Positions 1-64,000 of a stretch of 64,000 nucleotides of DNA are shown piece by piece (the first letter of the stretch is position 1; each line of letters starts with the position of its first letter). Where the stretch lies: NCBI RefSeq assembly GCF_003544935.1, contig NZ_CP032098.1:1612001-1676000 (forward strand). The letters are read 5' to 3'. The notes beneath the pieces are model-generated. The model made no database searches and was not told the origin of the DNA. It worked only from the letters and a program-made list of their open reading frames with translations. Both the position numbers and the translations under genes were made by a program. Origin of the DNA: Malaciobacter molluscorum LMG 25693. GTDB lineage: Bacteria; Campylobacterota; Campylobacteria; Campylobacterales; Arcobacteraceae.

Positions 1-216
1 TTCATCTTCTATATCTTCCACTGCAATTTTATCTAAAAGATCAGAACTAGCACCAGCATATGTTCCATTTATAATAACAGCATCAAGTGAAGCTGGAGGG
101 AAAATCTCTTTTGAAATATTTAAATATGAAAAAATTGATAGAACAAATAAAAAAAACAGTAGCATATGATTTAATACTGGTTTTCTTAAAAAAAACTCTA
201 TCAATGACTTTATCAT
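1..216 (-). CDS. RND efflux permease, N-terminal part (cut by window start)
   Basis: Reading the minus strand from the ATG at 214-216 gives about 72 residues: a short basic N-terminus, a membrane helix (about residues 18-34), then a segment with IFPPASLDAV and a following stretch of the type that opens the first periplasmic domain of AcrB-type (RND) proton-driven exporters. The remaining ~950 or more residues lie outside the window, so substrate cannot be judged. The ATG overlaps the TGA stop of the upstream FtsL-like gene (ATGA), so it is probably translated as the third gene of an rsmH-ftsL-RND operon. The RND family is clear from the N-terminus; the exact subfamily is not. Confidence 0.8.
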   Translation of the reverse strand, partial: MIKSLIEFFLRKPVLNHMLLFFLFVLSIFSYLNISKEIFPPASLDAVIINGTYAGASSDLLDKIAVEDIEDE

Positions 217-467
217 TTTTTCTCTTCAAGTGATTTTATTATCAAAGAATCTACAATTTGATTTTTAAATTTCATATCTTCTAATTGTTGTGCTAAAAAT
301 CGGTTTTCTTCTTTTAAAGATGTATAATGTGCATATAATTTATTTACATCTTTACTCACGTAATATATATTATTTCTTAAATATATTTTTGGCATATATA
401 ACACAAGGCTTACAATTAAAATTGAAAATGCGATAAATATCGAATTTTTAGCATTAAGTTTAATCAA
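213..467 (-). CDS. FtsL-like cell-division protein
   Basis: An 84-residue bitopic protein: short cytoplasmic N-terminus, one membrane helix (about residues 8-25) and a heptad-like coiled coil (about 35-75, SLKEENRFLAQQLEDMKFKN). This architecture, and the position directly after rsmH with an 8-base overlap, is the classic arrangement of FtsL, which bridges the FtsB/FtsQ complex to the septal synthase. Sequence conservation of FtsL is too low for a name on sequence alone, so the assignment rests on shape and synteny. Unusually, the next gene is an RND pump rather than ftsI. Alternative: an FtsB/septum-initiator paralogue. Confidence 0.7.
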   Translation of the reverse strand: MIKLNAKNSIFIAFSILIVSLVLYMPKIYLRNNIYYVSKDVNKLYAHYTSLKEENRFLAQQLEDMKFKNQIVDSLIIKSLEEKK

Positions 468-1362
468 ACTTAAAAATCCTTAACTTTGAACTTCTACTTC
501 TTGGGTTTTGTTTAATCTCATCTTTTGATGGAGTAATTGGTTTTTTAGTTATGATTTTACCTAAAGCATGATTATTCCCACAAGTACATTTAAATGCTTC
601 AGATGGACAAATACAAGATTTAGTCCATTTTTTAAAAAATTTTTTAACAATTCTGTCTTCTAATGAATGAAATGAAATGATTGCAATAATACAATCTTTT
701 GGTTTGATTTGTTCTATTGACTCAAATAATCGTCTTAATACTCCAAGTTCATCATTTACTTCTATTCTTATTGCTTGAAAAGGAAGAGTTGCTGGATGAA
801 TTTTACCTTTATGCATTTTTTTAGATAAAAATTCTGCTAACTCTTTTGAGGAATTAAAAGGTCTATTATTAACTATTAAAGAAGCTACTTTTTTATATTC
901 TCTTACTTCGCCATACTCTTTAAAAATATTTTCCAAATCTTCTTGAGAATAATTATTTACAACGACACTTGCATCAAGTGTTTGAGTTTGATCCATTCGC
1001 ATATCTAAAGTATCACTTTCAAAACCAAAACCTCTTTGTAGTTTATCAAGTTGTAAAGATGATACTCCAATATCTGCTAATATACCTTTAATATTATAAT
1101 CTTTAAATTTATTTAAAACGTGTTCAAAATTTCCTTTATTAAAAATAACCCTACTTTCAAACTCTTTTAATCTTTGTTTTGAAAAAGCTAAAGCTTCATC
1201 ATCTTGGTCATTACATATTAACTTTATATTTTTATTTTGAGAAATTAAGCCAGAACTATGTCCAGCAAAACCAGTAGTACAATCTATTATATATCCATCA
1301 GTTATATCATTAAAAGATTCAAGTGTCTGTTCATATAAGACGGGAACGTGTGGAACATCCAT
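460..1362 (-). CDS. rsmH: 16S rRNA (cytosine1402-N4)-methyltransferase RsmH
   Basis: A 300-residue enzyme that methylates N4 of C1402 in the decoding centre of 16S rRNA using S-adenosylmethionine; formerly MraW. Visible signatures are the N-terminal HVPVLYEQTLE stretch, the SAM-binding loop GFAGHS at residues 31-36, the very conserved MRMD at 121-124 and SFHSLEDRIVK in the last third, with PITPSKDE near the C-terminus. Length is normal. It is the first gene of a minus-strand cluster with the FtsL-like gene; the other dcw genes (mraZ, ftsI, murE) are not adjacent, as is usual in Campylobacterota, where the dcw cluster is dispersed. Confidence 0.97.
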   Translation of the reverse strand: MDVPHVPVLYEQTLESFNDITDGYIIDCTTGFAGHSSGLISQNKNIKLICNDQDDEALAFSKQRLKEFESRVIFNKGNFEHVLNKFKDYNIKGILADIGVSSLQLDKLQRGFGFESDTLDMRMDQTQTLDASVVVNNYSQEDLENIFKEYGEVREYKKVASLIVNNRPFNSSKELAEFLSKKMHKGKIHPATLPFQAIRIEVNDELGVLRRLFESIEQIKPKDCIIAIISFHSLEDRIVKKFFKKWTKSCICPSEAFKCTCGNNHALGKIITKKPITPSKDEIKQNPRSRSSKLRIFKFD

Positions 1363-1423
1363 TAAAAAGGTCCTTATTTAATTTTATATATAATACCTAA
1401 ATTTTAATTTAAGGTATTTTAAA

Positions 1424-2002
1424 ATGACAGATAAAAATGTAATTGATTTATTAAGTAACTTATCATTAACTATGTTTAGAAAAAACTTTTTTGGTATTTA
1501 TCATGGAGCTATATCTGCAAAAGTTGATCATAATTCATTTATTATAAATACATCAGATGCAATCTTTGATGAGATGACTGAAAAATCTTTTTGTCATTTA
1601 AGTACAACAAAACAAGATTACAGATGGAATGAAGCAAGTATTGAAGCTCATATTCATGCAACTATATATAATAATATACATGAAGCAAAATATATAGCAT
1701 TTGGTATGCCTATTTTTACAACTGCCTATACACTTGATCATAATAAGATTATTTTTGATGATTATTTTGGTAAAACAACTTTTGGACAAATAGATGTAAT
1801 TGATCCAGGTGATTATAACACTTGGTATGATAGGAATGCACTAGAAATCACAAAATATCTAAAAGAAAACAATACAAGAATTATGGTAATAAAAGGTGTT
1901 GGAACATATGTTTATGATAGGGATATTAATGAGCTAGTAAAGAGAGTTGCAATCCTAGAAAATAGCTGCAGATTGATAAGTATTAGGTCTTCATATAGTT
2001 AG
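1424..2002 (+). CDS. Class II aldolase/adducin-domain protein, non-canonical metal site
   Basis: 192 residues with the fold signature of the class II aldolase/adducin family, which includes fuculose- and ribulose-phosphate aldolases/epimerases. The paired metal ligands of the family are visible as HIH at residues 76-78. The third histidine expected near the C-terminal glycine-rich turn is absent: that position reads KGVGTYVYD (about 157-165). The zinc site is therefore incomplete and the classical aldol reaction is doubtful. It is transcribed divergently from rsmH and lies alone between rsmH and HU. No substrate can be proposed. Confidence 0.75.
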   Translation: MTDKNVIDLLSNLSLTMFRKNFFGIYHGAISAKVDHNSFIINTSDAIFDEMTEKSFCHLSTTKQDYRWNEASIEAHIHATIYNNIHEAKYIAFGMPIFTTAYTLDHNKIIFDDYFGKTTFGQIDVIDPGDYNTWYDRNALEITKYLKENNTRIMVIKGVGTYVYDRDINELVKRVAILENSCRLISIRSSYS

Positions 2003-2123
2003 TTTTTTTTAAATTTAACTAAAATATTTACTATAAACCCCAATATTTGGTTACTTTTAGCTATTTTAAAGGTTAAATACTATAAAGTTTGATAACATTT
2101 TAATTTATACAAGGAGTTCTTCT

Positions 2124-2402
2124 ATGAACAAAGCTGAATTTATAGATGCAGTTGCTACTAAAGCTGGTTTATCAAAAAAAGATGCAAAAAATGCTGTTGA
2201 CGCAGTATTAGATACAATTACTGAAACTTTAGTTAAAAAAGATTCTGTTAGTTTTATTGGATTTGGAACATTCACAACTTCTGAAAGAGCTGAAAGAACA
2301 GCTAAAGTTCCAGGAACAGATAGAACAGTTAAAGTACCTGCTACTACAGTTGCTAAATTTAAAGTTGGTAAAGCTTTAAAAGAAGCTGTTGCTGCTAAAT
2401 AA
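2124..2402 (+). CDS. hup: HU family nucleoid DNA-binding protein
   Basis: 92 residues, the normal size for HU. N-terminal dimerisation helices (MNKAEFIDAVATKAGLSKKD) are followed by the family core FIGFGTFTTSERAERTAKVPGT and the flexible DNA-binding arm ending in VPATTVAKFKVGKALKEAV. HU dimers bend and compact DNA without strong sequence preference. A strong ribosome-binding site AAGGAG lies at 2111-2116, and a 13-bp-stem terminator follows directly, so it is probably a single-gene, highly expressed unit. The arm carries Lys-Val-Pro in place of the Asn-Pro/Arg-Asn-Pro form, within family variation. Confidence 0.96.
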   Translation: MNKAEFIDAVATKAGLSKKDAKNAVDAVLDTITETLVKKDSVSFIGFGTFTTSERAERTAKVPGTDRTVKVPATTVAKFKVGKALKEAVAAK

Positions 2403-2414
2403 TTGCTTCATTCT

Positions 2415-2447
2415 AAATCCTATCCTTTTTAAGGGTGGGATTTTTTT
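2415..2447 (+). terminator. Rho-independent terminator of the HU gene
   Basis: A 13-bp stem (AAATCCTATCCTT pairing with AAGGGTGGGATTT, with two G-U pairs) closes on a three-base loop and runs into seven or more T. It lies 12 bases after the HU stop codon. Confidence 0.9.
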
Positions 2448-2529
2448 ATGTCCAAAAATTATTTAATTTACTCTAAATAATATAAAGTTTTAAGTTTTTT
2501 TTAGACACAATTACGAACACAAAACAAAT

Positions 2530-2614
2530 GCCACCATGGTGAAACTGGTAGACACGCTAGATTCAAAATCTGGTATCTTCGGATGTGTCGGTTCGAGTCC
2601 GACTGGTGGTACCA
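2530..2614 (+). tRNA. tRNA-Leu (anticodon CAA)
   Basis: An 85-base cloverleaf with encoded CCA. The 7-bp acceptor stem pairs GCCACCA with TGGTGGT (one G-U), the anticodon stem CTAGA/TCTGG encloses TTCAAAA giving anticodon CAA, the T arm is GTCGG-TTCGAGT-CCGAC, and a long variable arm (class II) is present, as expected for leucine. It decodes UUG. It stands alone, between HU and the decayed gene at 2675. Confidence 0.95.
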
Positions 2615-2674
2615 CTATATATTATTTTCTTATAAAACACAACTTGATACAATACACATAAACACGGAATTAAT

Positions 2675-2838
2675 ATGAAAAAAATATCACTAATTATTAT
2701 GATTGCTATTACTTTTTTGCAAATGAATCAATTAATGAAACAACTTAAAAAAATGTGATGAATAAAAATATCACAATAGAAAAAATAGTTTTAACAAATA
2801 AAAGAATAGATAAATTAAAAACAACAATTAAAGAGTAA
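2675..2838 (+). pseudogene. Remnant of a small secreted protein with frameshifts
   Basis: An ATG at 2675 opens a good signal-peptide start (MKKISLIIMIAITF). In the first frame it runs into a stop after 24 codons. If one base is lost in the T run near 2712, the frame reads FFANESINETT, a convincing signal cleavage region; a second shift in the A run near 2750 leads into NKNITIEKIVLTNKRID and the stop at 2836-2838. About 50 residues would be restored. Both shifts fall at homopolymers, so either decay or sequencing error is possible. Not recognised as any family. Confidence 0.45.
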
Positions 2839-2863
2839 GTAGTAAAAACTACTCCTCTTTTTT
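2830..2863. terminator. Hairpin at the 3' end of the Kef-type gene
   Basis: AAAGAG and AGTAGT (2830-2843) pair with ACTACT and CTCTTT (2848-2860) around an AAAA loop, followed by T on the plus side. It contains the stop codon of the minus-strand antiporter, so it may end transcription from both directions; the T tail is better for plus-strand transcripts. Confidence 0.6.
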
Positions 2864-4570
2864 ATCTAAATGTTTATGAATCTCTTTTATTGTTTCATAA
2901 TCATCTTTTCTAAAGTAAGTTAAAATATCAAAAACTTCTTCCCTTGTCATTCCAAGTTTAAATAATGTCTCAGCACCAAGTCTTAAACTACCTTCAATTG
3001 ATTCTGGCATTCCCCAAGTAGCACCATGCTTTATTAGGGCATCTCTTGATTTCATATCTTTTGTTCTTGCAAAAATCATAAGTGTAGGATATAGTGATCT
3101 TATATGAGATATCATCTTAATAGTAGTTCTGTGATTATCAACTGTCAATATTATAGCTTCAACTCTATCAAGTCCAATTTTATTTAAAAAATCAAGCTCA
3201 CTTAACTCTCCATAATAAACAGGTCGTTGTTCTCTTTGTCCTAATTCAACTCTGCTTGAATTAATATCAAAAGCCACATAAGATATATGAGCATGTTCAA
3301 ACATAGTACATATAGTTCTTCCAACTCTTCCATAACCTGCAACAACTACACCTTTCCAAGAATCCTCTGGAACGTAATTTGATTGTATTGCTATTGGTTC
3401 ATTTTCTAATTTTAAAGCCAATTTATCTCCAAGACTTACAACCATAGGAGTCAATAACATACTAAAAGAAATAATTGTAATAGCAGCAATGAAAAGTTCA
3501 TCATCGATAACACCAAGTGCTTTTGCAGCTCCAAAAAGTACAAAACCAAACTCACCACTTTGAGATAATAAAAAAGAGACTGAAATAGCAGTTGACTTAT
3601 TATATTTCATAAAAATCATCAATAAAAATAATGCAACTATTTTTATTCCCAATATTACAAAAAGATGCTGAATTAAAATTAAGGGATTACTCATCATAGC
3701 ATTTATATCTATTGACATACCAACTGCTACAAAAAACATAGTCATTAAAATACCTTTATAAGGTTCAACATTAGCTTGAATTTGATAGTGATATTTAGAA
3801 CTAGAGAGCATCATACCCATTATAAAAGCACCCAAAGCCATAGATAAACCTGCATGTTCCATTGCCCATGCTGCAAAAATAACAGAAAGCATAATTGAAA
3901 AAAAGAAAGCTTCTCGATTTTGATTTTTTGCTAAATAATCTAAAACCTTAGGTATTACATATTTTCCTATTGCAACTAAGGCTAAAATTGAAAATAATGC
4001 AATAACTATCTGTTCAAACAAAGAGTGGTTTTTTGATAACTGACCTTTTTCAGCTAAAATAGGAACTAATGCAAGTAAAGGAACTACAGCTAAATCTTGC
4101 ATTAGAAGAATAGAAAATCCACTTTTTCCTTTAGGTGTATAAAGTTCACCTTTTTCTTGTAGTATTTGCATAACAAAAGCAGTAGAAGATAAAGCAAAAG
4201 TAAGCCCTACAAGTAAAGCAACTTGCCAAGATTTAGAATAAAACATCCAATATAAAAATATAAGAAACCCTGAAAAAAGAATTTGAGCAGTTCCTAAACC
4301 AAATACTTCTTTTCTCATACTCCACAATTTTTTAGGTTGCATTTCTAGACCAATTACAAATAAAAGTAAAACTACACCAAACTCAGTTATATGACGAAGA
4401 ACTTCAACCTTGTCAGTTAATATTGGTCCAGCAGAATATGGACCTACAATAACACCTGCAATTAAAAGTCCTAATATACTTCCAAGACCTAATTTCTTAG
4501 AAAGAGCTACCAAGATTGTCGCAACAGCAAATAAATACAAAGTTGAATTTAATAATTCAGAATTTTCCAT
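2849..4570 (-). CDS. KefB/KefC-type monovalent cation:proton antiporter (CPA2) with RCK domain
   Basis: 573 residues. Residues about 1-380 form some 12 membrane helices with the CPA2 features (LGLGSILGLLIAGVIVGPY near the start and FVIGLEMQPKKLW after helix 3). Residues about 405-530 form a Rossmann RCK/TrkA-N domain with the nucleotide-binding loop VVVAGYGRVGRT. Such proteins exchange K+ or Na+ for H+, gated by nucleotide or thiol ligands at the RCK domain. No KefF/KefG ancillary oxidoreductase gene is adjacent. The gene lies 53 bases downstream of the tetR gene on the same strand and may be cotranscribed with it. Ion specificity cannot be read. Confidence 0.9.
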   Translation of the reverse strand: MENSELLNSTLYLFAVATILVALSKKLGLGSILGLLIAGVIVGPYSAGPILTDKVEVLRHITEFGVVLLLFVIGLEMQPKKLWSMRKEVFGLGTAQILFSGFLIFLYWMFYSKSWQVALLVGLTFALSSTAFVMQILQEKGELYTPKGKSGFSILLMQDLAVVPLLALVPILAEKGQLSKNHSLFEQIVIALFSILALVAIGKYVIPKVLDYLAKNQNREAFFFSIMLSVIFAAWAMEHAGLSMALGAFIMGMMLSSSKYHYQIQANVEPYKGILMTMFFVAVGMSIDINAMMSNPLILIQHLFVILGIKIVALFLLMIFMKYNKSTAISVSFLLSQSGEFGFVLFGAAKALGVIDDELFIAAITIISFSMLLTPMVVSLGDKLALKLENEPIAIQSNYVPEDSWKGVVVAGYGRVGRTICTMFEHAHISYVAFDINSSRVELGQREQRPVYYGELSELDFLNKIGLDRVEAIILTVDNHRTTIKMISHIRSLYPTLMIFARTKDMKSRDALIKHGATWGMPESIEGSLRLGAETLFKLGMTREEVFDILTYFRKDDYETIKEIHKHLDKKEE

Positions 4571-4623
4571 TTTAGTTAGTTTCCTTTTTTATTCGTAAGA
4601 TTTCAAGATTTTTATGGAAAAAA

Positions 4624-5238
4624 TTAGTTTTTAATTATACCATTTAAAAATATTTCTACAGCACCTTCAACATATTTTTTCAGTTCTTTTTCTGTTGGAG
4701 TCTTTTTTAATCCTAATAAAACTTTTAAATGAATATTACTTCTTAACATTCCAATGAAATAATCAACAATTTCATCATCAAAATCTTTTGTTTCTTTAAA
4801 GTAGTGTGAAGTATTAAGTATCTTCTTTAATATTTTAGTTCCTTTTTTAGGTCCATTTTCAAAAAATATTTTGCCTAACTCCGGGAATCTTATTGCTTCA
4901 TTTAAAATTACTTTAAATATTCCAATCATCTTAGGTTGCATATAAGTATTCATCAATGTAAAACCAAAATGAATTAAATTTTCTTTTAAATCACTACTTT
5001 CAAATTTCTCTTTTTCTAAAACTTTAATAACTTGATTTGTGTTTGTAATAATAAGTTCTTTAAATATACCTTCTTTACTTGCAAATTCATTATAAATAGT
5101 TCTTTTTGAACATCCAACTTCTTTTGTAATTTCATCTAAACAAGTAGCACTATAACCATTTGTATAAAAGGCATTTGCAGCAGCATCTAGTATTTCTACT
5201 TTTCTTTTTTCTTTTTTTTGTTCACTTTTAGTCATCAC
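4624..5238 (-). CDS. TetR family transcriptional regulator of the divergent emrAB-like pump
   Basis: 204 residues. The N-terminal 60 residues carry the TetR helix-turn-helix (ILDAAANAFYTNGYSATCLD, then EVGCSKRTIYNEFASKEGIF). The C-terminal ~140 residues are all-helical, the ligand and dimer domain. It is transcribed away from a membrane-fusion/MFS pump pair with 101 bases between the starts, which contain a 16-bp dyad. The usual logic is repression of the pump until a pump substrate binds the repressor; this is inference from arrangement. Confidence 0.92.
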   Translation of the reverse strand: MMTKSEQKKEKRKVEILDAAANAFYTNGYSATCLDEITKEVGCSKRTIYNEFASKEGIFKELIITNTNQVIKVLEKEKFESSDLKENLIHFGFTLMNTYMQPKMIGIFKVILNEAIRFPELGKIFFENGPKKGTKILKKILNTSHYFKETKDFDDEIVDYFIGMLRSNIHLKVLLGLKKTPTEKELKKYVEGAVEIFLNGIIKN

Positions 5239-5297
5239 TCTAGCCTATTTTGTTTTATAGTAATTATTATAATTAAGGACGTCTTAAAACCTAATTT

Positions 5298-5313
5298 GGT
5301 ACTGTACGTTACC
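5298..5313. promoter_or_regulatory. Candidate TetR operator
   Basis: The 16-base sequence GGTACTGTACGTTACC is an interrupted palindrome of the form GGTA-NN-GTAC-NN-TACC, centred between tetR (start 5238) and the membrane-fusion gene (start 5340). A TATAAT at 5268-5273 lies upstream for the plus-strand genes. It is the GC-richest part of this gap, which supports a functional site. Confidence 0.65.
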
Positions 5314-5339
5314 GTTTTATATTTCAATAAAGGTAAAAA

Positions 5340-6437
5340 ATGTTAAAAGAAAAAAGAAAAAAATATTTAAGTATCTTTTTTTTATTTATTTTTATAGTAG
5401 CAATAATTTATATTGTTTATCATTTTATATATGCATCAAATTTTATATCTACTGAAAATGCATATACAAAAGCTGATGTAGCACAAGTAATACCAAAAAT
5501 AAATGCTCCTGTAAAAGATGTAAAAGTTATAGATACACAGTATGTTAATAAGGGTGATATAATTATTATTTTAGATGATGAAGATGCAAAAATCGCCCTA
5601 AAAAGTGCAAAAGCTAATCTTGAAGAAAAAAAAAGAGAAATAGAAAAATTAATAAGTAATGATGAAGAATTTATCAAAAAAATAAATCTAGATAATTCAA
5701 AAATAAATCTCTTAAAAACTACAAAAGAGAAAGCCTATATAGAACTTCAAAAAGCAAAAAAAGATTTAATTAGATATTCTCATTTATTAAAAAGTAAATC
5801 AATATCTCAACAAAACTTTGATGATATAAAACTTGCATATGATAATGCAAAAAAATCATGGCAAGAGGCTAATTTAAATTTAGAAAGTGCAATAACATCA
5901 AAAACAGTTACAAAAGCACAAAAACAATCAAATTTACAATTAATAAAAGACAAAAAGATAGAAACAAATCCACAAGTCTTAAGAGCAAAAGCTAATTATG
6001 AAAAAGCGTTATTAGATTTAAAAAGAACTATTATAAAAGCACCGATTTCTGGAATTGTTACTCAAAAAAATGTAAAAATTGGACAATTTGTAAATACAAA
6101 TAGTCAGCTTCTTACAATTGTTCCTATTAGCAAAATATATGTAAATGCAAACTTTAAAGAAAGCAAATTAAAAGATTTAAAAATAGGACAAAAAGTTGAA
6201 TTATTTTCTGATTTATATGGAGAAAATACTATTTATCATGGTGTAGTTGAAGGAATTTCAAGTGCAACAGGTTCAGAGTTATCTTTAATCCCAGCACAAA
6301 ATGCAACAGGTAACTGGATAAAAGTAGTTCAAAGACTTCCTATTAGAATAAAACTAAACGAAGATGAGCTTCTAAAAAAACCTTTATACACTGGATTATC
6401 AATGCATGTAAAAGTTTCTTTAGATAAATCTAATTAA
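5340..6437 (+). CDS. EmrA/HlyD-type membrane fusion protein
   Basis: 365 residues. One inner-membrane anchor helix (about 10-31), then the split biotinyl-lipoyl domain (ENAYTKADVAQVIPKINAPVKDV near 40, and TIIKAPISGIVTQKNVKIGQFV near 225) flanking a long coiled-coil hairpin (about 80-215), then a beta-barrel segment (VNANFKESKLKDLKIGQKVEL). It links an inner-membrane MFS pump to an outer-membrane channel. The pump gene follows 17 bases later; no TolC gene is in this cluster, so the channel must be supplied from elsewhere (one is at 61248). Confidence 0.93.
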   Translation: MLKEKRKKYLSIFFLFIFIVAIIYIVYHFIYASNFISTENAYTKADVAQVIPKINAPVKDVKVIDTQYVNKGDIIIILDDEDAKIALKSAKANLEEKKREIEKLISNDEEFIKKINLDNSKINLLKTTKEKAYIELQKAKKDLIRYSHLLKSKSISQQNFDDIKLAYDNAKKSWQEANLNLESAITSKTVTKAQKQSNLQLIKDKKIETNPQVLRAKANYEKALLDLKRTIIKAPISGIVTQKNVKIGQFVNTNSQLLTIVPISKIYVNANFKESKLKDLKIGQKVELFSDLYGENTIYHGVVEGISSATGSELSLIPAQNATGNWIKVVQRLPIRIKLNEDELLKKPLYTGLSMHVKVSLDKSN

Positions 6438-6454
6438 AAATAGTTGGAAATCAA

Positions 6455-7966
6455 ATGGAAGAAAGATATCCAGCTTTAAAAGGCTTTGCTTTAGTATTGG
6501 GAGCTTTTATATTATCTTTTGGTAATTTTATTGTTGTTTTAGATACTACTGTAACAAATGTTGCCATTCCTACAATCTCAGGAGATTTAGGAGTTTCAAC
6601 TACACAAGGAACTTGGGTTATTACAACATATGCAGTTGCCGAAGCAATAACGGTACCTCTTACAGGGTGGTTAAGTAAACAATTTGGAGAAGTAAGAGTT
6701 TTTCTAATTTCTGTTATTGGTTTTGTAATCTTTTCTACTTTATGTGGACTTTCTAGTTCTTTAGAGTTTTTGATTATATTTAGAATATTTCAAGGATTAA
6801 CAGCAGGTCCAATTATTCCTCTTTCTGCAACATTACTTTTATCAATATTTCCAAAAGATAAATCTAATGTTGCAATGGCTATTTGGGGTATGATGACAGT
6901 TGTTGCACCAATTTTTGGTCCTATATTAGGTGGTTACATATCTGATAATTGGCATTGGGCTTGGATTTTTTATATCAATATTTTCTTTGGATTAATATTA
7001 ATATTTGGAACAATATTCGTTTTAAAAGATAGAGAAACAAAAATAACAAAAACTAAAATAGATTATGTTGGATTATTTTTACTTATTATTTTTGTAAGTG
7101 CATTTCAAATTATGTTAGATAAAGGTAGAGAGTTAGATTGGTTTGAATCTACATATATAACAACTTGTGCAATCATTTCTTTTATTTCATTAGTTTTATT
7201 TATTATTTGGGAATTAACACAAGAATACCCTATTTTAGATTTAAGTGTTGCAAAATCAAAAAATTGGACTATTTCAACACTTATATTAAGTTTTACTTTT
7301 GCAGTATTTTTTGGAAATGTACTAATAAGTCCTTTATGGCTTCAACAAATCATGGGATATACAGCAACTTGGTCAGGTATTGCTGTGGCTCCTATTGGAA
7401 TTTTGGCAGTAATAAGTTCTCCTATAGTAGGAAAATTAATACCCAAAATTGATTCAAGATTAATAGTTATATATGGAATGGCAGTTTTAGCAATTGCATT
7501 TTATATGAGAGCCCTTTTAAATATTGATGCAACTTTTTATTCAGTTGCTATTCCCACTCTTATATTAGGTGCAGGAATTCCAGCGTGTATGATTACTTTA
7601 ACTTCACTTGGAATATCAGAATTAAAACCGAACCAAATTACAAGTGGAGCAGGATTACAAAATTTTTTAAGAATTATGGCTATGGCTATTGGTTCATCTT
7701 TAAGTCAAACGTATTGGGAACATATGCAAAAAGTAAATAGAGTCGAATTATTAAATGCACAAGATTATTCACAAAAAATAGAGATGATAAAACATTTAAA
7801 TAGTGATTTCACTACACAAAGTGCATATATTTATTTTTCTAATATGATTCAAAAACAAGCTGTAATGTTAGCAACAAATGATTTTTATGCAATAGCAACT
7901 ATTTTAATTATACTATTTGGATTTTTAGCATTTTTTCTAAATCCATTAAAAAAAGTAGTAGCATAA
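6455..7966 (+). CDS. EmrB/QacA-type MFS drug exporter (DHA2, 14 membrane helices)
   Basis: 503 residues, about 14 membrane helices as in the DHA2 family. The motif region VVLDTTVTNVAIPTISGDL in helix 1 and the TQGTWVITTYAVAEAITVPLTGWLSKQFGEVRVF block (loop 2-3 motif A region) are those of EmrB. It would export hydrophobic drugs or uncouplers in exchange for protons, using the preceding fusion protein. The stop codon lies in the loop of a bidirectional terminator shared with the converging gene. Confidence 0.93.
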   Translation: MEERYPALKGFALVLGAFILSFGNFIVVLDTTVTNVAIPTISGDLGVSTTQGTWVITTYAVAEAITVPLTGWLSKQFGEVRVFLISVIGFVIFSTLCGLSSSLEFLIIFRIFQGLTAGPIIPLSATLLLSIFPKDKSNVAMAIWGMMTVVAPIFGPILGGYISDNWHWAWIFYINIFFGLILIFGTIFVLKDRETKITKTKIDYVGLFLLIIFVSAFQIMLDKGRELDWFESTYITTCAIISFISLVLFIIWELTQEYPILDLSVAKSKNWTISTLILSFTFAVFFGNVLISPLWLQQIMGYTATWSGIAVAPIGILAVISSPIVGKLIPKIDSRLIVIYGMAVLAIAFYMRALLNIDATFYSVAIPTLILGAGIPACMITLTSLGISELKPNQITSGAGLQNFLRIMAMAIGSSLSQTYWEHMQKVNRVELLNAQDYSQKIEMIKHLNSDFTTQSAYIYFSNMIQKQAVMLATNDFYAIATILIILFGFLAFFLNPLKKVVA

Positions 7967-7979
7967 GCTACTATTTTTT
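7950..7979. terminator. Bidirectional terminator between the converging pump and transferase genes
   Basis: AAAAAGTAGTAGC pairs with GCTACTATTTTTT around an ATAA loop (one G-U pair). A run precedes and T run ends the stem, so it works on both strands. The emrB-like stop codon is within the loop and the stop of the minus-strand gene is at its right edge. Confidence 0.85.
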
Positions 7980-9684
7980 ATGATTTAAGTTCTATTTTTT
8001 TATAAATAAATGGTTTTTTAAGTAAATCTCTTAATGTTTTTTTATTTTCTGGATCTCCAATTAATATAGGTCTTTGTATATAATCTTGACTTAAAACACT
8101 TCTTGATAAATCCAAACTATCATATCTTAACTTAGCAAAATCACTAAAAGTATAAATTAAATCAGAAGAAGAAAAATATCTATTTGTTAATGTTTTCATC
8201 TTTTTATAATCATTGATCTCTCTATATTTTTTATTTCCATAAATTATAAAAGGAATTGTATACATAGAATTTGTAGGAGCATACTCATTTCTTCCCATTT
8301 TCATTTTTTTAATATCATCAAAAACCTCTTCGCCATGATCAGAAAGATACAATAAAGATGCACTAGTTTTTATATGTTTAACATCTTCAATCAACTTTGA
8401 TACTACATAATCATTATAATAAACTGCATTATCATAACTATTATAGCTTTCAGTCTGTTTGTCATCTAGTTTGTCAGATACTTTTAGATTATCAAATTTT
8501 GCAAATTTTGTAGGGTATCTATAATCATATCTTGAATGTGCACCTAAAAGATGAACAACTATAAACTTTTTCTTAATCTTTTTATCATTTAATACTTCAC
8601 TAAAGGGTTTCAAAACAACTTCATCATAAGAAGAACTATTTTGCCTTCTATTATTATTTAAATATATCTGATGATCAGCAATTTTAGAAAATGTTGTAAG
8701 CATTGTATTTCTTTTTGTTTGAGTTTGTTGATTAGTTATCCAATAAGTCTCATATCCAGCTTGTTTCATGATATTTAATAAATTTACTTTTTTTAGATAC
8801 ATATCTGGATTTTTTTCATCAGCAAAAGTTAAAGCTTGTTGTAAAACTTCAATTGTATATGGTCTAGGAGAATATACATTTTTAAATACAATTAAATCAT
8901 CTTTCATTTTATTTAATCTTGGAGTTGTATCTCTTTCATATCCATAAAGACTCATTCTATTTCTATTTGTAGATTCACCTATAACTAATACAATAGTATT
9001 AACATTATTGCTTAAATCTTTTAAGTTTTTAACAGGTGGAAGTTTACTATTTTTTGCAAGTAATTCTTCCATATCATTTAAAACTTTTTTATAACTAATA
9101 TAACCAAAAATGATATTCCAAGGTGTTGAACATTGCATTTTTATCATTTGTTTTTCTACTGAACTTTCTAATTGAGAACTGCCTAATATATAACTTTTTG
9201 CAAATGTTTCTGTTGAAATTAAAAAGAAAATAGGAATTAAAATTAACTTTTTAGAAATAATAAAATTCAAATTATCCAATCTTTTCCAAAGAAAATAAGG
9301 AATTACAGAATAAGCAATAATTGAAGGAATCATCCACCAAGAAAAATATGTATGTAAAAATTCATTTGATTCTACAATATTTGATTCAAATATTATATAA
9401 ATTACACTTTGAGAAAACTCTTGTTTATATATAAAAAAATAAAATAAACTTGGCAAAGAAGCAAACCATAAAACAATTCCAATAAATAATGCTACTTTTT
9501 TTGAATACTTTTGAAAAAGAATAATTGGAACTAACCAAAGAAAAGTTACATAAAAAGAATCACGTAATCCTACAAAACCTGAAACATTAAAAACAAAACA
9601 TAAACTTTGGTAAACTGCTGAAAAATAAAAGAAAAAAAGTTGATACTTAAGAAGCATAAGTATATTAAAATTTTTTAAACTCAT
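7978..9684 (-). CDS. Phosphoethanolamine transferase (EptA/CptA family)
   Basis: 568 residues. The N-terminal ~170 residues hold about five membrane helices; the C-terminal part is a periplasmic sulfatase-fold domain. The nucleophile region reads VIGESTNRNRMSLYGYERDT (about 235-255), with metal ligands in LYLSDHGEEVFD and a histidine in VHLLGAHSRYDYRYP. The family moves phosphoethanolamine from phosphatidylethanolamine to lipid A, core sugars or periplasmic glycans. The GESTxRxRMSLYGY form is closer to CptA/OpgE than to EptA (GETARAAN), so the acceptor is open. A phased-repeat regulatory region lies upstream. Confidence 0.9.
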   Translation of the reverse strand: MSLKNFNILMLLKYQLFFFYFSAVYQSLCFVFNVSGFVGLRDSFYVTFLWLVPIILFQKYSKKVALFIGIVLWFASLPSLFYFFIYKQEFSQSVIYIIFESNIVESNEFLHTYFSWWMIPSIIAYSVIPYFLWKRLDNLNFIISKKLILIPIFFLISTETFAKSYILGSSQLESSVEKQMIKMQCSTPWNIIFGYISYKKVLNDMEELLAKNSKLPPVKNLKDLSNNVNTIVLVIGESTNRNRMSLYGYERDTTPRLNKMKDDLIVFKNVYSPRPYTIEVLQQALTFADEKNPDMYLKKVNLLNIMKQAGYETYWITNQQTQTKRNTMLTTFSKIADHQIYLNNNRRQNSSSYDEVVLKPFSEVLNDKKIKKKFIVVHLLGAHSRYDYRYPTKFAKFDNLKVSDKLDDKQTESYNSYDNAVYYNDYVVSKLIEDVKHIKTSASLLYLSDHGEEVFDDIKKMKMGRNEYAPTNSMYTIPFIIYGNKKYREINDYKKMKTLTNRYFSSSDLIYTFSDFAKLRYDSLDLSRSVLSQDYIQRPILIGDPENKKTLRDLLKKPFIYKKIELKS

Positions 9685-9730
9685 AAAACACCTTAATTAA
9701 AATAATATGTGAAATCATAAACTTTTTAAG

Positions 9731-9779
9731 TGAATGAAGAGTGAACAAAATATGAATTTTATATGAACACTGTTCATAT
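9731..9779. promoter_or_regulatory. Four 11-bp-phased TGAA repeats ending in a perfect dyad
   Basis: TGAA occurs at 9731, 9742, 9753 and 9764, exactly 11 bases apart, and the last copy is the left arm of ATATGAACACTGTTCATAT (9761-9779, 8-bp arms, 3-base spacer). Eleven-base direct repeats are the usual layout of OmpR/PhoB-type response-regulator boxes (PhoP, PmrA). The block begins 47 bases upstream of the phosphoethanolamine transferase start and 87 bases before the small gene at 9866, so it could control either. Confidence 0.5.
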
Positions 9780-9865
9780 AAAATAATAAAAATATAGAGA
9801 TAATATATTAAAATATATTATAATTTTTTTTAGTTATAATAATAGTTTATAAAATGGAGTAAAAA

Positions 9866-10042
9866 ATGTTAAAAAAAATAAAAAATTTTTTTAAAAAGAA
9901 AACTTTTTCATGTATTGTTTGGGATGGGAAATGTATGAAATATCTAGAGCTGACACAAGAAAGAATAGATGAAATAAATACTAATCCAAAATACAAAGAT
10001 TGGTCAGTAACAATAAACGAAAATGAATCTCATTTAAAATAA
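9866..10042 (+). CDS. Small hypothetical protein, 58 aa
   Basis: ATG at 9866, preceded by GGAG (9855-9858) at good spacing, opens a 58-codon frame. The product starts with a basic stretch (MLKKIKNFFKKKTF), has two cysteines in SCIVWDGKCMK and a hydrophilic end (ERIDEINTNPKYKDW). No signal peptide or membrane helix is evident. Codon use matches neighbours. Not recognised. It lies alone on the plus strand, divergent from the phosphoethanolamine transferase and with the phased TGAA repeats in its upstream region. Confidence 0.6.
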   Translation: MLKKIKNFFKKKTFSCIVWDGKCMKYLELTQERIDEINTNPKYKDWSVTINENESHLK

Positions 10043-10178
10043 TCAACTAAATTACCAAATTATATTTCTAATTTTTTTATAATATATAACTTATTTAATA
10101 TTATTATTTGTATTTTTTTGTTAAAATTTTGAAATATTTTGTTAAAAATATGTTTTTTAAATTAAAAAGGTAAATACA

Positions 10179-11135
10179 ATGAAAAATGAATATTTTGATT
10201 TAAGTGATTATTTGGAAGAGAATGAGATAACTTTTTTAAAGCAAAAGCATAAGATTTTACTTTTAAATAAAGAAAAAATCAAACATTTTTTACAAAGTAA
10301 TGCAAGTTTAAAAGAACAAATTATGCAATTAAAAAAAGATTTAGAGATTGATATATCTGTTTTTACATACAGAAACTTTTTATTAAAATACTTTAAAAAA
10401 AGCTATAATTTTCATAATATAAATAAGGTGTTTTTAAATTCAAAACATACTATTTTAGAACTTATTTTAAATGAAAATTTCACTGATTCTGAAAAAATAT
10501 ATAATTATTTATTGGATAATGGTTCACTAAAAAAAGTTAAAAATGATGACACTAGTTCTATTTCATATAATGAGTTCTGTGAAAAATTAGAAGATTACAT
10601 AAATATTAAAAACTTAGATATAAAAGTTATTAGAAAATCAGAAAATTCTATTGATGAAATTGATATAAAAAAAGAGATTCAAGATACTGAAATTGCAGAA
10701 ATTATTGATAATAATAAAAGAATTGATATTGAACTTATTGATGGTTCATACGAAACTCATAACTTATCTTTTTTAAAAAATTACTATTTAGTAGAAGAAT
10801 TTAGTGGAAGAAAGTTTGATTTTGTAGAAAAAAATCTTTTTATGATCCCTGCTACAAATGAAGGTAAAATATACAACTTTACAAATATCAAAAAGCTTTT
10901 AAAACATTCAAGATTAATTCCAGAATACTCTTTGGTATTACATGATAATTCAAATATTGATTCAAAAATATATATTTATAGATATATAAATGGAGAATTA
11001 ATGTTTTTAGATAGTTTTAGTTCATTATTAATAGTTGATATACTTGAATTAATAAATAATTCAATAAAAAGTTTTCTAAATATTTATAATATTTATTTTC
11101 AAAAAGAAAATGAATATGTTTCATACGAAAAATAG
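10179..11135 (+). CDS. Hypothetical protein, 318 aa
   Basis: A cytoplasmic, soluble-looking protein with no signal peptide. Residues about 25-75 are helical with a segment (SLKEQIMQLKKDLEIDISVFTYRNFLLKYF) that could be a helix-turn-helix; this is a weak guess. The middle is acidic and rich in Asn/Lys (about 110-180), and the C-terminal ~120 residues appear alpha/beta. I do not recognise the family. AAAAAGG precedes the ATG at moderate spacing. It converges with the amidotransferase gene with only four bases between the stops. Accessory-gene character is likely. Confidence 0.7.
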   Translation: MKNEYFDLSDYLEENEITFLKQKHKILLLNKEKIKHFLQSNASLKEQIMQLKKDLEIDISVFTYRNFLLKYFKKSYNFHNINKVFLNSKHTILELILNENFTDSEKIYNYLLDNGSLKKVKNDDTSSISYNEFCEKLEDYINIKNLDIKVIRKSENSIDEIDIKKEIQDTEIAEIIDNNKRIDIELIDGSYETHNLSFLKNYYLVEEFSGRKFDFVEKNLFMIPATNEGKIYNFTNIKKLLKHSRLIPEYSLVLHDNSNIDSKIYIYRYINGELMFLDSFSSLLIVDILELINNSIKSFLNIYNIYFQKENEYVSYEK

Positions 11136-11139
11136 ATTT

Positions 11140-11808
11140 TTAATTTAAACAAGCTTTTACAAAATCTTTAAATATTTTTCTATGTTCTTTTATATAAAAA
11201 AGATATTCTGGATGCCATTGTACTGCTAACATAAAAGGATAATTTTTCTTTTCAATTGCTTGTATTAATCCTTTATACTTTGCAGTAACTTTTAAATCTT
11301 CCCCTACTTTATGTATTGCTTGATTATGAAGACTATTTGCTTTAAGTTTTTCTTTTTTTACAATATCAAAAAGTTTACTTTTCTTTTTTATAAAAATATC
11401 TTTTATTGGAAATATAGAATTTTTATGTATTAAATACTCTTCAATATCCAAAACCGTTGGATATAAATCTCCATCAAAAAATATATTTAGAAGTTGTGCT
11501 CCACGACATATTCCAAATATGGGAATTCTTTTTTGAACTGCTGTTTTTATCATATCAAGTTCAAAAGCGTCTCTTTTTTTATCGAGTTTTGTATTATGGG
11601 CTTCCTTTTTTCCACCATATAATAAAGGATTTATATCACTACCACCACTTAATATTAAACCATCAATTTTATCTTTTGAACTATGTTCATCTGGTCTTAA
11701 GCTGACAGCTTTTGCATTTGCTAAAAAAAGGCTAAATCTAATAAAGATTTCTGCTAGTTTATTACCTTTATTTGGTAAACAAACTCCAATTATTGGTTTT
11801 TTACACAT
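11140..11808 (-). CDS. Class I glutamine amidotransferase / gamma-glutamyl hydrolase (peptidase C26)
   Basis: 222 residues with the full class I amidotransferase triad: nucleophile Cys101 in FGICRGAQLLNI, and His199/Glu201 in VQWHPEYLF. DGLILSGGSDINPLLYG (about 49-65) is the typical C26 oxyanion-side motif seen in PuuD. Such enzymes hydrolyse gamma-glutamyl amide bonds. It overlaps the end of the amidoligase gene by 19 bases and must be co-translated with it, so the likely role is cleavage or editing of the gamma-glutamyl product made by that ligase, not purine or general putrescine metabolism. No puuABC genes are nearby. Confidence 0.9.
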   Translation of the reverse strand: MCKKPIIGVCLPNKGNKLAEIFIRFSLFLANAKAVSLRPDEHSSKDKIDGLILSGGSDINPLLYGGKKEAHNTKLDKKRDAFELDMIKTAVQKRIPIFGICRGAQLLNIFFDGDLYPTVLDIEEYLIHKNSIFPIKDIFIKKKSKLFDIVKKEKLKANSLHNQAIHKVGEDLKVTAKYKGLIQAIEKKNYPFMLAVQWHPEYLFYIKEHRKIFKDFVKACLN

Positions 11809-12788
11809 TTACTTACTTTTTCTTCCCATGTTGTGAAGTTTATAAATTTTTCTAAATGAAATAGATATTTCTTACTAAGTTTAGATAAAAGCTTTGTATC
11901 ATTTGCTACTCTTTCTACATATAGCCATCTATTCCATTCATCAGAAATTTTCCAATCTTCTTCACCAACTAAAGAATTTGATAATCTATAATGAAATGCT
12001 GGTCTTGGATTTATTTTCTCTTTTTTTAAACTTTTTCTGACTTTTGATTCATCTATAAAAGCAAATATCGGTAACATATCTAATGATCTATTTCTTGTAG
12101 GATTATATTTAATATAATCATCTATTAATTCATCAATTGTAGGTTCATAACTTTCTGATAATATTTTATTTATATAATCTTCTTTAAATTTATCAATATA
12201 TGGAGTAATCTTTCTAGCTATATCAATTTTTGCATCTTTTACTAAAAAAGTTTCTAAAATTACATATGCTCTTAAATAATTTAATAAAGACTGTACATCT
12301 AAAGAAGATACTTCTATATTTATATGTAATCCAAATGCATTATAAACCTTTTTTTTAGTTCCATGAGCTCCTAATTTGTAAAGATTATCACTTAATTTAT
12401 CAATCATTGAAATTTTGTCTAAAGGAATTGGTGGTGTGCTTATTTCATAAGGAACTAAATCTTTTGATATAGAACCTATTATATCTTCAACTTTTTCAAT
12501 TCTTGTTCCATCAATTTTCATTCCCATTTTATTGAAAAAATCTACTACATTTGATTTTAACTTTTGTTTTGTTAAAAGTTCAAAATCAAGTTCAGCAATA
12601 AAATCTCCAAACTCACTATCAAAAGTATAAAGAAAGTTATTTACCTTTGTCTCCTTTAAATTATAAGTTTTCTTAAGTAAAGATACTATTTTTTTTATTC
12701 TCATATTTGAGAACTCAATTTCAAAACCAACCTTTCTTATATTTCCCTCATAGTTTTGAGTTACTTTTGGCATTTTGAAACTATTCAT
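11790..12788 (-). CDS. Putative amidoligase (glutamine-synthetase-like fold, PF12224 type)
   Basis: 332 residues. VGFEIEFSNM near the N-terminus (about 20-29), GDFIAELDFELL (about 75-86) and GLHINIEV (about 170) are the metal/ATP-binding glutamates and histidine of the predicted amidoligases described by comparative genomics as COOH-NH2 ligases related to glutamine synthetase. Family members are regularly paired with a class I amidotransferase, as here (19-base overlap). Together they are predicted to add and remove amide-linked groups on a peptide, protein or cell-wall substrate. No substrate is indicated by the neighbours. Membrane helices and signal peptide are absent. Confidence 0.85.
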   Translation of the reverse strand: MNSFKMPKVTQNYEGNIRKVGFEIEFSNMRIKKIVSLLKKTYNLKETKVNNFLYTFDSEFGDFIAELDFELLTKQKLKSNVVDFFNKMGMKIDGTRIEKVEDIIGSISKDLVPYEISTPPIPLDKISMIDKLSDNLYKLGAHGTKKKVYNAFGLHINIEVSSLDVQSLLNYLRAYVILETFLVKDAKIDIARKITPYIDKFKEDYINKILSESYEPTIDELIDDYIKYNPTRNRSLDMLPIFAFIDESKVRKSLKKEKINPRPAFHYRLSNSLVGEEDWKISDEWNRWLYVERVANDTKLLSKLSKKYLFHLEKFINFTTWEEKVSKCVKNQ

Positions 12789-12950
12789 TTTTTACCTTTT
12801 TATTACTATTGGTTTTTATAAATTATAACAGTAAGTTCTTAAATGCAAATTATTTTAAATTATATTTTTCGTTATTTTTATGTATTAAATATATATTTTA
12901 TAGATTATTTTATTTTTTCATTTAATATTTATCTAAGTTTATTATGTTAG

Positions 12951-13016
12951 ATTTACACTATTAATGTAATTTATTTACATATTAATTGTAAATATTTTAC
13001 ATTTAATTTGAAAGGA
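12951..13016. promoter_or_regulatory. 22-bp-phased operator array upstream of ectA
   Basis: TTACA occurs at 12953, 12975 and 12997 and TGTAA at 12965 and 12987, all with a 22-base period, giving three tandem copies of a 22-base unit (the third degenerate). The half-sites combine into two perfect dyads TGTAA-N5-TTACA at 12965-12979 and 12987-13001 whose centres are 22 bases apart, two helical turns. The array abuts the ectA ribosome-binding site AAAGGA (about 13012-13017). It looks like a cooperative operator for a dimeric regulator of the ectoine operon; the regulator is not encoded next to it. Confidence 0.65.
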
Positions 13017-13023
13017 TTTAACA

Positions 13024-13521
13024 ATGGGAACCCAAATTAAATTAACTGAACCCGAAAAATCTGACGGTAAAAAGATATTTAATTTAATAAATAGATGTAA
13101 ACCACTAGATGTAAATTCTGAATACTTATACCTACTTCAATCTACTTATTTTAGTAATACTTGTAGTGTTGCAAAAATTGACAATGAAGTTATAGGATTT
13201 ATCTCTGGTTATTTAGTACCAAACAAGAGTGACACACTCTTTATATGGCAAGTAGCAGTAGATGAGAGAGCTAGAGGAAAATCAGTTGCAAAAAATCTAC
13301 TTTTAGAAATATTAAATAGAGAATGTAATAATAATATAAAATATATACATACTACAATTTCTCCAGATAATAAAGCTTCGCAACGATTTTTTGAAAAGTT
13401 CGCAAATGATTTTGATGCAAATGTAGAATCTTCAACTTTTTTAGAAATAGAAGATTTTAACAACGCACATGAAAAAGAGGTCTTATATAAAATTGGACCA
13501 TTAAATAAAGGGAAAAAATGA
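13024..13521 (+). CDS. ectA: L-2,4-diaminobutyrate acetyltransferase EctA
   Basis: 165 residues, GNAT fold. The acetyl-CoA loop is seen in IWQVAVDERARGKSVAKNLL (about 75-94), followed by the EctA-specific HTTISPDNKASQRFFEKFA. It acetylates diaminobutyrate at N4, the second committed step of ectoine synthesis. First gene of ectABC-ask; the stop overlaps the ectB start by four bases (ATGA). Start choice is supported by AAAGGA just upstream. No ectR gene accompanies the operon. Confidence 0.96.
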   Translation: MGTQIKLTEPEKSDGKKIFNLINRCKPLDVNSEYLYLLQSTYFSNTCSVAKIDNEVIGFISGYLVPNKSDTLFIWQVAVDERARGKSVAKNLLLEILNRECNNNIKYIHTTISPDNKASQRFFEKFANDFDANVESSTFLEIEDFNNAHEKEVLYKIGPLNKGKK

Positions 13522-14798
13522 GAATATTTGAAAATTTAGAATCTGAAGTTAGAGGTTATATTAGAAGCTTTCCAACAATATTTGAAAAGTCAAAAGCTGC
13601 AATATTAACAAATGAACAAGGTGAGGATTATATTGATTTTTTTGCCGGAGCAGGAACACTAAATTATGGTCATAATAATGAACATATAAGTAAAGCACTT
13701 GTTGAATATATACAAAAAGATGGAGTTGTTCATGGTCTTGATATGGCAACTACTGCAAAAAAAGAATTTTTACAAACATTTAATGACACAATATTAGTAC
13801 CTAGAAACTTAGATTATAAAGTTCAATTTACAGGACCAACAGGAACAAATGCTGTAGAAACTGCTTTAAAACTTGCAAGACTAGTAAAGGGACGAAGTAA
13901 TGTTGTTTCATTTACAAATGGTTTCCATGGTTTAACTCAAGGTTCATCTTCAGTAACAGGAAACAATGACTATAGAGATGAAAGTTATATTAGTAGATCA
14001 AATGTATCATTTATGCCATTTGATGGTTATTTTGGTGATATGAATACTATGAGTATTTTTAGAAAATTTTTAGAAGATAGTAGTAGTGGTCTTGATATTC
14101 CAGCAGCTGTTATAGTTGAAACTATTCAAGGTGAAGGTGGAATTAATGTAGCTAGTAAAGAGTGGTTACAAGAACTTGAATCTATTTGTAGAGAATATGA
14201 TATATTATTAATCATTGACGATATTCAAGTTGGTAATGGAAGAACTGGTGAATTTTTCTCGTTTGAATTTGCAGGGATAAATCCTGATATTGTAACAATA
14301 TCAAAATCAATTGGTGGCGGATTACCTATGGCAATTGTATTATTAAAACCAGATTTAGACCAATGGAAACCAGGTGAACATACAGGTACATTTAGGGGAA
14401 ATAATTTAGCCTTTGTAGCTGCAAAAGTTGCGATTGAACACTATTGGCAAAATGATGATTTATCAAATGCAGTTAAATATAAAGAAAAAATATTAAAAGA
14501 AAATTTACAAAAAATAGCTGATAAATATAAAGATAGTTTTGATGTTGAAGTTAGAGGAAGAGGTCTAGCTTATGGATTTGAAATAAAAGGTGACAATTCA
14601 GTTGCCAGTGAAATTTCAAAATATGCATTTGAAGAAAAACTAATAGTAGAAACTTGTGGTAGTGAAGACCAAGTTGTAAAATTTTTACCACCATTGATTG
14701 TGGATGAAGAGACACTAATGGAAGGTTTAAAAAGACTTGATACAGCTATTTCAAAACTAGTTGCAGATAAAAAAGAAAAATTAACAGAGGAATTTTAA
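13518..14798 (+). CDS. ectB: Diaminobutyrate-2-oxoglutarate transaminase EctB
   Basis: 426 residues, class III PLP aminotransferase. PLP-site features: TGPTGTNAVETALKLAR (about 110), the Asp of LLIIDDIQVGNGRTG (about 237) and the Schiff-base lysine in TISKSIGGGLPMAIV (about 267). It converts aspartate semialdehyde plus glutamate to 2,4-diaminobutyrate and 2-oxoglutarate. Length and motifs are typical of EctB. Translationally coupled to ectA; ectC starts one base after its stop codon. Confidence 0.97.
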   Translation: MRIFENLESEVRGYIRSFPTIFEKSKAAILTNEQGEDYIDFFAGAGTLNYGHNNEHISKALVEYIQKDGVVHGLDMATTAKKEFLQTFNDTILVPRNLDYKVQFTGPTGTNAVETALKLARLVKGRSNVVSFTNGFHGLTQGSSSVTGNNDYRDESYISRSNVSFMPFDGYFGDMNTMSIFRKFLEDSSSGLDIPAAVIVETIQGEGGINVASKEWLQELESICREYDILLIIDDIQVGNGRTGEFFSFEFAGINPDIVTISKSIGGGLPMAIVLLKPDLDQWKPGEHTGTFRGNNLAFVAAKVAIEHYWQNDDLSNAVKYKEKILKENLQKIADKYKDSFDVEVRGRGLAYGFEIKGDNSVASEISKYAFEEKLIVETCGSEDQVVKFLPPLIVDEETLMEGLKRLDTAISKLVADKKEKLTEEF

Positions 14799-14799
14799 A

Positions 14800-15195
14800 A
14801 TGATAGTAAGAGATATTAATAAAGATATTATAGGTACACCAAAAGAAGTTCATGCTCAAGAAGGACAATGGGTTAGTAGAAGAATGCTTTTAAAAGGTGA
14901 TAATATGGGATTTTCATTTCATGAAACTATCATAAAAGCAAATACAAAAACTCATATTCACTATCAAAACCATCTTGAAGCTGTTTATTGTGTAGCAGGA
15001 AATGGCAAAATTGAAGATTTAAAAACTGGAAAAGTTCATGAAATTTATGATGGCGTAATGTATGCTTTAAATGAACATGATGATCATAATTTGTATGGAG
15101 GAACTGAAGATATGAGACTTATTTGTGTATTTAATCCTCCTATTAAAGGAACAGAAAATCATGATGAAAATGGTGTTTATCCCTTAGAAGATTAA
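14800..15195 (+). CDS. ectC: L-ectoine synthase EctC
   Basis: 131 residues, cupin-fold cyclase that closes N4-acetyl-diaminobutyrate to ectoine. Family features: MIVRDINKDIIGT at the start, the cupin metal motif in HIHYQNHLEAVYCVAGNG (about 51-68) and HDDHNLYGG later. No ectD (ectoine hydroxylase) follows, so the product is ectoine rather than hydroxyectoine as far as this operon shows. Slightly acidic, cytoplasmic. Confidence 0.97.
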   Translation: MIVRDINKDIIGTPKEVHAQEGQWVSRRMLLKGDNMGFSFHETIIKANTKTHIHYQNHLEAVYCVAGNGKIEDLKTGKVHEIYDGVMYALNEHDDHNLYGGTEDMRLICVFNPPIKGTENHDENGVYPLED

Positions 15196-15242
15196 TTAAA
15201 AAAATATTACTAACAAAATAAAAGAACTAAGGGACAAATATA

Positions 15243-16619
15243 ATGAAAGTATGCAAATTTGGTGGAAGTTCAGTAAAGAACTCCACCCAAATAAAAAAAA
15301 TAGTAGAAATAGTTAAAAGAGATGATAAAAGACAAGTTATAGTAGTTTCAGCACCAGGAAGAGATGAAACTTATGATGAAAAAATTACAGACCACTTGCT
15401 AAACTTAGCAACACAAGGTCAACACTTTTTAGAACATAAAATTGATGTAACTGAACAAAATAGTTTTGAAGCTATTCTTTCAAAATATAATAAATTATGT
15501 GATGACTTACAAATACCAAAAGATGGTATCTTAGATAATTTAGAAAATGACTTACAAAATTGTAAACTCCAAGATGATAAAAAGATAGCTTTTTTTCTAT
15601 CAAGAGGAGAACACTATAACGCAAAGATAATCGCAAGATATATGAAAAAAGTAGGTATAAATATAAAACTTATGTTACCTGAAGAATTTGGATTTATTTT
15701 AAGTGATTGCTATACAGATGGTAAAGTTCAAGAACAAACTTATACTAATATCAAAAAACATTTAGTTTTAAAAGATAATGAAAAAGTAATAATTCCTGGA
15801 TTTTACGGAATAACAAAAGGTAAAGAAATTGCAGTCATGAGTAGAGGTGGTTCTGATTTAACTGGTGGAGAATTAGCATATGCACTTGATGCAGATATTT
15901 ATGAAAACTGGACAGATACTGATGGTGTTTATGAAGTTGACCCAAGAGTTATTCCTAATGCAAATGTAATTCCTAGACTTACTTTTAAAGAATTAAGATT
16001 ACTTAGTTCAAAAGGTTTTAATGTATTTCACTTTAATGCAATGTTAAATTGTAAAAAAAGTAAAATTCCAATTAGAGTAAGAAATACAAATAACCCTACA
16101 AATAAGGGTACTGTGATATTAAGTGAAAGAGTTCCTATGGAAAAACTTGTAGGAATTGCAAAACTTGACAATATGGCATCTATTCATATACAAAAAGCAA
16201 TGTTAGGTGAAGAAGTAGGTTTCACCGCAGAACTATTAAAAATATTTGGAGAATTTGGAATAAATACTTATCATTATCCTACAGATAAGGATGATTTAGC
16301 TATATTAGTAGAGCAAGAAGATTTAAAAGGAAATATCAATAACTTAAGAAGAGCAATAGATAAAAGATTAAAACCTGATAATATTTTTATCACATATTCT
16401 TTATCTGTAATTACTCTTGTGGGAATTGGATTAAAAGAAGATTCTTTTACTATTGTAGATGCACTTACGGCATTAAAAGAAAATAACATAGCATTTGAAA
16501 TGTTTGACATGAGTCCTTCTAAAATTTCATTTCACATTGGAGTTGCCCAAAATATCTCTGATATTGCATTAGAGACATTATATGAAAAGTTATTGACAAA
16601 AGATAATTGTATTTGTTAA
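15243..16619 (+). CDS. ask: Aspartate kinase dedicated to ectoine synthesis (Ask_Ect type)
   Basis: 458 residues. Starts with the aspartokinase signature KVCKFGGSSVKNS; catalytic domain to about residue 300 (VMSRGGSDLTGGELAYALDADIYENWTD) and two C-terminal ACT domains. It phosphorylates aspartate, feeding aspartate semialdehyde to EctB. Ectoine-linked aspartokinases are known as feedback-insensitive paralogues that sit in ectABC operons; placement 47 bases after ectC supports that role over the general lysine/threonine enzyme. Aspartate semialdehyde dehydrogenase is not in the cluster and must come from elsewhere. Confidence 0.93.
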   Translation: MKVCKFGGSSVKNSTQIKKIVEIVKRDDKRQVIVVSAPGRDETYDEKITDHLLNLATQGQHFLEHKIDVTEQNSFEAILSKYNKLCDDLQIPKDGILDNLENDLQNCKLQDDKKIAFFLSRGEHYNAKIIARYMKKVGINIKLMLPEEFGFILSDCYTDGKVQEQTYTNIKKHLVLKDNEKVIIPGFYGITKGKEIAVMSRGGSDLTGGELAYALDADIYENWTDTDGVYEVDPRVIPNANVIPRLTFKELRLLSSKGFNVFHFNAMLNCKKSKIPIRVRNTNNPTNKGTVILSERVPMEKLVGIAKLDNMASIHIQKAMLGEEVGFTAELLKIFGEFGINTYHYPTDKDDLAILVEQEDLKGNINNLRRAIDKRLKPDNIFITYSLSVITLVGIGLKEDSFTIVDALTALKENNIAFEMFDMSPSKISFHIGVAQNISDIALETLYEKLLTKDNCIC

Positions 16620-16634
16620 TAAAGGAAAATTATA

Positions 16635-17528
16635 ATGAAAAAATTGCTACTACTTTTAGTACCTATGATTTTATTCTCTTCAATTTATGCAAAAGATATA
16701 GAGAAACCAAGTCAAGAAAAAATAGATAAAAAATTAAATAGTTTAAAAAAACCTTTATTTACTCCCTTTGTTGAAAATTATATTTTAAATGATTTAAAAC
16801 AATTAAGAGATGATAACAAAAAATTAAAAGTAGAGCTTTACAAAAGGTTAGCTGAAAAAGAAGTGGAAATTTCAACAAATGCCATAAATTATGCTACTTC
16901 GACAATCAATAATATTTTTTATATTATTGCAGCTGCCTCTTCATTATTGGTAATTATTGGATTAAATTCAATTAGAGATGTAAATCAAAAAATCAGAACT
17001 ATTGTTGATGAAAAAGTTTCTAAAGTAATTGATGATTATGAAAAAAGAATGAGTTTAATCGAAAAAGATTTAGATAAACGTTCAAAACAAGTATTACAAA
17101 ACCAAAAAGAAATTGAAAAGACAAATACCATTCACTCACTATGGATAAGAGCCGCGCAAGAAACTACTCCTAGTGGTAAAATCGAAATTTATGACGATAT
17201 TTTAAAAATAAAACCTTATGATGCAGAAGCATTAACTTATAAGGCTGAGGCAGCTTTAGAATTAGAAGAAGCGAATTGGGCTTTACACTTAGCAAATCAA
17301 GCACTTAATATAGATGATGACTATCCTAATGCATTCTATCAAAAAGCAAAAGCAAATGCAGTATTAGGTTATAGTGATTTTGCAATAAATGATCTTGAAA
17401 AAGCATTAATGTTAAATGAACAATATATTGAAGAAATAGAAAATGAAGAAGAGTTTGATAGTTTAAATGAAAATAAAAAATTTATAACTTTAATAAAAAA
17501 ATATAAACAGGATAGCGAAACTAATTAA
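16635..17528 (+). CDS. Membrane protein with TPR repeats, last gene of the ectoine operon
   Basis: 297 residues. Signal peptide (about 1-19, ending SIYA), a periplasmic coil segment, one membrane helix (about 92-115, TINNIFYIIAAASSLLVIIGL), a coiled coil (about 115-175) and two to three TPR-like repeats (about 185-265) with an acidic tail. The TPR part should be cytoplasmic if the signal is cleaved. It begins 15 bases after ask with its own AAAGGA, so it is very probably cotranscribed with ectoine synthesis. Function unknown; a role in osmotic or envelope response is only suggested by position. Confidence 0.75.
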   Translation: MKKLLLLLVPMILFSSIYAKDIEKPSQEKIDKKLNSLKKPLFTPFVENYILNDLKQLRDDNKKLKVELYKRLAEKEVEISTNAINYATSTINNIFYIIAAASSLLVIIGLNSIRDVNQKIRTIVDEKVSKVIDDYEKRMSLIEKDLDKRSKQVLQNQKEIEKTNTIHSLWIRAAQETTPSGKIEIYDDILKIKPYDAEALTYKAEAALELEEANWALHLANQALNIDDDYPNAFYQKAKANAVLGYSDFAINDLEKALMLNEQYIEEIENEEEFDSLNENKKFITLIKKYKQDSETN

Positions 17529-17593
17529 TAAACTTAAATCTAATTTAATTTTAGTTGCTATACAATTTGTATATATACCAAAAGGAGTTTATT

Positions 17594-18418
17594 ATGGAAA
17601 TTTCAAATAATGTATCTTCTTATGTAAATCAATACAAAACTAATAATACTTTAGAAAAGATTGCAACTGGTTTAGAATTAAATAGAGCAGCAAATGATGC
17701 ATCTTCTCTTGTAATTTCTGATAAATTAAGAACTCAATCAAGTGGATATGTTCAAGCTATTTCAAACACAAATAGTGCAATTGCATCTACGCAAATTGCA
17801 GATAGAGCAATATCTGAACAATCAAATATTCTTAATAGTGTAAAAGAAAAACTTCTTCAAGCTTCAACAGATACAACTTCACAAGAAGGAAGAGAAGCTT
17901 TACTTAAAGATGTTCAAAATTTATTAAAAGGGTTAGATTCAATTGGTAGTGCAACAAACTATAATGGTGAATCTCTTCTTCAATCTTCTAGTTCTGATCA
18001 AAGTGCTAGCCAAGCAAAAATCTATCAAACAGGAACAGAAGAATCAGATACAACAGAATCAAACTCTGTTCAAGCAAATACAGTTGGTTTAGGATTAAGT
18101 GATTTATTATCAGATTTACCTTCTGATTTTACTGCACAAGATGCAAGAGATTATTTATCTAGAGTTGATGATGCTATAGGAACGCTAAATGATTACAGAA
18201 GTGATTTAGGTTCAACTCAAAATCAATTAGCAAGTACAGGTAGAAATTTACTTACACAAGAGACACAAACTTCTAGAGCTGAATCAGAATTAAGTGCAGC
18301 AAATATCGCAAGAAGTTTAAGTGATTTCAATAAACAAAGTGTATTATCACAAGCTGGTGCATATACACAATCACAATTTAATATAACACAACAATCAGTA
18401 TTACGACTTTTAACATAA
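17594..18418 (+). CDS. Flagellin-like protein, short
   Basis: 274 residues from the ATG at 17594, chosen because AAAGGAG precedes it at 8 bases; an upstream in-frame ATG at 17555 has no such site. The N-terminal helix region (NTLEKIATGLELNRAANDASSLVISDKLRTQSSG) and the C-terminal SRAESELSAANIARSLSDFNKQ are the conserved D0/D1 flagellin domains; the variable middle is only about 60 residues. It could be a minor filament protein (FlaC-like) or one of the main flagellins. No sigma-28 or sigma-54 promoter is recognisable upstream, and no other flagellar gene is adjacent. Confidence 0.88.
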   Translation: MEISNNVSSYVNQYKTNNTLEKIATGLELNRAANDASSLVISDKLRTQSSGYVQAISNTNSAIASTQIADRAISEQSNILNSVKEKLLQASTDTTSQEGREALLKDVQNLLKGLDSIGSATNYNGESLLQSSSSDQSASQAKIYQTGTEESDTTESNSVQANTVGLGLSDLLSDLPSDFTAQDARDYLSRVDDAIGTLNDYRSDLGSTQNQLASTGRNLLTQETQTSRAESELSAANIARSLSDFNKQSVLSQAGAYTQSQFNITQQSVLRLLT

Positions 18419-18451
18419 CAATACTTGAGAAAATATTCTCAAGTGTTGTTT
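18417..18451 (+). terminator. Terminator of the flagellin-like gene
   Basis: AACAA and CTTGAGA (18417-18430) pair with TCTCAAG and TTGTT (18436-18450) around a short AT loop, starting at the stop codon and running into TTTATT. It probably also serves the converging gene that ends at 18453. Confidence 0.8.
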
Positions 18452-18452
18452 A

Positions 18453-18965
18453 TTAAAAATCTATTGTTTTATATACTCTTATTCTTTTTTTAGGATTTTT
18501 TGTAACTTTTGAATATCTAATACCATCATAATTAAAATAGTTTCTATATCCAGTTATTACTCTTTTTGTTCTTACTTTTTCATATTTTGTTTCATATCTT
18601 GTCTCATAATGATAATTATTAAAACTGTTTGATCTTAACTCATTTGCTATTTTACCACCAATTAATCCACCCACTATTTTTGCAGCTGTATTTCCATTAC
18701 CTTTACCAATTTGATTTCCTAAAATTGCACCAGCTGTTACTCCTACAATAGTATCTATACCTATTGAATTATTATTTGAAGAATAATTATCATCATATAT
18801 TTTTTGTCTATATTCTTTCTCATAACACTCTTGAATAGGTTTATTTATTCTTACTTCTTTATATATAGGTTCACTATGAGTTACTCTTACAAATTCATTT
18901 GATTTTAAAGAATTTGCAAATATTAGATTTGTAAATAATATAGTTAAAACAATAATTCTTTTCAT
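18453..18965 (-). CDS. Glycine-zipper (2TM) outer-membrane-associated protein
   Basis: 170 residues with a cleavable signal peptide (about 1-17). The central segment IDTIVGVTAGAILGNQIGKGNGNTAAKIVGGLIGGKIANEL (about 70-110) is a glycine-zipper double hairpin as in the 17-kDa surface antigen/YmgG/Lpp-like family; flanking regions are rich in Tyr, Arg and Lys. No lipobox cysteine is present. Members are linked to envelope stress and membrane insertion, but the exact role is unknown. It is followed upstream by the c-type cytochrome gene on the same strand, 20 bases away. Confidence 0.75.
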   Translation of the reverse strand: MKRIIVLTILFTNLIFANSLKSNEFVRVTHSEPIYKEVRINKPIQECYEKEYRQKIYDDNYSSNNNSIGIDTIVGVTAGAILGNQIGKGNGNTAAKIVGGLIGGKIANELRSNSFNNYHYETRYETKYEKVRTKRVITGYRNYFNYDGIRYSKVTKNPKKRIRVYKTIDF

Positions 18966-18985
18966 AATATATCCTTTTACAATAT

Positions 18986-19291
18986 CTATTTTATTGAAGA
19001 TATATAATCAGCTAATACTTTAATATCTTCATCACTTAATCTTGCAACTTGACCTTTCATTACGCCTTTCATTGCTCCTCCATATGTTCCTTTTTTATAT
19101 CCATATAAAGTATCTTGAATTTTTTTACTATCCCAACCTTTAATTATTTTACTTTTACCTAAAGCAGCTTTTTGTGCATTTACACCATGACATGTAGCAC
19201 AAGATTTGAAAAGAGTTTCACCATTTGAAGCCATTAAAGATGTTGCTGTAAAAAATGCAACTATTGTTATAATTTTTTTTGTTGTAGTCAT
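18986..19291 (-). CDS. Small class I c-type cytochrome (c553 type)
   Basis: 101 residues. Signal peptide (about 1-21), one heme site CATCH at residues 31-35 and a likely axial Met in GAMKGVMKGQVARLSDEDI, then the C-terminal helix KVLADYISSIK. It is a periplasmic electron carrier, probably between the bc1 complex and a terminal oxidase or peroxidase. The family is abundant in Campylobacterota. A clear gap separates it from the smaller cytochrome of the two-component operon. Confidence 0.92.
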   Translation of the reverse strand: MTTTKKIITIVAFFTATSLMASNGETLFKSCATCHGVNAQKAALGKSKIIKGWDSKKIQDTLYGYKKGTYGGAMKGVMKGQVARLSDEDIKVLADYISSIK

Positions 19292-19357
19292 TTTATACTC
19301 CTTTTTTTTATATTTGAAGTATAAAATTTAATTGTGGACAGATTGTGAAAAATTAAA

Positions 19358-19687
19358 CTATTTTAATTTTCCAAATACTTTATATTTTTCCCAATAAATA
19401 TCAATTGCTTTTTTTAATTCTTTATCACTTAACCTTGTAGGCTCTTTTAGTTTAAATCTAAGAATAAAAGCTTCTGGCATTACTGTAGTCTCTTTAGTTG
19501 GATTTTTCATATATGAAAACATAGCTTTTTTTACATCCTCTTCACTACTATATTTAAGTAAATATCTATAAAAATACTTATCAATAGATACTGGAATATC
19601 TTTATGACAAGATATACAGTTTTTCTCATATATATTTGCATTTAAAAAATTTATACAAATTATTAATAAAATAATATATTTTACCAT
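19358..19687 (-). CDS. Monoheme cytochrome c-like protein, last gene of the two-component operon
   Basis: 109 residues with signal peptide (about 1-17) and one heme motif CISCH at residues 24-28; a Met in TVMPEAFILRF is a possible sixth ligand. The rest lacks a standard class I spacing but ends in LSDKELKKAIDIYWEKY, a cytochrome-like C-terminal helix. The start overlaps the end of the sensor kinase gene by seven bases, so it is part of the DUF1104-like/regulator/kinase operon. It may be the redox output or the sensed partner of the system; this is inference. Confidence 0.8.
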   Translation of the reverse strand: MVKYIILLIICINFLNANIYEKNCISCHKDIPVSIDKYFYRYLLKYSSEEDVKKAMFSYMKNPTKETTVMPEAFILRFKLKEPTRLSDKELKKAIDIYWEKYKVFGKLK

Positions 19688-20868
19688 TTTACTTCTACCT
19701 TTGTTCCTTCTTTTAATTTAGAAGAAAAATCAACTTTTAGTTTATACTCTTTTGCTATTAAAGATACAATACTTAAGCCAATACCAAATCCCCCTACACT
19801 TTTATCAAAACGAGTATATCTAATAAAAAGTTTTTTAAGTTGTTCTTGACTCATTCCTTGGCCACTATCTTCAATTTTGAAACAACCCTCTTCTAAAGAT
19901 ACATTTATCAGTCCTTTTATTTTATTATACTTAATTGCATTTGATAAAAGATTATCAATAAGTTTTGATAATTTCTTTTTATCCATATTTATATAAATAT
20001 TATCACTAATATTTAAAACAAAATCTATTTTTTTAGCTTGGGCTAATGTACTAAAAAATTCAACTCTTTGTTCAAGTAATACTGATAAATTAATATCTTC
20101 ATTTCTTGAAATTATTTTATTATTTAAAGTAAGATAAGTTAAATCATCATATATATTAGATATTGTTTTTGCACCTATATCTATTCTATTTATCTTATTT
20201 TTCAATTTTTCTTCTAATTTATACTGTTTAATCATCTCAATATTTGTCACAATTGTACTTACAGGAGTATTTAATTCATGAGTAGTATCTTTTATAAATC
20301 TATCAAGAATATACATAGATTGTTTCATAGGCTTTAAAACTATATTTAAAAGAAAATATCCTATAAAAAGCATAAAAAGAAAAACAACAGCATTTATAAA
20401 AGTTAATGTTTTTTCTAACTTTTCTAACCAACTTTTATCTTCAGGTATCTCAATAACTATATATTTTGCACCAAGATAATAAGATTCTGGTTGAGTAATA
20501 TAATGAATTTTATCATTTGTTAAATAGATTACTTTATTAAATTTTATATCATTTGAATCTAAAGTAGAAAATATCTTTTTTTTAGAACTATCATATATTG
20601 CTGACTTATATCGTTCGTCGCGTGGGTAATATTTGTATTTATCAAAGTTAATATGCAAATCTTTTAATCTATAAATAAAATCACTTGAATAATCTTGAAG
20701 TTTTATTCTTTGCTTTTCTAGCATCAAGTCTTTTTGGAAAAAGTAAAATATATATCCAATAAAAAGTAATATAATACAACATAAAGATAAGTACAATAAA
20801 GAAAATCGTATTAAAGTTTTCTTTTCACTACGAATTAAATCTATATCCAAGTCTTTTAAGGCTAACAA
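19681..20868 (-). CDS. Sensor histidine kinase
   Basis: 395 residues. Two membrane helices (about 17-44 and 154-178) frame a ~110-residue periplasmic sensor domain; then the HisKA box with the phosphorylated His197 in TTHELNTPVSTI, the N box DNLLSNAIKYNK and G boxes EDSGQGMSQEQL and GFGIGLSIV. No separate HAMP is obvious. The start is uncertain: no ATG precedes the first helix, only TTG codons at 20868 and 20850, both inside the 3' end of the regulator gene, implying coupled translation. Partner is the adjacent regulator. Confidence 0.93.
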   Translation of the reverse strand: MLALKDLDIDLIRSEKKTLIRFSLLYLSLCCIILLFIGYIFYFFQKDLMLEKQRIKLQDYSSDFIYRLKDLHINFDKYKYYPRDERYKSAIYDSSKKKIFSTLDSNDIKFNKVIYLTNDKIHYITQPESYYLGAKYIVIEIPEDKSWLEKLEKTLTFINAVVFLFMLFIGYFLLNIVLKPMKQSMYILDRFIKDTTHELNTPVSTIVTNIEMIKQYKLEEKLKNKINRIDIGAKTISNIYDDLTYLTLNNKIISRNEDINLSVLLEQRVEFFSTLAQAKKIDFVLNISDNIYINMDKKKLSKLIDNLLSNAIKYNKIKGLINVSLEEGCFKIEDSGQGMSQEQLKKLFIRYTRFDKSVGGFGIGLSIVSLIAKEYKLKVDFSSKLKEGTKVEVKW

Positions 20869-21493
20869 TTTTATCTTTTCCTATAATTTTTCTAAGATTT
20901 TTTATATACGTTCTAAGTGAACTATCACTTGGTTCTTCTTCATAATCCCAAACATAATTAAAAATTCTTTCATGATCTAATAATTCATTTGGATTTAATA
21001 AAAAAAGTTTCAAAAGTTTTAACTCTTTTTTATTTAATGTTACAACTTCATCATCTTTTTTTAATAAAAAAGATGACATATTAAATACTATATTATCATC
21101 AATTTTTATAATCTCTTCTTTATTAGAATATTCTCTTTTTAAAATTGTTTTTACTCTTAAAAATATCTCTTTTAATTCAAAAGGTTTTCTTATATAATCA
21201 TCACAACCACTATCAAATCCTTCTTCTAAAGACTGCATAGAATTTAAAGATGTAATAAAAATTGCTGGAGTTTTATTTTGATTTTTTCTAATTTCTTGTA
21301 AAACTTCGAATCCATTTAATAAAGGTACATTAACATCAAGAAGTAATAAATCATAGCTTTTTTCATATACTTTACTAAGTGCTTCTTCTCCATCATATGC
21401 ACTATCTACTTCAAAATTATTCTCTTCAAAATACTCAATTATAGTATCACTTAATGTTATATCATCTTCTAATAAAAGTAGTTGTCGTTCCAT
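20828..21493 (-). CDS. OmpR/PhoB family response regulator
   Basis: 221 residues. Receiver domain with acidic pair near residue 10 (LLEDD), phosphoacceptor Asp53 in LLLLDVNVPLLNGFEVL and Lys in IRKPFELKE; C-terminal winged helix (about 125-220) ending in SLRTYIKNLRKIIGKDKIVSLKRLGYRF. All receiver residues are intact, so it is a normal DNA-binding output for the neighbouring kinase. It follows the DUF1104-like gene by two bases. A candidate binding site of direct repeats lies upstream of that gene, suggesting autoregulation of the whole operon. Confidence 0.95.
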   Translation of the reverse strand: MERQLLLLEDDITLSDTIIEYFEENNFEVDSAYDGEEALSKVYEKSYDLLLLDVNVPLLNGFEVLQEIRKNQNKTPAIFITSLNSMQSLEEGFDSGCDDYIRKPFELKEIFLRVKTILKREYSNKEEIIKIDDNIVFNMSSFLLKKDDEVVTLNKKELKLLKLFLLNPNELLDHERIFNYVWDYEEEPSDSSLRTYIKNLRKIIGKDKIVSLKRLGYRFNS

Positions 21494-21495
21494 AA

Positions 21496-21714
21496 TTATC
21501 TATTCATTCTTTTTTTATTTTTTATATAGGCTTTTTTCTCTTTTTCATTCATAGTAGGAATTCTACTTTTTAACTCTTGATTAAAGTTTCTTTGCTCATG
21601 TGGTTTTACATAACCCATTATTGCAATAAGTTCTTGTGTACTCATTTCTGAAAAATCTGTTTTTCCAAAAATAGAAGAAAAAAATATCATCATAATAAAT
21701 ATTACTTTTAGCAT
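21496..21714 (-). CDS. Small periplasmic DUF1104-like protein
   Basis: 72 residues. Signal peptide (about 1-17, ending IFGK), then FSEMSTQELIAIMGYVKPHEQRNFNQEL and PTMNEKEKKAYIKNKKRM. The pattern STxELI...G...R..F..E...R...M...E matches the DUF1104 periplasmic proteins of Campylobacterota, which resemble short Spy/CpxP-like helical proteins. As first gene of a regulator-kinase operon it may be an accessory sensor that binds a ligand or misfolded protein and modulates the kinase, by analogy with CpxP. Family match is from memory of the pattern. Confidence 0.65.
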   Translation of the reverse strand: MLKVIFIMMIFFSSIFGKTDFSEMSTQELIAIMGYVKPHEQRNFNQELKSRIPTMNEKEKKAYIKNKKRMNR

Positions 21715-21756
21715 TCAATCTCTTTTATTTGTTTTGAAAAGTAATAGTACCATAAT

Positions 21757-21774
21757 AATTGTAGAAAAATTGTA
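21757..21774. promoter_or_regulatory. Candidate response-regulator box before the DUF1104 operon
   Basis: AATTGTA occurs at 21757-21763 and again at 21768-21774, an exact 7-base direct repeat with an 11-base period. It lies 43-60 bases upstream of the operon start, overlapping the expected -35 region, as for activation by an OmpR-type dimer. The adjacent operon encodes such a regulator. Confidence 0.5.
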
Positions 21775-21835
21775 AAGTAAAGTGCTATATTTAACTTCAG
21801 GTATAATAAAATCAAAAAAACAAAAAGAGAGAGTT

Positions 21836-22120
21836 ATGTTAAAAAATATTATATTGATTATCTTTTTATCTATACTTTTAATAGGTTGCCAAAGTAAACA
21901 AAAAGATGAAAAATGGACTTCTTGGATTTATCCAGATAAATTACAAACAAAAAGAGTAATTAAGAATGGTATATATAATTCATTAAAAGAGTGTAAATCA
22001 GCTTCAATTGAAAAAATAAAAAAATTAGATGTAGAAAAATATGCAGATTTCAAATGTGGATTGAACTGTACATTTAATGAAAATCTTAAAACAGAAGTTT
22101 GTCAAAAAATGATTAGATAA
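21836..22120 (+). CDS. Small lipoprotein, unknown function
   Basis: 94 residues from the ATG at 21836, chosen because the signal peptide then starts correctly and GAGAG lies just upstream; an upstream in-frame start at 21782 would add a polar leader. The lipobox LIGC places the lipidated cysteine at residue 18. The mature part has four further cysteines (ECKS, KCGLNC, VCQ), suggesting disulfides, plus a WTSWIYPDKL stretch. I do not recognise the family. Divergent from the DUF1104 operon, with the 11-bp repeats in the shared gap, so possibly under the same regulator. Confidence 0.7.
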   Translation: MLKNIILIIFLSILLIGCQSKQKDEKWTSWIYPDKLQTKRVIKNGIYNSLKECKSASIEKIKKLDVEKYADFKCGLNCTFNENLKTEVCQKMIR

Positions 22121-22385
22121 ATATATATTTTGACATATATGACTATATTAAGACATTTTAATGTATCATTTTTACACATTATGAAAAAAAATTAAATTTT
22201 CTTCACTTTAAAAAATTATTAAAAATTATATTTTTTTAATATGCAAAGATACCATATTATAGATACTTATCAACACTACTATATTAAAAATAATTTTTCT
22301 ATTCCAATTATTCTTAATTATTGTTAAATTCAATTTTATTCTTATAAAGTTATCATTAGACAAGATTTAATATTAGGGAAAACAC

Positions 22386-23057
22386 ATGAATGCATTAAAA
22401 CATATGAAAATTCTATACGTAAATGATAGAAATAGTGATGAGGAATATGGTGTTTCTGAACTACAAGATTATTGTAATAATATTATTGTCTCAAATAATA
22501 GTATAAATGCAATAGAAGTTTACAAACAAGAGAAGCCAGAGATAGTTATATACAGTGTATCTTTTCCAAAAATAAAAGAGGAAGAGTTTATTGAAAAGAT
22601 AAAAAGTATAAATGAAAAGGCACAAGTGATAATAACAACAAAAAACATTGATAAACATAAGCTTTACAATGCTATTAATTTTCATTTAATCAAATATCTA
22701 GCATATCCATTTAATATGAACTCACTGCTAGACTCTTTGAAAGATTGTATAAAAAGTATCGATTCTAACACATCTAATATCATTAAATTATCGAATAGTT
22801 TGACATATGATAGATTTAATAAATCACTTCTTAAAAATGGAGAATTAGTATCTTTATCAACAAAAGAAACAAACTTCTTTGATACTCTAGTTAAAAATAA
22901 AGACAGAGCAGTTAGCTATGAAGAGTTTAATCAAATAATTTGGCAAGGTGAGATGACTAAAGATGCATTAAGATCTATTGTAAAAGATTTAAGAAGAAAA
23001 ATTGATAAATCAATTATAAAAAATGTATCAGGTATTGGATATAGAGTAGATTTATAA
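22386..23057 (+). CDS. Atypical OmpR-type response regulator lacking the phosphorylation site
   Basis: 223 residues. N-terminal receiver-like domain and C-terminal winged helix (about 135-222, ending KDLRRKIDKSIIKNVSGIGYRV). At the place of the phosphoacceptor aspartate the chain reads VIYSVSFPKI, i.e. Ser57, and the conserved Lys before Pro-Phe is Tyr (LAYPF). The receiver is therefore unlikely to be phosphorylated in the normal way; such regulators act as constitutive dimers or bind small ligands. No kinase gene is adjacent. It converges on the GGDEF-EAL gene and shares a terminator with it. A 265-base AT-rich gap precedes it, with no other gene seen. Confidence 0.88.
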   Translation: MNALKHMKILYVNDRNSDEEYGVSELQDYCNNIIVSNNSINAIEVYKQEKPEIVIYSVSFPKIKEEEFIEKIKSINEKAQVIITTKNIDKHKLYNAINFHLIKYLAYPFNMNSLLDSLKDCIKSIDSNTSNIIKLSNSLTYDRFNKSLLKNGELVSLSTKETNFFDTLVKNKDRAVSYEEFNQIIWQGEMTKDALRSIVKDLRRKIDKSIIKNVSGIGYRVDL

Positions 23058-23073
23058 TCTACTCTATATATTT
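23039..23073. terminator. Bidirectional terminator inside two convergent stop regions
   Basis: A perfect 14-bp stem (ATATAGAGTAGATT with its complement) closes on TAT and is followed by TTTT. It spans the last codons and stop of the atypical regulator and the last codons of the GGDEF-EAL gene, so the hairpin is coding on both strands. Confidence 0.85.
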
Positions 23074-25944
23074 TGGCTCACCTAAATAAAAACCTTGAGA
23101 ATAATCAATTCCCATATCTTTTATAATCTCATGAATCTCTTTTGAATGAACATACTCTGCAACTGTTTTTATATTTAGTTTTTTAGTAAAAGATACAATC
23201 AATTCTGTAACAATTTTTGCATTTAAATCTTGATTTATATATCTAATCATAGAACCGTCAATTTTTACAATATCCACATTTAGTTTCATTAGATACTCAA
23301 AATTTGAATATCCAGTACCAAAATCATCAATAGCAATCTTGCATCCCAAACTTTTCATTTTCTCTATGAAATCACTTATTTCTTGATAATTTTCTATTCC
23401 TTCTTCTTCTACTATTTCTAAAATCACTCTTTGAGATATTGATTTATATTTAGATAAATTATCTTCTAAAAGTTGAACTGTTTGTTTATTTAAAATATCT
23501 TCAATTGTAAAATTAATAGAAAACTCTTCATCTTTATCACTAAAATATTTAAATGATTTATTTATCATAATTTGAGTTAATTTATTATATAACTTTGCTT
23601 TTTTAGCCACATGTAAAAAATGAAAAGGAGATATAACATTTCCATTAGTATCTATCATTCTTACTAAACATTCATATTTTTCTATTTTATCGTTTTTATT
23701 AGATATTATGGGTTGAGCAAATACTACTAATCTATCATCTTCAATTGCATTTTTTAATTTTTTAGTCCAAGTTATATTTTCTATTAAATTATTTTTTATT
23801 CCCCTATTTTCATCAAATACAATAATCTCTTTATTTTCAATTTTTGCATGATTTTTTGCCATTTCAGCATTGATAAAGTAATTTCTTTCAGAAGATATAC
23901 CAGCAATAAAATCTACTTCAATTTTATTATTATCAATATTAAATTCATATCTTCGCACATCATCGATAATTCTTTGACATAAAGTTTTGAACTCTTGCAG
24001 ATTCATATCATTACTTGTTAGAAGTATTGCAAACTCATCACCTTGAAGTTTATATAAATTTAAATATTTATGATGAATCATATTATTTAATAGTTTTGCT
24101 ACTTCTATTAATAATTTATCTCCTACTTCAAAACCATAATATTCATTTACTTCTTTGAATCTTTGAATATTAAATACAGATAAAATCAAATGCTCATAAG
24201 AATCTAAGTCTTCAAGTAATTTTTGTCTATTGCTTAATCCAGTTAATATATCCGTTGTTTGAAGTCTTATTCTTTTTTCTTGACTTATCAAATCACTAAT
24301 ATCATATCTAATTGCAATAAACTCTTTGATTTTACCATCCACATCTAAAATAGGAACAATTGTAGATTTTACATAATATGCATTTCCATTTTTTGCTCTA
24401 TTTTTAAGCACACCTTTCCAAACTCTTTTATCTAATATAGTTTTCCATAAGTCTTTATAAACTTCTTTTTTTGTATCAGGATGTTTTACGAGATTATGTT
24501 TGGAACCAAGTAACTCTTGTCTGCTATATCCTGAAATTTTACAAAATTTTTCATTTGCAAAAGTTATTATTCCTTTTGGATCTGTTTTAGAAACAATGGC
24601 ACTTACATCAACTGCTTTTTTATACTCATTTAATAAAGATAGATTGATTAAAACTTCTTTATTTTTAGTTTCTAATTCTTTTTCATTTTGAATTTTTGTT
24701 TTAATCATTTTATTAGCTTGAATTGCTAACTCTTTGAATTCTAAGAAGTTTATTTTATCTGTATTTATAGTCTCATTGTTTGTATTTGCATGTTTAAAGA
24801 AATCTAAAAATAATAAAAAAGAACTATCTAAATCTTTAAAGATTTTTCTAGTTAATATTATAATAAAAGCAAAAAGTATAAAAAATACAATCAAAGAATA
24901 ACCTAATTTATAAAGTGTTTTTGTTTTTAATACTTCTTTTTGTTTTTCAATTAAAGCATTCATTTTATCAAGATATACTCCTGTACCTATTATCCAATTC
25001 CATTTCTCAAACTTTTTAATATAAGTAAGTTTTTCAATTTTTTCTTTTGATTTATTTTTATACCATTTATAAGTAAGAAAGTCTTCATTTTTATTTTTTA
25101 AACGCTGCACTATTTGATTTAAAATACTTTTCTCATAAATAGACTTTATTGTTTTATAATTTTTACCTTCGCTATCTTCTCTATATCTATCTGCCAAAAC
25201 TTTTCCATCATAATTTAATAAAAATATATATCCATCTTCAAACATTGAAAGATTTTTTATTCTATCAATTGCTTCTTTTTGGAGTTGTTTTTCTATTCTT
25301 GATGTATAATCAGAAGAAATTAAAACCATATTAAATGGCTCTAATACTTTAATATAACCTTTTTTATCTTCTTCTTTTTTAGAAACAGGAGAAATAAATT
25401 TCCAATTTACAAAGCCTTCTTTTTGTTTTTTTGCTACTTCCAAAATTTCATTTAAAATAAGTTTGCCATTTTGATCTTTATAGTTTTTTAGTTTATAACT
25501 ATTATTATATTCATTATTTAATCCATGGAAAACAACTTTGCCATCAAAGTCTATTAAAAAATAATATCCATATCCATCATAAAATTGAATACCACTTAAA
25601 GCACTATTTATTAACTCTAAAATCTGTTTTTTTGATTTTGTATGTTTATATTTATTATAAAGATTTAATGCAAGATTATAACCTTCATATGTTTTTTGTT
25701 TTAAACTTTTATTTAAGAACTCTTCTTTTTTATTGTAATTGTATTCTATTAAAGAGATAGCTTTATCAACTTCTATTTTTAAGTTTAGTTTTTGTTTTTC
25801 TAGATACTCTTCTTTTATTGCATTTTTATTATCTTTATATAACTTATATTCATATGAAAAATCAAAGATTTTCATAATCACGATAGAAAAAAGAGACACT
25901 ATTAATATTAAATAAAATATAACTTTTGATAATTTTTTTGTCAT
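23059..25944 (-). CDS. Membrane Cache-PAS-GGDEF-EAL protein (probable c-di-GMP phosphodiesterase)
   Basis: 961 residues from the ATG at 25944, preferred because GGGAG sits six bases upstream; an ATG four codons earlier overlaps that site. Order: membrane helix (about 8-27), two Cache-like periplasmic sensor modules (about 60-335, each with YGYYFLIDFDGKVV or GYIFLLNYDGKVL), second helix (about 350-370), PAS (about 450-560, ISGYSRQELLGSKHNLVKHPD), GGDEF (about 575-725) and EAL (about 735-961). The GGDEF signature is LQGDEF and lacks the first Gly; the EAL site keeps YECLVR and DDFGTGYSNFEYL, so hydrolysis of c-di-GMP is the likely net activity. Confidence 0.92.
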   Translation of the reverse strand: MTKKLSKVIFYLILIVSLFSIVIMKIFDFSYEYKLYKDNKNAIKEEYLEKQKLNLKIEVDKAISLIEYNYNKKEEFLNKSLKQKTYEGYNLALNLYNKYKHTKSKKQILELINSALSGIQFYDGYGYYFLIDFDGKVVFHGLNNEYNNSYKLKNYKDQNGKLILNEILEVAKKQKEGFVNWKFISPVSKKEEDKKGYIKVLEPFNMVLISSDYTSRIEKQLQKEAIDRIKNLSMFEDGYIFLLNYDGKVLADRYREDSEGKNYKTIKSIYEKSILNQIVQRLKNKNEDFLTYKWYKNKSKEKIEKLTYIKKFEKWNWIIGTGVYLDKMNALIEKQKEVLKTKTLYKLGYSLIVFFILFAFIIILTRKIFKDLDSSFLLFLDFFKHANTNNETINTDKINFLEFKELAIQANKMIKTKIQNEKELETKNKEVLINLSLLNEYKKAVDVSAIVSKTDPKGIITFANEKFCKISGYSRQELLGSKHNLVKHPDTKKEVYKDLWKTILDKRVWKGVLKNRAKNGNAYYVKSTIVPILDVDGKIKEFIAIRYDISDLISQEKRIRLQTTDILTGLSNRQKLLEDLDSYEHLILSVFNIQRFKEVNEYYGFEVGDKLLIEVAKLLNNMIHHKYLNLYKLQGDEFAILLTSNDMNLQEFKTLCQRIIDDVRRYEFNIDNNKIEVDFIAGISSERNYFINAEMAKNHAKIENKEIIVFDENRGIKNNLIENITWTKKLKNAIEDDRLVVFAQPIISNKNDKIEKYECLVRMIDTNGNVISPFHFLHVAKKAKLYNKLTQIMINKSFKYFSDKDEEFSINFTIEDILNKQTVQLLEDNLSKYKSISQRVILEIVEEEGIENYQEISDFIEKMKSLGCKIAIDDFGTGYSNFEYLMKLNVDIVKIDGSMIRYINQDLNAKIVTELIVSFTKKLNIKTVAEYVHSKEIHEIIKDMGIDYSQGFYLGEPKYIE

Positions 25945-26102
25945 TACAACTCCCATAAAAATGATATAATATAATATCTAAATAAAGATTATAATTATTT
26001 TTAAAAACTGTCAAGTTATATATAAATCTACAAATAAATAATATTTTAATATTTTATTTAATATTTTTATAGTAAAACATATTATTAAAATTTAGGAAAA
26101 TT

Positions 26103-27869
26103 ATGTCTAAAAAAATAACTATAAAATATATTTGGAATTTACTACTACATAAAAAAAAGCAACTTATTTTAGGACAATTTGTAACAATAATTGCTATTTT
26201 AATAAGTGTACCAATTCCTTTGATGCTACCAGCTTTGGTTGATGAAGTTTTACTTAATAAACCCGATTTTTTTGTAAATAATATAAATAACTTTTTTGGA
26301 AGTGGAAATGCTTTCTATTATGTAGTTATTGTAACTTTATGCGTTATATTTTTGAGATTCTTGCACTTTTTATTTACTGCAATTACCACTAAAATATTTA
26401 CTGCTATTGCAAAATATATAACATTTAAAATTAGAGAGAAGTTGTTGAACCATTTAAAAATAGTATCTATGAATGAATATGAAACTTTAGGAAGTGGTTC
26501 GATTTCTGCTAATTTAATAACTGATGTAAATACTCTCGATGGATTTATAATAACAGGAGCTAGTAAACTTGTATCTTCAACTTTAACTTTACTTGCAGTT
26601 TCGTTTGTACTTATTGCAATTCATCCTGTTTTGGGACTTATGATTCTTATAATTCAACCAATAATAATTTTTCTATCTAAAAAAATTGCAAGAAGTGTAG
26701 GATCATTAAAAAAAGAAGAAAACAATGCAATTGGAAATTTTCAAGAAAATGTAGGAGAAGTGCTCGAACTTTTTGGACAAATAAAAGCAAGCAATAAAGA
26801 AAATGATTTTTTTAATGAAAGTATAAAAAAAGCAAAAAATGTAAAAGATACTTCAAATGAATTTAGTTATAAAAGTATAGCTTACGAAAGATTTTCTTTT
26901 ACTATTTTTCTTGCATCATTTGAAATTTTAAGAGCATCTGGACTTTTGATGGTTGCTTATAGTGATTTAAGTATTGGTATGATGTTTGCAATGTTTGGAT
27001 ATATATGGTTTATAATGACTCCTGTTCAAGATATTTTATCTTTACAATACTCATATGCGCAAGCAAGAACTGCACTAGAAAGAATAAATAAGATATTAGA
27101 ACTTCAAACAGAAAATAGTGGAAATAAAAAAATAGAAGAAGAGTATTTAAATATAGAATTAAAAAATCTATATTTTAAATACAATGAAGATAAAGATATA
27201 CTAAAAGATATATCTTTAAAAATCAACTTTAAAGATAAAGTAGCACTAATTGGAGCAAGTGGAAGTGGTAAAACAACACTAGCACAAATTATTTCAAGTT
27301 TTTATAATAAATATGAAGGTGAACTACTTTTTAATAATAAAAAAATTGAAAATATAAAAAAAGAATCTATAAGAGATTCTATATTTTTGGTATTACAAAT
27401 GCCAATATTATTTAACAATACCCTTAGATTTAATATAACAATGGGAAATGATAATATAAAAGATAAAGATATTTTCAATGCTTTAAAAATTGCACAACTA
27501 GAAGATACTGTATTAAAAATGCCACAAAAACTTGATACAATAGTAGGAAGACACGGTATAAGATTAAGTGGAGGACAAAGACAAAGACTTTCAATTGCAA
27601 GAATGATAATAGCAAATCCAAAAGTAGTAATCTTTGATGAGTCAACCTCTGCACTTGATGTACATACTGAAGTAAAACTATTTGAAGCATTAGAACCAAT
27701 ACTAAAAGATAAAACAGTAATAACTATTGCACATAGATTAAGTACAGTAAAAAATGCCCATAAAATATATGTTTTAAATGATGGAAAGTTAGTTCAAGAA
27801 GGTACACACAAACAATTAGAACAAGAAGAAGGTCACTACCAAGATTTTGTAAAAAATCAATTGATTTAA
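26103..27869 (+). CDS. ABC exporter half-transporter (MsbA-like fused permease-ATPase)
   Basis: 588 residues. Six membrane helices in about residues 15-320, then an ATPase domain with Walker A GASGSGKTT (about 381), Q-loop FLVLQMP, signature LSGGQRQR, Walker B VVIFDES and the switch His in ITIAHRL. It should work as a homodimeric exporter of a lipid, peptide or drug. The next gene (Aat-like) follows ten bases later and is probably cotranscribed. In E. coli the Aat transferase gene neighbours the exporter genes cydCD; whether that parallel means anything here is unknown. Confidence 0.93.
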   Translation: MSKKITIKYIWNLLLHKKKQLILGQFVTIIAILISVPIPLMLPALVDEVLLNKPDFFVNNINNFFGSGNAFYYVVIVTLCVIFLRFLHFLFTAITTKIFTAIAKYITFKIREKLLNHLKIVSMNEYETLGSGSISANLITDVNTLDGFIITGASKLVSSTLTLLAVSFVLIAIHPVLGLMILIIQPIIIFLSKKIARSVGSLKKEENNAIGNFQENVGEVLELFGQIKASNKENDFFNESIKKAKNVKDTSNEFSYKSIAYERFSFTIFLASFEILRASGLLMVAYSDLSIGMMFAMFGYIWFIMTPVQDILSLQYSYAQARTALERINKILELQTENSGNKKIEEEYLNIELKNLYFKYNEDKDILKDISLKINFKDKVALIGASGSGKTTLAQIISSFYNKYEGELLFNNKKIENIKKESIRDSIFLVLQMPILFNNTLRFNITMGNDNIKDKDIFNALKIAQLEDTVLKMPQKLDTIVGRHGIRLSGGQRQRLSIARMIIANPKVVIFDESTSALDVHTEVKLFEALEPILKDKTVITIAHRLSTVKNAHKIYVLNDGKLVQEGTHKQLEQEEGHYQDFVKNQLI

Positions 27870-27879
27870 AGGATTTAGT

Positions 27880-28581
27880 ATTATAAAATACATAGATAAA
27901 CAATCACTCGAAGATAATCTTGTTTTAGAGTATATATATAATAATAAAAAAGAAAACTACTATTATAGTGATGATTTTTCAAATGAGTTTTATATTAAAG
28001 CTGCCTATGAAGGCTTTATAAGTGTTTCATATGAGGAAGAAAATAATTTTGTAATTCTTCCAGAAATGCAATTTGATTATGCAGTTTTATATTTTGAAAA
28101 CTTACATATATCAAAAAAAGTAAAAAAACTTCTAAATGATAACTCATACAGTTTTAGAATAAATAAAAATATAAAACAAACACTAGATTTAATAGAACAG
28201 TATCATGAAGACTCATGGATTAAAGATGAATACAAACAGACACTTCTAAACTTACAAAATTATCCTAATAATTTAGGTTTTGAAATATTTTCAAGTGAAA
28301 TAATAGACAAAACTACAAATCAAATAATAGCAGCTGAAATAGGATATAAAATAGGTGCAATTTACACAAGTTTAAGTGGCTTTTATAGAAAAGAAAAAAA
28401 GTATAATAATTATGGAAAACTACAACTTGTACTATTAGGCAAATATCTTCTAAATAATGGCTATAAACTATGGAATTTAGGACATCCATATATGAAGTAT
28501 AAGTTTGATTTAGGTGCTACACTTTTATCTAGAATTGAGTTTATAAAACAACTTAAAAAATATAGAGATTTAAAAATCTAG
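27880..28581 (+). CDS. Aat-like (leucyl/phenylalanyl-tRNA transferase fold) protein with probable ATT start
   Basis: The frame is open from 27865 to 28581 but contains no ATG, GTG or TTG before 28066, which is far inside the protein. A good ribosome-binding site AAAGGA (27868-27873) is followed six bases later by ATT at 27880, giving 233 residues, the usual length of the family. Aat-like parts: EQYHEDSWIKDEYKQTLLNL, GFEIFSSEIIDKTTNQIIAAEIGYKIGAIYTSLSGFYR and FDLGATLLSRIEF. In place of the catalytic LIDCQ region it reads LWNLGHP, so N-end-rule transferase activity is uncertain. Confidence 0.72.
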   Translation: MIKYIDKQSLEDNLVLEYIYNNKKENYYYSDDFSNEFYIKAAYEGFISVSYEEENNFVILPEMQFDYAVLYFENLHISKKVKKLLNDNSYSFRINKNIKQTLDLIEQYHEDSWIKDEYKQTLLNLQNYPNNLGFEIFSSEIIDKTTNQIIAAEIGYKIGAIYTSLSGFYRKEKKYNNYGKLQLVLLGKYLLNNGYKLWNLGHPYMKYKFDLGATLLSRIEFIKQLKKYRDLKI

Positions 28582-28997
28582 TGATTTCCATTTATTTGAG
28601 AATAATTTTCTAAATTTATATCATTGAAAAACTTCTCAGGATTTGAAACAACAGCTTCAAACTCATAACAATAATTATCTAAATCATCAGTAAAATAAGT
28701 ACGTTTTTTATCTATATTTACCATATCAGAAGAAAAGAACTCTTCATATGAATCATGAGAAGGACTATTCTCTTCTAAAAATAGAAACAAAGCTTCTTTT
28801 CTTGCTTCATTATCAAACATTCTATTTAATTGCTTTTTTGAATAATTTAAAAGTACATTGCTTTTCACACAATATCTTTTTGAAATAACAAAACTATTTT
28901 TATTTTTCACAACTTTTGCATTACTATTTTTATATGTACATCCTGAAAATAAAACAACTAAAATGGTAAAAAAACTATAATAAAATATCTTTGGCAT
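28578..28997 (-). CDS. Lipoprotein, unknown function
   Basis: 139 residues from the ATG at 28997 (AAGAAG upstream at suitable spacing; a GTG two codons earlier is less likely). Signal peptide with lipobox LFSGC, Cys20. The mature protein is hydrophilic, with FLFLEENSPSHDSYEEFFSSD and a DNYCYEFEAVV stretch, probably a small periplasmic domain. Not recognised. Its stop overlaps the stop of the Aat-like gene on the other strand by three bases. Confidence 0.7.
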   Translation of the reverse strand: MPKIFYYSFFTILVVLFSGCTYKNSNAKVVKNKNSFVISKRYCVKSNVLLNYSKKQLNRMFDNEARKEALFLFLEENSPSHDSYEEFFSSDMVNIDKKRTYFTDDLDNYCYEFEAVVSNPEKFFNDINLENYSQINGNH

Positions 28998-29149
28998 AAT
29001 CACTTCTTAAAAATTATTCTAAGAAAAATAATATCTTATTTATATAAATATCTAACTTAATTTAGTTTTTCGTAAATATATCTTTTTTCTTTTAATTTGA
29101 TAAATTTTTCCTTTTCCATTCTGGTATTTTAAAAAGAATTTTTTCCTTT

Positions 29150-29899
29150 TTATCTTTGTTCAAATAAATAAGCATTTTTATCAATTTCATTTTTTGTTAC
29201 AACTGGTTTTCTATTTATAAACCAAAGTAATGCTAAGCTACCTATAAGCCATTTTAGAGATAAGATTAAGTTTGGTAACCATGATTCTGAAACTATTGTA
29301 AATTCATACGTATATTTGTCATCATACGTTTTAAAAATAGTATCTATAGGTTCAAAGTTCATTTCCATCCATACTATTAATTCATAAGACCCAAAGTCTA
29401 AAATTCCCCACTCATTTTTAGCTAAAACGACAACTTCTTTGCCTATGTATCTCTCTTTTAAATTTATACCCGTAATATGTGCGTGAAAAATTTTAATAGT
29501 TCCATCTTCTAATTTTATATCTACTCTATCATCTCCTTTTTTATAATTAATAGCTTTTGTAATTACACCTTCATATTTTTTCAATTTTTCTAATGGTTGT
29601 GGGGGGTGTAATAACGAATAAAAGATTGATGAACCAAACCAGTAAACAAAAAATAAACTTATCCAAACACCAAGCCAAGGAATAAAACAGATAAGTTTTC
29701 TTTGACTTGCTCTTACTCTATATATCTCCCTTATATAACTTTGATCCCACCATTTTTTTAATTTTGATTGTTTTTTAGTTTTATCTTCAACTTCATTATA
29801 ATCTTTTGAAAATTTTCCTGCCATATATTGATTGTATGAAACTATTACTGTTAAGACTATTGCAATAATTCCTATATATTCTAATGCTTCTATAAACAT
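29150..29899 (-). CDS. Membrane protein of unknown function, linked to the effector remnant
   Basis: 249 residues with three membrane helices (about 5-22, 75-95, 210-228). A region of about 110 residues between helix 2 and 3 (VITKAINYKKGDDRVDIKLEDGTIK...HITGINLKERYIGKEVVVL) is probably periplasmic and beta-rich. The start is one base from the end of the 108-residue gene upstream, so the two are cotranscribed. I do not recognise it; its position downstream of a broken Tle1-like gene and an immunity-like gene suggests it belongs to that locus. Confidence 0.6.
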   Translation of the reverse strand: MFIEALEYIGIIAIVLTVIVSYNQYMAGKFSKDYNEVEDKTKKQSKLKKWWDQSYIREIYRVRASQRKLICFIPWLGVWISLFFVYWFGSSIFYSLLHPPQPLEKLKKYEGVITKAINYKKGDDRVDIKLEDGTIKIFHAHITGINLKERYIGKEVVVLAKNEWGILDFGSYELIVWMEMNFEPIDTIFKTYDDKYTYEFTIVSESWLPNLILSLKWLIGSLALLWFINRKPVVTKNEIDKNAYLFEQR

Positions 29900-30226
29900 T
29901 TATGCTACCTTATTTTTTCCATAAAATCTATTATTAACTAATATCACTTTAAAAACTAACAATTGAAAGTTTCTATTTGAATCTACTGTATTAGCATCTA
30001 AAAAGTTAAAGGATTGAAGGTCTTCTTTTGAATAGGAACTTATCTCATCGATATTTACATTAGCAGAACTTATTTGTATATATATTGTTGTTTTTGTATT
30101 ATCATAAAAAATTGTAAGATCTTCGTTTGATTTTAGAACTTTATAGTATAAACGATTACTATTTTTTGTAATTTCTATACAATTTTTAAATGCACTTATT
30201 GTTAATTCATACTCATTAGTTATCAT
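29900..30226 (-). CDS. Immunity-like hypothetical protein (copy A)
   Basis: 108 residues, no signal peptide, alternating beta-type segments. The first ~24 residues (NEYELTISAFKNCIEITKNS) are nearly identical to those of the gene at 31702-31947, after which the two diverge completely. Small, duplicated, variable genes next to an effector gene are typical of immunity or orphan-immunity arrays, which is the basis for the label; no family was recognised. Preceded by AAGAAG and cotranscribed with the membrane-protein gene downstream. Confidence 0.55.
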   Translation of the reverse strand: MITNEYELTISAFKNCIEITKNSNRLYYKVLKSNEDLTIFYDNTKTTIYIQISSANVNIDEISSYSKEDLQSFNFLDANTVDSNRNFQLLVFKVILVNNRFYGKNKVA

Positions 30227-30300
30227 TATTATTTCTTCTTATTTAACATTTTTTCTAAATCTTTATTAAAATATTTTAATATAGTAATTGCTTCATCTTT
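30132..30300. repeat. Direct repeat, copy A
   Basis: About 170 bases closely similar (roughly 90 percent by eye) to 31853-32022. It covers, on the minus strand, the C-terminal tail of an upstream gene, the ribosome-binding site and the first ~25 codons of the immunity-like gene. Confidence 0.85.
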
Positions 30301-30375
30301 TAAATTAGGACAATTTAGTTCAACTTCTTTCATAATATAATACGGAACAAAATCATTAAATGTTTTATAATTAAA
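30229..30375 (-). pseudogene. In-frame C-terminal remnant after the broken lipase gene
   Basis: Directly after the stop codon at 30376-30378, the same reading frame continues for 48 codons to a second stop at 30229-30231, reading FNDFVPYYIMKEVELN and DEAITILKYFNKDLEKML. There is no start codon with a ribosome-binding site. The tail ITILKYFNKDLEK is repeated at 31964-32022. It is best read as the C-terminus of the gene interrupted upstream, or of a lost sibling. Confidence 0.5.
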
Positions 30376-30818
30376 TTAATTACATTTTGCAATCTTATTT
30401 ATGAAACTTTTGGTTATCGTTATCATCTGACCCCTTTTTTTTATAAAGTCTCTGGCTTCTGTACTTCCTCGACTAAATCCAAAAACATCAATTACAACTT
30501 CACTATCAGGGTTATTGGCAATAAAAGATTTAACATTTGTTATCATCGTGTTTACTTTATCTTTTACTCCCGTACCAAACGCCATAGCACTACTGTCGTA
30601 GTAATCATTTTTGTCAGCAATACCTTGTTGTACAAGTTCAACCTCTGCATTACTTAAATGTCTGGTTCCAACACCCTCTACATAAAATTTATCTGCTCCA
30701 ATATATGCTTCATGGAGCTTTCCAATATTGGTCAAAGAACCATCATTTATTCTTACATCATTATTTTTATCGTTTCCCGTACCATCAAAAATGCACCGAT
30801 TCGTTGAATACTGCTCAT
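30376..30818 (-). pseudogene. Broken Tle1-like (DUF2235) lipase effector gene
   Basis: The intended start is the ATG at 30818, overlapping the TGA of the lipoprotein gene (ATGA) and reading MSSIQRIGAF. One base is missing in the A run at 30787-30791 (minus-strand T run); beyond it the other frame gives FDGTGNDKNN, then VVIDVFGFSRGSTEARDF with the GxSxG nucleophile elbow of Tle1/DUF2235 phospholipases. After that motif the sequence changes abruptly (KKRGQMITITKSF) and stops, so the catalytic Asp and His and the C-terminal half are missing. Tle1 proteins are type VI secretion effectors; no such secretion genes are in the window. Confidence 0.75.
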
Positions 30819-31681
30819 CTAAGTTCCTTTTGCATCTCATATGTTAGAAATTTTTGTTTATTGTTTTGCTCTACATCTATATGAAGTTCGATATCCATAA
30901 CTTTACTTGGCAAAGCATCCATACCTTTTGCTTTAGTAATATTTCTTGGATAACATGTAAAAGACTTATAATATCCCAAATTTTTATAATTCATTTTTTC
31001 AAATTTTGTATGACATTTAAAATCAAGCTTATCATTTAGGAAAAAATACTTCTTTTTTGTTTCATAAAGTAAAACGTCTTTAGACGAGTAATGTTCAACA
31101 CCTGAGCCCGTAGGGTTATGTAAAGCACTCTCTGCATATCCTTTATAAGAATACTTTTCACCTTTTTTAACTAATTTTCCATCAATATATCTGTCTTTAC
31201 CATAATTTGTAGCCTCTCCTGCTTCAACTCGGGAAGTACTGAACAAAATCCATCTTGATATTAAAGGTTCTTGTCGTCCATCTCTTTTATCCCCTTTTCT
31301 ATAAATCCTAATTTCAGTATCAACATACTCCATTCCACAATTATCCTCTTTGCTTATATACTCAGTAGGGATTTTAATATCAAAATTTGTATCTTTTATG
31401 ATTTCGATTTCAAAATCTAAGAATCTTCTTCTTGCACTCCCTGCTCGCCATGCGTTATAACTTGAACACTCTTTTATCTTATCAGGATCAGCTGTACTTC
31501 TAAATGTTGAAAGTAAAGAAGCTTGCAATCTTTCATCTATCGTTCCATGAACTCTAAATCCATTTGCCTTTTCTTTTCTAAGTTCATATGCTTTTATCTC
31601 TTCAGGTGATGGTTGTTTAGTACAACCTGTAATCAATAAACCTAACAAGACAAAACACAATATAACCATTAATCTTCTCAT
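30815..31681 (-). CDS. Lipoprotein upstream of the Tle1-like gene, possible periplasmic immunity protein
   Basis: 288 residues. Lipobox LITGC with Cys20, so periplasmic and lipid-anchored. The mature part is mixed alpha/beta, with FRSTADPDKIKECSSYNAW and EIRIYRKGDKRDGRQEP, and four or more cysteines. The stop overlaps the ancestral lipase start. Immunity proteins of periplasm-acting Tle lipases are often lipoproteins or exported and encoded beside the effector, which fits, but the family was not recognised. Base composition is slightly less AT-rich than the flanks, compatible with transfer. Confidence 0.6.
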   Translation of the reverse strand: MRRLMVILCFVLLGLLITGCTKQPSPEEIKAYELRKEKANGFRVHGTIDERLQASLLSTFRSTADPDKIKECSSYNAWRAGSARRRFLDFEIEIIKDTNFDIKIPTEYISKEDNCGMEYVDTEIRIYRKGDKRDGRQEPLISRWILFSTSRVEAGEATNYGKDRYIDGKLVKKGEKYSYKGYAESALHNPTGSGVEHYSSKDVLLYETKKKYFFLNDKLDFKCHTKFEKMNYKNLGYYKSFTCYPRNITKAKGMDALPSKVMDIELHIDVEQNNKQKFLTYEMQKELR

Positions 31682-31701
31682 TCTACATTTCTCCTATAAA
31701 A

Positions 31702-31947
31702 TTAATTATTAGATGCTAAATTTTTTTCAATTTCAAGGCTTGAAGATAAAATCTTGTAAGAGCTTAGCAAACTAAGTGAGTAAAGATTTTCTCTTTGTAA
31801 CGAAGAAGTAGGACAAAAGAGAGTATTTAATAATAGATTTTCATTATTTGATTCTAGAGATTTATAGTATGAACCAATACTATTTTTTGTAATTTCTATA
31901 CAATTTTTAAATGCACTTATTGTTAATTCATACTCATTTGTTGTCAT
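31702..31947 (-). CDS. Truncated immunity-like protein (copy B)
   Basis: 81 residues. Residues 1-28 match the N-terminus of the 108-residue copy A; the rest (LLNTLFCPTSSLQRENLYSLSLLSSYKIL) is Ser/Leu-rich, of a different character, and probably the product of a frame change or fusion after duplication. It may be non-functional. First of the minus-strand cluster, 20 bases before the lipoprotein gene. Confidence 0.45.
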   Translation of the reverse strand: MTTNEYELTISAFKNCIEITKNSIGSYYKSLESNNENLLLNTLFCPTSSLQRENLYSLSLLSSYKILSSSLEIEKNLASNN

Positions 31948-32022
31948 TACTATTTCTTCTTATTTAAGATTTTTTTTCTAAAACTTTATTAAAATATTTT
32001 AATACAGTAATTTCTTCATTTT
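31853..32022. repeat. Direct repeat, copy B
   Basis: Partner of 30132-30300, about 1.7 kb away in the same orientation. Similarity stops abruptly near 32022, where the minus strand reads GTGTCAGGATGAATAAA; copy A loses its original context near a GGGGTCAGATG sequence (about 30425-30440). Confidence 0.85.
31964..32022 (-). pseudogene. C-terminal remnant paired with copy B
   Basis: The minus strand reads NEEITVLKYFNKVLEKKS and a stop at 31964-31966, equivalent to EAITILKYFNKDLEK in the remnant at 30229. No start or upstream coding sequence remains, so only the last ~18 codons of a lost gene survive. Confidence 0.5.
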
Positions 32023-32040
32023 TTATTCATCCTGACACTT

Positions 32041-32400
32041 AAATACTATTATATATATAATTTAATGTCATATCTATTTTTAAATAATATTTATAAGTAA
32101 AATTATTAATCATTATATTTGATTGTTTTTATGCTTTATATCTATTATTAAATAGTTTATTTTTCATTTTTTGAAAAAAATAATTTTACTATAGAGAATA
32201 TTGTCTTAATTGTTTTAATAAAATGTTTAAAAAGAGTCATTATGTGTATTAATGTTACAATTTAAGTTTAGTTTTAGTTATTTTTTAGATTTTCTTTTAT
32301 TTTTAGTGTCAAATAATATCAAATTTATTTAAAATTACTTATTAATTATATTTTTATATTTTAATTAAAATCAATTAAAATAGATTTCTTATTTTAATAT
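32041..32400. other. AT-rich gap without recognisable genes
   Basis: About 360 bases of extremely AT-rich DNA with stops in all frames. I see no RNA gene, repeat or protein fragment in it. It separates the effector remnant from the small membrane-protein gene and may hold its promoter. Confidence 0.5.
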
Positions 32401-32426
32401 TTGAAAAGTTTTTGTATTATTACACT

Positions 32427-32729
32427 ATGTTAAAAAAATATTTAAAAATATCAATCATTTCAGCAACCATTGGTTTTGCACTTGCTTTTGTTTTTGTGGA
32501 GTTTTTTTCATATAAAGTAAAACAAGAGTTATACACTTACCAACAAAAAAAGATGCAAATACAGTCTTTAGCAGATGCTTATGCACTTTGCATAGGATTA
32601 CATAATGCAAATCCATCAAAAAATAGAAAACAGTTATGTCTAGATATTAGAAGTAAAGTTTTTGAAGAAGTAAAAGGATTAGAAGGAAGTTATCCTTATA
32701 TCTCTTTTTATAATAAAGTATTTAATTAA
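32427..32729 (+). CDS. Small membrane-anchored hypothetical protein
   Basis: 100 residues from the ATG at 32427. One membrane helix (about 8-29) and a hydrophilic C-terminal part with two cysteines (YALCIGLHN, KQLCLDIRS). A TTG 15 bases earlier is in frame but there is no ribosome-binding site for either; TATTAT at 32415-32420 lies only six bases before the ATG, so the message may be leaderless. Not recognised. It is directly followed by the 3' end of the RNase P RNA gene on the opposite strand. Confidence 0.6.
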   Translation: MLKKYLKISIISATIGFALAFVFVEFFSYKVKQELYTYQQKKMQIQSLADAYALCIGLHNANPSKNRKQLCLDIRSKVFEEVKGLEGSYPYISFYNKVFN

Positions 32730-32733
32730 ATAT

Positions 32734-33055
32734 TATTAGGCACCACATAAGCCGAGTTTTGTTCATGACGATAATTTATCTACTTACTTAGATTACTCTA
32801 GTACTCTAGCAAAGAGCAATATTGTGAAGTTAATACCATACTCTTCTTGCTGCAGGTTGGGTTTACAAAGCACTTAAGATTACTCAAAAGTCTGGTGAGC
32901 TCTTACCTCACCGTTTCACCCTTACCCAAAAATGGGCGGTTTACTTTCTGTTGCACTATCCCTTAGATTACTCTAGCCATTCGTTAAATGGAACCATACT
33001 TCACAGCAGCTCGGACTTTCCTCTTATTGAAGCTATCGTCTGCTGTACCTAATAA
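32734..33055 (-). ncRNA. rnpB: RNase P RNA (bacterial class A)
   Basis: On the minus strand the conserved core is plain: GAGGAAAGTCCGAGCT near the 5' end, GGGTAAGGGTGAAACGGTGA in the middle, TAAACCCAACCTGCAGCAAG, and ACAAAACTCGGCTTATG near the 3' end. The ends pair as helix P1 (ATTAGGTAC with GTGCCTAAT), which sets the boundaries within a few bases. It is the catalytic RNA that removes 5' leaders from pre-tRNA. Confidence 0.95.
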
Positions 33056-33080
33056 TTTTGAAATAATACCCTTTTTTTCT

Positions 33081-33608
33081 TTATTTTCTTATAATGTCAT
33101 AATAATCAGGCGCAGTAAATTTAAAAATCTTATCATCTAAATTGATATTTTGTTTGATATTAGAAAAGTTTATTGTGATTTTATTTTCTAATTCATCTTT
33201 ATATAAAATCTCAGATATTTTTTTGTCTTTTACAACTATTTCATAATCTACATTATAAAGTTTTGCACTATATTTATTTTGTCCTACTTTTTTCGCACTA
33301 TTAAGTAACTTTACTATATCTATTTTTTTATCAAGTGATGTAAATATAGCTTGTTCTAACTCTGGCTCATCAATTATTGCGAAGTTTTTATTAATATAAA
33401 CATTTTTAATAATAGGAGATTTATATCTCCATAAAACTTTCCCATCATTTTTTATAAAAACTTGACCTTTATATTCAATATTTTTGTTTGAGCTATTTTT
33501 GATGAGTTGCACAAAATCTGCTTGGAAACTATTTATATTTTTAAAAATATTTGCATTTGCAAAACTAATAAAAAATATTCCTAAAAAAATGATAAATTTA
33601 TAAAACAT
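33081..33608 (-). CDS. lolA: Outer-membrane lipoprotein carrier protein LolA
   Basis: 175 residues, signal peptide (about 1-19), then FKNINSFQADFVQLIKNSSNKNIEYKGQVFIKNDGKVLWRYKSP, the usual start of LolA, and a C-terminal FSNIKQNINLDDKIFKFTAPDYYDII. It shuttles lipoproteins through the periplasm to the outer membrane. The ABC permease of the LolC/E family is encoded at 36292, so both ends of the pathway flank secA. Divergent from secA. Confidence 0.93.
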   Translation of the reverse strand: MFYKFIIFLGIFFISFANANIFKNINSFQADFVQLIKNSSNKNIEYKGQVFIKNDGKVLWRYKSPIIKNVYINKNFAIIDEPELEQAIFTSLDKKIDIVKLLNSAKKVGQNKYSAKLYNVDYEIVVKDKKISEILYKDELENKITINFSNIKQNINLDDKIFKFTAPDYYDIIRK

Positions 33609-33665
33609 ACTTTAACCTTATTTTGTATATAATCTAAGGGATTATAACAAAAAGGAATTTATTTT

Positions 33666-36290
33666 ATGTTAAACGTATTTGCAATGATATTTGGTAATAA
33701 AAACGATAGAGAAGTTAAAAAATATAAAAAACGAGCAAATGCCATTACAGCCCTTGAAAGTAAATATGAAAAACTAACTGACGAAGAGTTACAAAGTAGT
33801 TTTGAAGCACTTAAACAATCAGTATTAAATCAAGAAAAAAAATTGGATGATGTTTTATATGATTCTTTTGCGCTTACAAGAGAAGCAAGTAAAAGAGTAT
33901 TGGGGATGAGACACCATGATGTACAATTAATTGGTGGAATGGTTTTACACGAAGGAAGAATTGCAGAGATGAAGACAGGTGAAGGTAAAACTTTAGTTGC
34001 TACTCTTCCAGTAATCTTAAATGCAATGACAGGTAAAGGTGTGCATGTAGTTACAGTAAATGATTATCTTGCACAAAGGGATGCTACAGAGTTACAAGCA
34101 CTTTACAACTTTTTTGGATTAAGCGTTGGTATTATATTAGGTGACCTTAAAGATGAAATGGAAAGAAAAGAGCAATACAACTGCGATATTACTTATGGTA
34201 CAAACAATGAATTTGCTTTTGATTACTTAAGATCAAATATGACTTTAGATATTGATGAGAAAGTTCAAAGAGATTATAACTTTGTTATTGTTGATGAAGT
34301 TGACTCTATTTTAATTGATGAAGCGAGAACTCCTTTAATTATCTCAGGTCCTACAAATCACAAAAATGCAAACTATGTAAGAGCAAATGAGATTGCTATT
34401 CAACTTGAAAAAGGTGAACTAATTGAGCCTAAATCAGCAGATCAAAAACCATACTCTACTGGTGATTTTACAGTTGATGAAAAAAATAAAACTATTTTAA
34501 TTACAGAAGAAGGTATTGCAAAAGCTGAAAAACTATTTGATGTGGATAATTTATACTCTTTAGAAAATGCAATGTTATCACATAACCTTGACCAAGCTTT
34601 AAAAGCAAACTATATTTTTGAAAAAGATGTAGATTATGTAGTTAAAGATAATGAAGTTATTATTGTTGATGAATTTACAGGAAGATTAAGTGAAGGTAGA
34701 AGATTTAGTGATGGATTACACCAAGCACTTGAAGCAAAAGAAGGTGTAGCTATTCAAGAAGAGTCTCAAACTTTAGCAGATGTAACTTTTCAAAATTACT
34801 TTAGAATGTATGATAAATTAGCAGGTATGACAGGTACAGCACAAACAGAAGCAACTGAGTTTGCAGAGATTTATAGATTAGATGTTGTATCTATTCCTAC
34901 AAATGTACCAGTTCAAAGAATTGATAAAAATGACTTAATTTATAAAAGTGAAAGAGAAAAATTCAACGCAGTTTGTGCAAAAATCAAAGAGCTTAATCAA
35001 AAAGGTCAGCCTGTACTTGTAGGTACAGCTTCAATTGAAAAATCTGAACTTTTACACAAATTATTGACTAAAGAAAAAATACCTCATACAGTATTAAATG
35101 CAAAACAACACGAAAAAGAAGGTAAGATTATTGAAAAAGCCGGTGAAAAAGGAGCAGTAACAATTGCTACTAATATGGCTGGACGGGGAGTTGATATTAA
35201 ACTAAACCAAGAGACTCTTGATTTAGGTGGATTAGCAATCATAGGTACAGAAAGACATGAATCTAGAAGAATTGATAACCAATTAAGAGGTAGAAGTGGA
35301 AGACAAGGTGATAAAGGTGAATCACAATTTTATTTATCATTAGAAGATAATCTTCTTAGAATTTTTGGAAGTGATAAGATTAGAAACATTATGGAAAGAC
35401 TTGGTATTGAAGAAGGTGAGCATATTGAATCTAAGATGGTTACAAGAGCTGTTGAAAATGCGCAGAAAAAAGTTGAATCAATGCACTTTGAAAGTAGAAA
35501 GCATCTACTTGAATATGATGATGTTGCAAATGAACAAAGAAAAGTAATCTATAACTTTAGAAATGATTTATTAAATCCTGAGTTTGATATTGATTCTAAA
35601 CTTGAAGATAATAGAAGAGAATATGTTCAAAACTTACTTAATGAGTGTGAAATAATAAATGGTATGCCATCAGAAGATTTTAATTATGAGTTACTTATTG
35701 CAAAACTTCAAGAACAACTAAACTTAATAGTTGAACAAAAAGATTTACAAGCTTCAAATTATGAAGAACTAGAAGATAAACTAACAAATATCTTAAAAGA
35801 AGTTTACGAAAACAAAATGAGTATGGCTGCACCTGATCAAAAACATGAAATTGAAAGAATTCTTTACTTACAAATATTAGATAATGCATGGAGAGAACAT
35901 TTATACTCTATGGATACACTTAAAACAGGTATTGGTCTTAGAGGTTATAACCAAAAAGATCCATTAGTTGAATATAAAAAAGAATCTTATAATATGTTTA
36001 TTGAACTTATTAATTCTATTAAAAATGAAATTATTAAAATTTTATTTACTATTCAACTTCAAAGTCAAGAAGATGCACAAAAAGAGCAAGAAGCATTAGA
36101 GAAGATGAAAGCAGAAATGGAACAAGCAAATGAAAATCTTCAAACTAACTTCGAAGAAATAAATGATTCTGTTTTAGGAAAAGAAAAAAGAATTTCTAGA
36201 AATGAACCTTGTCCTTGTGGATCTGGGAAAAAATATAAAAACTGTTGTGGAAAAAGTGGACCTAAAAGAGGTTTAGCAGCAGGAAACTAG
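33666..36290 (+). CDS. secA: Preprotein translocase ATPase SecA
   Basis: 874 residues, the full-length form. Walker [10 protein letters not shown] (about 102-110), helicase motif [18 protein letters not shown], the preprotein-binding region, [19 protein letters not shown], motif VI region [11 protein letters not shown] and the C-terminal zinc-binding [14 protein letters not shown]. It drives protein export through SecYEG and binds SecB through the zinc tail. The permease gene starts one base after its stop, so the pair forms an operon divergent from lolA. Confidence 0.98.
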
Positions 36291-36291
36291 T

Positions 36292-37497
36292 TTGAATAAA
36301 AAATTAGTAAATTTCATCGTCAAAAAATATCTAAGATTTGACAAAAAAAATCCTTTTATATCAATAAGTGCCATCTTGGCATTTATTGGTGTCGCAATTG
36401 GAGTAATGGTACTTATCATTTCTATGGCTATTATGAATGGAACAGCAAAAGAGTTTGAGAGTAAACTTTTTACAATGAATTATCCAATATCAATCTATCC
36501 TAAATATCAAAATAGTGTAAATAAACAACTTCTAAAAGAACTTGAAGAGAAATACCCAAAACTAAAGTTTTCACCATATCTTACAGCACAAGCAATTGTA
36601 CAAAGTGGAGATAAAATGGGTGGAGCAGTTATATTTGGTGTAAATCAAAATAAAGAAGCAAATATAAACTCTATTTACAAAAAAGCAACTCAAGGCTTGA
36701 AACTAAAAAAGTATGATATTGTCGTAGGAGAAGGAATAAGTGATGAACTTCTACTTTTTATGGGAGATAAAGCTACTTTATATTTCACTTCATTAAATCC
36801 AAATGGATTTTCAATGATGCCTAAAATGAAAAGATTCAAATATGAAGCCTCTTTTCGTTCTGGACTTCATGCTTATGATAAAGCATATATTTATACTTCT
36901 ATAGAAGCTTTACAAACAGTTCTGCATAAAGATAAAAATAGTTTTGATGGTATTCATGTATTTTCAAATGATGCATTTAATGATATAAATAAACTAAGAG
37001 AAGATTTAAAAGATCAAGGTGTTGGAATAATTGGTTGGTGGCAACAAAATGGAAACTTCTTTGCTGCTATGAAAATGGAGAAAAAAGCACTATTTATTGT
37101 ACTTATGCTTATTATTTTAGTTGCATCACTAAATATCATTTCTTCACTTCTTATGACAGTTATGAGTAGAAGAAAAGAGATAGCCCTACTTTTATCTTTA
37201 GGAGCTAGCTCAAAAGAGATAAAATCAATATTCTTAAGACTTGGCACAATTATTGGCTTTTCTGGTATTTTAACAGGAACAGCATTAGGTTTCTTTGGTA
37301 TGTGGCTATTAGATACATTTGACATAATCTCACTGCCTGCGGATGTATATGGAACGTCTAAACTTCCATTGGATTTAGCAACAAGCGATTTAATATCTAT
37401 TATTATTGGTGCAGTTGTTATAGTAATTTTATCTTCTTACTATCCAGCTAAAAAAGCTACAAATATTGATGTAATTGATGTATTAAGAAATGAATAG
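36292..37497 (+). CDS. LolC/LolE family lipoprotein-releasing permease
   Basis: 401 residues from a TTG start at 36292, one base after secA. One membrane helix near the N-terminus (about 25-47, with FIGVAIGVMVLIISMAIMNG), a large periplasmic MacB-like domain (about 50-260) and three C-terminal helices (FtsX-like). LolC/E release lipoproteins from the inner membrane to LolA with the ATPase LolD. A single LolC/E-type subunit is usual in this lineage. LolD is not adjacent. Confidence 0.9.
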   Translation: MNKKLVNFIVKKYLRFDKKNPFISISAILAFIGVAIGVMVLIISMAIMNGTAKEFESKLFTMNYPISIYPKYQNSVNKQLLKELEEKYPKLKFSPYLTAQAIVQSGDKMGGAVIFGVNQNKEANINSIYKKATQGLKLKKYDIVVGEGISDELLLFMGDKATLYFTSLNPNGFSMMPKMKRFKYEASFRSGLHAYDKAYIYTSIEALQTVLHKDKNSFDGIHVFSNDAFNDINKLREDLKDQGVGIIGWWQQNGNFFAAMKMEKKALFIVLMLIILVASLNIISSLLMTVMSRRKEIALLLSLGASSKEIKSIFLRLGTIIGFSGILTGTALGFFGMWLLDTFDIISLPADVYGTSKLPLDLATSDLISIIIGAVVIVILSSYYPAKKATNIDVIDVLRNE

Positions 37498-37520
37498 TTA
37501 GAAAAACCTCTAACTATTCA
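37491..37520. terminator. Bidirectional terminator between LolC/E-like and AsmA-like genes
   Basis: TGAATAGTTAGA pairs perfectly with TCTAACTATTCA (12 bp) around a short loop AAAACC-type. The stop codons of both convergent genes lie in the stem. Confidence 0.8.
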
Positions 37521-40405
37521 AATATTTTAAAAGGTGAAGTGATTATTCTTTTGATTACATTCACTGGTGCATTTAATGAATCTTCTGCTACATTTGATTT
37601 AATTTTAGGATCATCTATTGTTCCGCTAATTTCTACTTTTGTTTCTACTTTTTTTTCATCACCTAAAAGTATATAATTTAATACAGGAACTGCTCCAACA
37701 ATCTTAGAATATCCTTTAAAAAAACTCAAATCTAACTCTCCTTCAATTAATGTAGTATTAAAATCCATTTTTAAATTACCATCAAAATCAATTCCATTAC
37801 CAACAGTTACTATTTTTGTTAGATTTAAAAATTTACTGTCCAAGTCATAGATAAAATTTATATATCCATCATTTACTTTATATCCTGAAAATGTAAAACC
37901 TTTGTTAGTTGCCATTGAAGTAAGAGAAGGTATTGCTAATAGTGGATTAATCAATGCAGGAGAAGTATTAATCAATGTTATTAAATTTGTTAAAAGAGTA
38001 AGGTTTTTTATATTTGTTTCACTTAATATAACTTTTCCTTTAATTCTATTGTTTTTACCATCTGCAATAACCATAACTTTTCCGCCAGATATTAAATCTT
38101 TATCAAAAGCACTATTTAAAAACTCATCTGACAAATTATTTGCTTTAAGTTCTATTTTTCCATCACCATTTTTTATATATGTTACAAATATATCATTATT
38201 TTTTAATGTAAGGTTTAATTTATTATCAGCAATACTTAATTTATATTTTTTTGCTAAGATTTTATATTTTTTATTTATTAATATATTTGAATTTTTTGCA
38301 TCTATTTCAAAACTTTTTAAACTACTTTCATTTTGAGCTTTTGTATCATATAATAAATCAAAAGAATCAACTTTTAACTTTAGTTTATCTCTATGTTTTA
38401 AATTTAAAGAGAGTTTTTTATCTTTTGTATGTAAATTTAAAATATCTTTTTTAGTATCATAACTACCAATAATATTTAACTTAGTTAATTTTTTATTATC
38501 TTTTTTTAGAGGTAAATTTATATTTGAGAATATTCCTTCAAATTTTATTTTATCTTTTAATATATTTATTTTTACATCATTTGATAAAAATGAAAAATCC
38601 TGCACCTTTATATTTGTATCTTTTAAATATAGATTTAAATTATTTGAAACAAGTGATTTATTATTTGCATTTGTATCTTTTATATATAAATCAATTCCAT
38701 TTAAATACAAATCTAAATCTTGATCTTTTTTATAAATTACTTTTATACTTTTATCAAGTGAAGATAATTCTAAATTTTCATCTTTAATCTCGCCTTTAAT
38801 ATCTAACTTTCTAATTTGTCCATTTTGTACATAAAAAGGAAAATCCAAATCTTCTAATTTTGCATTAAATTTTATATTATTTTCATCAAATACAGTTAAA
38901 TCAATATTTCCTTTTTTTAGATTGATTTCCTTTAAAAGTGGTGAATAATCATATATTTTTGATAAATCATCAATTAAAATATTTATACTATCTTTTGTTA
39001 TATCTAATTGTGTTTTTAAATCATCAAATTTTATTATTGTATCATCATTAAATGATACAAAAATTGAACTTTTTATATTTTTTCCATCTATAATATTATC
39101 TTTTTTACTTTTTATAAAAAGTCTATTTAATAAAACATCTCCTTTTGCTGTTGAATCACTTGTATTAATATCAAGATTTAAAACAGCATCTATCATATCT
39201 TTATGTTTAACATGTGACTTTTCAATAATTACATGATCACCTCTTAGTTTTACATCTGCTTTTTGTGTATCAAATACAAAATCTTGTAATTTAAAAGTTG
39301 CATCTTTAGCTATAAAATCTCCAGTTGTTTTCATACCCTTTTTTATTAAATATGGTATAGTCAAAGTAAAATTAGAATCAGTTGTACCTTTTGTTTGAAT
39401 TAATGGCAAATTTATATCAAATGATTTTAATATTCCTAAAATATCTTCATTCAAGGAACTTTTTGTTTTTATATTTATTACAACTTCACCTTTTTTTTCA
39501 CTTGTAAGATGATTTATTACAACAGTGCTACCATCTATTTTAGTATTATTATAAACTGGATTATTCATATTAAAAATTAGTTTATCATCTCTATAATCAA
39601 TTGATAAATCTTTAGTTGTTACATCTTTTGTTTTTTTATTAAATTTAATTTTTGCATTTTGTATTACTGCATTACCTTTAAACTTATCTAAAACTGGCTC
39701 AAATGTAGTTGTTTTTAATTTTCCATATAAATAATTTAATTTCATTTTTCCAGTTACATTATCATACATCCACTCTTCAGCAGTTTTAGGTAAAGAAACA
39801 AAATCTTTTACAAATTTAATATTTTCAATATCTTTTGTATTTACAAAAAAATTAATAAAATCATCATTTGCTTCTAATTTCAAATCTCCATTAATATCTT
39901 TATATGAATAATTTCCAACAAATGTAGCTATTTCTTTAAATAAATCTAATTTAAAATCACCCCTTAATAATACTTTTGCATCTTTTAAATATATCGAATA
40001 CAAATCAAAATATATACTTTTAGAATATACTTTTACTTTCGTAGAAATATTTACATATTTATTATCTAAATATAATTGTTTTTTATCAAAATATATTGAA
40101 AACTCATTATCTGCTATTACTAATCTTTCAATATTTATTTTTTGAAAATATTTTAAAAGCATAGGAAACTTTTTTATATTTGTTTTTATATCATCTAAAG
40201 AGTTAGTTGTTGTGGTTTTCTTTGGTTTAAATGTTAACTGTTTTATATTTACAATGAGTTTTTTATCTAATTTTATATACAATTTCGAAACTGAAACTTC
40301 ACCAAAAGAGATTGAATCAATTTTTATGCCAGAAAATAATAAAAAAACAAATGCAAAAATTAAACAGACAAGAGCTATAAAAAATAGTTTTATTTTTTTT
40401 AACAT
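37514..40405 (-). CDS. AsmA/YhdP-like envelope protein
   Basis: 963 residues. Single N-terminal membrane anchor (about 5-28), then a very long periplasmic region of repetitive beta strands with many D/N-K-K turns, and a conserved C-terminal block (about 840-950, FTFSGYKVNDGYINFIYDLDSKFLNLTKIVTVGNGIDFDGNLKMDFNTTLIEGELDL) that is typical of AsmA-like C-terminal domains. Such proteins form long hydrophobic grooves and are thought to move phospholipids between membranes. It starts 22 bases from mltG on the other strand. Confidence 0.8.
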   Translation of the reverse strand: MLKKIKLFFIALVCLIFAFVFLLFSGIKIDSISFGEVSVSKLYIKLDKKLIVNIKQLTFKPKKTTTTNSLDDIKTNIKKFPMLLKYFQKINIERLVIADNEFSIYFDKKQLYLDNKYVNISTKVKVYSKSIYFDLYSIYLKDAKVLLRGDFKLDLFKEIATFVGNYSYKDINGDLKLEANDDFINFFVNTKDIENIKFVKDFVSLPKTAEEWMYDNVTGKMKLNYLYGKLKTTTFEPVLDKFKGNAVIQNAKIKFNKKTKDVTTKDLSIDYRDDKLIFNMNNPVYNNTKIDGSTVVINHLTSEKKGEVVINIKTKSSLNEDILGILKSFDINLPLIQTKGTTDSNFTLTIPYLIKKGMKTTGDFIAKDATFKLQDFVFDTQKADVKLRGDHVIIEKSHVKHKDMIDAVLNLDINTSDSTAKGDVLLNRLFIKSKKDNIIDGKNIKSSIFVSFNDDTIIKFDDLKTQLDITKDSINILIDDLSKIYDYSPLLKEINLKKGNIDLTVFDENNIKFNAKLEDLDFPFYVQNGQIRKLDIKGEIKDENLELSSLDKSIKVIYKKDQDLDLYLNGIDLYIKDTNANNKSLVSNNLNLYLKDTNIKVQDFSFLSNDVKINILKDKIKFEGIFSNINLPLKKDNKKLTKLNIIGSYDTKKDILNLHTKDKKLSLNLKHRDKLKLKVDSFDLLYDTKAQNESSLKSFEIDAKNSNILINKKYKILAKKYKLSIADNKLNLTLKNNDIFVTYIKNGDGKIELKANNLSDEFLNSAFDKDLISGGKVMVIADGKNNRIKGKVILSETNIKNLTLLTNLITLINTSPALINPLLAIPSLTSMATNKGFTFSGYKVNDGYINFIYDLDSKFLNLTKIVTVGNGIDFDGNLKMDFNTTLIEGELDLSFFKGYSKIVGAVPVLNYILLGDEKKVETKVEISGTIDDPKIKSNVAEDSLNAPVNVIKRIITSPFKIFE

Positions 40406-40427
40406 TATAGAATTTATCCTTGTCTTT

Positions 40428-41486
40428 ATGATAGTTATACTTTATTATATCACTATTCCTTTAAGTACAACTAATGTGATTTTTATACCTAAAGGTAGTA
40501 CTAATAGTATTATAACATATTTAAATAAATCAGATTATCAATTAGGAATAATAGATAAAATATATATCCGATTTTTAGGCTATCCTCAAAGTGGTTGGAT
40601 TGATATAAAAACAAACTATTTAACAAAAGCAGATTTTTTACATAAATTAACAACATCAAAAGCTGCACTAAAAAATATCACTTTAATTCCTGGAGAAACT
40701 TCATATGTTTTTTTAGACCAAATTGCACAAAAGATGAATCTTTCTAGAAAAGAGTTACAAAAAGTATATGATAAATATGCATATAAAGAAGATGGAAATA
40801 TTTTAGCTGATACTTATGCTCTTCCATATGGGATGAAAGAGTACCACTTACTATTTTATCTATTTTCGAATACAAATAAACAATATGAAGAGATCTCAAA
40901 AAAAATATTTGGTACATACAATAGAAAAAGATGGTATTACTATATAACATTAGCTTCCGTAATACAAAAAGAAGCAGCAAATGTAGAAGAGATGCCTTAT
41001 GTTTCAAGTGTAATTCATAATAGATTAAAAAAAGGTATGAAATTACAAATGGATGGAACTTTAAATTATGGTAAATATTCTCATGTTAAAGTTACTTCAC
41101 AAAGAATAAAAGATGATTATAGTTCATATAATACATATAAAAACAAAGGACTTCCTTCAAATCCTGTTTGTACTGTAAGTATAGATGCCATTAAATCTGC
41201 AATTTTTCCTGCAAAAACAGATTATCTTTATTTTGTAAAAAGTGAAAAAACTGGTCTTCATCTATTTTCAAATTCATATAAAGATCATGTAAATAATATT
41301 AATAAAAATAGAATAATTAAAAGAAAATTAAAAAGAGAAATAACAAAAAAAACAAAAGAAAAAGTGAAGACTAAAGAAGAAAAAACTTCTCTGAAAAGCC
41401 CACAAAAAGAAGTTTCTGTATTTACTAATACAAATACTAAGAAAAAAAACACTTCAATAAAATCTCTATGGGATAATGTAAAATAA
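40428..41486 (+). CDS. mltG: Endolytic murein transglycosylase MltG
   Basis: 352 residues if it starts at the ATG at 40428. The frame is open further upstream, but that part is antisense to the AsmA-like gene; a start a little before 40428 would give a longer membrane helix (IEFILVFMIVILYYITI), so ATT at 40404 is an alternative. YceG/MltG features are KNITLIPGETSYVFLDQIA, TLASVIQKEAANVEEMPYVSSVIHNRLKKGMKLQMDGTL (with the catalytic Glu in QKEA) and KGLPSNPVCTVSIDAIKSA. It cuts nascent glycan strands. The tail after about 300 is Lys-rich. Confidence 0.93.
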   Translation: MIVILYYITIPLSTTNVIFIPKGSTNSIITYLNKSDYQLGIIDKIYIRFLGYPQSGWIDIKTNYLTKADFLHKLTTSKAALKNITLIPGETSYVFLDQIAQKMNLSRKELQKVYDKYAYKEDGNILADTYALPYGMKEYHLLFYLFSNTNKQYEEISKKIFGTYNRKRWYYYITLASVIQKEAANVEEMPYVSSVIHNRLKKGMKLQMDGTLNYGKYSHVKVTSQRIKDDYSSYNTYKNKGLPSNPVCTVSIDAIKSAIFPAKTDYLYFVKSEKTGLHLFSNSYKDHVNNINKNRIIKRKLKREITKKTKEKVKTKEEKTSLKSPQKEVSVFTNTNTKKKNTSIKSLWDNVK

Positions 41487-41590
41487 TTTATGTGCAATAA
41501 TGAAACAAACTACTTATTCTAATAGATTAGTCTTCAAATTTCAAAAGCTATAAAATAAACAAATGTTATTATTTTGTTACATTTGAATTT

Positions 41591-41603
41591 GGTTAATTTA
41601 ACC
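41591..41603. promoter_or_regulatory. Perfect 13-bp dyad upstream of icd
   Basis: GGTTAATTTAACC, 6-bp arms around one base, lies 34 bases before the icd start codon. It could be an operator for a dimeric regulator of this central metabolic gene; the regulator is unknown, and part of the match is favoured by the AT-rich composition. Confidence 0.35.
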
Positions 41604-41627
41604 TAAATTAATTGAACTAAAACCTGA

Positions 41628-43847
<2,220 letters not shown>

Positions 43848-43969
43848 TCTATATTCTAACTATCTAAAAATAAAGGGGGAAGAGCTATTGCTTTTTTCTC
43901 TTTTTTTATTTAAACTACTAAAAGAACTAAAGTGATATAATCAATATAAATTTATAATAGGAGTACGTT

Positions 43970-44350
43970 ATGGATATTTATAAACATGGAATAGATATTG
44001 GACTTCAAAAAGTAAACAATAATTTCTTCCTTACAATGAAAGTAAAGGGAAAACTAACACATGAAGATTATGAAACGATATTTCCTATATTAGATAATGC
44101 TTTAGAAGGTATTACCCAACCCAAAATTAAAGCACTAGTTGATTGTAGTGAATTTGAAGGATGGGAACTTCAAGCAGCATGGGATGATATTAGACTTGGA
44201 TTAAAACATGGTAATGAATTTGAAAAAATTGCAATTATAAATAATAAAAAATGGTTAGAAATTAGTGCTAGTGTAGTTTCATGGTTTATTCAAGGAGAAA
44301 TAAAAAACTTTGAAAATGAACAAGAAGCTTTTAATTGGTTAGATGTTTAA
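43970..44350 (+). CDS. SpoIIAA-like STAS/CRAL-TRIO-type domain protein
   Basis: 126 residues, cytoplasmic. FLTMKVKGKLTHEDYETIFPILDNAL, then ALVDCSEFEGWELQAAWDDIRLGLKHGNEFEKIAIINNKKWLEI is the SpoIIAA-like domain (PF11964 type) with its alternating strand-helix pattern. These proteins are widespread in marine bacteria; ligand binding has been suggested but the role is unknown. GGAG precedes the ATG. A terminator directly follows, so it is a separate unit from icd. Confidence 0.8.
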   Translation: MDIYKHGIDIGLQKVNNNFFLTMKVKGKLTHEDYETIFPILDNALEGITQPKIKALVDCSEFEGWELQAAWDDIRLGLKHGNEFEKIAIINNKKWLEISASVVSWFIQGEIKNFENEQEAFNWLDV

Positions 44351-44351
44351 T

Positions 44352-44380
44352 AAAAAAAGGGTTTAATTTCCCCTTTTTTT
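44352..44380. terminator. Bidirectional terminator after the SpoIIAA-like gene
   Basis: AAAAAAAGGG faces CCCTTTTTTT across an eight-base loop (TTTAATTT and one extra C), with A and T runs suited to termination on both strands. The converging gene ends at 44379. Confidence 0.85.
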
Positions 44381-44963
44381 ACTTAAGATATTTTTCTAAA
44401 GGAAGTAAAGACTCTTTCTTTTCTTCATCATTCATACTTCCATCTAAAGCACCTTCTTTTACACTTCCTTTAGCAATTTGTGAAATATTTCCATTTTCAT
44501 CTACTAAATAAGCGATATAAGAAGTTTTTGCATTATCTGTTACACCTAAAGCATTTACCATATTTCCATCAAAATCATAAATCATAGGAATATTACTTCC
44601 TTTATTCAATTCTTCTAATTTTGAAGGGATAAACATTTTTTTAACAAACCAAGGTGCAGCAGAAATATTTGCTACCATTACATAAGGAATTTTCAAATCA
44701 TAAAATTTAGGTAAGTCTTTTACCACAGATAAAGAATCATGATTACCAACAATAATTAAAGTTTTACTTCCCATTTTAAAAAGCGAATCTTTTGAAACAT
44801 TTTTATCTTTACCAACAATTTCAAATGAAGCAGGTAAATTTGATAACTTAATTGATGAAGTATCCACATTTACTTTTGTTACTGGTTCATTTGCAGTAAA
44901 ATAAACTATTGCTGCAAAAGCAATAATACCTAAAACAACTAACTTAAGTACGTTTTTTAACAT
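44379..44963 (-). CDS. Membrane-anchored thioredoxin-fold-like protein without cysteines
   Basis: 194 residues: one N-terminal membrane helix (about 5-24), then a periplasmic alpha/beta domain with KTLIIVGNHDSLSVVKDLPKFYDLKIPYVMVANISAAPWFVKKMFIPSKLEEL and SYIAYLVDENGNISQIAKG, which resembles the peroxiredoxin/YtfJ fold. There is no CxxC or peroxidatic cysteine, so it is not an ordinary redox enzyme. Family not firmly recognised. Confidence 0.6.
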   Translation of the reverse strand: MLKNVLKLVVLGIIAFAAIVYFTANEPVTKVNVDTSSIKLSNLPASFEIVGKDKNVSKDSLFKMGSKTLIIVGNHDSLSVVKDLPKFYDLKIPYVMVANISAAPWFVKKMFIPSKLEELNKGSNIPMIYDFDGNMVNALGVTDNAKTSYIAYLVDENGNISQIAKGSVKEGALDGSMNDEEKKESLLPLEKYLK

Positions 44964-45003
44964 TATTTATCCTAATTTTTCTTTTGATTGTATCTTATTT
45001 ATA

Positions 45004-46155
45004 TTAACAATTATTTAATTTTGATTTTTTAACCCAACGTTTAAATAATCTATTAGGTAATACTTCATTTAAAATAGGTTCATTCATAATAATATTATCT
45101 ACTAACATTTTTGCTAAATAAGAAGATAAAACAAATCCTCTTCCACCTACACCATTTAATACATACAAATTATCATGAAAACTTAATTTATCATCATTAA
45201 TAAAACTTCCATTTACTAAATGGGGATACTCTTTTATAGTTTTTTTAGAATCAACAAGTTTTCCAACAATTGGTAAATAATCTGTACTACAAGCTCTTGC
45301 ACCAATTTTTACATCTAATATATTTACATTTTCAAGTTTTATAATATCATTTGCTAAAGTTAGTAAATGATTTGAATCTTCTTCGATAATATCTTTTGTA
45401 TAAAATTCATGTGTATTATTAATATCTTTTATTTGTATATTTTCAAATCTATGATGCGTTGCACCAATTGATAAGATATTTTTATCATTTTTTTTCTCTA
45501 ATACAGTAGAAATAGAACATTGTTTATGATAATTCATAGTAGTTAAAGTTGAAGTTTCTATATCTATTTTTTGTCCCCAAACAGGACGAATAGAAAAATA
45601 TTCTTCATCTATTAATTCAGTATTTATTCCAGTTGTTAAAATCAACTTTTTAGCTTTTAACTCTCCATTTAAAAGCCATTTTTCATCTTCCAATTTTTCT
45701 ATATTATTTATATCATAATTAAATAACGTTTCACTATTCTTTGTTAATATAGTTGTAATATCTTTAGGATTAATTATTGAACCAACTTTAAAATAAAAAC
45801 CATCAGTAAGCTTTTCATATTCAAAATCCATAAAAGTTTTATACGTTTGAAACTTATCTTTATCTTCACTATCTTTTGGTATTCTACAAACTCCACAATT
45901 ATTTAAAATATTTTCTTCAAAACTTTTATAAAAATTAATAGAAAAAGTCAAAGAATTACTAACTAATTGTTTAAAATTATTTGGTTTACCTAATAAAGGA
46001 GATAAAAAAGCTCCAGCTGCTCCACTTGCACCCATTGCTAAATCACTATTTTTATCAATTAATAATACACTATTACTATTTTTATTTAAAAAATAACTTA
46101 CACTACACCCTGCAATCCCAGCACCTACAATTATATAATCATACTCTTTAATCAT
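45004..46155 (-). CDS. FAD-dependent oxidoreductase (DAO family, MnmC C-domain-like)
   Basis: 383 residues. FAD-binding start YDYIIVGAGIAGCSVSYFLN (about 5-24), then GASGAAGAFLSPLLGKP, a loop like that of the MnmC oxidoreductase domain (GASGN..G..YPLL), and the C-terminal VLNGVGGRGFVLSSYLAKMLVDNI. It may oxidise a secondary amine such as carboxymethylaminomethyl-uridine in tRNA, or glycine. The methyltransferase half of MnmC is not fused or adjacent. It overlaps the rhodanese-like gene by eight bases; a sulfur or tRNA-thiolation link is possible but is inference. Confidence 0.8.
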   Translation of the reverse strand: MIKEYDYIIVGAGIAGCSVSYFLNKNSNSVLLIDKNSDLAMGASGAAGAFLSPLLGKPNNFKQLVSNSLTFSINFYKSFEENILNNCGVCRIPKDSEDKDKFQTYKTFMDFEYEKLTDGFYFKVGSIINPKDITTILTKNSETLFNYDINNIEKLEDEKWLLNGELKAKKLILTTGINTELIDEEYFSIRPVWGQKIDIETSTLTTMNYHKQCSISTVLEKKNDKNILSIGATHHRFENIQIKDINNTHEFYTKDIIEEDSNHLLTLANDIIKLENVNILDVKIGARACSTDYLPIVGKLVDSKKTIKEYPHLVNGSFINDDKLSFHDNLYVLNGVGGRGFVLSSYLAKMLVDNIIMNEPILNEVLPNRLFKRWVKKSKLNNC

Positions 46156-46471
46156 TATTATTACCTTCTAATAATTGGAAATATGGTCTCCAATAAGCTC
46201 TTCCACCTTTTAAACTAACACATTTATATTCTGGAAATTTACTTTTATAAAAACTTAATCTTTCCTGTGTTGTTTTTCCAGTATCGCAATAAAAAACAAA
46301 GACTGAACCTTTTGGAAAATTTTTTAGTTCAAAAGGATTATAAGTTACTGTTTCCATATTATCAAGTGGTTTTAAAATTGTATCTACTAATACTACTTTT
46401 ATATTTTTCTTTTCTAACTCTTTTTTATTTTTTAATAACTCTTCTTGAGTCCAAATATCTTCTTCAAACAT
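46148..46471 (-). CDS. Rhodanese-like domain protein
   Basis: 107 residues. The pattern is of a degenerate single rhodanese domain: VVLVDTILKPLDNMETV, then GSVFVFYCDTGKTTQERLSFYKSKF with a cysteine in the active-loop position, and CVSLKGGRAYWRPYF near the end. The loop CDTGKT is close in shape to the CRxGxR loop. Rhodaneses carry sulfane sulfur. Overlaps the FAD enzyme gene, so the two should act together. Confidence 0.7.
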   Translation of the reverse strand: MFEEDIWTQEELLKNKKELEKKNIKVVLVDTILKPLDNMETVTYNPFELKNFPKGSVFVFYCDTGKTTQERLSFYKSKFPEYKCVSLKGGRAYWRPYFQLLEGNNND

Positions 46472-46622
46472 AGTTATACCTATTAAAAATTTATACTATT
46501 ACATATTTCTACTAACAAAATTAACAAAATAAGCCTTAAGATATAACTAATATTTGCCATAAGTTTATATTTATTATATTTTTTATCATACGTGAGTCAT
46601 TACTGCTAAAGTAAAATATAGA

Positions 46623-46656
46623 CTTGATTGACTTTGACTCAACTTTTTGATATAAT
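46623..46656 (+). promoter_or_regulatory. cbpA-hspR promoter with HspR operator (HAIR-like)
   Basis: CTTGATT at 46623-46629 and ACTCAAC at 46637-46643 form an inverted repeat with a 7-base spacer; each arm matches the HAIR consensus CTTGAGT-N7-ACTCAAG at six of seven bases. Overlapping it is a near-consensus sigma-70 promoter: -35 TTGACT (46628-46633), 17-base spacer, -10 TATAAT (46651-46656). A bound HspR dimer would block the -35 box. Confidence 0.85.
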
Positions 46657-46695
46657 ATATAAAAATACAAACAATTATATAATGGAGTAGCAAAG

Positions 46696-47586
46696 ATGGC
46701 AAAAAGTTTATACGAAACATTGGAAGTAAGCGAACACGCTACAAAAGATGAAATAAAAAAAGCATATAGAAAATTAGCAAGAAAATATCACCCTGATGTA
46801 AATAAAGATCCAAAAGCAGAGGATAAATTCAAAGAAATAAATGCAGCATATGAAGTATTAAGTGACCCAGAAAAAAAACAACAATATGATCAATTTGGTG
46901 ATTCTATGTTTGGTGGTCAAAACTTCCATGACTTTGCACGCGGTCAAGCGGGTTCAGGTATTGACTTAGATGAAATACTAAGACAAATGTTTGGACAACA
47001 AGGTGGATTTGGAGGTGGTGGTTTTTCTAGTGCCTTTGGACAAGGTGGATTTTCTAATAGTGGATTTGGTGGATATGAAGAACCAAATTTAGATTTGAAT
47101 GCACAAATAACAATTGCATTTGATGTATCTATTCTTGGAGGTAAACAACATATTTCTTTAAATAATGAATCATTTGATATTAAAATCCCAGAAGGTATTA
47201 AAGATGGTCAAAAAATTAGAGCAAAAGGAAAAGGTAAATCTATGGGCTCTAAAAGAGGTGATTTAATTATTAAAGTAAATGTATCTACAAGTCCTGAATA
47301 CCAAAGAGATGAAGATACACTAATAAAAACATTTAACATTCCTTTAAAAACAGCAATGTTTGGAGGAAAAGTAGAAATAAAAACAATTCATAAAACAATT
47401 ACATTAAAAGTTCCAGAAAATACAAAAGAAAATCAGAAATTTAGAGTTAAAGAGCTTGGTGTATATAACAGAAAAACTGGTAAAAGAGGTGATTTACATC
47501 TAAAAGCAAATATAAAACTTCCAAAAATTGAAGAATTAAATGAAGATTTAGTAAAAATGTTAAAAGAGAAGTTACCACGGGAGTAA
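46696..47586 (+). CDS. cbpA: DnaJ family co-chaperone CbpA
   Basis: 296 residues. J domain (about 1-70) with HPD in [10 protein letters not shown], a Gly/Phe-rich linker (about 75-125, with GGFGGGGF) and DnaJ C-terminal beta domains; no cysteine-rich zinc finger, which separates CbpA from DnaJ. It stimulates Hsp70 and binds non-native proteins. Cotranscribed with hspR (three bases between), an arrangement known from Helicobacter and Campylobacter, from the HAIR-controlled promoter upstream. Confidence 0.94.
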
Positions 47587-47589
47587 AAT

Positions 47590-47970
47590 ATGAAAAATAA
47601 TGCATACAATGAGCCTGTATATTTAATATCAGCAGTTGCACAAATTCTTAATATTCATCCTCAAACTTTAAGACAATATGAAAGAGAAGGCTTGATTAAG
47701 CCTTCTCGAACAAATGGAAAGATTAGACTCTATTCACAAAAAGATATTGATCATATAAAATATGTACTTACGCTTACAAGAGAATTAGGAATTAATTTAG
47801 CTGGAGTTGATTTAATATTAAGATTAAATGAAAAAATAGAAAAATTAGAAGATGAAATATCTAGTTATAAAAATAAAATGAAAAAAATAAACAAATTTGG
47901 AATTGTTCCAAATTCAAAAGCATTAGTAATTAAAAAAAGTTCGTATGATGTTGTTATATTTGAAGAGTGA
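47590..47970 (+). CDS. hspR: Heat-shock repressor HspR (MerR family)
   Basis: 126 residues. N-terminal MerR helix-turn-helix AVAQILNIHPQTLRQYEREGLIKPSRTNGKIRLYSQKDIDHIKYVLTL, then a coiled coil (about 75-100). HspR represses cbpA and chaperone genes at HAIR sites; here one such site lies on its own operon promoter, giving an autoregulatory loop. Converges with ftsZ and shares a hairpin with it. Confidence 0.93.
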   Translation: MKNNAYNEPVYLISAVAQILNIHPQTLRQYEREGLIKPSRTNGKIRLYSQKDIDHIKYVLTLTRELGINLAGVDLILRLNEKIEKLEDEISSYKNKMKKINKFGIVPNSKALVIKKSSYDVVIFEE

Positions 47971-47981
47971 TTTACTCTTCA
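47961..47981. terminator. Hairpin between hspR and ftsZ ends
   Basis: TGAAGAGT pairs with ACTCTTCA (8 bp) around a five-base loop that holds part of the hspR stop codon; TTTAT follows. Its weak T run makes termination plausible rather than certain. Confidence 0.6.
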
Positions 47982-47982
47982 T

Positions 47983-49113
47983 TTATATTTGATATTGAAC
48001 TACATATTCTCTCATCAATGGTGGAATATCTAAATAGTTTTCATCATTTGTTGAAACTTTAACATTATTATCTTTATTCTCATCTTTATCATAGTCTTCA
48101 TCAAACTCATTTTTAGATTCAAATCCAGTTGCAACAATAGTTATTTTCACTTCATCTTTTTCAAGTGTACTATCAGAAGTTGTACCAAAAATTATTTCTG
48201 CATTAGAATCAATATTATCATGAATAGAAGCCATAACATTATTAATAGCAAATAAAGATACTTGAGGATGAATATTAAAATGAATTAATATACCTTTTGC
48301 TCCACTTAAAGATACTTTATCAAGTAATGGAGAATCAATAGCATCTTCTAGTGCATGAAGAGCTGCATCTTCACCTTTTGCTCTTCCTATACCCATAAGA
48401 GCCATACCTTTATGTTGCATGATAGTTTTAACATCTGCAAAGTCAGTATTAATATCAGAATTACCAGGATTTAATATAACTTCACTCATACCATTTACAG
48501 CTTGGTACAAAATATTATCAATTATTTTAAAAGCATCTTTCATCCCAACATTTTCATCAATAATATCTAATAATCTATCATTTGGAACAACAATTATAGA
48601 ATCACTTACTTTTTTTAACTCTTCTAAGCCTAAATTTGCTAATCCTGCTCTTTTTTTACCTTCCCATGTAAAAGGTTTAGTTACAACAGAAACAGTCAAA
48701 GAACCTACTTCTTTTGCAGCTTTTGCAATAATAGCAGCAGCTCCAGTTCCTGTACCACCACCAAGTCCAGCAGCAACAAATACAATATCTACTCCACTTA
48801 ATGCATTTTTAATATCTTCATAACTCTCAACAGCAGAATCTCTACCAATTTCTGGTTTCATTCCAGCACCAAGTCCTTTAGTTAATTTAACACCTAATTG
48901 TATCTTTTTAGGCGCTTTTGAAATATTAAGAACTTGCAAGTCTGTATTTGCAGCAATAAGATCAATCTTATGCGTTCCTTCTTGGATCATGTGGTTAATC
49001 ATATTACAACCACCTCCTCCAACACCAATTACTGAAATTTTTGCTATATTTTCCCCGATTGTTTGATTAGGCATTTCCACTGTAATATCATCCACATTAA
49101 ATAAATTATCCAT
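47983..49113 (-). CDS. ftsZ: Cell division GTPase FtsZ
   Basis: 376 residues from the ATG at 49113 (GGAG eight bases upstream); the GTG three codons earlier lies on top of that site. Tubulin signature GGGTGTGAA, the early IGVGGGGCNMINHM loop and T7-loop region are plain. It polymerises into the division ring. The ATG overlaps the ftsA TAA (TAATG). The C-terminal peptide reads YLDIPPLMRE, the conserved FtsA/ZipA-binding tail. Confidence 0.97.
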   Translation of the reverse strand: MDNLFNVDDITVEMPNQTIGENIAKISVIGVGGGGCNMINHMIQEGTHKIDLIAANTDLQVLNISKAPKKIQLGVKLTKGLGAGMKPEIGRDSAVESYEDIKNALSGVDIVFVAAGLGGGTGTGAAAIIAKAAKEVGSLTVSVVTKPFTWEGKKRAGLANLGLEELKKVSDSIIVVPNDRLLDIIDENVGMKDAFKIIDNILYQAVNGMSEVILNPGNSDINTDFADVKTIMQHKGMALMGIGRAKGEDAALHALEDAIDSPLLDKVSLSGAKGILIHFNIHPQVSLFAINNVMASIHDNIDSNAEIIFGTTSDSTLEKDEVKITIVATGFESKNEFDEDYDKDENKDNNVKVSTNDENYLDIPPLMREYVVQYQI

Positions 49114-50504
49114 TAGAACCACTCCGAAACTTTACTCCAGAATCTAGACATCCCTCTACCTTTATCTTTTTTTGAAAGAGTTGGCAATCGAGTAGTATCT
49201 TCTTTTTCTAAAGGTTCTTTTGTATTAGCATTTTCGCTTACTTTCTCTTCTTTCACCACTGTTTGTTTAGTTGCTTGAGAAACTGGTATCTCTTCTTTTT
49301 TTACTGCCTTTTTCATTAGATTTTTATTTGAATCTAATTCAAATGTTCTATTTTCATATAAAGAATAAAATAGCAAACCCACAATTGTTGACATTGTAGG
49401 ATCATCAAAATTCATATATCCATTTTTTATATTTATAGGATTTGATATTTTAATAGGAATATTTTCAAAAACTCTCATTGCAAGCTCTTTTATTCCAGAA
49501 AGCTGGCTCATACCACCAGTAATTACAATTCCCGCTCCAATATTTTCTTGAATACCACTATTTTTCAGTTTATTTTTAATCAAAACTAAAACTTCTTCTA
49601 CTCTTGCATGAATTATTGTTTGTATATGATCTAGTGAAACTTCAGTTGTACTTTGTTCATCACCAATTCTTGGTATTTTAACTTTTTTTATACTTAATTC
49701 ATCACTATCACTTAATTTTAATAAATTACCATATTTAATTTTTAGTGTTTCTGCTGCATTTGGAGGAGTATGTAACATTACTGATAAATCATTTGTTATA
49801 TGATTTGAACCAACAGGTATAAATCCATTATAAACAACAGCACTTCCTTTATAAGAAACAAATTCTGTTGTAGTACCACCTATATTTATCACAGTAGCAC
49901 CAAATTTGTTTTGTTGTTCATCTAATAAAGAAATAGCACTTGCATATCCATCTAAAACAAAATTAGTAAGTTCTATTCCCGCTGCTTTTAAAGCAGACTT
50001 TACATTTGTTAAGGCAGTTCTTTTTGCAGTTACAATATATACTGAAACTTCAAGTCTTGAACCATTCATATTTAAAGGATTTTCAACATCTTTTGAATCA
50101 TCAACTTTAAAAAATATTGGCAGTACATGTACAACTTCATATTCTGGAATAATTGTTGCATTATATAATGCCATCTGCATTACTTGATTTATTTCAGTCT
50201 CTGTAATAATTCCATTTGGAACATTAACAGAACCTAAACTTCTTAAGCCTTTTGTATAAGCACCTGAAATAGATATAACAGAAGAATCAATTACTTCAGA
50301 AGTACTTCCTCGTGCTATATTAACTGCTTTTTTTATAGCTTTTGAAGCCACTTCGATATTTGTAATTGACCCTTTATTTATACCTTCACTTCTACTTGTT
50401 CCCGTACCTAAAATGTTGATTTTTCCATCCGGGTTATTTTTAGCAATAACAGCAGTAATACTTGTAGAACCAACATCTATGGCTAAAAGAGTCTTATTAC
50501 TCAA
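49113..50504 (-). CDS. ftsA: Cell division protein FtsA
   Basis: 463 residues, actin-like ATPase fold: AIDVGSTSITAVIAK at the start (phosphate 1), SISGAYTKGLRSLGSVNVPNG in the SHS2 domain 1C, VINIGGTTTEF (phosphate 2) and GIVITGGMSQLSGI (adenosine loop). A long charged linker leads to a C-terminal amphipathic membrane-targeting helix (GRGMSRFWSKVSEWF). It tethers FtsZ filaments to the membrane. Downstream of ppiD by three bases. Confidence 0.97.
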   Translation of the reverse strand: MSNKTLLAIDVGSTSITAVIAKNNPDGKINILGTGTSRSEGINKGSITNIEVASKAIKKAVNIARGSTSEVIDSSVISISGAYTKGLRSLGSVNVPNGIITETEINQVMQMALYNATIIPEYEVVHVLPIFFKVDDSKDVENPLNMNGSRLEVSVYIVTAKRTALTNVKSALKAAGIELTNFVLDGYASAISLLDEQQNKFGATVINIGGTTTEFVSYKGSAVVYNGFIPVGSNHITNDLSVMLHTPPNAAETLKIKYGNLLKLSDSDELSIKKVKIPRIGDEQSTTEVSLDHIQTIIHARVEEVLVLIKNKLKNSGIQENIGAGIVITGGMSQLSGIKELAMRVFENIPIKISNPINIKNGYMNFDDPTMSTIVGLLFYSLYENRTFELDSNKNLMKKAVKKEEIPVSQATKQTVVKEEKVSENANTKEPLEKEDTTRLPTLSKKDKGRGMSRFWSKVSEWF

Positions 50505-50507
50505 TTA

Positions 50508-51968
50508 TTATTCCTTTTTTTCTAATGAAGACTGAATTTCATATCGATTTTCAAGTCTTTTTATTAAATTATTCATTAATTCAGAATTTTGTAAATCTGA
50601 AATTGTTCTTTCAACAATTTTATCTTTTTTCTCATCATAATTTGCAAATTTTGAATCATTAATTTTATAAAGTACAACTTTTGAACCTAAGTCTATTTCA
50701 CCTTTTTTCATCTCTTGTGTAAATAATTTATTTACAAATTGAGAAGATTCTACTGCACTTAATCCATCTATATTAACTGGTAAATTTTTAGTAACCCAAC
50801 CAATATTCTTACCATTAAAGTTAGCTAACTCTTTCTTAGATAGTGCTTTTAATTTTAAACTTTTTTCATTATTTATGTAATCTTGCGTTGCTTGTGCTTG
50901 TGCTTTATCAAAAGTTAACACTTTTGGAGAATTTATTTTATCTAATTTTACTATAACATACTTATCCCCAAAGAAAAATGGTTTTTTTAAACTTCCAACT
51001 TTTGATTTAATAATTAATGAATTATTTTCACCATAAGGTAACTCATTTTCAGATGCAACTAAATTTTTTGTAAATTTTTTCTCATCTTTTTTATATTTAA
51101 TATATTCTTTTAAAGCGAACTTTTTTGTAGCTTTTATATCTAATGCTTTAATTACATCATCTTTTGCTTCTTCATAACTTTTTATTTTATCATTTTCTTT
51201 TCTAAAATCAGTTTTAAAATTTTCATAATATTTTCTTAATTCTTCTTCTGAATAATTACCTTTTTGAAGATCAACAAATGCATAACTTATATTATATGTA
51301 GTATCAGATAAATAGTTTACTTTGTTTTTTTCCCAAAACTTCTTAATTGCTGATTGATCTAATTTTACACTAATATCATCCATACTTAAAATTTTGATAT
51401 CTACATTATCTTTTAAAAATAGTAATTGATTAAGTGCTTGAATTTCTGTTTTTGAAGGAGTAATTTTAAAAAGTTTTTCAATTTTTTCTAAAAGAATATT
51501 TCTTTTTAATGAATCTTCAAACTCTTTAATTGTTGTACCATTTCTTGATAAAACCTTTTCATATGTACTTTTATCAAATTTCCCATCTTTTATAAATGCT
51601 TTATATTTTACTAATTGTTTAGCAATATCTTCATTTGTTACAGTTAATCCTAATTCATCACCATAAGATAAAATAAGATTTTTTTCTATTGCCATTTTGT
51701 AAGCTAAATCTTTTAAGTTTAACTTTTCTGCCATCTCTTTATTAAACTGTTCACCAAAAATTCTCGCATATTGTTCATATAAAGATGAATACTCTCTTTG
51801 AAACTCACTAATTGAAATTTCTCTATCGCCAACTACTGCTACAGTTCCACCTTTTTTGCCAAAACTATAGTTTCCCCAGCCTACAAATCCAGCACCAACA
51901 AATGCTATAGTACTTATCCAAATAGTAATAACAAGCCACTTCTTATGTCTCTGCATCCAAGTTATCAT
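50508..51968 (-). CDS. PpiD/SurA-like periplasmic chaperone-isomerase
   Basis: 486 residues. N-terminal membrane anchor (about 10-33, with WLVITIWISTIAFVGAGFVGW), a SurA-N-like chaperone domain (about 45-175, GDREISISEFQREYSSLYEQYARIFG) and a degenerate parvulin/PPIC region (about 215-330), followed by a C-terminal helix domain. PpiD binds proteins leaving SecYEG. The MQRHKKW start and length match Campylobacterota homologues. It is the first gene of ppiD-ftsA-ftsZ. Confidence 0.85.
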   Translation of the reverse strand: MITWMQRHKKWLVITIWISTIAFVGAGFVGWGNYSFGKKGGTVAVVGDREISISEFQREYSSLYEQYARIFGEQFNKEMAEKLNLKDLAYKMAIEKNLILSYGDELGLTVTNEDIAKQLVKYKAFIKDGKFDKSTYEKVLSRNGTTIKEFEDSLKRNILLEKIEKLFKITPSKTEIQALNQLLFLKDNVDIKILSMDDISVKLDQSAIKKFWEKNKVNYLSDTTYNISYAFVDLQKGNYSEEELRKYYENFKTDFRKENDKIKSYEEAKDDVIKALDIKATKKFALKEYIKYKKDEKKFTKNLVASENELPYGENNSLIIKSKVGSLKKPFFFGDKYVIVKLDKINSPKVLTFDKAQAQATQDYINNEKSLKLKALSKKELANFNGKNIGWVTKNLPVNIDGLSAVESSQFVNKLFTQEMKKGEIDLGSKVVLYKINDSKFANYDEKKDKIVERTISDLQNSELMNNLIKRLENRYEIQSSLEKKE

Positions 51969-52027
51969 ATAATATATTCCTCAAAATTTTTTATAAATAT
52001 ATTACAAAAAAGTTGCTTTTAGTTATG

Positions 52028-54316
52028 TTAAATTGCAGCTTGCATCAAATCATTTATAACAGATTCTCTTTTTGTTGTTTCTATTCTTTTACATGCACTT
52101 TTAAATGCATCATCTTCACCTACAATATAACACATTTTTTTAGCTCTTGTAATTGCCGTATATAAAAGTTTTGTATTATGCATAATATAATGAGAAAAAC
52201 TAATAGGAATTAATGCATTATCATACTCCATTCCTTGTGTTTTATGAATAGTTAAACAATAAGCCAAAGATAATAAAGAATTTAAATCATCAAAATCATA
52301 AAAAACAACCATATCATCATTTGGGTATAAAACAATACATTTTCGATCATCAAAATCTAATTTTATTATCAAACCTAATTGACCATTAAAAACTCGTTTT
52401 TCCATAAAATCTTGAGAGTTTGCTTTATACATTTGCATTGTTTGACATTTCATATTTTCATTTTTTATATGAATTACTTTATCACTTAATTTATATTCAT
52501 AAAGTTTTGTTTTATAAGATTGTTCTCTTGAACTATTAAACAATCTTTGAAGTTGCATATTTAGATTTTCTACACCTAAAATACCATTTTTCATAGGTGT
52601 TATAACTTGAAATAAAATCAATGCATTAGATATATTTTTTTCTTTTATTAATTTATAAAATTTTGCGATATAACTAGCAGAAATATTTAATATATTAGTC
52701 AATATCATATCTGAATTTTGTAGTCTTAAAGATGAAAAATCATTTGATGAAACAGAGTTTTTAAGTGCATAATAGTTATCAATAGATACATCAATAAATT
52801 TAAAATCTTCATAATCTTCTTTATATTCAGGAACTTGCCCTTGTCTAATATCATTTGCAATTAAAGCAATTGCTTGATTTTCATTTTGTCTATAAATTTT
52901 TGTAAGTTTACAAATTGGTGCTAATTCATATTTTATTGCATCAGATAAAATATTTCCTGCTCCAATTGCAGGTAACTGTCCATCATCTCCAACAATAATA
53001 AAAACTGTATCATCACTAATTCTTTTTATTATTTGATAAAAAGTTACAGAATTTACCATTGAAGCTTCATCTAATAAAATAACTTTATAAGGGAAAAAAT
53101 CTTTCTCTTTATGTTTTACTAAAAGAGATTGTATAGTTGAACTTGAATAACCTGTTGTATCGGATATTCTTTGACTTGCAATACCACTTAATGCAATTGT
53201 AATAATATCATCATAACCAACTATTTCTTCTAATAATTCTAAAATTGCCCTACTTGATGTAGATTTACCAGTTCCTGCATAACCTATTAAAAATAGTGTA
53301 TTTTTACCCTCATTTATAAGTTCAACAGCTTTTTTTTGTTCATCACTTAATTTAAAACCTAAAGATTTTTCTTTTTTTTCTATATAATCATCAATATTTG
53401 AAACAATACTTTTCAAATATCTTTCATCTTTTCTTCTTTTAAAGAAATCTAAAATATTTTTTTCTGCATTATAAAGCATCGAAATAGCAACTCTATTCTC
53501 TTTTGTAGTAAATAAGTCTTCATCAGCCAACATTTGTACTATGCAATTTTCATAAAGCATATCTTCATGACTAAATCTAAGTGATTCATCTAAAAGCCTA
53601 TATAAATGATACTTATCAATTGAAGAGTTTCCATTATTATCACAGAACTCTTTTAAAGTATAATTTAGACAAGCCATTATTCTAAATTCTGATCTTTCGT
53701 CAATACCTAATGATTTTGCTATTTCATCAGCTTTTTTAAAACCTACACCTTTTATATTAATTAGAATATAAGGATTTGTTTTTATTTTTTCTATTAAATC
53801 TTCAACTTCACCAAAATTGGAGTATATTTTAGTAATTAAGTTTGAACTTACACCATATTTAGATAAAAAACTTCCTAATTCTCTTAGATGTTGAAATTTT
53901 TGCCAAGAAGCTACAATTTTATTTAATTTTTTTTCTTTAATACCTTTAAAACTTAATAATTCTTCTGGCTTTTCATTTAATATTTTTATTAATTCTTCTT
54001 CACTATACTTGTCTAGCAAATCTTTTGCAAACTTTTCTCCTACACCTTTTACTATTTTTGTTAAGAAAAAATATAATTCTGCTTCTTTTATCTCTAAAGT
54101 ATCAAAAACAAATTGTATTCCATACTTTTTATGTGTAATCCAATTACCAGTTAAAACAATCTCTTCACCAACTATTTTATCAATATCTGTATCAAAATAT
54201 ACACCACAAATTCTTTGATTGTTTTCCAAAACAGCAGTAATAAACTTGGTCTCTTCATTTTTATAAAAAACTTTTTTTAAAACTCCTGATAATTTAAACT
54301 TTTTTTCCTCTTCCAT
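52028..54316 (-). CDS. recD2: RecD2-like ATP-dependent DNA helicase
   Basis: 762 residues. N-terminal OB/HhH region (about 1-210, with GVGEKFAKDLLDKY and FKGIKEKKLNKI), then SF1 helicase: Walker A GYAGTGKST (about 345-353), VILLDEASMV (motif II), VGDDGQLPAIGAG (motif III), and YCLTIHKTQGMEYDNALI plus YTAITRAKK (motifs V-VI). RecD2 is a 5'-3' helicase not bound to RecBC and linked to repair. Its ATG overlaps the stop of the upstream 117-residue gene (TAATG). Confidence 0.92.
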   Translation of the reverse strand: MEEEKKFKLSGVLKKVFYKNEETKFITAVLENNQRICGVYFDTDIDKIVGEEIVLTGNWITHKKYGIQFVFDTLEIKEAELYFFLTKIVKGVGEKFAKDLLDKYSEEELIKILNEKPEELLSFKGIKEKKLNKIVASWQKFQHLRELGSFLSKYGVSSNLITKIYSNFGEVEDLIEKIKTNPYILINIKGVGFKKADEIAKSLGIDERSEFRIMACLNYTLKEFCDNNGNSSIDKYHLYRLLDESLRFSHEDMLYENCIVQMLADEDLFTTKENRVAISMLYNAEKNILDFFKRRKDERYLKSIVSNIDDYIEKKEKSLGFKLSDEQKKAVELINEGKNTLFLIGYAGTGKSTSSRAILELLEEIVGYDDIITIALSGIASQRISDTTGYSSSTIQSLLVKHKEKDFFPYKVILLDEASMVNSVTFYQIIKRISDDTVFIIVGDDGQLPAIGAGNILSDAIKYELAPICKLTKIYRQNENQAIALIANDIRQGQVPEYKEDYEDFKFIDVSIDNYYALKNSVSSNDFSSLRLQNSDMILTNILNISASYIAKFYKLIKEKNISNALILFQVITPMKNGILGVENLNMQLQRLFNSSREQSYKTKLYEYKLSDKVIHIKNENMKCQTMQMYKANSQDFMEKRVFNGQLGLIIKLDFDDRKCIVLYPNDDMVVFYDFDDLNSLLSLAYCLTIHKTQGMEYDNALIPISFSHYIMHNTKLLYTAITRAKKMCYIVGEDDAFKSACKRIETTKRESVINDLMQAAI

Positions 54317-54669
54317 TAGTATCCATCATTAAATTTTGAATTTTTATGTTTCTCTTTTTTATAAGATTTTTTCTTTTTTTCTTTTTGAAGAAGATTTGCA
54401 TCCTTTAATAAAACTGCTTTTTCTTCTTCAAAAGTATCAGAAGGATTATTTATATATGACATTGTTTTATTAATAAAATCTTTTAAGTCTATTAAGTAGT
54501 TTGAGTGTAGATCTATAGGTTTAACTCGATTCATATCTTCAAAGTTTTTCTTAGTTCTTTGAATAAAAAGTTCTTTATTAAAATCTTCCAATTTTAATAA
54601 AGATAAAGTTCTAGTAAAAAATTTTTCTAGAACTCTTATATATCTAATTCTTAACTGTTTATCATGCAT
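54316..54669 (-). CDS. Hypothetical protein between arsC and recD2
   Basis: 117 residues, mostly helical and basic, ending in a Lys-rich tail (KEKKKKSYKKEKHKN). No signal peptide or membrane helix. Overlaps arsC upstream and recD2 downstream by one base each, so it is tightly coupled. Basic tail and coupling to a helicase gene suggest nucleic-acid binding, which is a guess. Not recognised. Confidence 0.7.
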   Translation of the reverse strand: MHDKQLRIRYIRVLEKFFTRTLSLLKLEDFNKELFIQRTKKNFEDMNRVKPIDLHSNYLIDLKDFINKTMSYINNPSDTFEEEKAVLLKDANLLQKEKKKKSYKKEKHKNSKFNDGY

Positions 54670-55019
54670 TACATAAATAACTTTTGAATATTTTCTTTTG
54701 GTCTTGCAATTATGGCATCACCATCTTTTATTATAATAGGTCGTTCTATTAATTTTGGATTTTGAACCATTGCTTTTATTAGCTCATCTTCATTTTCAAC
54801 ATCTTTTAGATTTAATTCTTTATAAATATCTTCTTTTTTTCTTATTAAATCTTTAGCCGCAATTCCTAACATTTGAAGAACTTTTTTTATCTCTTCTTCA
54901 TTTGGGACTGTTTCTAAATATTTTACAACTTTTATATCAAGACCTTTTTCTTCTAAAAACTTTAAAGCATCTCTTGATTTTCCACATTTGGGATTGTGCC
55001 AAATTGTTACATCTTGCAT
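54669..55019 (-). CDS. ArsC/Spx family protein (arsenate-reductase-like)
   Basis: 116 residues, thioredoxin fold. IWHNPKCGKSRDALKFLEEKG holds the catalytic Cys12 of the glutaredoxin-dependent ArsC type, and RPIIIKDGDAIIARPKE near the end gives the substrate arginines. It could reduce arsenate, or act as a YffB-like protein. No arsB, arsR or acr3 gene is adjacent, so arsenic resistance is not implied by context. Confidence 0.88.
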   Translation of the reverse strand: MQDVTIWHNPKCGKSRDALKFLEEKGLDIKVVKYLETVPNEEEIKKVLQMLGIAAKDLIRKKEDIYKELNLKDVENEDELIKAMVQNPKLIERPIIIKDGDAIIARPKENIQKLFM

Positions 55020-55101
55020 AAAAATCCTTTTGTAATCTAAATTTAAATGATTATACCAAAATTTATTTTATAGTAAGTAAATTATTACATTATGTAATAT
55101 T

Positions 55102-55476
55102 TTAAAAGTTAGGTAGCATATCATTAAGTCCTTCAAGACCTAATTCTTTCAAATCTAAATGGATTTGCCCCATTTTTTTTGTTTTATTATTTAAAATAAC
55201 AGGAGAAAAAGTATTTAAACTATTATCATTATTTGCAGTTTGTAATACAAAAATATAATATATAGAAATATCATCAATTGTTTGTATTTCAAGTTTTTCA
55301 GTAAATTCTTCTGGAAGTTCAAACTTTAAAGACTTTAATGCTCCAAAGCTCATAAGTCGTAATTCAGACTCAGTTTCAACACCTCTTATTACAGAAAAAA
55401 AGTCATCTATCTTCTCTAAAATAAATTTCTTTTCATTTTCGAAGCCATCTATACTTATTACAACATCATATTCCAT
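55102..55476 (-). CDS. fliW: Flagellar assembly factor FliW
   Basis: 124 residues with the FliW pattern: MEYDVVISIDGFENEKKFILEKIDDFF, LKFELPEEFTEKLEI, YYIFVLQT, SLNTFSPVILNNKTKKMGQIHLD. FliW binds flagellin and CsrA and thereby couples flagellin export to its translation. Divergent from fliK, in line with a flagellar neighbourhood. csrA is not adjacent. Confidence 0.9.
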   Translation of the reverse strand: MEYDVVISIDGFENEKKFILEKIDDFFSVIRGVETESELRLMSFGALKSLKFELPEEFTEKLEIQTIDDISIYYIFVLQTANNDNSLNTFSPVILNNKTKKMGQIHLDLKELGLEGLNDMLPNF

Positions 55477-55536
55477 AATATTTAAGCCTTTTGAAACTAG
55501 TTGAACTATTTTACTAAAACATTATGTATAAGTCAA

Positions 55537-55567
55537 TTGACAAAAAGTAAAATTTTTATGATATACT
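55537..55567 (+). promoter_or_regulatory. Promoter of fliK, possibly giving a leaderless message
   Basis: TTGACA at 55537-55542 and TATACT at 55562-55567 are near-consensus boxes with a 19-base spacer. The fliK ATG at 55575 starts eight bases after the -10 box and no ribosome-binding site precedes it, so transcription may begin at or next to the start codon. Confidence 0.55.
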
Positions 55568-55574
55568 TTATATT

Positions 55575-57803
55575 ATGATAGTAGGAAATAGTAATACACT
55601 TTTAAATATACTCTTACCAAATCAAGATAATAAAGCATTAAAAGATGTTTTAAAAGAAGCAGACTCAAAAGAATTAAATAATATGTTAAAAAACAATGCT
55701 TCAATAAAAGATGTATTAGCAAATCTATTTGAAGATATTAAAAACTCCAATAAAAGTAACGAAACTATACAAAATATTTTGAAAAACTCTTCAATTTTTA
55801 AAGACCTTGGAAATTTTACATCAAATATAAAAACTCTTTTTTCTCAAATTCCAGATGATTCTAGTTTTGCAAAATATAAACCTTTATTACAATCATTTTT
55901 ACTACAACTTGAAAACTTAGATGAAAATAACTTAAAAGAACTACTTAGTAAATCAGGGGTATTTTTAGAATCAAAGATGTTAAATAAAGCTGCAAATGGA
56001 ACTATTCCTACAAAGTTAATGGATGTTTTAAATCAAATACAAAATATTATAAAAAACATAGATACACCACAAGCAAAACAATTAAATGATATTATTACAA
56101 AACTTATCTCTAATCCAAATCAAAATATATCAAATTTACAAAGTGATATAAAATCTGTACTTAACTTATTACAAGATATTTCTAGAGGGTTGAATGATAA
56201 AAATACTCAAAATATAACTAATTTAACAAATCAACTAAAATCTTTGACAAATGATGCACAACTATTAGAATCACAAATACAAAATAATTCTCAAACACAA
56301 AAATTAACAAATTTAGTTGATAACTTAAAATCACAACTAATAAATATACAAACACCTCAAACAAATAGTATTTTATTAAAACTTGAAAATATTATGCAAC
56401 AACCAAAACAAGTACAACAAGCACAAATTCAAAATCTATTAACATCAAATGAATTTCAAAATATCTCAAATAAAGTACCAGATATTGCAAATACGGCAAA
56501 GAATATTTCTAATTTGTTATTATCAAATAGTAATATAAATACTCAAATAGAACAAAATTCACAAAAAGAACAAATACAGAATCAACTAAAAAATATACTA
56601 ATTGATTTAAAATCTGAGGTTTTATCAAATAGACAAGTTCAACCTCAACAGTTACTAAGCAAAATTGATAATATTTTAAATATGAATGATCTATTTGCAA
56701 ATGATAATAAAATTGAACCTAAAAATCTATTACAACAACTTTTAAATAGTTCTCAAATAAAAGAAGTATCAATACAAAATCCAAATATATCAACTATTGT
56801 TGATCAACTAAAAACTTTGACAGATAATATATCAACTATTGAAAATAAAATAAATTTAAATCAACCTATTTTGACAAATGAAAAAACAAATTTATTAGAA
56901 CAATTAAAACAAAACTTATCAAATCTAAAAAACGAACTTTTAAATATAAATTTACCTCAAAATAGTAACTTAACACAAGTTATTGATAAATTAATAAATA
57001 TGCAAAACCTTTTTGATAAAATAGAATTTCCAAATGATTTAAAGTTATTACAACCACAATCAAATAATATATCTTCTTTTCAGAGTAATTTTGTATCAAA
57101 TATAAATAATTTACTTTTAAACTTAAAAGAGAGTATAAATACAATTTCAGCAAATCCAAATGCGGCTAATATACAAAACCATCTTCTTGAAACAATAGAT
57201 AAAATAGAAAACTTTATAAAAGATGGTTTACTTAACCAAGCAAATCTATTAAATAATCAAAAAGATAATAGTTCAATTCAAAATGATATGAAAAGTGTAC
57301 TTTTGCAAATGCAAGATGACATATTATCAAAAATGACAAATGACTCTTCATTAAATGATGTATCTAAAAATGTAGATAAACTGCTTTTACAAGTAGATTA
57401 TTATCAGTTATTATCATTAACATCAAATTCAAACTATGTTTATTTACCTTTTTTATGGGATATGTTAGAAGATGGTTCTATCTCTATGAAAAAAGCAAAT
57501 GAAAAAAAATTTTATTGTGAAATAAACTTAACATTAAAAGATTTTGGTCAAGTTCAACTTCTTTTAGCTTTATATGATAAAAATAAACTAGATTTAACAA
57601 TTTTTGCATCAAGAGAATCTTTTAAAAAACTTGTAAGAGAAAATTTAACTACTTTAAAACAGTCTTTAAATGCAGCAAGATTAATTCCCATGGATATAAA
57701 ATTAATTGATTTAGAAAAAAGACAAAAACAGCAAGAAAAACCCAAAGAAATCTATCAAAATAGCAATTCTTCATATAATGTGGGAATTGATATAAGGGCT
57801 TAA
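55575..57803 (+). CDS. fliK: Flagellar hook-length control protein FliK
   Basis: 742 residues. The first ~590 are extremely Asn/Gln/Leu-rich with repeated short amphipathic units (such as LLNILLPNQDNK and QLLNSSQIKEVS), fit for a helical ruler. The C-terminal ~130 residues (about 600-720, with LPFLWDMLEDGSISMKKANEKKFYCEINLTLKDFGQVQLLLALYDKNKLDLTIFASRESFKKLVRENL) form the Flg_hook substrate-switch domain. It measures hook length and switches export by acting on FlhB. The FlhB-like gene follows one base later. Confidence 0.85.
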   Translation: MIVGNSNTLLNILLPNQDNKALKDVLKEADSKELNNMLKNNASIKDVLANLFEDIKNSNKSNETIQNILKNSSIFKDLGNFTSNIKTLFSQIPDDSSFAKYKPLLQSFLLQLENLDENNLKELLSKSGVFLESKMLNKAANGTIPTKLMDVLNQIQNIIKNIDTPQAKQLNDIITKLISNPNQNISNLQSDIKSVLNLLQDISRGLNDKNTQNITNLTNQLKSLTNDAQLLESQIQNNSQTQKLTNLVDNLKSQLINIQTPQTNSILLKLENIMQQPKQVQQAQIQNLLTSNEFQNISNKVPDIANTAKNISNLLLSNSNINTQIEQNSQKEQIQNQLKNILIDLKSEVLSNRQVQPQQLLSKIDNILNMNDLFANDNKIEPKNLLQQLLNSSQIKEVSIQNPNISTIVDQLKTLTDNISTIENKINLNQPILTNEKTNLLEQLKQNLSNLKNELLNINLPQNSNLTQVIDKLINMQNLFDKIEFPNDLKLLQPQSNNISSFQSNFVSNINNLLLNLKESINTISANPNAANIQNHLLETIDKIENFIKDGLLNQANLLNNQKDNSSIQNDMKSVLLQMQDDILSKMTNDSSLNDVSKNVDKLLLQVDYYQLLSLTSNSNYVYLPFLWDMLEDGSISMKKANEKKFYCEINLTLKDFGQVQLLLALYDKNKLDLTIFASRESFKKLVRENLTTLKQSLNAARLIPMDIKLIDLEKRQKQQEKPKEIYQNSNSSYNVGIDIRA

Positions 57804-57804
57804 T

Positions 57805-58077
57805 ATGGAAGAAAAAATACAAAAAGCAGCAGCATTAAAATATGATTTAGATAAAGATGAAGCACCAAAACTTGTAGCAAAAGGTCAAGCACAAGTAGCA
57901 AAAAATATAATTAAAATAGCAAAAGAAAATAATCTTCCAATAAAAAAAGATGAAGATTTAATTGAGTTATTATCTAAACTAGATATTGATAAAGAGATTC
58001 CATCTAGCATGTATAAAGCAGTTGCCGAAATTTTTGCATTTATATACTCAATGACAAAAAAGAATAAAGACATTTAA
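57805..58077 (+). CDS. FlhB C-terminal-like protein (FlhB2/FlhX)
   Basis: 90 residues resembling the cytoplasmic C-terminal domain of FlhB/YscU: KAAALKYDLDKDEAPKLVAKGQAQVAKNIIKIAKENNLPI and EIPSSMYKAVAEIFAFIYSM. It matches the part after the NPTH cleavage, which is itself absent (KDEAPK at its place). In Helicobacter a similar small FlhX can replace the cleaved FlhB end. The gene adjoins fliK, whose product acts on this domain. Confidence 0.88.
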   Translation: MEEKIQKAAALKYDLDKDEAPKLVAKGQAQVAKNIIKIAKENNLPIKKDEDLIELLSKLDIDKEIPSSMYKAVAEIFAFIYSMTKKNKDI

Positions 58078-58147
58078 CTTTTCCTTGATACAAATATAAG
58101 AGTTATTATATTATAATCGCCCATTAATTAAAGAAGTATATGAACTA

Positions 58148-58588
58148 ATGAATAAAAATATTTTTGATAGAATTTCAACAGTAAGTATTGTATTTATCTG
58201 CACAATTTTAATAAATTTTATTTCATCTATTTATTTTAATCCAGTATTTTTAGCTGGGGTGTTATTTTTAACATTTATTAAAATATTAAAAAGAGAGTAT
58301 TATTACAGTGCATTCTTTTTAGCATTAGCTATGATATATTTAGAACTAAATAATGGTTTTAAACCTTTTAGCTTAATACTTCTTAGTTTTTTTATATATT
58401 CATTTATTGTTCCATATATAAAAAGAACTATTTCTTACAGCCAATTAAATGAATATTTATATATTTTTATTTTTTATATTGGTTTTACAATATTATATAT
58501 TTTAAATAATAGTTATTCTAGCGATCTATTTTTTACAATATTTATAAATATTGTAATAGATTTCTTAATTGTTGGGTTAATGATATGA
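58148..58588 (+). CDS. MreD-like membrane protein
   Basis: 146 residues with four to five membrane helices and almost no soluble part, of MreD size. It precedes mrdA with a four-base ATGA overlap; MreD is commonly encoded before the PBP2 gene. Sequence similarity is weak, so the assignment is based on topology and position. It would belong to the elongation (rod) complex. Confidence 0.6.
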   Translation: MNKNIFDRISTVSIVFICTILINFISSIYFNPVFLAGVLFLTFIKILKREYYYSAFFLALAMIYLELNNGFKPFSLILLSFFIYSFIVPYIKRTISYSQLNEYLYIFIFYIGFTILYILNNSYSSDLFFTIFINIVIDFLIVGLMI

Positions 58589-60354
58589 AAAGATTAAATT
58601 TAATATTAATTTTTATTGTTTTACTAATGGTAATACTATTAGCAAGAGTATATTTTTTAAGTATTAAATCAAATACCTACTACGAAGAGTTATCAAAACA
58701 AAACTATATTAAAAGAGTATATAAAGCACCTTCAAGAGGATTAATAGAAGATAGAAATGGAGTAGCACTTGCTATTAATAATTTAGGATTTTCTATTACT
58801 GTGGAACCACACTTACGTTCTTATAAAAATAAAAATAAATTATTAAAAATAGTTAAGATAATCTCAAAACATTTTCCAGAATATGAAGAAGAAGAGTTAC
58901 TTAAAAAATATAAAAAATTAGATTCACCTTATAAACATGATTATGTTGATTTAATTGATTATATTGCATATGATGATTTTTTCTCTAAATTTACATTATT
59001 TAACTCTATTGAAGGGATTAAAGTAGAACCTTCTGTAAAAAGATACTATCCTTTTCATAATGTAGCTTCACATGTTATTGGGTATGTAGGAAAAGCATCA
59101 AAAAAAGATATTGAGAATAATGAACTTTCAAGGTATAGTGGTATTATTGGGAAAAATGGTTTAGAAAAATATTACAATGATAAACTTCAAGGTACACTTG
59201 GATACAAAGATATAAAAGTAAATGCATTAAATAAAGAAATTGAAGTTTTAGAAGAGAAGAAACCAAATGAAAATAATAATTTAAAAATTACAATTGATGT
59301 AAGACTTCAAAAATTTATTCAAGAAAATTTCAAAGAAAGAAGTGGTGCTATAATTGTTATGGATGTTCATAATGGAGAGATTTTAGCAGCAGCTTCTTTT
59401 CCTGAATTTGATAATAATATATTTGTAGGTGGAATTTCACAAAAAGAGTGGGATGATATGAGAAATAGTTTTGATCATCCATTTACAAATAAACTAGTTA
59501 ATGGTCTTTATCCTCCTGGTTCAATTTATAAAATGGGAATTTCACTTGCACTTTTGAAAAATGGACTAAGTCCTAATTTTTCTGTTTATTGCAGTGGTGA
59601 ATTACAAATAGGAAATAGAAAATTTAGATGTTGGAAACAAACAGGACATGGAACTACAGATTTTATTAAAGCAATTAGAGAAAGTTGTGATGATTTTTTC
59701 TATAAAGCAAGTCTAAAAGTAGGAATTAATAAAATTTCTAAAACTATGGGAGAACTAGGTTTTGGTCATAAAACTGGAGTTGATCAAATAAATGAATTTA
59801 TTGGAGTTAATCCAAATAAAGAGTGGAAAAGAAAAAGATATAATCAACCTTGGTATATAGGTGAAACTGTTATTTCTTCAATTGGACAAGGATATACACT
59901 AGTAACTCCAATGCAAATAGCAAGATATACTGCATTTTTAGCGACAGGAAAACTTCCTTATCCACACTTCTATAAAGGTCAATATAAAGAACCTAAAAAA
60001 TTAGATTTTAATCCTAAATTCTTAAAAATAATAAGAGAAGGTATGTATGATGTTGCAAATGAAAGATTTGGTACTGCAGCACGACACTTAAAATCAAAAG
60101 TAACGCTTGCAGCAAAAACAGGTACAGCACAAGTAATTACAATTCCGCAATCAGAGAAAAAAAGAATGAAAGAGAGTGAACTAGAATATTATCATCGTTC
60201 ACATGCATGGCTTAATACATATGGACCATTTAGAAATCCACAATACACAGTTGTTGCTCTTGTTGAGCATGGTGGTCATGGTGGTTCAACATCAGGTCCA
60301 ATTGTTGCAAAAATATATGACAAGCTGTATGAATTAGGATATATAAAAAAATAA
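58585..60354 (+). CDS. mrdA: Penicillin-binding protein 2 (peptidoglycan transpeptidase)
   Basis: 589 residues, usual for PBP2. N-terminal membrane helix (about 5-24), PBP dimerisation domain starting APSRGLIEDRNGVALAIN (about 48-65), transpeptidase domain with catalytic Ser313 and Lys316 in PPGSIYKMG, the second motif SCD in RESCDDFFYKAS and KTG in AAKTGTAQV. It cross-links lateral-wall peptidoglycan in the rod complex. Coupled to the MreD-like gene. Confidence 0.95.
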   Translation: MKRLNLILIFIVLLMVILLARVYFLSIKSNTYYEELSKQNYIKRVYKAPSRGLIEDRNGVALAINNLGFSITVEPHLRSYKNKNKLLKIVKIISKHFPEYEEEELLKKYKKLDSPYKHDYVDLIDYIAYDDFFSKFTLFNSIEGIKVEPSVKRYYPFHNVASHVIGYVGKASKKDIENNELSRYSGIIGKNGLEKYYNDKLQGTLGYKDIKVNALNKEIEVLEEKKPNENNNLKITIDVRLQKFIQENFKERSGAIIVMDVHNGEILAAASFPEFDNNIFVGGISQKEWDDMRNSFDHPFTNKLVNGLYPPGSIYKMGISLALLKNGLSPNFSVYCSGELQIGNRKFRCWKQTGHGTTDFIKAIRESCDDFFYKASLKVGINKISKTMGELGFGHKTGVDQINEFIGVNPNKEWKRKRYNQPWYIGETVISSIGQGYTLVTPMQIARYTAFLATGKLPYPHFYKGQYKEPKKLDFNPKFLKIIREGMYDVANERFGTAARHLKSKVTLAAKTGTAQVITIPQSEKKRMKESELEYYHRSHAWLNTYGPFRNPQYTVVALVEHGGHGGSTSGPIVAKIYDKLYELGYIKK

Positions 60355-60405
60355 GTATTTAATCATTATTTTGTTATGATTTTGTACTAGAATAGAGGAT
60401 TTAGA

Positions 60406-61134
60406 TTGAAAATATTTATTAGTTTATTGTTATTTACAACATTTGTTTTTGCAGCAGATACTGCACCTTTGGTTAACTTATCAGTTGCAGCATTACAAGA
60501 ACCAACACAATTTGTAAGAACAATAAATATCGCTATTATTTTAGGTCTATTAGTACTTGCTCCAACACTATTATTAATGGTTACAAGTTTTACAAGATTA
60601 TTAATTGTATTCTCACTACTTAAACAAGCAATGGGTTTACAACAAACTCCACCCTCTCAAGTTATTGTTTCTATGGCACTAATTCTTACAATTTTTATTA
60701 TGGAACCTTATGCAAAAAAATCATGGAATGATGCAATTGTTCCTTATATGGACGAAAAAATTGGATATGAAGTTGCTTTTGAAAAAGGAGTTAAACCTTT
60801 TAAAGAGTTTATGATAAAAAACACTAGAGAGTCAGATTTAGCACTTTTTTATAGAATCAAAAAAGTAGAAAACCCTAAGAACATTGATGACGTTCCTTTA
60901 ACACTACTTATGCCTTCTTTTATAATTAGTGAATTAAGAACTGCTTTTGAGATAGGTTTTTTAATCTTTTTACCATTTTTAGTTATTGATATTATTGTAG
61001 CTTCCATTCTGATGAGTTTAGGGATGATGATGCTTCCACCTGTTATGATATCATTGCCTATAAAACTTATATTCTTTATAGTTATTGATGGATGGTTCTT
61101 AATTATAGGAAACTTAGCACAATCCTTTAAGTGA
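60406..61134 (+). CDS. fliP: Flagellar export gate protein FliP
   Basis: 242 residues from a TTG start at 60406, supported by AGAGGA upstream and a proper signal sequence (about 1-17, ending FAAD). The family block FTRLLIVFSLLKQAMGLQQTPPSQVIVSMALILTIFIMEP and DIIVASILMSLGMMMLPPVMISLPIKLIFFI are plain. FliP forms the export gate with FliQ and FliR. It lies alone, away from other export genes, after mrdA. Confidence 0.95.
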   Translation: MKIFISLLLFTTFVFAADTAPLVNLSVAALQEPTQFVRTINIAIILGLLVLAPTLLLMVTSFTRLLIVFSLLKQAMGLQQTPPSQVIVSMALILTIFIMEPYAKKSWNDAIVPYMDEKIGYEVAFEKGVKPFKEFMIKNTRESDLALFYRIKKVENPKNIDDVPLTLLMPSFIISELRTAFEIGFLIFLPFLVIDIIVASILMSLGMMMLPPVMISLPIKLIFFIVIDGWFLIIGNLAQSFK

Positions 61135-61247
61135 TAAGTTTTACTTATAATAAATAACTTTAAAATTATAACTATTATTTATAATAAAAAACCTTTTTTT
61201 AATAAATTTTATATATAATACTCTATAAATAAATATGGAGAATTTTA

Positions 61248-62597
61248 ATGTATAAAATCTTTTTATACTTTTTTATAGTTACGTTTATGTATTCGCAAAC
61301 TATTAGTTTTGAAGAAGTATTAAGTGACACATTAAACAATAATAGTGATTTAAAAAACTCAAAACTTGATATAGATATTAGTTCATTAAATATAGATGAA
61401 GTAAATGCTTTAAATTATGGTAAATTAAACTTCGAATCACAAGTAAATAGAACTAATCATGCAGGTTATGTATTTAATTCTAAACTATCTTCAAGAGAAG
61501 CTACATTTAAAGACTTTGGTTTTGCACAAATGGGTGAACCAATGAACACACAACCAACTGATTTAAACTATCCAGAAGCAAGAACAAATATAAACAATAA
61601 ATTAACTTATGATATTGCACTTTTTACTGGATTTAAAATATCTACACAAAAAGATATAAAAAAATTAGAAAAAAAGATACATACATTAAAACTAATTATG
61701 AATAAAAGAGAACTATCTTTTGAAGTATTTAAAGCATACAATGGTGCAGTTGTTGCAAAAGAGTATATCAAAGCTTTGAATGAAGCTATTAAGACTGTAA
61801 ATAATATAGTTAAATCATCTTCTATATTTTATAAAGAGGGATTAATTACATCAATTGATGTAAAACAAGCAAAAGCTTATAAATTTGAACTTCTTGCAAA
61901 CTTAGCTAATGCAAAAAAAAGATTTAATTTTGCAATTTCATATTTGAGATTTTTAAGTTCAAATAATAATATTACAGATGTAAATAATATAAAAGATATA
62001 AAGCTAAAACTTTATGACAAAAATGAGCTATTACAACAAGCTTTAAGTAAAAAAGATAGTATAAAAGCTTCAACATTATATAAAGATATTATGAAAAAAA
62101 ATGTTGATGTTGCAAAAGCTGATTACTACCCTACTTTGTACTCTCATTTAGAGTATGGATATAATGACAATAGATATAATTTTTCAAATGACAAAGATTA
62201 TTATAATGCTGTTATTGGCTTAAAATATACACTTTTTGATAACACAAGAGAGATAAAAGTACAAAAAAATAAAATAAACTATCTAAAAGCTAAAATAAAT
62301 CATGAAAAACAGATAAATTATATAAAAATGCAAATAGATAACTCTATTGATGATTTAAATACAAAAATTGCAATATTAAGTGCAAAAATAAGCTCTTTTA
62401 ATTTAGCAAAAAAAATATTTGAGCAAGCTAATAAAATGTATAAAAACCATTTAATATCTATGACTGATTTATTAAAACAAAAATCTGATTTTGAAGTTGC
62501 TCAAGCAGAACTATTAAATGCAAAATATCAAAGATATGTAGCAGAAGCAAAAGTTGCAAAGATTATAAATTTAGATTTTTTAGATTTGAAGGATTAA
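61248..62597 (+). CDS. TolC-type outer-membrane efflux protein
   Basis: 449 residues, signal peptide (about 1-16), two repeats of long coiled-coil helices (about 40-230 and 250-440) as in TolC/OprM, with YDIALFTGFKISTQKDIKKLEKKIHTLKLIM and YTLFDNTREIKVQKNKINYLKAKINHEKQI. It forms the outer-membrane channel of the tripartite pump encoded by the next two genes, and may also serve the emrAB-like pump. Confidence 0.9.
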   Translation: MYKIFLYFFIVTFMYSQTISFEEVLSDTLNNNSDLKNSKLDIDISSLNIDEVNALNYGKLNFESQVNRTNHAGYVFNSKLSSREATFKDFGFAQMGEPMNTQPTDLNYPEARTNINNKLTYDIALFTGFKISTQKDIKKLEKKIHTLKLIMNKRELSFEVFKAYNGAVVAKEYIKALNEAIKTVNNIVKSSSIFYKEGLITSIDVKQAKAYKFELLANLANAKKRFNFAISYLRFLSSNNNITDVNNIKDIKLKLYDKNELLQQALSKKDSIKASTLYKDIMKKNVDVAKADYYPTLYSHLEYGYNDNRYNFSNDKDYYNAVIGLKYTLFDNTREIKVQKNKINYLKAKINHEKQINYIKMQIDNSIDDLNTKIAILSAKISSFNLAKKIFEQANKMYKNHLISMTDLLKQKSDFEVAQAELLNAKYQRYVAEAKVAKIINLDFLDLKD

Positions 62598-62598
62598 A

Positions 62599-63378
62599 AT
62601 GATGAAACTATTTATAGCTATATTTTTAATGATAAGTTGTTTATATGCACAAACAATACAAACATCAGGAACTGTAATATCTGATAATCAAAAAGTAATT
62701 ACAAGCAAACATATGGGATATATAAAACAAGTGAATGTTACTGAGGGTTCATATGTAAAAAAAGGTGATTTACTTTATATTATTGACTCTACTTCTTTAA
62801 ATTCTCAAAAAAATGAGATATTAAATAATCTTGAAATATTAAAAAACAATCAAGATAATTTATATATAAATCTAAACAGATATAAAAGATTATATAAAGA
62901 TGACTTAGTATCAAAATATGATGTAGAACAATTAGAACTAAAATATAATAATTTAAAAAATCAAATTCAAATAGTAAAAGAGAAATTAAAAAATATAAAC
63001 AACGAGTTTAAATATCTTAAAGTAAAATCTCCAATAGATGCAATGGTTATAAAAAAATCAATAAATGTTGCAAATATGGCAATAGTTGGTCAACCTGCTT
63101 TGATATTAACGGATATGAATAAGTTAAAAGTAAAAACACAAATAAATGAAAGTGATTTATTGAATATAAAATCAGCACAAAATGTTAAGATATTCATACC
63201 ATCATTAAAATTAACTACAAAAGGAAAAGTAAGTGCAATAATTCCAAATATTGACACAACTTCACACTCTTTTACAATAAAAATCGATTTTTTAACAAAA
63301 AACAAAAATATATATCCAGGTATGTATGCACAAATAGATATTTTTGTAAAAGATAATGGAAATAAAAATGAACAATAA
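62599..63378 (+). CDS. RND efflux membrane fusion protein
   Basis: 259 residues, short for the family (usually 350-400). Signal sequence (about 1-18), lipoyl half-motif SKHMGYIKQVNVTEGSYVKKGDLLY, a coiled-coil hairpin (about 70-135), second half VKSPIDAMVIKKSINVANMAIVGQPALILTDMNKLKVKTQINES, then a beta-barrel domain and no long C-terminal membrane-proximal domain. Starts one base after the TolC gene; its end overlaps the pump gene by 11 bases. Confidence 0.9.
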   Translation: MMKLFIAIFLMISCLYAQTIQTSGTVISDNQKVITSKHMGYIKQVNVTEGSYVKKGDLLYIIDSTSLNSQKNEILNNLEILKNNQDNLYINLNRYKRLYKDDLVSKYDVEQLELKYNNLKNQIQIVKEKLKNINNEFKYLKVKSPIDAMVIKKSINVANMAIVGQPALILTDMNKLKVKTQINESDLLNIKSAQNVKIFIPSLKLTTKGKVSAIIPNIDTTSHSFTIKIDFLTKNKNIYPGMYAQIDIFVKDNGNKNEQ

Positions 63379-64000
63379 AAATGACTTTAGTACGAAGTTA
63401 AACCCAAATCTAAATATTGCAGGTAGATTATCTTTAGGTTTTATAAATCATCCTTTAACTGCTATATCTATTTTTTTAATTTTGGCGCTTGGATATATTT
63501 CATTAATTGTTATGCCAAGAGAAGAAAATCCACAAATAAAAGTAAGTGGTGGAGCCGTAATAGTTGCAATGCCAGGAGCAACTCCAAGCCAAATACAAAA
63601 AGTAATAATAAATCCTTTAGAAAAGAAATTAAGAGAGATAAAAGGAATAGAACATATTTACTCTTTTGCAAAAGATTCTATGGCAATTGTACAAGTGCAA
63701 TACTTTATTGGAGAAGATAAAGAGAGTTCAAACTTAAAATTATATAACCAAATTATGAGAAATATGGATATGATGCCAAAAGGCGCGATGACTCCAATAA
63801 TAAAGACAATGGATATTGATACAGATATACCAATAACAACTATTGCATTTTATTCTCAAAAAAAGAATAATAAAGATTTAATCTCACAAACTGAACTTTA
63901 TAAACAAATAGATAAATTAAGTAAAGAACTAAATAAAATAGACAATGTTGCTTTAATTAATCTAAAAGGTGAAAAAAAAGAGCAATACAATATTTTACTT
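63368..64000 (+). CDS. RND efflux permease, N-terminal part (cut by window end)
   Basis: From the ATG at 63368 the frame is open to the window end (211 codons). It has a cytoplasmic N-terminus, a first helix (about 30-50, HPLTAISIFLILALGYISLIV), then MPREENPQIKVSGGAVIVAMPGATPSQIQKVI and the pore-domain start QKVIINPLEKKLREIKGIEHIYSFAKDS, typical of HAE-type RND pumps, particularly the branch with IxxMPREENPQI. Overlaps the fusion-protein gene by 11 bases, so the three genes are an operon. The remaining ~800 residues are outside. Confidence 0.92.
   Translation, partial: MNNKNDFSTKLNPNLNIAGRLSLGFINHPLTAISIFLILALGYISLIVMPREENPQIKVSGGAVIVAMPGATPSQIQKVIINPLEKKLREIKGIEHIYSFAKDSMAIVQVQYFIGEDKESSNLKLYNQIMRNMDMMPKGAMTPIIKTMDIDTDIPITTIAFYSQKKNNKDLISQTELYKQIDKLSKELNKIDNVALINLKGEKKEQYNILL

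Follow-up and report, generated by a model that had tools for sequence, protein, structure and literature searches.

Tandem 22-bp repeats before the ectoine operon resemble docking sites for a salt-stress switch shared among marine relatives of Arcobacter

The ectA Locus and the Layout of the Array

The window analyzed here is a stretch of 64,000 nucleotides from the genome of Malaciobacter molluscorum LMG 25693 (NZ_CP032098.1, positions 1,612,001 to 1,676,000), and plain coordinates refer to it. An ectoine operon and an aspartokinase gene follow a predicted promoter and a tandem array of short repeats. The features are as follows.

12934..12953, + strand: predicted ectA promoter, with TAAGTTTA at 12934-12941, TATG at 12943-12946, and the extended -10 element TG-n-TAGATT at 12945-12953
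12953..12969: operator unit 1, TTACA-N7-TGTAA, 10/10
12965..12979: first TGTAA-N5-TTACA dyad, an alternative reading of the lattice
12975..12991: operator unit 2, TTACA-N7-TGTAA, 10/10
12987..13001: second TGTAA-N5-TTACA dyad, an alternative reading of the lattice
12997..13013: operator unit 3, TTACA-N7-TGAAA, 9/10, reaching into the ribosome-binding site
13011..13016, + strand: ribosome-binding site AAAGGA, recognized by eye
13024..13521, + strand: ectA, diaminobutyrate acetyltransferase (NCBIfam TIGR02406, 187 bits, cutoff 120.6)
13518..14798, + strand: ectB, diaminobutyrate-2-oxoglutarate transaminase (NCBIfam TIGR02407, 647.8 bits, cutoff 552.2)
14800..15195, + strand: ectC, ectoine synthase (Pfam PF06339, 187.8 bits)
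15243..16619, + strand: aspartokinase gene (ask_ect-like), 3' of ectC (Pfam AA_kinase; NCBIfam TIGR00657 above cutoff)

On the other side of the array, putative Amidoligase_2 and peptidase C26 genes (11140-12788) overlap each other and are divergent from ectA.

The half-site TTACA is present at 12953-12957, 12975-12979, and 12997-13001, with an exact spacing of 22 bp, and TGTAA is present at 12965-12969 and 12987-12991. The recurrence at this spacing and the two perfect TGTAA-N5-TTACA dyads had been recognized in the sequence-only reading, and their positions are confirmed. A sixth half-site, TGAAA at 13009-13013, matches in 4/5 bases, lies in register, and overlaps the ribosome-binding site. 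The full lattice is TTACA-N7-TGTAA-N5-TTACA-N7-TGTAA-N5-TTACA-N7-TGAAA, with a period of 22 and a span of 12953-13013. At ectA it is equally readable as TTACA-N7-TGTAA units or as TGTAA-N5-TTACA dyads, and the latter reading, with TGTAA on the left, is the orientation of GlnR sites. In a set of 49 arrays, the N7 unit scored better in 26, equally in 7, and worse than the N5 unit in 16 (P = 0.012), a weak split by which the operator unit may be TTACA-N7-TGTAA and not TGTAA-N5-TTACA. The two-unit score over these arrays, which had been selected as arrays, peaks at an arm spacing of 7 bp (18.1 vs. 12.6-15.2). The arrays of L022, L024, and G336 finish as N5 units. Some entries of the set are badly placed (the proV array of G007 scored 17), and start codons are uncertain for several proV genes, G413, and G388.

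When the 200 bp upstream of ectA are aligned for six species of the genus, the runs of at least four bases that stay invariant are TAAGTTTA, ATTTACA, ATGTAA, and TATG; they correspond to the promoter (TAAGTTTA and TATG) and the first operator unit (ATTTACA and ATGTAA). The conserved extended -10 element directly adjoins the array in the genus, and from this arrangement the ectA transcription start is predicted near 12960. Among the 49 arrays of all contexts, an extended -10 element scoring at least 6/8 is found at the array edge in only 27%; its position is less clear for proV arrays, several of which have no clear -10 element at the edge. The first placements were biased, as the tie-break favors the array edge and TGTAA resembles an extended -10 element, and without the tie-break the mean -10 score at the edge (-1) is exceeded by those at offsets 21, 43, 18, 40, and 65, within the array. 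Inside the array, the scoring is confounded by the half-sites, and thus the genus alignment alone serves as the evidence for the -10 element.

Chance and Specificity of the Repeats

The window contains two perfect TGTAA-N5-TTACA dyads against 0.25 expected. The dyad alone is weak evidence, because 4 of 100 shuffles also gave two or more. In the whole genome (2.8 Mb), the dyad occurs in 21 copies, compared with 5 for the reversed pattern, and among 15 copies for which loci are available, 11 are inside predicted genes, the other four being L003, L009, L012, and L015. A single dyad was therefore rejected as evidence. The unusual feature is the three-unit 22-bp register: the ectA array scores 29/30, while the maximum among 2000 Markov-simulated 230-bp windows is 22. 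Thus, the earlier claim that the pattern is unlikely by chance is valid for the array and not for the dyad, and the same division applies to the refutation it had proposed, high frequency in the genome, which the single dyad shows and the tandem array does not.

One of the dyads outside genes, at L012:1501-1545 (TGTAATATAATTACATTAAGTTACA), lies directly 5' of a gene for a 219-aa helix-turn-helix protein, phage-repressor-like by eye. This site is possibly unrelated and autoregulatory.

The mean three-unit score of the 49 arrays is 24.8 at the period of 22 and 17.9-19.1 at 16 other periods between 17 and 33, although the height of this peak is partly due to selection, since the 49 had been picked as arrays. 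A search for the exact lattice with up to two mismatches found matches in 12 of 60 genomes, while the reversed pattern matched in 1 of the 60; a few of the matches are probably coding, as judged by eye.

Conservation Upstream of ectA

A search with EctA in 100 relatives gave matches in 28, and 27 loci are ectA genes; L043 and L044, weak matches to something other than ectA, were left out. An array scoring at least 23/30 is present upstream of ectA in 24 of the 27 loci. The sequence-only reading had regarded a lack of conservation in close relatives as a refutation, and on this point it is not refuted. The loci below the threshold are L031 (score 21; G032), L030 (16; G006), and L033 (15; G025). 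The two lowest, L030 and L033, belong to genomes that are 99% and 95% complete, and no ortholog of the MerR-family gene described below was found in either; in G032, with its weak ect array, the gene was not found in a genome that is 84% complete. The ectA array of G082 (L040; L238:5582-5680) contains irregular extra half-sites with N3-N4 spacing and possibly represents a different array geometry.

Eighty ect loci from named genomes, partly on the same contigs as those of the relatives, were also screened; L047, L056, L060, L075, and L096 could not be scored for the array and were excluded from that scoring. The MerR gene was found in 10 and an array of at least 23 in 11, all labelled Campylobacterota. 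The ect loci of other groups, many of them richer in GC, score at most 19. Neither the gene nor the array was found in the Campylobacterota-labelled ect loci L057, L062, L063, L064, and L066, or in L065, whose label is doubtful.

A Small HspR-like MerR-Family Protein as the Candidate Regulator

No MarR-like protein was found among nine proteins scanned between 10179 and 20868, a selection of the open reading frames there, two of them without a Pfam family. This agrees with the earlier statement that no EctR is encoded next door, and EctR or another MarR-type neighbor was rejected on this basis.

The best candidate for the regulator of the array, as far as sequence comparison indicates, is a 113-aa HspR-like protein of the MerR family. 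Its gene in the source genome (G000:C1:2073355-2073693) is outside the window, between mgtE and an array-bearing BCCT transporter gene. The protein belongs to the MerR superfamily (Pfam MerR_1, 30.1 bits, cutoff 21.6). Its top NCBIfam match is HspR, and three orthologs score 40.2, 43.6, and 43.4 bits against the HspR equivalog NF047375, below the cutoff of 105. A true HspR is encoded in the window itself at 47590-47970 (117.9 bits), behind a DnaJ/CbpA-type gene (the pair spans 46696-47970). It is a gene separate from the osmotic MerR gene and is not favored as the array regulator. Weak second MerR matches are present in many genomes with and without arrays, and among them only the one in the window was identified as HspR.

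The modelled ortholog L050 (pLDDT 81.6, pTM 0.75) consists of a MerR winged helix and C-terminal helices, with no further domain. Among the matches listed, the fold resembles mostly MerR-family chains: two, both PbrR, with E-values ≤0.001, then GlnR with DNA, and lower down NmlR, described as 'lacking the sensor domain', and TnrA with DNA. Matches to the RSV F-protein among the structures found by sequence were taken as chance.

Linkage and Co-Occurrence of the Gene and the Array

Orthologs of the MerR gene (E-value < 1e-30) were found in 34 of the 100 relatives, and both searches together yielded 49 orthologous genes, one per genome. In 44 of the 49, the gene lies within 4 kb of osmolyte genes: ect in 22, proVWX in 11 (one of which, in G038, is nearer to kamA), BCCT in 8, and putA/proB in 3. 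For the other five, this distance contains none of the genes sought, and one of these five sits on a stretch of 2.6 kb. The sequence-only reading had postulated an unlinked regulator. This description fits the present genus, with approximately 448 kb between the MerR gene and the ect operon in the source genome, and does not fit the group, considering the 22 other genomes in which the gene lies within 4 kb of ect.

An array of at least 23 is located within 4 kb of the MerR gene in 36 of the 49 genomes, compared with 0 of 49 in the same DNA reversed; the source genome and G005 are among the remaining 13, with BCCT arrays below the threshold, and in some of the rest the array sits further off. 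The 22 most frequent neighbor clusters within about 4 kb comprise osmolyte genes, general neighbors, the MerR gene, and one response regulator, which is the only other regulator among them and is found in 8 of the 49 genomes. In G001, the MerR gene is kept behind mgtE (L212:4712-5086), with no BCCT gene next to it and no array there.

A profile built from sequence alone was trained on 23 ect arrays and run on the 100 relatives. From the 27 ectA loci, L030, L031, and L033 (below 23) and L040 (23, irregular spacing) had been dropped before the training. An array with E-value ≤ 1e-3 is present in 29 of the 34 relatives with the MerR gene and in 1 of the 66 without it (G032). Of 397 genomes drawn from the phylum, some of them identical with these relatives, 32 have both, 4 the gene only, 1 the array only, and 360 neither (Fisher P = 1e-41, shared ancestry ignored); these P values overstate independence, because the genomes share ancestry. 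The gene-only genomes (G022, G095, G237, and G386) have arrays of 23-26/30 on closer reading. The array-only genome, G437, has a weak site and no MerR gene; the site, before an ATP-synthase-like gene by eye, is a probable false positive. Within the genus label g11, at least 8 genomes with the gene all have the array, and at least 9 without the gene have none. No ectA match was obtained in 10 of the 34 relatives with the MerR gene, and the MerR gene was not found in 3 of the 27 ectA genomes. A cleaner test, given that ect arrays served as the training set, is restricted to genomes lacking ect: there, 6 of the 10 that carry the MerR gene also have the array, whereas none of the 63 that lack the gene does (P = 1.2e-6).

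Other Genes Preceded by the Array

The profile found 17 distinct non-ect sites in the 100 relatives (E-value ≤ 1e-3), and 14 of them precede BCCT, proV, or KamA-family genes. One protein per kind of target was named by NCBIfam and the rest by similarity. Seven sites are before BCCT transporter genes (G000, G002, G003, G004, G005, G027, and G036) and six before proV (G002, G007, G010, G045, G046, and G054), the G007 site having a BCCT-like gene on its other side. Single sites precede genes for a KamA-family aminomutase (G038), a TRAP solute-binding protein (G030), an NADP-glutamate dehydrogenase (G051), and a gene of unknown function (G048). Lysine 2,3-aminomutase would catalyze the first step toward acetyl-beta-lysine. 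No chaperone gene was seen behind any of the 17 sites, one target being unknown. Sites before ect, BCCT, proV, and KamA-family genes are the distribution expected of a regulator of osmolyte genes, and the implication of a regulator of osmoadaptation in the sequence-only reading is borne out to this extent by the HspR-like MerR candidate and by the arrays before BCCT and proV genes. The regulon, as predicted, also takes in BCCT, ProU, and probably further osmolyte genes.

In the source genome, the BCCT array is at 2073831-2073884 (E-value 3.9e-5), and its three-unit score is 21, as in G005. In distant relatives, the array is located between the MerR gene and proV (G426, G235, and G095) or between the MerR gene and putA/proB (G427, G214, and G386). 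In three genomes of the genus label g35 (L329, L330, and L335), the array lies between the MerR gene and a putA-like or proB gene that runs divergently from it, which suggests that proline metabolism joins the regulon. Glutamate is the counter-ion of potassium, and the array before the NADP-glutamate dehydrogenase gene (L278:3055-3098 in G051) would tie glutamate to the osmotic regulon.

Profile matches with E-values above about 0.004 were not used, as many of those inspected are inside predicted genes. Weaker matches before plausible targets include those of TRAP genes in the source genome (1.5e-3) and G005 (0.011), a sodium-dependent transporter gene in G002 (0.013), and proV in G059 (0.0028) and G035 (0.020). 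The TRAP-operon array of the source genome, at 949126-949168, has two units. In that region (L155:1552-7181; G000:C1:946551-952180), response regulator and HisKA_2 kinase genes are followed by the array-bearing DctPQM TRAP operon, whose substrate is possibly an osmolyte.

Comparison with Known Regulators

The closest parallels are the heat-shock repressor HspR with its HAIR operator, in Helicobacter pylori and Streptomyces, and the nitrogen regulators GlnR/TnrA of Bacillota. Modulation by a chaperone, CbpA or DnaK, is a trait of HspR, and control of nitrogen assimilation via glutamine synthetase is one of GlnR/TnrA. HspR is likewise a small protein with a MerR-type winged helix and an N7-spaced inverted repeat, and in the excerpts of PMC6102357 the H. 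pylori protein is modelled as three cooperative dimers on an operator of approximately 70 bp around that repeat. The arms of HAIR are CTTGAGT-N7-ACTCAAG and lie before chaperone genes, unlike TTACA/TGTAA and the osmolyte targets here, and the ectA array is not a HAIR operator. All three units match the consensus here, whereas only the center does in HspR. GlnR/TnrA bind TGTNA-N7-TNACA, according to the excerpts of PMC6191146. They share the half-site letters with the array and are the closest solved structures by sequence (4r4e and 7tec), and GlnR also matches the winged-helix fold of the modelled ortholog (4r4e_B, TMt 0.78). Their arms are 7 bp apart, while those of the array are 5 bp apart, or 7 bp only in the opposite orientation; TTACA-N7-TGTAA is the inverse of the GlnR/TnrA operator. 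A single 17-bp site suffices there, in contrast to the 22-bp lattice here, and the targets are different. An exact match in half-site letters and spacing is found with neither HspR nor GlnR, and by analogy the array at ectA resembles the HspR/GlnR arrangement extended into a lattice.

EctR of methylotrophs and CosR of Vibrio also regulate ect expression. EctR is a MarR protein and differs in its site, two 8-bp halves 2 bp apart. The excerpts of PMC5924519 describe it as binding over a -10 region and as encoded beside ect in 97 of 510 surveyed producers, all Alpha-, Beta-, or Gammaproteobacteria. EctR, CosR, and BusR, the regulators covered by that review, belong to other families or groups. 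BusR of Lactococcus lactis is a member of the GntR-like family, and its protein family and operator are different from the MerR protein and its array. It resembles the system postulated here, in that a response to ionic strength and control over compatible-solute uptake have been proposed for it (PMC5924519).

In titles and beginnings of abstracts of the open-access literature, among the matches listed, no MerR regulator of ectoine or betaine genes was found for this phylum, in line with the earlier supposition of a probably undescribed regulator. The available portions of two Arcobacter genome papers (PMC10336517 and PMC5495459) mention ectoine genes and contain no occurrence of MerR. The candidate would be a MerR/HspR-like regulator, probably a repressor, for which both the operator and the osmotic regulon are new.

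Proposed Mechanism and Alternatives

The repeats look like docking sites of a shared switch, and it is likely that dimers of the HspR-like MerR protein on the array repress ectA and are released by salt. Approximately three dimers would line up on a single face of the helix at intervals of 22 bp, covering the -10 element and the ectA transcript start and excluding RNA polymerase. Hyperosmotic shock would release the complex and turn on ectABC, and the same release would switch on glycine-betaine uptake (BCCT and ProU) and other array-bearing osmolyte genes. Computation shows that the array exists and is conserved, that it is common to a regulon, that it co-occurs with the MerR gene and is linked to it, and that a conserved -10 element adjoins it in the genus; from these results we infer that the protein binds directly and cooperatively, represses, and is released by salt. 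An array over the start and leader has the geometry of a repressor site, and judging from this position there is a good chance that the MerR protein acts as a repressor.

For the signal, ionic strength would be a natural guess, since the review cited above (PMC5924519) gives it as the proposed signal of BusR and CosR and as a possible one of EctR. A bolder version is tentative: a sensorless MerR protein might be the master osmoregulator of many Campylobacterota, reading cytoplasmic ionic strength via the stability of a cooperative dimer lattice on half-sites phased at 22 bp. It is similarly doubtful, though conceivable, that the osmosensor would be the protein-DNA and dimer-dimer contacts alone, with no ligand domain. 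Because the MerR protein shows no effector domain, the question of osmotic sensing is directly testable with one protein and a 61-bp DNA. The system would be a candidate master switch of salt adaptation for marine and host-associated Campylobacterota, with a defined protein, operator, and regulon. It would also add the control of osmolytes to that of heat and nitrogen responses in the HspR/GlnR-like branch of MerR proteins.

The same protein could bind the array and activate, either in the classical MerR mode or from the lattice. Most of the well-known MerR proteins are activators; the ectA start is a prediction, and several proV arrays have no clear -10 element at their edge. Against this, the extended -10 element of the genus lies directly before the array, which places the array over the start and leader and not in the -35/-10 spacer, and for GlnR, a site immediately downstream of a promoter is assigned to repression in the excerpts of PMC6191146. 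Activation is considered unlikely. Still less probable is a role of another regulator, such as a two-component response regulator, with the MerR gene merely travelling with osmolyte genes. MerR binding of the array is itself a prediction, a response regulator and a kinase adjoin the array-bearing TRAP operon in the source genome, and a response-regulator cluster is near the MerR gene in 8 of 49 loci; on the other hand, of the regulators in the 22 clusters listed, only MerR recurs next to ect, BCCT, proVWX, and putA alike, the presence of the array tracks that of the MerR gene even in genomes without ect, and the perfect dyads fit a symmetric dimer.

It is very improbable that the repeats work at the RNA level, with alternating hairpins of the leader forming a 5' UTR that responds to temperature or osmolarity. 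The 88 nt of the leader do fold better than shuffled sequences (z = -3.2, with 1 shuffle in 200 equally good), as would be expected of a palindromic array. Changes on both sides were observed in 3 of 15 pairs, against 3.1 in shuffles, and on the present evidence this reading was rejected for the absence of covariation. What is conserved is the letters and not the pairings, and the array tracks a gene for a DNA-binding protein.
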